10,248 nucleotides of DNA from Chloroflexota bacterium (GTDB lineage: Bacteria; Chloroflexota; Anaerolineae; Ardenticatenales; Ardenticatenaceae): the NCBI GenBank assembly GCA_003520455.1, contig DOUV01000028.1:1-10248 (forward strand), written 5' to 3'. Both the position numbers and the translations under genes were made by a program. The notes below the pieces were generated by a model, which saw only the letters and a program-made list of their open reading frames with translations, was not told where the DNA came from and did not search any database. Shown here in pieces: positions 1 to 10,248 of this stretch; within the stretch, counting starts at the first letter, position 1; each line of letters begins with the position of its first letter.

Positions 1-269
1 TTGACGAACACGTTGTAGGTGGTCTCGAAGGAAGCGCCCTGCATGGCGGAAGCGGCCATCAAGCCGGGCGCGATGTATTCGATGTACGAAAGGCCGTTGA
101 CCCCGCGCCCCACGAACATGCCCAGCCCCAGCCCCATGCCCAGCAGGTAAAGCACCGGGTCAAAGAAGTTGGGCAGGATGTTGGTCATCCAGGTGTGGCC
201 ATACTCGGTAAGATTCCGCCGCCAGACGGATACGGCCGTAGTAAGGCTGATGTCACCGGGAAGCTTCAT
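1..269 (-). CDS. ABC-2 type transporter permease, N-terminal part (runs off the left edge)
   Basis: This is the membrane subunit of an ABC-2 family exporter, working with the ATPase encoded just upstream. Only the first 89 codons are present. The protein begins [20 protein letters not shown]; the stretch after it, [20 protein letters not shown], is the usual cytoplasmic N-terminus followed by the first membrane helix ([15 protein letters not shown], about residues 45-60). Next comes [20 protein letters not shown], a segment typical of NodJ/DrrB-like permeases. The ATG at 267-269 is preceded by GGAGG (279-283) at 9 nt, which supports this start. It lies 121 bp after the ATPase stop on the same strand, so the two are very probably one operon. 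The family is clear; the substrate cannot be read from this fragment. Confidence 0.88.
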
Positions 270-300
270 GCGGCGCGGCCTCCAGACGAACAGCGAATAA

Positions 301-373
301 CCAATAACCAATTTTCAATTACCAATTCACATGCAGCAGCCGCCTCAATTGGAAATTGGTAATTGGTTATTGG
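301..373. repeat. AT-rich inverted repeat between ATPase and permease genes
   Basis: Two 27-bp arms (301-327 and 347-373) are inverted copies matching at 24 of 27 positions, around a 19-bp GC-richer loop (328-346). Each arm is itself built from the word ATTGGT/ATTGGTAA repeated about three times (for example ATTGGTAATTGGTTATTGG in 355-373). Its base composition is strikingly lower in GC than its surroundings. Read as protein, such DNA gives ITNYQ-type strings, which recur as spurious peptides in Chloroflexota and cyanobacterial genomes. It is probably a dispersed intergenic repeat. In the mRNA it would form a long hairpin between two cistrons of one operon. Function is unknown. Confidence 0.75.
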
Positions 374-390
374 TAATCTGCCGTCGCCGT

Positions 391-1422
391 TCATTCCGCC
401 AACCCTCGGCCTGTGATCTTTAGAAACACGTCTTCCAGTGTGCTGCGGCGGATCAGGGTTTCGGCGTCGGGCAGCAGGTGCGCGGCCTTGGCCACTACCT
501 CTTCGCCGTTGTCTACATATAGAAGCAGGCGGTCCTGATGACGCTCGTGGCGTTTGGCGAGGGCGGTCAATTCTGCCAGTTCCGGCCGCTCGCTTACGCT
601 TCGCGCTCCATTCGCGATGTCGACTTCCACCACGTGGCTGCTGACGTGCTGCTTGATCAGATCGCGCGGCCGGCCTTCGGCCACGATCTTGCCCTTGTCC
701 ATGATCACCAGCCGATCGCACAGCTGCTCGGCCTCGTCCATGTAGTGGGTCGTCAGGACCAGCGTCACGCCGCGTTGCTTGAGGCGATACAGGCGATCCC
801 ACAGCAGGTGCCGGGCCTGGGGATCGAGCCCGGTCGTCGGCTCGTCGAGCAGAAGCAGGACAGGCTGAGTGAGAAAGGCTCGGGCGATAGCAACTTTTTG
901 CTGCATGCCGCGGCTCATCTCCTCCATCGGCTCCGTAACCGCTTCGCGCTCGATGCCGAGCCGCTGCAGGATCTCGAAGGTTTGCCGGCGGGCTGCGACT
1001 GGGTCCACACCGTAGAGTCGCGCGGCGTACATCAGATTCTCCAACGGCGAGAGCTTCTTGAAGAAAGCGGCGTCGACACTGACTCGGTTCAAGAGGCGCT
1101 TGACAGTGCGCTCGTCTGCCAACACGTCGTAGCCAAAGACAGTGATCGTGCCACTGTCGGGAATCAGCAAGGTGGAGAGCAACCGCACGAGGGTGCTTTT
1201 CCCACCACCGTTCGGGCCAAGAATACCGAAGATCTCGCGCCGGTGAACCTCAAAGCTGACATCATCTACGGCGCGGATGCTGCGCTTCTTGTGCTGCACA
1301 ACACCATTCGCGCCGGTGAGGCGCTGCCAAAGCCGGCCCGCTTTTTCCTCCACACCGAAGGTTTTGACGGCGTGGCGGACGCTGACAGCAGGCAAACTGG
1401 GATCGAATTGTACGGGAATCAT
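391..1422 (-). CDS. ABC transporter ATP-binding protein (drug/lipid exporter, DrrA/CcmA-like)
   Basis: This 343-aa ATPase subunit powers an ABC-2 exporter at the inner face of the membrane. Visible motifs are Walker A GPNGGGKST (residues 69-77), signature MSRGMQQKV (169-177), Walker B LLLLDEPTTGLD (189-200) and H-loop TTHYMDE with His226. The C-terminal end STLEDVFLKITGR is the usual tail of DrrA-type subunits. An N-terminal extension of about 50 residues before the core fold includes a basic stretch. The usual Q-loop glutamine is not found in its expected region (LNRVSVDAAFFKKLSPLEN, 111-129). The ATG is 6 nt downstream of AGGAGG (1429-1434). Transcription appears controlled by an upstream leader ORF and terminator; the permease follows. 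Function as an exporter ATPase is secure, the substrate is not. Confidence 0.95.
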   Translation of the reverse strand: MIPVQFDPSLPAVSVRHAVKTFGVEEKAGRLWQRLTGANGVVQHKKRSIRAVDDVSFEVHRREIFGILGPNGGGKSTLVRLLSTLLIPDSGTITVFGYDVLADERTVKRLLNRVSVDAAFFKKLSPLENLMYAARLYGVDPVAARRQTFEILQRLGIEREAVTEPMEEMSRGMQQKVAIARAFLTQPVLLLLDEPTTGLDPQARHLLWDRLYRLKQRGVTLVLTTHYMDEAEQLCDRLVIMDKGKIVAEGRPRDLIKQHVSSHVVEVDIANGARSVSERPELAELTALAKRHERHQDRLLLYVDNGEEVVAKAAHLLPDAETLIRRSTLEDVFLKITGRGLAE

Positions 1423-1467
1423 ACCGGGCCTCCTGAGCAGGATACGTACCGCTACAAACTACTGCTG

Positions 1468-1563
1468 CCCGCCCAACAAAAAAGCTGTGGGCGGGGAACC
1501 ACCCACAGCGCGATCGGTCTTCGTGATACTGTGGGTGGTGCACGGGAGTGGCGCCGCCCACAG
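1468..1563 (-). promoter_or_regulatory. Candidate transcription attenuator with alternative stems in the ABC operon leader
   Basis: On the minus strand five mutually complementary segments follow the leader ORF: A CTGTGGGCGG (1563-1554), B CCACCCACAG (1538-1529), C CTGTGGGTGG (1508-1499), D CCGCCCACAG (1494-1485) and E TGGGCGGG (1475-1468). C pairs with D to make the terminator. B pairs with C over 11 perfect bases (1539-1529 with 1508-1498), which would prevent the terminator. A can pair with B (one mismatch) or perfectly with D. E can pair with CCCGCCCA overlapping D. This is the layout of a ribosome-controlled attenuator: a ribosome held on the leader ORF, which ends 11 nt before A, would mask A, free B and favour read-through. 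The pairing is seen; the mechanism is inferred. Confidence 0.7.
1478..1508 (-). terminator. Intrinsic terminator upstream of the ABC ATPase gene
   Basis: On the minus strand a 10-bp stem (CTGTGGGTGG with CCGCCCACAG, one G-U pair) closes a UUCC tetraloop and is followed by C and then six U. It lies 55 nt before the ATPase start and after the leader ORF, so it would stop transcripts before the structural genes unless an antiterminator forms. Confidence 0.85.
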
Positions 1564-1574
1564 CAGAGAGGATG

Positions 1575-1694
1575 TCAGACGATCAATCTCTCCGGGCCGC
1601 GGCGCAGACGACCACCAGGCAGACCAAGGCCGTAACCGGCTCCAAGCGGCCGGCGAACCTCGATATAGCCAAAGCGGATTCGGGTAAAGCGCAT
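1575..1694 (-). CDS. Putative 39-aa leader peptide of the ABC exporter operon
   Basis: This small ORF sits between the promoter and the terminator of the exporter operon. Its ATG (1692-1694) is preceded by GGAGG at 10 nt. The product is basic and glycine-rich, starting MRFTRIRFGYIEVRR, then LGAGYGLGLPGG, and ending RGPERLIV. No signal peptide or membrane segment is seen. The stop codon (1575-1577) lies 11 nt before the first strand of the attenuator, a spacing that lets a stalled or terminating ribosome cover that strand. Leader peptides of this kind upstream of antibiotic-resistance transporters are established in other bacteria. Here the role is inferred from layout; I do not recognise the peptide as a named family. 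Whether it is translated is untested. Confidence 0.6.
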   Translation of the reverse strand: MRFTRIRFGYIEVRRPLGAGYGLGLPGGRLRRGPERLIV

Positions 1695-1735
1695 GCTTGT
1701 GCGACCTCCAAAGGAAACCGTGGAATTGTAAGCGC

Positions 1736-1765
1736 AGTATATCAGAGGTCGAGGGTCACTGTCAA
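1736..1765 (-). promoter_or_regulatory. Sigma-70-type promoter of the leader-ABC exporter operon
   Basis: On the minus strand TTGACA (1765-1760) is followed by an 18-bp spacer and TATACT (1741-1736). Transcription should start near 1729, giving a 5' leader of about 300 nt before the ATPase start. The -35 box lies only 19 bp from the edge of the insertion sequence and is untouched by it. Confidence 0.82.
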
Positions 1766-1774
1766 GGCGAAAGA

Positions 1775-1784
1775 GACAGTCGAG
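1775..1784. repeat. Target site duplication, left copy
   Basis: The 10-bp sequence GACAGTCGAG directly precedes the left terminal repeat of the ISAs1-family element and is repeated exactly at 3077-3086. Ten bases fits the 8-10 bp duplications known for this family. Confidence 0.93.
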
Positions 1785-1800
1785 TAGGGCAATCGCATCT
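1785..1800 (+). repeat. Terminal inverted repeat, left end of the IS
   Basis: This 16-bp end is an exact inverted copy of 3061-3076. Similarity stops directly after it. The last base is also the end of the transposase stop codon. Confidence 0.93.
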
Positions 1801-3005
1801 TATTTGGCCTTTCCTGCGGTGAGGACTTTGAGCAGGTAATCGGGGTCCCAGCCAGCGCGGAGGCGCTTGTTCTTGACGCCGAGCTTGGCGGAGCGCTCAT
1901 GTTTCAAGAGATTGAGGGCGATATGGCGCAGGATCGCCAAGTTGTGCGGGGCATGATCTTTGCGCACGCGGGAGTGATCCTCGCCACAAGCCACATCGAG
2001 GACCCAGTGCCGGCGGTTTTCAATGCCCCAATGGCCGCGGACCGCCGCCAAGAGGCGGGCGGCATCGTGCGGCAGGCTGGCGATGAAGAAGCGCGTTTCA
2101 ACGGTGGTCTCTTGGCCGACGGTCCGTTCCGCCTCAACCTTGACCACGGTGTGAAGCTGGGGCCACTGGTCGCGATCCCGGAGAGAGAAGAGAAAGTCAG
2201 GATCGGCGATGGCCCAGCAGCGCCGTTTCTCAAAGCGTCCATGCCCGCGGGAGAAGGTTTCGTGGAAGTCGGACACGACCGGTTGAAAGTTGATCACCTC
2301 GGCGTAGGCAAACAGGTCGGTCAGTTCCTGGAAGAGCTGGCCCTGGTTCGCCTTGACGGCCAAGACATAGTCCGCCCCGCCGTCCACGATCTGCTGGGCA
2401 ATCGCCTTTTGGCAGCCCATCGCATCCACCGTGACGATGCACCCGCTGATGTCCAGCAACTTCAGCAGGGCTGGGATCGCCGGAATCTCATTCGACTTTT
2501 CGTCAACCTTGACCTGGCCGAGCACCAGTTGGTTCTCCGTGGCCCAGGCACTCACCATCTGAATCGCCCCCTTCCCGGCGGCATGATCGTACGAGCCTCG
2601 CACTTGTTTGCCATCCACGGCGATGACTTGGCCGTCGGTCACTTCACCCCGCGGGGTGCCCCCAAGCGAGATCGTCTCGTAGGGGTATCCCCCGTAGGGG
2701 ACAAACACCGCCTGCACCCAGGAGAGAAAGCAGCTCTGGAACTGCTCCGGATCAAGCCGACTGAAGACCCGCCCGAAGGTGTCATGCGACGGAATCCCGT
2801 TGGACAATTCCAAGAACTCTGCCAGCCATTCGCGCTTGGCGTTCCCGAACGCTTCTATCGAGACCCAATCATCCGCCCCACAAATCGCCCCGCAGATGGC
2901 AATCACCACAATGTCGATGAGTTTGTGCCGCTTCGTGCGGTCGATCCGCGGATCTTCCAACGATCCGAAGTGCTCAATCAGCCCCGCGCTCGTCTGGCTT
3001 TCCAT
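1800..3005 (-). CDS. ISAs1-family transposase, full length
   Basis: The 401-aa DDE transposase cuts and joins the ends of the surrounding insertion sequence. The N-terminal part (HFGSLEDPRIDRTKRHKLID, residues 12-31; DDWVSIEAFG, 45-54) is typical of ISAs1 / H-repeat-associated proteins. The catalytic residues are visible as D131 in VIAVDGKQVRGS, D194 in VTVDAMGCQK and E329 in HWGIENRRHWVLDV. Its length is normal for the family and no frameshift or stop interrupts it. The ATG at 3003-3005 is preceded by AGGAG at 7 nt. Transcription runs toward the exporter operon, but any read-through would meet that operon's leader terminator. Confidence 0.96.
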   Translation of the reverse strand: MESQTSAGLIEHFGSLEDPRIDRTKRHKLIDIVVIAICGAICGADDWVSIEAFGNAKREWLAEFLELSNGIPSHDTFGRVFSRLDPEQFQSCFLSWVQAVFVPYGGYPYETISLGGTPRGEVTDGQVIAVDGKQVRGSYDHAAGKGAIQMVSAWATENQLVLGQVKVDEKSNEIPAIPALLKLLDISGCIVTVDAMGCQKAIAQQIVDGGADYVLAVKANQGQLFQELTDLFAYAEVINFQPVVSDFHETFSRGHGRFEKRRCWAIADPDFLFSLRDRDQWPQLHTVVKVEAERTVGQETTVETRFFIASLPHDAARLLAAVRGHWGIENRRHWVLDVACGEDHSRVRKDHAPHNLAILRHIALNLLKHERSAKLGVKNKRLRAGWDPDYLLKVLTAGKAK

Positions 3006-3060
3006 CGATGGGCTCCTCTCCTTGCTCTGGCTGGAGCCCTATCTTACCCGACTCCCATTT

Positions 3061-3076
3061 AGATGCGATTGCCCTA
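3061..3076 (-). repeat. Terminal inverted repeat, right end of the IS
   Basis: AGATGCGATTGCCCTA is the exact inverted copy of the left end at 1785-1800. It is the end upstream of the transposase gene. Confidence 0.93.
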
Positions 3077-3086
3077 GACAGTCGAG
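3077..3086. repeat. Target site duplication, right copy
   Basis: GACAGTCGAG is identical to 1775-1784. It is followed by ACAGTCGAC, so the original target already held a short near-tandem repeat of ACAGTCGA. Confidence 0.93.
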
Positions 3087-3212
3087 ACAGTCGACGGCAC
3101 CGACCTGGCGCTCCTCGTCGCCTCCCAACCGATGGATGTGAGCGCTTCTCATGCTCCATCCTTTAGCTACCTCACCGCGCGAATCGCAGGTCGGGCACCC
3201 TCTGGCAATCTC

Positions 3213-3241
3213 TTGACACCAGAATATATGTTCTATATACT
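3213..3241 (+). promoter_or_regulatory. Near-consensus sigma-70-type promoter of the FtsK-like operon
   Basis: TTGACA (3213-3218), a 17-bp spacer and TATACT (3236-3241) give a nearly ideal promoter reading right. Transcription should start near 3248, about 40 nt before the small ORF and 115 nt before the FtsK-like start. The AT-rich spacer stands out from the GC-rich surroundings. From the end of the IS (3087) to here I see no gene. Confidence 0.82.
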
Positions 3242-3243
3242 GG
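3219..3243. promoter_or_regulatory. Candidate operator dyad overlapping the -10 box
   Basis: The arm CCAGAATATA (3219-3228) and the arm TATATACTGG (3234-3243) are inverted copies with one mismatch, around the 5-bp centre TGTTC. The dyad covers the whole promoter spacer and the -10 box, where a bound repressor would block polymerase. No regulator gene is in the window, so the binding protein is unknown. Confidence 0.5.
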
Positions 3244-3289
3244 CGATGCGGCTATGGACCGGGCGGTTCTTCACGTTGCGGGAGCACGT

Positions 3290-3370
3290 ATGAGCCTCAG
3301 ACAACATGTTGCTTCGCGGTGGGGTACCGCCCGTGGCCCGCTCGAAAGCGACGGCCAGAGGCATGGTTGA
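3290..3370 (+). CDS. Small 26-aa ORF overlapping the FtsK-like start
   Basis: This is the first ORF after the promoter. The ATG at 3290 has GGGAG about 5 nt upstream, a better ribosome binding site than either candidate start of the next gene. The product begins MSLRQHVASRWGTARG. Its stop overlaps the FtsK-like ATG in the string ATGGTTGA, so translation of the next gene may be coupled to it. It could be a leader or coupling ORF. It could also be the true N-terminus of the next gene displaced by a frameshift. No family is recognised. Confidence 0.4.
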   Translation: MSLRQHVASRWGTARGPLESDGQRHG

Positions 3371-4427
3371 ACTCCACGCCGATGCTGATCAGATCGAAGC
3401 GATCTTGCGTCACTACCAGGTGGATGCGCGCATCGATGGTGGTCTGCTCGGCCCAAATGTAATCCGCTTTCACCTGCGGCTGAACGGTCGCTCGGAGGCG
3501 ACGCTGGCTTGCATTGATGCGCTCACGCCCGAAATCGCCCGCGCGCTCGGTCGTCCCAGTTGCCGGTTGCGAACGCGGGACGGCGTGGTCTTTCTAGAAG
3601 TGCCGCGCCTCCCTCCGCCGGCCAATGCGTTGTTGTTCGGCGATCTGAGTGCGCGGGCCGGCGAGCCTCCCGCAGATACGGCTATTTTGGGCCTCATCGG
3701 TGATGGCCGTCCGCTCCTCTGGCGGCTCAGTAATCCGGCTATATCCCATGTACTGGTCTACGGCGCTCAGGGTTGTGGCAAGACGACGCTGCTCCAGGCT
3801 CTGGCGTTGAGTCTGGCGCAGGTTCAACCGGCCCGCCGGTGGCGGTTGGTGCTGCTCGGCACTCGTGATGAGTTCGCTTCGCTCGCAGCACTTCCCCATA
3901 CCTGGGGCCACAGCACCAGCCGGGAGGCCGCCATCGGCTGGCTCGTCCGCCTGACAACAGAGCTGGAGCGGCGGCTCGCAGAGCGGCAGGGTCATCCTAC
4001 GATAGAGCCGCTGCCCCGCGTCCTCGTTCTGGTGGATGAAGCAGCGAGCCTGGCGGCCCTCGGAGGTGTGACGGTGCGGGTCGCTCTGGCAAGGCTCCTG
4101 GCGCAAGGACCCGACGCTGGACTACACGTCGCCGCTGCCACCGCCGAGCCTGACGCATTGGGACATCTGGTCCCGGCCTTCCCGCTTCGTGTGGTTGGTC
4201 AGTCACCGAGTTCAGTCGACTGGAAGTGCGGCCAGTTCAGTACAGTGGCTGATGGGGTCGAGCCAGTTCGTTTTCGAGCGGCGTGGGTCTCCCCGCGCGA
4301 TGTTGCACTGACGATCGCTCGGTGGCAGCGACGGCGCCCACGTGTGGCCGCCAGAGAAGTGGCCGAGAGCGAATCTCAGTTGGTTCCCGAGATGATTTTG
4401 TCAAGGAGGGTACGGTGCAGGGCGTGA
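3363..4427 (+). CDS. Single-domain FtsK/SpoIIIE-type DNA translocase motor
   Basis: This 354-aa soluble P-loop ATPase is of the HerA/FtsK superfamily. Residues about 1-82 match the FtsK alpha domain (ADQIEAILRHYQVDARI, then GPNVIRFHLRLNG, later DGVVFLEVPR). A RecA-like motor follows with Walker A GAQGCGKT (134-141) after PAISHVLVY, Walker B VLVLVDEAASL (D225, E226) and a sensor-like segment HVAAATAEPD. There are no membrane helices and no C-terminal gamma winged helix, so it is not the cell-division FtsK. Such short motors are typical of integrative elements and plasmids, where they move or deliver DNA. I chose ATG 3363 because the alpha domain begins there and the ORF before it overlaps. An in-frame ATG at 3306 would add 19 residues but has no ribosome binding site. 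Its stop overlaps the next gene by 13 bp. Confidence 0.82.
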   Translation: MVELHADADQIEAILRHYQVDARIDGGLLGPNVIRFHLRLNGRSEATLACIDALTPEIARALGRPSCRLRTRDGVVFLEVPRLPPPANALLFGDLSARAGEPPADTAILGLIGDGRPLLWRLSNPAISHVLVYGAQGCGKTTLLQALALSLAQVQPARRWRLVLLGTRDEFASLAALPHTWGHSTSREAAIGWLVRLTTELERRLAERQGHPTIEPLPRVLVLVDEAASLAALGGVTVRVALARLLAQGPDAGLHVAAATAEPDALGHLVPAFPLRVVGQSPSSVDWKCGQFSTVADGVEPVRFRAAWVSPRDVALTIARWQRRRPRVAAREVAESESQLVPEMILSRRVRCRA

Positions 4428-4747
4428 AGTGGGCGACTATAGCCTTCGGTGTGACGCTCGCACTCATAGTGGGTCTGCAGGGCGACGCACAGCGCCTGGC
4501 TGTTGGTGCGGGGATCTTGATCGGCATGGTAGTGATGCTGCCGCTGACTGTGGGACTCCTCCTGACCCTGGCTGCTTATCGGCCGTCGAGCCAACGGATT
4601 GCCGAGGGGCGCAGCCGGGTTGTCGAGCGGCAGACGACACCTGCGGTGACGGCGAGGACGCGGCGGAGGCGCGGATGGACCCACGTAGCGTCCCTCGCTG
4701 TCTGTGAGAAAGAAGGGCACGCTGACCGTGGGGGGCTCAGGCCTTAG
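4415..4747 (+). CDS. Small two-helix membrane protein co-transcribed with the FtsK-like motor
   Basis: The product is 110 aa and of no recognised family. The GTG start at 4415 has AAGGAGG (4403-4409) at 5 nt, which decides the start; it overlaps the end of the FtsK-like gene. Two hydrophobic segments are seen, about residues 5-21 (KWATIAFGVTLALIVGL) and 28-54 (LAVGAGILIGMVVMLPLTVG onward). They are followed by a basic cytoplasm-type tail (YRPSSQRIAEGRSR, TARTRRRRGW). Tight overlap suggests the two proteins work together, for example with this one holding the motor at the membrane. That is inference. The last 20 or so residues look less constrained, and the original stop may have been lost. 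Confidence 0.68.
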   Translation: MQGVKWATIAFGVTLALIVGLQGDAQRLAVGAGILIGMVVMLPLTVGLLLTLAAYRPSSQRIAEGRSRVVERQTTPAVTARTRRRRGWTHVASLAVCEKEGHADRGGLRP

Positions 4748-4754
4748 AAGCCCG

Positions 4755-5042
4755 CGGTACCTTTTGGAAGGTGGTCCGTTCCTGGACGGTGCGGGGGAGA
4801 CCGGTGTGGAGGGCAGGAACTGGTTGCGTTGCTCCTGGCCGGCGGAGCGGATGTGAACGACCAGCAACATGGCCCACTCCATGAAACGGCATAGAGCGGG
4901 AATGCGGCGATGGTGGTGCTTCTCCTCGACAACGGTGCTCATCTCAACGTGGAGAACAATGCAGCCAGGACGCCACAGGCTATGGCCCCCGAGGAAAGGC
5001 ACACCGCTGTGGCAGCCCGCCCTGCTCCGGCAGCGGGGCCAC
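4755..5042 (+). pseudogene. Decayed ankyrin-repeat gene fragment
   Basis: Ankyrin-like text is visible in pieces: RYLLEGGPFLDGAGETG (from 4755), then in another frame ELVALLLAGGADVNDQQ and GPLHETA (4817-4891), a TAG stop at 4892-4894 where repeats normally continue, then SGNAAMVVLLLDNGAHLNVE and NNAARTPQAMAPEERHTAVA, and back in the first frame ALLRQRGH (from 5019). The canonical repeat words LLLxxGADVN and TPLHxAA can be recognised. Two frame changes that cancel each other plus one nonsense codon mean no intact product. There is no start codon or ribosome binding site at the left end, so the beginning is lost too. Nothing else is seen between 4748 and 5141. Confidence 0.75.
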
Positions 5043-5141
5043 GGCGTAGTTCTGGCGCGAGGTGGAGTCTGGCCCTACCGTCGTCGCAGCGCGATTTATT
5101 GTCTTTAGGTAAGCCTACCCGATGTGAGAGGAGAAGATCGC

Positions 5142-5390
5142 ATGCAAATTGGACTTCTATGGTTCGACGATGACAAGCAGCGCCCGGCGGCGGAGAAGAT
5201 TGCGCAGGCGGCTCGCCGCTATCGGGAAAAGTTCGGGCGCGCGCCAACGGTTTGCTTTGTCAATCCGAGTGAGCCCATCGAGTCGGAGCGTGTGGGCAAC
5301 GTGGTGGTGCGGACGCTGCGTACCGTCTTGCCCCATCACTTTTGGATCGGTGTCGAGGAGCGGGTGGAGAGCCTGCCGGAAGCAGCCTGA
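5142..5390 (+). CDS. Conserved-looking 82-aa protein of unknown function (WFDDD protein)
   Basis: The ATG at 5142 follows AGAGGAG at a good distance (about 8 nt). The product starts MQIGLLWFDDDKQRPAAEKI, then has a basic helix (AARRYREKFGRAP), a strand-like TVCFVNPSEP, and a terminal block RTVLPHHFWIGVEE. It is small, soluble and mixed alpha/beta in appearance. I recall similar proteins (WFDxD near the N-terminus, LPHHFWIGV near the C-terminus) being common in Chloroflexota, often near FtsK-like genes of integrated elements, but I cannot check this here. Function is unknown. The 113 bp between its stop and the convergent holA stop hold no gene or clear terminator. Confidence 0.68.
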   Translation: MQIGLLWFDDDKQRPAAEKIAQAARRYREKFGRAPTVCFVNPSEPIESERVGNVVVRTLRTVLPHHFWIGVEERVESLPEAA

Positions 5391-5503
5391 TTCTGCACCG
5401 CGACGGCGTCACCCAGCGACAGCCGGATGATGTGGGCGCGGCGGCCGTGCTCCGATCCCGGCTTGTGCACCAGAAGCGCGGGGGTGGTGGACCGGAGCGC
5501 GGC

Positions 5504-6478
5504 TCAGCGCCCGCTGGCCAGATCGGCGACGAGCAATTGCAATCCCAGTTCGGGTTCGGTCTGGCCGGTCTTCATAGCCTGATCGGCTTCAAGGAGCCGC
5601 TCGAACGCCGCTTCGAGGCTCTCAAGTGAGAACTTTCCGACTTGCTTGAGGGTCTTTTCGACGATGAACGGGTGCAACGCAAGTTTCTGGCGAATCTCGG
5701 TGGAGGTACTCCCAAACTCGCTCAACTCCCTGACCTGGAGCAGGATGCGTATCTGGCGAGTGAGCATGAAGTGGAGGTATGGCGGCGCCGCCCCCTCTGC
5801 CAGGAGCTGTTGGAGGCTCGTCAGGGCTCGCCGGGGGTCGCGCTGGCTGATGGCGTCCATCAGGCCGAAGATATTTGCCTCAGCCGTGTAGGGGACCAGC
5901 AGTTGGACGGTCTCGCTCGTGATGGTCTCACCGCCGGCGTACGTCACCAGCTTGTCGATCTCGCTGTCCAGCAAGCGCAGATCATCGCCGACGAAGGTGG
6001 CCAGTTCCGCGGCGGCCCGGGCATCGATCTGGCCACTTTTCTGGCGGGTGCGAGCCTGAATCCAGCGCGGGAGCGCCTCGCGCTTGGGTTTCTCGAACTC
6101 GCGAATGACACCCTTTTTGGCCTCGGCGAACTTCACTGCGCGCTTCCACAACGCCGTGCGCTTGTCAATCTTCTCCCCTTCGATGAGGAAGAGGCGCGCG
6201 TGCGCCGGTAAGGTTCCGAGGTAGTCAGAGAGTTGGTCTGCGAACTCCTTCGGCCCGCCTTTCAGCCGCTCTAACAAGCCCTCAACGATCACGATGCGGC
6301 GCTCCGCCAAGAAGGGAATTGTATCGCACGAATGGCGCAATTCGGGGAAGGTGGTTCTACGCCCGTCGAGCCGGGTAGTGTTGAGTTCGGCCATTGCCGG
6401 ATCCGGGACGCGTGACAGAATCGCGTTCAGGGCCTCGTCGCGCGCCAGGTCATCAGCGCCGTAGAAGATGTAGAACAT
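5504..6478 (-). CDS. holA: DNA polymerase III, delta subunit
   Basis: The 324-aa delta subunit is part of the clamp-loader complex and opens the beta sliding clamp during chromosome replication. The N-terminus MFYIFYGADDLARDEAL and the segment CDTIPFLAERRIVIVEG (residues 51-67) are characteristic of HolA. The middle carries the AAA-like fold without a P-loop, as usual for delta. The C-terminal region (IFGLMDAISQRDPRRALTSL and LHFMLTRQIRILLQV) matches the family's collar domain. Length is close to the roughly 340 aa norm. No Shine-Dalgarno precedes the ATG (upstream GGTTTACTCCCC), so initiation may be leaderless or SD-independent. It is convergent with the 82-aa gene. Confidence 0.95.
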   Translation of the reverse strand: MFYIFYGADDLARDEALNAILSRVPDPAMAELNTTRLDGRRTTFPELRHSCDTIPFLAERRIVIVEGLLERLKGGPKEFADQLSDYLGTLPAHARLFLIEGEKIDKRTALWKRAVKFAEAKKGVIREFEKPKREALPRWIQARTRQKSGQIDARAAAELATFVGDDLRLLDSEIDKLVTYAGGETITSETVQLLVPYTAEANIFGLMDAISQRDPRRALTSLQQLLAEGAAPPYLHFMLTRQIRILLQVRELSEFGSTSTEIRQKLALHPFIVEKTLKQVGKFSLESLEAAFERLLEADQAMKTGQTEPELGLQLLVADLASGR

Positions 6479-6519
6479 GGGGAGTAAACCGTAACGCTCT
6501 TACTGGGATCGTGTGTACT

Positions 6520-6550
6520 GGGAGGGCGAGGACATTGTTCTCGCCCTCCC
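6520..6550. repeat. Perfect 11-bp hairpin between the DUF6391 gene and holA
   Basis: GGGAGGGCGAG (6520-6530) and CTCGCCCTCCC (6540-6550) are exact inverted copies around a 9-nt loop. It lies after the DUF6391 stop and 41 bp before the holA start. There is no U-tract on either side, so it is not a standard intrinsic terminator. It may be a pause, processing or partial termination site. Confidence 0.6.
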
Positions 6551-6582
6551 GGCACAATATACTCTCATGTGAGCGTTGCGCT

Positions 6583-7098
6583 TTAACCATTGACCGTGAC
6601 GAAGTGGATGACAAGATTCCCCCGCTCCGTGCGCTTGATGGGGCCAAGCGAGAGGCGGCTGGCGTCCGGGCAGGTCGTGATTTTCTCCTGGACCAGGAGA
6701 CCCAACGGCTGGGCGACGATCATCGCGGCCGTGGCGGCCATGACGACCCGAGGGAGCTTGTTCAGTGGGCTCTCACGGCGCCCGAGCGAGGCGGATGCGA
6801 GGAAGGAGCTGAACCCGGTCAGCAGCCCCGCCACCGCCAGGTTGGTGCCGCAGCGCGGGTGAACCGCCAGCTCAGCCTGGCCGGCTCGCAGGCGGCGCAG
6901 GGCCTCCTCGGCGCAGGCGCGAACCTCATCGGTCTCAACGTCACCGTATAGCCAGAAGCCGCTGGGGGTGGAACGGCCGATGATGCGCAGGTTAGGATCG
7001 CGCGTGCTCATCAAAGTGATTGTGGCATGCTCCAGTGCGTGCACGCGGCGGACCTTGCCCACGCCGGGCAGCTCAAGCAACGTCTCGCGGATACTCAT
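6583..7098 (-). CDS. DUF6391 family membrane protein
   Basis: The 171-aa protein resembles the DUF6391 family known from Cyanobacteria and Chloroflexota; its function is not established. The conserved N-terminal motif HALEHAT (residues 20-26) resembles a metal-binding HxxxH pattern, and HPRCGTN lies at 80-86. Two membrane helices follow (about 86-103, NLAVAGLLTGFSSFLAS, and 117-136, VVMAATAAMIVAQPLGLLVQ). The C-terminus has the pair TTCPDASRL and ends in a beta-like stretch. The ATG has AGAGG at 9 nt. It reads toward holA with a 104-bp gap that contains a strong hairpin. Family call fairly confident, role unknown. Confidence 0.8.
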   Translation of the reverse strand: MSIRETLLELPGVGKVRRVHALEHATITLMSTRDPNLRIIGRSTPSGFWLYGDVETDEVRACAEEALRRLRAGQAELAVHPRCGTNLAVAGLLTGFSSFLASASLGRRESPLNKLPRVVMAATAAMIVAQPLGLLVQEKITTCPDASRLSLGPIKRTERGNLVIHFVTVNG

Positions 7099-7128
7099 TG
7101 GATTGAACCTCTTATACTAGCAGGAGTA

Positions 7129-7190
7129 GAGAGCCGCTCCCTTCCGGCCTCGAATGCCTGGTTCGTCCGTTGAGGAATGGAGCGGCTCTC
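7129..7190. repeat. Long hairpin with nested stems downstream of the aldolase gene
   Basis: GAGAGCCGCTCC (7129-7140) and GGAGCGGCTCTC (7179-7190) are exact 12-bp inverted copies. Inside the 38-nt loop CCTC/GAGG (7148-7151, 7172-7175) and the overlapping CGAA/TTCG (7151-7154, 7162-7165) can add short stems. It fills the gap between the aldolase stop and the DUF6391 start. No U-tract follows, so it may be a terminator of unusual type or an RNA-stability element. Confidence 0.6.
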
Positions 7191-7209
7191 GCCGAAGGAG
7201 TGTCTATCC

Positions 7210-7875
7210 TTAAAACGGCCGCATCGTCTCGTCAATCTTGGCCCAGTCATCGAGGAAGGCCTCCAGCCCGCGATCAGTCAACGGGTGCTTGACCAGCATT
7301 TCCATGACCTTAAAGGGCATGGTGGCGATATCAGCGCCGAGTAGGGTAGCGCGAGTGACGTGCATCGGGTGGCGGATACTCGCCGCTAACACGTCGGTGC
7401 GGAAGTCGTAGTTTGCCTTGATCTGCACCAGGTCGGCGATGAGGTCCATCCCCTCGTTGCCGATATCGTCAATCCGTCCCAAGAAGGGGCTTACGTAGGT
7501 AGCGCCGGCTTTCATCGCCAGCAAGCCCTGGTTGGCCGAGAAGACCAGCGTCATGTTGACCGGGACACCCTCACTGGTCAGCCGGCGGGTCGCCGCCAGA
7601 CCATTGGGTATGCAGGGAATTTTGGCGATGATGTTCGGCGCCCAACTCGTCACGAGTTTGGCCTCGCGAATCATACCCTCAACATCGGTGCTGACAGTTT
7701 CAGCGCTGACGGTTCCCCGGTCGCCAATGATCTCTGAGATGGCCAGGATGTTGGATTTGAAATCGCGCCCGGCCTTGGCCGCTAGCGACGGGTTGGTCGT
7801 CACGCCGTCCAGAACGCCCCACGATGCCGCGGTTCGAATCTCGTCGAGAACGGCTGTGTCGAGAAAGAGTTTCAT
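7210..7875 (-). CDS. fsa: Fructose-6-phosphate aldolase / short transaldolase-like protein
   Basis: This 221-aa class I aldolase belongs to the TalC/FSA branch of transaldolases. It splits or forms fructose 6-phosphate from dihydroxyacetone and glyceraldehyde 3-phosphate, or acts as a transaldolase in the pentose phosphate pathway. The start MKLFLDTAVLDEI and the blocks DGVTTNPSLAAK (23-34), NIIAKIPCIP with Schiff-base Lys85, NMTLVFSANQ, YVSPFLGRIDDIG and AASIRHPMHV are all family hallmarks. The ATG at 7875 has AGGAGGGG (7881-7888) at 5 nt; the open frame reaches 63 bp further upstream but without family similarity. It is a single gene with its own promoter. FSA versus transaldolase activity cannot be settled by eye. 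Confidence 0.94.
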   Translation of the reverse strand: MKLFLDTAVLDEIRTAASWGVLDGVTTNPSLAAKAGRDFKSNILAISEIIGDRGTVSAETVSTDVEGMIREAKLVTSWAPNIIAKIPCIPNGLAATRRLTSEGVPVNMTLVFSANQGLLAMKAGATYVSPFLGRIDDIGNEGMDLIADLVQIKANYDFRTDVLAASIRHPMHVTRATLLGADIATMPFKVMEMLVKHPLTDRGLEAFLDDWAKIDETMRPF

Positions 7876-7888
7876 CAGTTCCCCTCCT

Positions 7889-7911
7889 GCGGACCGGCAG
7901 GACCGGTCCGC
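7889..7911 (-). promoter_or_regulatory. Perfect hairpin directly 5' of the aldolase Shine-Dalgarno
   Basis: GCGGACCGG and CCGGTCCGC form a perfect 9-bp GC-rich stem with a 5-nt loop. On the mRNA it ends exactly where the AGGAGGGG ribosome binding site begins. It leaves the site open but could affect translation or mRNA stability. Confidence 0.5.
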
Positions 7912-7957
7912 GATCCCCTCAAGCGACAGGACCAGCACGCGTCATTGTTCTTGCGGT

Positions 7958-7987
7958 ACTCTAGCCCACCCCGAGCACGATTGTCAA
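7958..7987 (-). promoter_or_regulatory. Promoter of the aldolase gene
   Basis: On the minus strand TTGACA (7987-7982), an 18-bp spacer and TAGAGT (7963-7958) precede the aldolase start by about 80 bp. The -35 is perfect, the -10 matches four of six positions. From here to 8097 no gene is seen. Confidence 0.65.
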
Positions 7988-8097
7988 CCTCGGCAGGGCG
8001 ACTCAATTGTTCCGGTGCGAGGCACCTTGCGACGGCTCCTATGGGCACTTGCACTTCAGTCTCAGCCTCGATCGAGTGCGGCCATTTGAACGCCCAC

Positions 8098-8499
8098 TCA
8101 CTCCTCCTCCTCGAGTGAGCCTCCCTCGTCCACCGGCGGATGGTACTCGGGTTGGACGCCGTAGGGTGTCGACTCGACCTCGACCGGGTGCCAGGACTCG
8201 CTAACGGGCTCCACTGGAGGACCCTCCGACCGCAGGCGTTCGAGTTCCGCTTGAGTAAGCGACTCGTTGTCGAAGACCCCTTTGAGCAACTCAGCCCCCT
8301 CGGGCGAGGAAACGTGAGCTTTCACCAGGTAGCTCCCCGGTTGAACCTGTTTGACGTAGCGTTCCAAGGCGGCTTCGTACTCGTGGTCGTCCGGACCGAT
8401 GAGAGAGATCTCGGTGAGCGGTACGCCGATGGCACGCAACCGCACCACAGCGCGCTCAGCGCTGACGAGATCGGGGAAGGTGCGCTGGACGGTCATCAC
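8098..8499 (-). CDS. Small acidic protein with YflT/general stress 17M-like fold
   Basis: The 133-aa product opens with TVQRTFPDLVSAERAVVRLR then AIGVPLTEISLIGPD, the pattern of YflT/GSP17M-type domains (strand, helix of A-x-x-A-V-x-x-L, Gly, strand). The second half (VKQVQPGSYLVKAHVSSPEG, GAELLKGVF) is like the matching half of that ferredoxin-like fold; the glycine-zipper membrane segment often found between the halves is absent. The C-terminus is proline- and glutamate-rich and ends SLEEEE. The GTG start at 8499 overlaps the previous stop (GTGA) and has AAGGAG 9 nt upstream; ATG 8496 is the alternative. Last gene of a three-gene operon. Function not known; a stress or envelope role is a guess. 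Confidence 0.68.
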   Translation of the reverse strand: MMTVQRTFPDLVSAERAVVRLRAIGVPLTEISLIGPDDHEYEAALERYVKQVQPGSYLVKAHVSSPEGAELLKGVFDNESLTQAELERLRSEGPPVEPVSESWHPVEVESTPYGVQPEYHPPVDEGGSLEEEE

Positions 8500-9146
8500 G
8501 GTTGATTGCTCCTTGAGTCATTCGAGTCAGTGCGCTCGGCCCCAGCCGCACCGAGGTCGGCCTCCTCCCGCTGCCACAGGTAAAGTACCGTCGCAGTCCC
8601 CAGCGCGAATCCGAGCAAGAGCCCTCCCAGACGCGCCGCGGATTGCCACGAGCGTGGGCCAGGCTCACCGGTGGCCAGGCGGGCCAGTGTCGCGGGAAGG
8701 TCATCGAAACTGGTTAGCAGGGGGTCGCGGAAGCCCATCTTCTTGCGAAGACGGTCGCCCCAGAAGTGGCCGGAGCCGTAGTGCAGCTGTCGGAGACCGG
8801 GGAAAGCCGTGGCTGGCTCGCGGCCGGTGATGAGAACGGCTTCGGCCGGGCCCACCCCGAGCTCAGCCAGGGCCCGTTCCACGGCCGCCGTCGGGGATGG
8901 TGGCGTCGTGCCGGCTGCGCTGCAGACCGTCGCGATCAGACCGGCGAGCCCCAGGCGCGCCAGGTCCTCCCGAACGGCGTCCGCGGGGGTCCCATCGAGG
9001 GCGGCGATGGCCAGGCGATAGTCGGGGGCGAGACGGCGCAGCGTGGCGTGCACGCCAGGCTCGGGGCGGCTCTTCCCTACGCTGGGCCAGTCACGCACGA
9101 GCGTCTCGCCGTAGTCGAAAAGCACGGCCCGGATCGGGCCATTCAT
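8496..9146 (-). CDS. Membrane-anchored HAD-like protein with degenerate active site
   Basis: The 216-aa protein has a HAD-hydrolase shape: motif I VLFDYGETLV (D11 kept, the second Asp replaced by Gly13), a helical cap-like part and RALAELGVGPAEAVLITG like the region before motif IV. However, motif II lacks the usual Ser/Thr context (LAIAALDGTP), the motif III lysine is missing (TTPPSPTAAVERAL where KPDP is usual), and the motif IV acidic pair is replaced (GREPATA). A single membrane helix is seen at about 171-191 (GGLLLGFALGTATVLYLW) with a polar tail. It is therefore likely to bind or sense rather than hydrolyse phosphate esters. ATG overlaps the upstream stop (ATGA) and its GAGGAGGAAG ribosome site lies inside that gene. 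Middle gene of the operon. Confidence 0.75.
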   Translation of the reverse strand: MNGPIRAVLFDYGETLVRDWPSVGKSRPEPGVHATLRRLAPDYRLAIAALDGTPADAVREDLARLGLAGLIATVCSAAGTTPPSPTAAVERALAELGVGPAEAVLITGREPATAFPGLRQLHYGSGHFWGDRLRKKMGFRDPLLTSFDDLPATLARLATGEPGPRSWQSAARLGGLLLGFALGTATVLYLWQREEADLGAAGAERTDSNDSRSNQP

Positions 9147-9478
9147 TCTTCTTCCTCCTCCAGTTGCTCGTCCTGGAGGGCGCGCAGTTCCTCGACGAGG
9201 TGCAAGTTCATGGACTCCGCCTTCCCGGCGGCGCGCGCCCGGCTGGCGCGGTCCAGTTCGATGGCCAACTCGACGCTGACGTTGAGGCGCACGACAGTGG
9301 GTGAGGGAAGCGCCTCGATCGTATCGGCCGGGATGGTCAAGAGCACACCAGCCGCCCGGTCAACCACCAGGAAGGCTGGTTCGTCTGGCCGGTCTTCGAG
9401 CGGCACGACGGTGATCAACCGGCCAAGCGGTCCATCCGTCGCTACGACTTCGGCTCCAGGTTGGATGGGTGTAGCCAT
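9143..9478 (-). CDS. PRC-barrel-like small protein
   Basis: The 111-aa product begins MATPIQPGAEVVATDGPLGR, followed by VVPLEDRPDEPAFLVVDRAAG, TIPADTIEALPSPTVVRLNV. This alternation of short strands with VxxxDGxxGxLxxVV and IPxDxI is the PRC-barrel/DUF2171-type pattern. A C-terminal helix (RALQDEQLEEEEE) is very acidic. PRC-barrel domains serve in RNA processing, photosynthetic reaction centres and envelope stress proteins; here the role is unknown. ATG 9478 has AGGAGG (9484-9489) at 5 nt, so the 9 codons further upstream are not included. First gene of the operon; its poly-Glu codons double as the ribosome site of the next gene. The promoter is not clear in 9490-9640. Confidence 0.72.
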   Translation of the reverse strand: MATPIQPGAEVVATDGPLGRLITVVPLEDRPDEPAFLVVDRAAGVLLTIPADTIEALPSPTVVRLNVSVELAIELDRASRARAAGKAESMNLHLVEELRALQDEQLEEEEE

Positions 9479-9640
9479 TCGTACCTCCTGTGCAGTCTGG
9501 ACCATAGCGAGTAGGACTCTGCATCTCTGTGTTCCTCATTCTGAAGGCCCCACAGAAATTGGTGGAGCACCTATCATGCCACCGGAGCGCTCGGTGAGGC
9601 CTAAGTTGCCGGGCGCCGGTGATCTTGCCGAGCATGCCGC

Positions 9641-10248
9641 TCACGCCGCCGGCGGCAACAACGGCAGCTGCTCACCCGCCGCCGTGTGGACCTGGCCGTC
9701 AGCGGTGTAGCACGTCAGCGGGGCGACGGCGACCTCCCAGGCTGTGCCATTCCAGATGGCCGCCGCCATCTCCGGCAAACCGAGCAGACAGAGACCCGCC
9801 TCGAGGTGCGGGCGGAGGCGCGAGACGCGCTCGTCCTGTCCCGGCTGGTGGTGAGGCAAGGCCACGACCGGAACCAGGTCCAGCGCCGGGACGAGGTCGT
9901 CCTGGCGGGGCCGCCACATCCGGCGACCGAGGACCATCGCGCCGGCGCTGGAGCCAGCGAGGGCCAGAGTGCCGGCACGCAAGCGGTCGTGGATGGTGGC
10001 CCAGGCGGGGGTGGTGCGGAGCGTTTCGAGGAGGTAGACGGGATCACCGCCGGCAACGTAGAGCAGATCAGCCGCAGCGACCTGGTCCAGAATCTCAGAC
10101 CGCGCCGCATCGGCGCGGTCGAGAAGGAGCAGCGGCGTGCTGGTGGCGCCCAACGCCGCAAAGTGGCGGACTCCATTCTCGGCGGCCAGGAGCGGTTGGG
10201 AGAAGCGTGCAGCGGTCGGGAGGATCGCCACGCGCGCCGTGCGGCCAG
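9641..10248 (-). CDS. Peptidase S51 / cyanophycinase-like protein, 5' end outside the window
   Basis: This serine peptidase-like protein has the class I glutamine-amidotransferase fold (dipeptidase E, cyanophycinase group). Visible blocks are GRTARVAILPTAA at the window edge, DLLYVAGGDPVYLLETLR, the nucleophile elbow LAGSSAGAMVLG (GSSAGA, as in S51 enzymes), and the candidate histidine region ALPHHQPGQDERVSRLRPHL. The frame is open through the right edge and GRTARVAILPTAA matches the interior of family members, so the GTG at 10231 is unlikely to be the start and the first 10-30 residues are missing. The C-terminus is normal, ending in LPLLPPAA. Substrate unknown: acidic dipeptides or cyanophycin are family possibilities. 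Confidence 0.85.
   Translation of the reverse strand, partial: GRTARVAILPTAARFSQPLLAAENGVRHFAALGATSTPLLLLDRADAARSEILDQVAAADLLYVAGGDPVYLLETLRTTPAWATIHDRLRAGTLALAGSSAGAMVLGRRMWRPRQDDLVPALDLVPVVALPHHQPGQDERVSRLRPHLEAGLCLLGLPEMAAAIWNGTAWEVAVAPLTCYTADGQVHTAAGEQLPLLPPAA

What the first reader, a model, noticed from the sequence alone, without database searches (positions are those of the whole stretch)
1468..1765. Leader-peptide attenuator controlling an ABC exporter operon
Seen directly: TTGACA-18-TATACT promoter, an SD-preceded 39-codon ORF, then strands A, B, C, D and E that can form either an 11-bp antiterminator (B-C) or a terminator (C-D) with six U, then the SD and ATG of the ATPase. Ribosome-mediated attenuation of antibiotic-resistance genes is established in other bacteria. 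Here the same logic would let a ribosome-targeting compound stall on the leader and switch on the exporter. The leader begins MRFTRIRFGYIEV and I do not know it as a described family.
Basis: partly seen in the sequence, partly recalled or inferred. Interest (0 to 1): 0.8.

Follow-up and report, generated by a model that had tools for sequence, protein, structure and literature searches.

The report
Drug-sensing RNA switch before exporter gene
A short decoy gene and folding RNA ahead of a bacterial pump gene look like a switch that turns the pump on when a macrolide-type antibiotic stalls ribosomes, and the same kind of switch recurs across the little-studied phylum Chloroflexota, apparently in front of several kinds of drug-defence gene.

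Summary
Upstream of related ATPases in Chloroflexota the same order recurs: promoter, SD, short ORF, terminator(s), ATPase. A rule blind to peptide content accepts 67 of 162 loci. A model built without the window finds the window's leader (21.8 bits, E 4e-5).

The leaders share Arg-X-Arg, the macrolide/ketolide arrest motif: 33 of 55 against 11.4 in shuffles; RR and R..R are not enriched. Similar switches precede other genes (MsbA-like exporters, acetyltransferases, an ABC-F protein); only 3 of 31 such leaders carry Arg-X-Arg. I read this as the macrolide-type member of a family with one shared switch and different sensing peptides.

Caveats: no experiment. Window bases 1-750 are identical to a Planctomycetota genome, so the contig is a chimera, probably an assembly error; the leader is on the Chloroflexota side. 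The window's copy is unusual (first hairpin without U-tract, stop codon far from the arm) and its switching must be kinetic. The mechanism is of the known erm(K)/mef/hflXr type: a new variant.

The parts
1760..1765 (-). -35 hexamer TTGACA
   Evidence: a promoter of at least 9 of 12 lies within 110 nt upstream of 50 of 63 family leaders, shuffles 2.4
1736..1741 (-). -10 hexamer TATACT
1704..1709 (-). Shine-Dalgarno of the leader ORF (GGAGGT)
1575..1694 (-). leader ORF, 39 codons, MRFTRIRFGYIEV...ERLIV
1674..1682 (-). Arg-Ile-Arg (codons 5-7), predicted macrolide-dependent arrest motif
   Evidence: sequence; R-X-R enrichment in the family
1596..1616 (-). arm '0': 5' arm of the antiterminator inside the ORF, with the TGCGCC core common in relatives
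1554..1564 (-). strand A: pairs with 0, B or D
1529..1538 (-). strand B: pairs with A or C; hairpin A:B has no U-tract
1499..1509 (-). strand C: pairs with B (antiterminator) or D (terminator)
1478..1494 (-). strand D plus U6: 3' half of the intrinsic terminator
1476..1631 (-). match to covariance model R1, built from 41 relatives without the window
   Evidence: 21.8 bits, E 4e-5 for the window alone
391..1422 (-). ABC ATPase ORF; residues 1 to about 224 Chloroflexota-like (residues 1-248: 89% to P0002), rest Planctomycetota (chimera)
1..269 (-). start of the downstream gene, read by eye as an ABC-2-type permease, cut by the window end; planctomycete DNA
   Evidence: sequence; identical to L001; no family scan was run on it

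Best explanation
The region is a ribosome-mediated transcription attenuator that senses a macrolide/ketolide-type drug. Without drug, a ribosome translates the leader ORF and covers arm 0 while RNA polymerase makes A to D; A then pairs with B or D, D ends up in a stem in front of the U-tract, and transcription stops before the ATPase. With drug, the ribosome is arrested at Arg-Ile-Arg (codons 5-7); arm 0 is free and captures A, B is released and captures C, D stays unpaired, and polymerase reads through into the exporter gene. It belongs to a Chloroflexota family in which this switch, with one or two terminators, precedes related ABC ATPases and, with other leader peptides, other defence-type genes. 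Shown by computation: architecture, conservation, covariation, R-X-R enrichment. Inferred: drug arrest, read-through, exporter function.
For: Same order in 67 of 162 loci by a peptide-blind rule. ORF arm against T1 5' half: native -21.7 against permuted -18.9 +- 0.33 kcal/mol, z -8.5, 0 of 5000, n 68; the window's -28.5 is fourth strongest. Antiterminator pairs in 85.2% of cells against 81.1 +- 1.0 shuffled (0 of 500), slid at most 56.4. T1 stem 96.7% against 92.4 +- 0.6, 5 of 9 pairs change on both sides. T1 3' arm against T2 5' arm (B:C) z -8.0, n 32. R-X-R in the N-part of 33 of 55 leaders (window included) against 11.4 +- 2.5, z 8.5; RR 10 against 12.0; R..R 8 against 10.8; other SD-preceded ORFs 21 of 150 against 25.3. 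New leaders: 6 of 9 against 1.7. All six Arg codons occur in R-X-R. Promoter in 50 of 63 against 2.4. Window found by R1. Stepwise folding of the window: 0:A plus B:C in the stalled state while polymerase is at 1499-1487; A:D or C:D at the stop codon. Arrest at Arg-Leu-Arg by erythromycin and telithromycin: PMC8298421 (passages).
Against: No expression or drug data. 95 of 162 loci fail the rule (49 no terminator, 46 terminator without ORF). 22 of 55 leaders lack R-X-R. No synonymous excess in leader peptides. For the antiterminator, the number of pairs with both-sided change does not exceed shuffles (5 against 4.3, 218 of 500). In the window arm 0 ends about 20 nt before the ORF end, so a terminating ribosome would barely cover it; A:B lacks a U-tract; R-I-R lies 34 codons from the end (mode about 20). 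Even in the stalled state A:B is favoured while B but not C is out (3' end 1515-1505), and the terminator wins once D is complete; if the ribosome stands 6 codons further on, the antiterminator leads only at 1499. So the switch must be kinetic. Equilibrium folding flips 17 of 67 family loci (0 with a shuffled arm). The window's 21.8 bits would not pass the cut used for genomes (lowest listed 25.5 bits).
Confidence: 0.7

Rival explanations
1. A leader-peptide attenuator that senses something other than macrolides: another ribosome inhibitor or general translation slowing.
For: 22 of 55 leaders have no R-X-R. Similar switches before other genes mostly lack it (3 of 31 have it) and must sense something else. 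bmrBCD responds most strongly to lincomycin (PMC4191407, passages).
Against: R-X-R spacing is specific (RR, R..R and R...R not enriched), absent as a signal in decoy ORFs and tied to the DrrA-type gene (Fisher p 3.5e-6).
Confidence: 0.2
2. An arginine-starvation attenuator of the trp/his kind, with Arg codons as sensor.
For: Leaders are slightly Arg-richer than decoys (13% against 11%).
Against: Runs of Arg are not enriched (RR 10 against 12.0); only R-X-R is. No arginine gene was seen among the downstream genes that were scanned.
Confidence: 0.03
3. Two ordinary tandem terminators of an upstream transcript; alternative pairings are a by-product of stem duplication and the ORF is chance.
For: B:C complementarity could come from hairpin duplication. 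95 of 162 loci do not fit the rule.
Against: Dedicated promoter and SD in front; T1 5' half and ORF arm covary; R-X-R; the exact stem pattern is rare in 15 genomes (6 matches, 4 of them at ATPase leaders).
Confidence: 0.05
4. In this contig the element is non-functional, a decayed or mis-assembled copy, although the family is real (not exclusive of the best explanation for the family).
For: Chimeric contig; A:B without U-tract; long ORF tail; IS inserted just upstream; weak model score.
Against: Promoter, SD, R-I-R, arm 0, A:D, B:C and C:D are intact, the 0:A duplex is the fourth strongest of 68, and the leader lies over 700 nt from the junction.
Confidence: 0.15

Closest known systems
erm(K)/erm(D) and mef(E)/mel attenuators (MTHSMRLR, MTASMRLR leaders)
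   Same: R-L-R leader ORF, transcription terminator, alternative antiterminator; erm(K) also has two adjacent terminators and mef encodes efflux (PMC4335068, passages)
   Different: Those leaders have 8-14 codons; here mostly 25-40, with the antiterminator's 5' arm inside the ORF 3' end; other phylum, ABC-2-type ATPase; sequence relation not tested
hflXr (lmo0762)/rli80 of Listeria
   Same: 14-aa R-L-R leader, terminator/antiterminator switch (PMC6310831, passages)
   Different: Different gene and phylum; RNA sequences not compared
bmrBCD of Bacillus subtilis
   Same: Leader-peptide transcription attenuation of a multidrug ABC transporter (PMC4191407, passages)
   Different: The terminator lies inside the leader ORF; lincomycin was the most potent inducer
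trp-type amino-acid attenuators (recalled)
   Same: Alternating strand logic 0:A, A:B, B:C, C:D set by ribosome position
   Different: Sensor is R-X-R, not runs of cognate codons

Membership tests
Macrolide-inducible +X+ leader attenuators (erm(K), mef, hflXr kind) | Short SD-preceded ORF between promoter and gene | tested here: met
Macrolide-inducible +X+ leader attenuators (erm(K), mef, hflXr kind) | Arg/Lys-X-Arg/Lys in the leader | tested here: met
   Window R-I-R; 33 of 55 family leaders have R-X-R, 34 of 55 with Lys allowed
Macrolide-inducible +X+ leader attenuators (erm(K), mef, hflXr kind) | Intrinsic terminator before the gene and a mutually exclusive antiterminator | tested here: met
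   Computed only; at equilibrium the window's terminator wins in the states folded once D is complete
Macrolide-inducible +X+ leader attenuators (erm(K), mef, hflXr kind) | Drug-dependent arrest and induction | not testable with these tools
   needs toeprint or reporter
Macrolide-inducible +X+ leader attenuators (erm(K), mef, hflXr kind) | Regulated gene gives macrolide resistance | not testable with these tools
   ABC ATPase; substrate unknown
DrrA subfamily (TIGR01188) | Score above curated cut-off 312.45 | tested here: not met
   265.6 bits, best NCBIfam hit; the ORF is a chimera
Amino-acid (Arg) starvation attenuator | Run of cognate codons | tested here: not met
   RR 10 against 12.0 expected
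Described Rfam families | Match at the leader | tested here: not met
   none at the leader in the window or in 10 related loci, E up to 1

The most novel reading that the evidence does not exclude
Chloroflexota carry a phylum-wide regulon of modular attenuators: a constant antiterminator arm in the 3' end of the leader ORF is combined with interchangeable N-terminal sensing peptides (R-X-R for macrolides before DrrA-type ATPases, others before MsbA-like exporters, acetyltransferases, ABC-F and an rRNA-methylase-type gene). Where two terminators stand in series, one stalled ribosome opens both, because the freed 3' arm of the first captures the 5' arm of the second.
Probability: 0.45. Interest if true: 0.75.

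Novelty: new variant of a known kind. Interest (0 to 1): 0.6.

Why it matters
From recall, antibiotic-sensing leader peptides have been worked out mainly in Gram-positive and enteric model bacteria. If this family works as predicted, largely uncultured Chloroflexota sense ribosome inhibitors in nature with the same Arg-X-Arg code, and their leaders are a natural library of drug-specific arrest peptides: the peptide upstream would hint at the drug class that the gene downstream deals with. The series-terminator linkage (B:C) is a directly testable idea about how one stall can open two terminators.

Tried and rejected
Rfam: mir-791 at 309-372 (26 bits, gathering 70) is an intergenic inverted repeat, not a miRNA; the five hits in 10 relatives do not overlap leader ORF or T1. 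Conservation of the whole peptide: tblastn of the 39-aa leader against the first 80 loci found nothing convincing, and close pairs show no synonymous excess. Equilibrium folding as proof of switching: rejected for the window. A generic-terminator explanation of the CCGTGGG stem: rejected. The closest ATPase relative, P0002 (10.4-Mb contig), was sought in genome samples (with the window's ATPase, 71 with P0002); nothing above 72% identity was listed, so its upstream region was not seen. R1 in Planctomycetota: 1 of 99 genomes, a partial terminator match, against 58 of 201 Chloroflexota; both with the tool's stricter filters.

Selections to bear in mind. The ATPase query is itself chimeric, so some matches follow its planctomycete part and belong to another subfamily. 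A1/R1 used 41 of 67 leaders, picked by me as clean (Ktedonobacteria-like and long-gap ones left out). The antiterminator pairs were read from one sequence (L187) and its kin, which favours them over slid versions. Of 78 element matches I looked downstream of 50: 30 loci returned by the tool and 20 that I chose, mostly second copies away from the ATPase, so the share of non-ATPase genes is not a rate. Family scans covered 23 of the 50; the MsbA or ABC-F label of others rests on length and weak ATPase similarity, and its GNAT group includes L201, which matched no family. The 31 leaders leave out three elements with no ORF by the rule (L218, L220, L221) and three others (L217, L243, L248). In one search, 30 of 48 loci gave a leader; 12 were unlike earlier ones and 9 long enough to test.

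Full report
WHAT IS THERE. The finding lies on the minus strand. Promoter, Shine-Dalgarno, a 39-codon ORF, strands A to D and a U6 terminator are at the stated places. The leader folds better than shuffles (z -3.1). Pair counts are A:B 9 of 10, A:D 11 of 11, B:C 10 of 10, C:D 10 plus one G-U. No whole genome is held for the window and no Rfam family matches at the leader. An ISAs1-family insertion sequence (NCBIfam NF033564, 413.7 bits, cut-off 70; inverted ends 1785-1807 and 3054-3076; flanking repeat GACAGTCGAG at 1775-1784 and 3077-3086, read by eye) ends about 20 bases upstream of the -35 box and leaves the promoter intact.

THE CONTIG IS A CHIMERA. Window bases 1-750 are identical to a Planctomycetota genome (L001, JAOSKM010000003.1) in the printed alignment, and identity collapses from 751 on, inside the conserved ABC motif TTHYMDEAEQLCDRL. 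The ATPase N-terminal two-thirds is instead close to a protein of an Ardenticatenaceae (Chloroflexota) genome, P0002 (residues 1-248 89% identical), whose own C-terminus differs. An assembly join in a conserved motif is the likeliest cause; a recent recombination is not excluded. The leader lies over 700 nt from the junction on the Chloroflexota side. The ATPase ORF and the operon as printed should not be taken at face value.

CONSERVATION. Relatives of the ATPase are common in Chloroflexota: 132 of 400 genomes match at E 1e-74 (some follow the planctomycete part of the query and are another subfamily), 52 of 151 in one order at 1e-70, and 51 of 396 in one class match P0002 at 1e-98. The shared leader order was first seen by eye. 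A rule that asks only for a terminator and an SD-preceded ORF of 12-60 codons ending next to it accepts 67 of 162 non-redundant loci; 49 have no terminator and 46 a terminator without ORF. The 162 include Planctomycetota loci and likely paralogs; the window itself is not among the 67, because its first hairpin has no U-tract and its second is too far from the ORF. A promoter of at least 9 of 12 lies within 110 nt upstream of 50 of 63 leaders against 2.4 in shuffles. In 31 of the 67 a second terminator follows within 150 nt.

PAIRING. The last part of the ORF (core TGCGCC) pairs with the 5' arm and loop of the first terminator (T1). Native duplexes average -21.7 against -18.9 +- 0.33 kcal/mol when leaders and terminators are re-paired between loci (z -8.5, 0 of 5000, n 68 with the window, whose -28.5 is fourth). 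In an alignment of 41 of the 67, antiterminator pairs form in 85.2% of cells against 81.1 +- 1.0 (0 of 500) and at most 56.4 when slid; cells changed on both sides are 29 against 17.4 +- 3.8 (2 of 500), but pairs with a both-sided change are 5 against 4.3 (218 of 500). The T1 stem forms in 96.7% against 92.4 +- 0.6, with both-sided changes at 5 of 9 pairs against 2.4 (4 of 500). The 3' arm of T1 also matches the 5' arm of T2 (B:C) better than re-paired ones (-19.6 against -15.7 +- 0.49, z -8.0, n 32). Relatedness of the sequences and tandem duplication can contribute to both. The stem is not a generic terminator: the pattern CCGTGGG..CCCACGGNTTTT has 6 matches in 15 genomes, 4 of them at ATPase leaders.

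THE SENSOR. Leaving off the last 12 residues, 33 of 55 non-redundant leaders (window included) contain Arg-X-Arg against 11.4 +- 2.5 in shuffles (z 8.5). RR (10 against 12.0), R..R (8 against 10.8) and R...R (9 against 10.3) are not enriched; 150 decoy ORFs show no excess (21 against 25.3). The last 12 residues show none either (14 of 58 against 11.6). The motif starts typically about 20 codons from the ORF end. Nine new leaders gave 6 against 1.7. All six Arg codons are used in these motifs (44 leaders), which points to the peptide rather than the RNA. Arg-X-Arg is an established arrest motif of ketolides and of erythromycin (PMC8298421, passages) and is called a hallmark of macrolide-sensing attenuators (PMC6310831, passages). 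Against: 22 of 55 lack it, and whole peptides are unconstrained (N-parts of 7 close pairs: 11 synonymous, 41 non-synonymous, 13.0 synonymous expected).

A WIDER FAMILY. Covariance model R1 (41 leaders, window not included) hits the window at 1631-1476 (21.8 bits, E 4e-5 for the window alone; pairing A with D), a weaker score than any counted in the Chloroflexota genomes. It hits 58 of 201 Chloroflexota genomes at E 1e-3, 78 matches, 17 genomes with two or three, but 1 of 99 Planctomycetota, partially. Of 50 matches examined, 13 stand before an ATPase scoring over 200 bits against the window's. Family scans of 23 of the others gave MsbA-like ABC exporters (L212, L231, L233), GNAT acetyltransferases (L202, L210, L211, L213, L242, L246), ABC-F ribosome-protection proteins (L238 419 bits, cut-off 380; L218, cut by the locus end, 334.9), APH-like kinases (L221, L236), a SpoU rRNA methylase (L230), RsgA GTPases (L208, L244, L247), a tyrosyl-tRNA synthetase (L245), an ABC-2 permease (L216), two further ABC ATPases (L217, L243), and no family for L201 and L225 (L225 scanned against Pfam only). 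Of 36 elements not before a close DrrA-type ATPase, 27 have a promoter within 150 nt upstream against 2.5. Their leaders often end in ..SRSAP.., but only 3 of 31 have Arg-X-Arg (Fisher p 3.5e-6 against 33 of 55). Solved relatives of one acetyltransferase (L213) include aminoglycoside 6'-acetyltransferases (E 4e-10); one APH-like protein (L221) is nearest homoserine kinase; L231 is nearest P-glycoprotein-type ABCB transporters. Drug inactivation or export by these is not shown.

HOW THE WINDOW'S COPY WOULD WORK. Folding stepwise with the ribosome stalled at R-I-R: 0:A forms first; while B but not yet C is out, A:B is favoured; when polymerase has made C (1499, and until about 1487), 0:A and B:C dominate and D is free. 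With the ribosome at the stop codon, A:B forms first, then A:D enclosing B:C, or C:D; either way D sits in a stem before the U-tract. When D is complete the stalled-state equilibrium also prefers the terminator, and with the ribosome 6 codons further on the antiterminator leads only at 1499, so the switch depends on order and speed. Two oddities: arm 0 ends about 20 nt before the ORF end, so a terminating ribosome would barely mask it, and A:B has no U-tract. Across the family, equilibrium folding brings T1 below one half in 17 of 67 loci in the stalled state, and in none with a shuffled arm (mean 0.74 against 0.99, Wilcoxon p 2e-5).

PRIOR WORK. The logic is that of erm(K), mef(E)/mel, hflXr and bmrBCD (PMC4335068, PMC6310831, PMC4191407; passages). 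I found no report of this family: searches joining Chloroflexi or Chloroflexota with leader peptide, macrolide, attenuation, attenuator, ribosome stalling, antitermination, transcription attenuation or structured RNAs listed nothing on it; for only the top rows were shown. A survey of premature terminators (PMC2965389) does not contain the word stem Chloroflex in the text held; a cis-regulatory RNA survey with Chloroflexi (PMC3766115) does not contain 'leader peptide'; an erm-leader study (PMC11264731) names Chloroflexota once, in a legend on erm phylogeny. The library holds open-licence papers only.

Noticed in passing
window 1-750: Identical over 750 bases to Planctomycetota MAG L001, then abrupt divergence: chimeric contig or very recent recombination.
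   Followed up: partly
window 1785-3076: ISAs1-family insertion sequence with imperfect inverted ends and flanking repeat GACAGTCGAG (by eye), inserted just upstream of the leader promoter.
   Followed up: partly
window 301-376: Long inverted repeat (ACCAATAACCAATTTTCAATTACCAATT...) between ATPase and next gene, on the planctomycete side; gives a spurious miRNA hit.
   Followed up: no
window 3213-3241 +: A second TTGACA-17-TATACT promoter (11 of 12) pointing at an FtsK/SpoIIIE-like gene (3306-4427).
   Followed up: no
L208, L244, L247: R1 matches ahead of RsgA ribosome-biogenesis GTPase genes; the link to this switch is unclear (in L208 and L244 the ORF begins 365 and 887 nt downstream).
   Followed up: partly
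L281, L289, L292: A 17-codon leader variant (for example MVYYNLIGGLKGVFTLP) without R-X-R before the same ATPase, perhaps another sensor.
   Followed up: no
L066, L067, L069, L293, L294: Terminator stems changed to GCCACGGG/CCCGTGGC or similar; in L066, L067 and L069 both terminators carry the change and T1 3' arm still pairs with T2 5' arm.
   Followed up: partly
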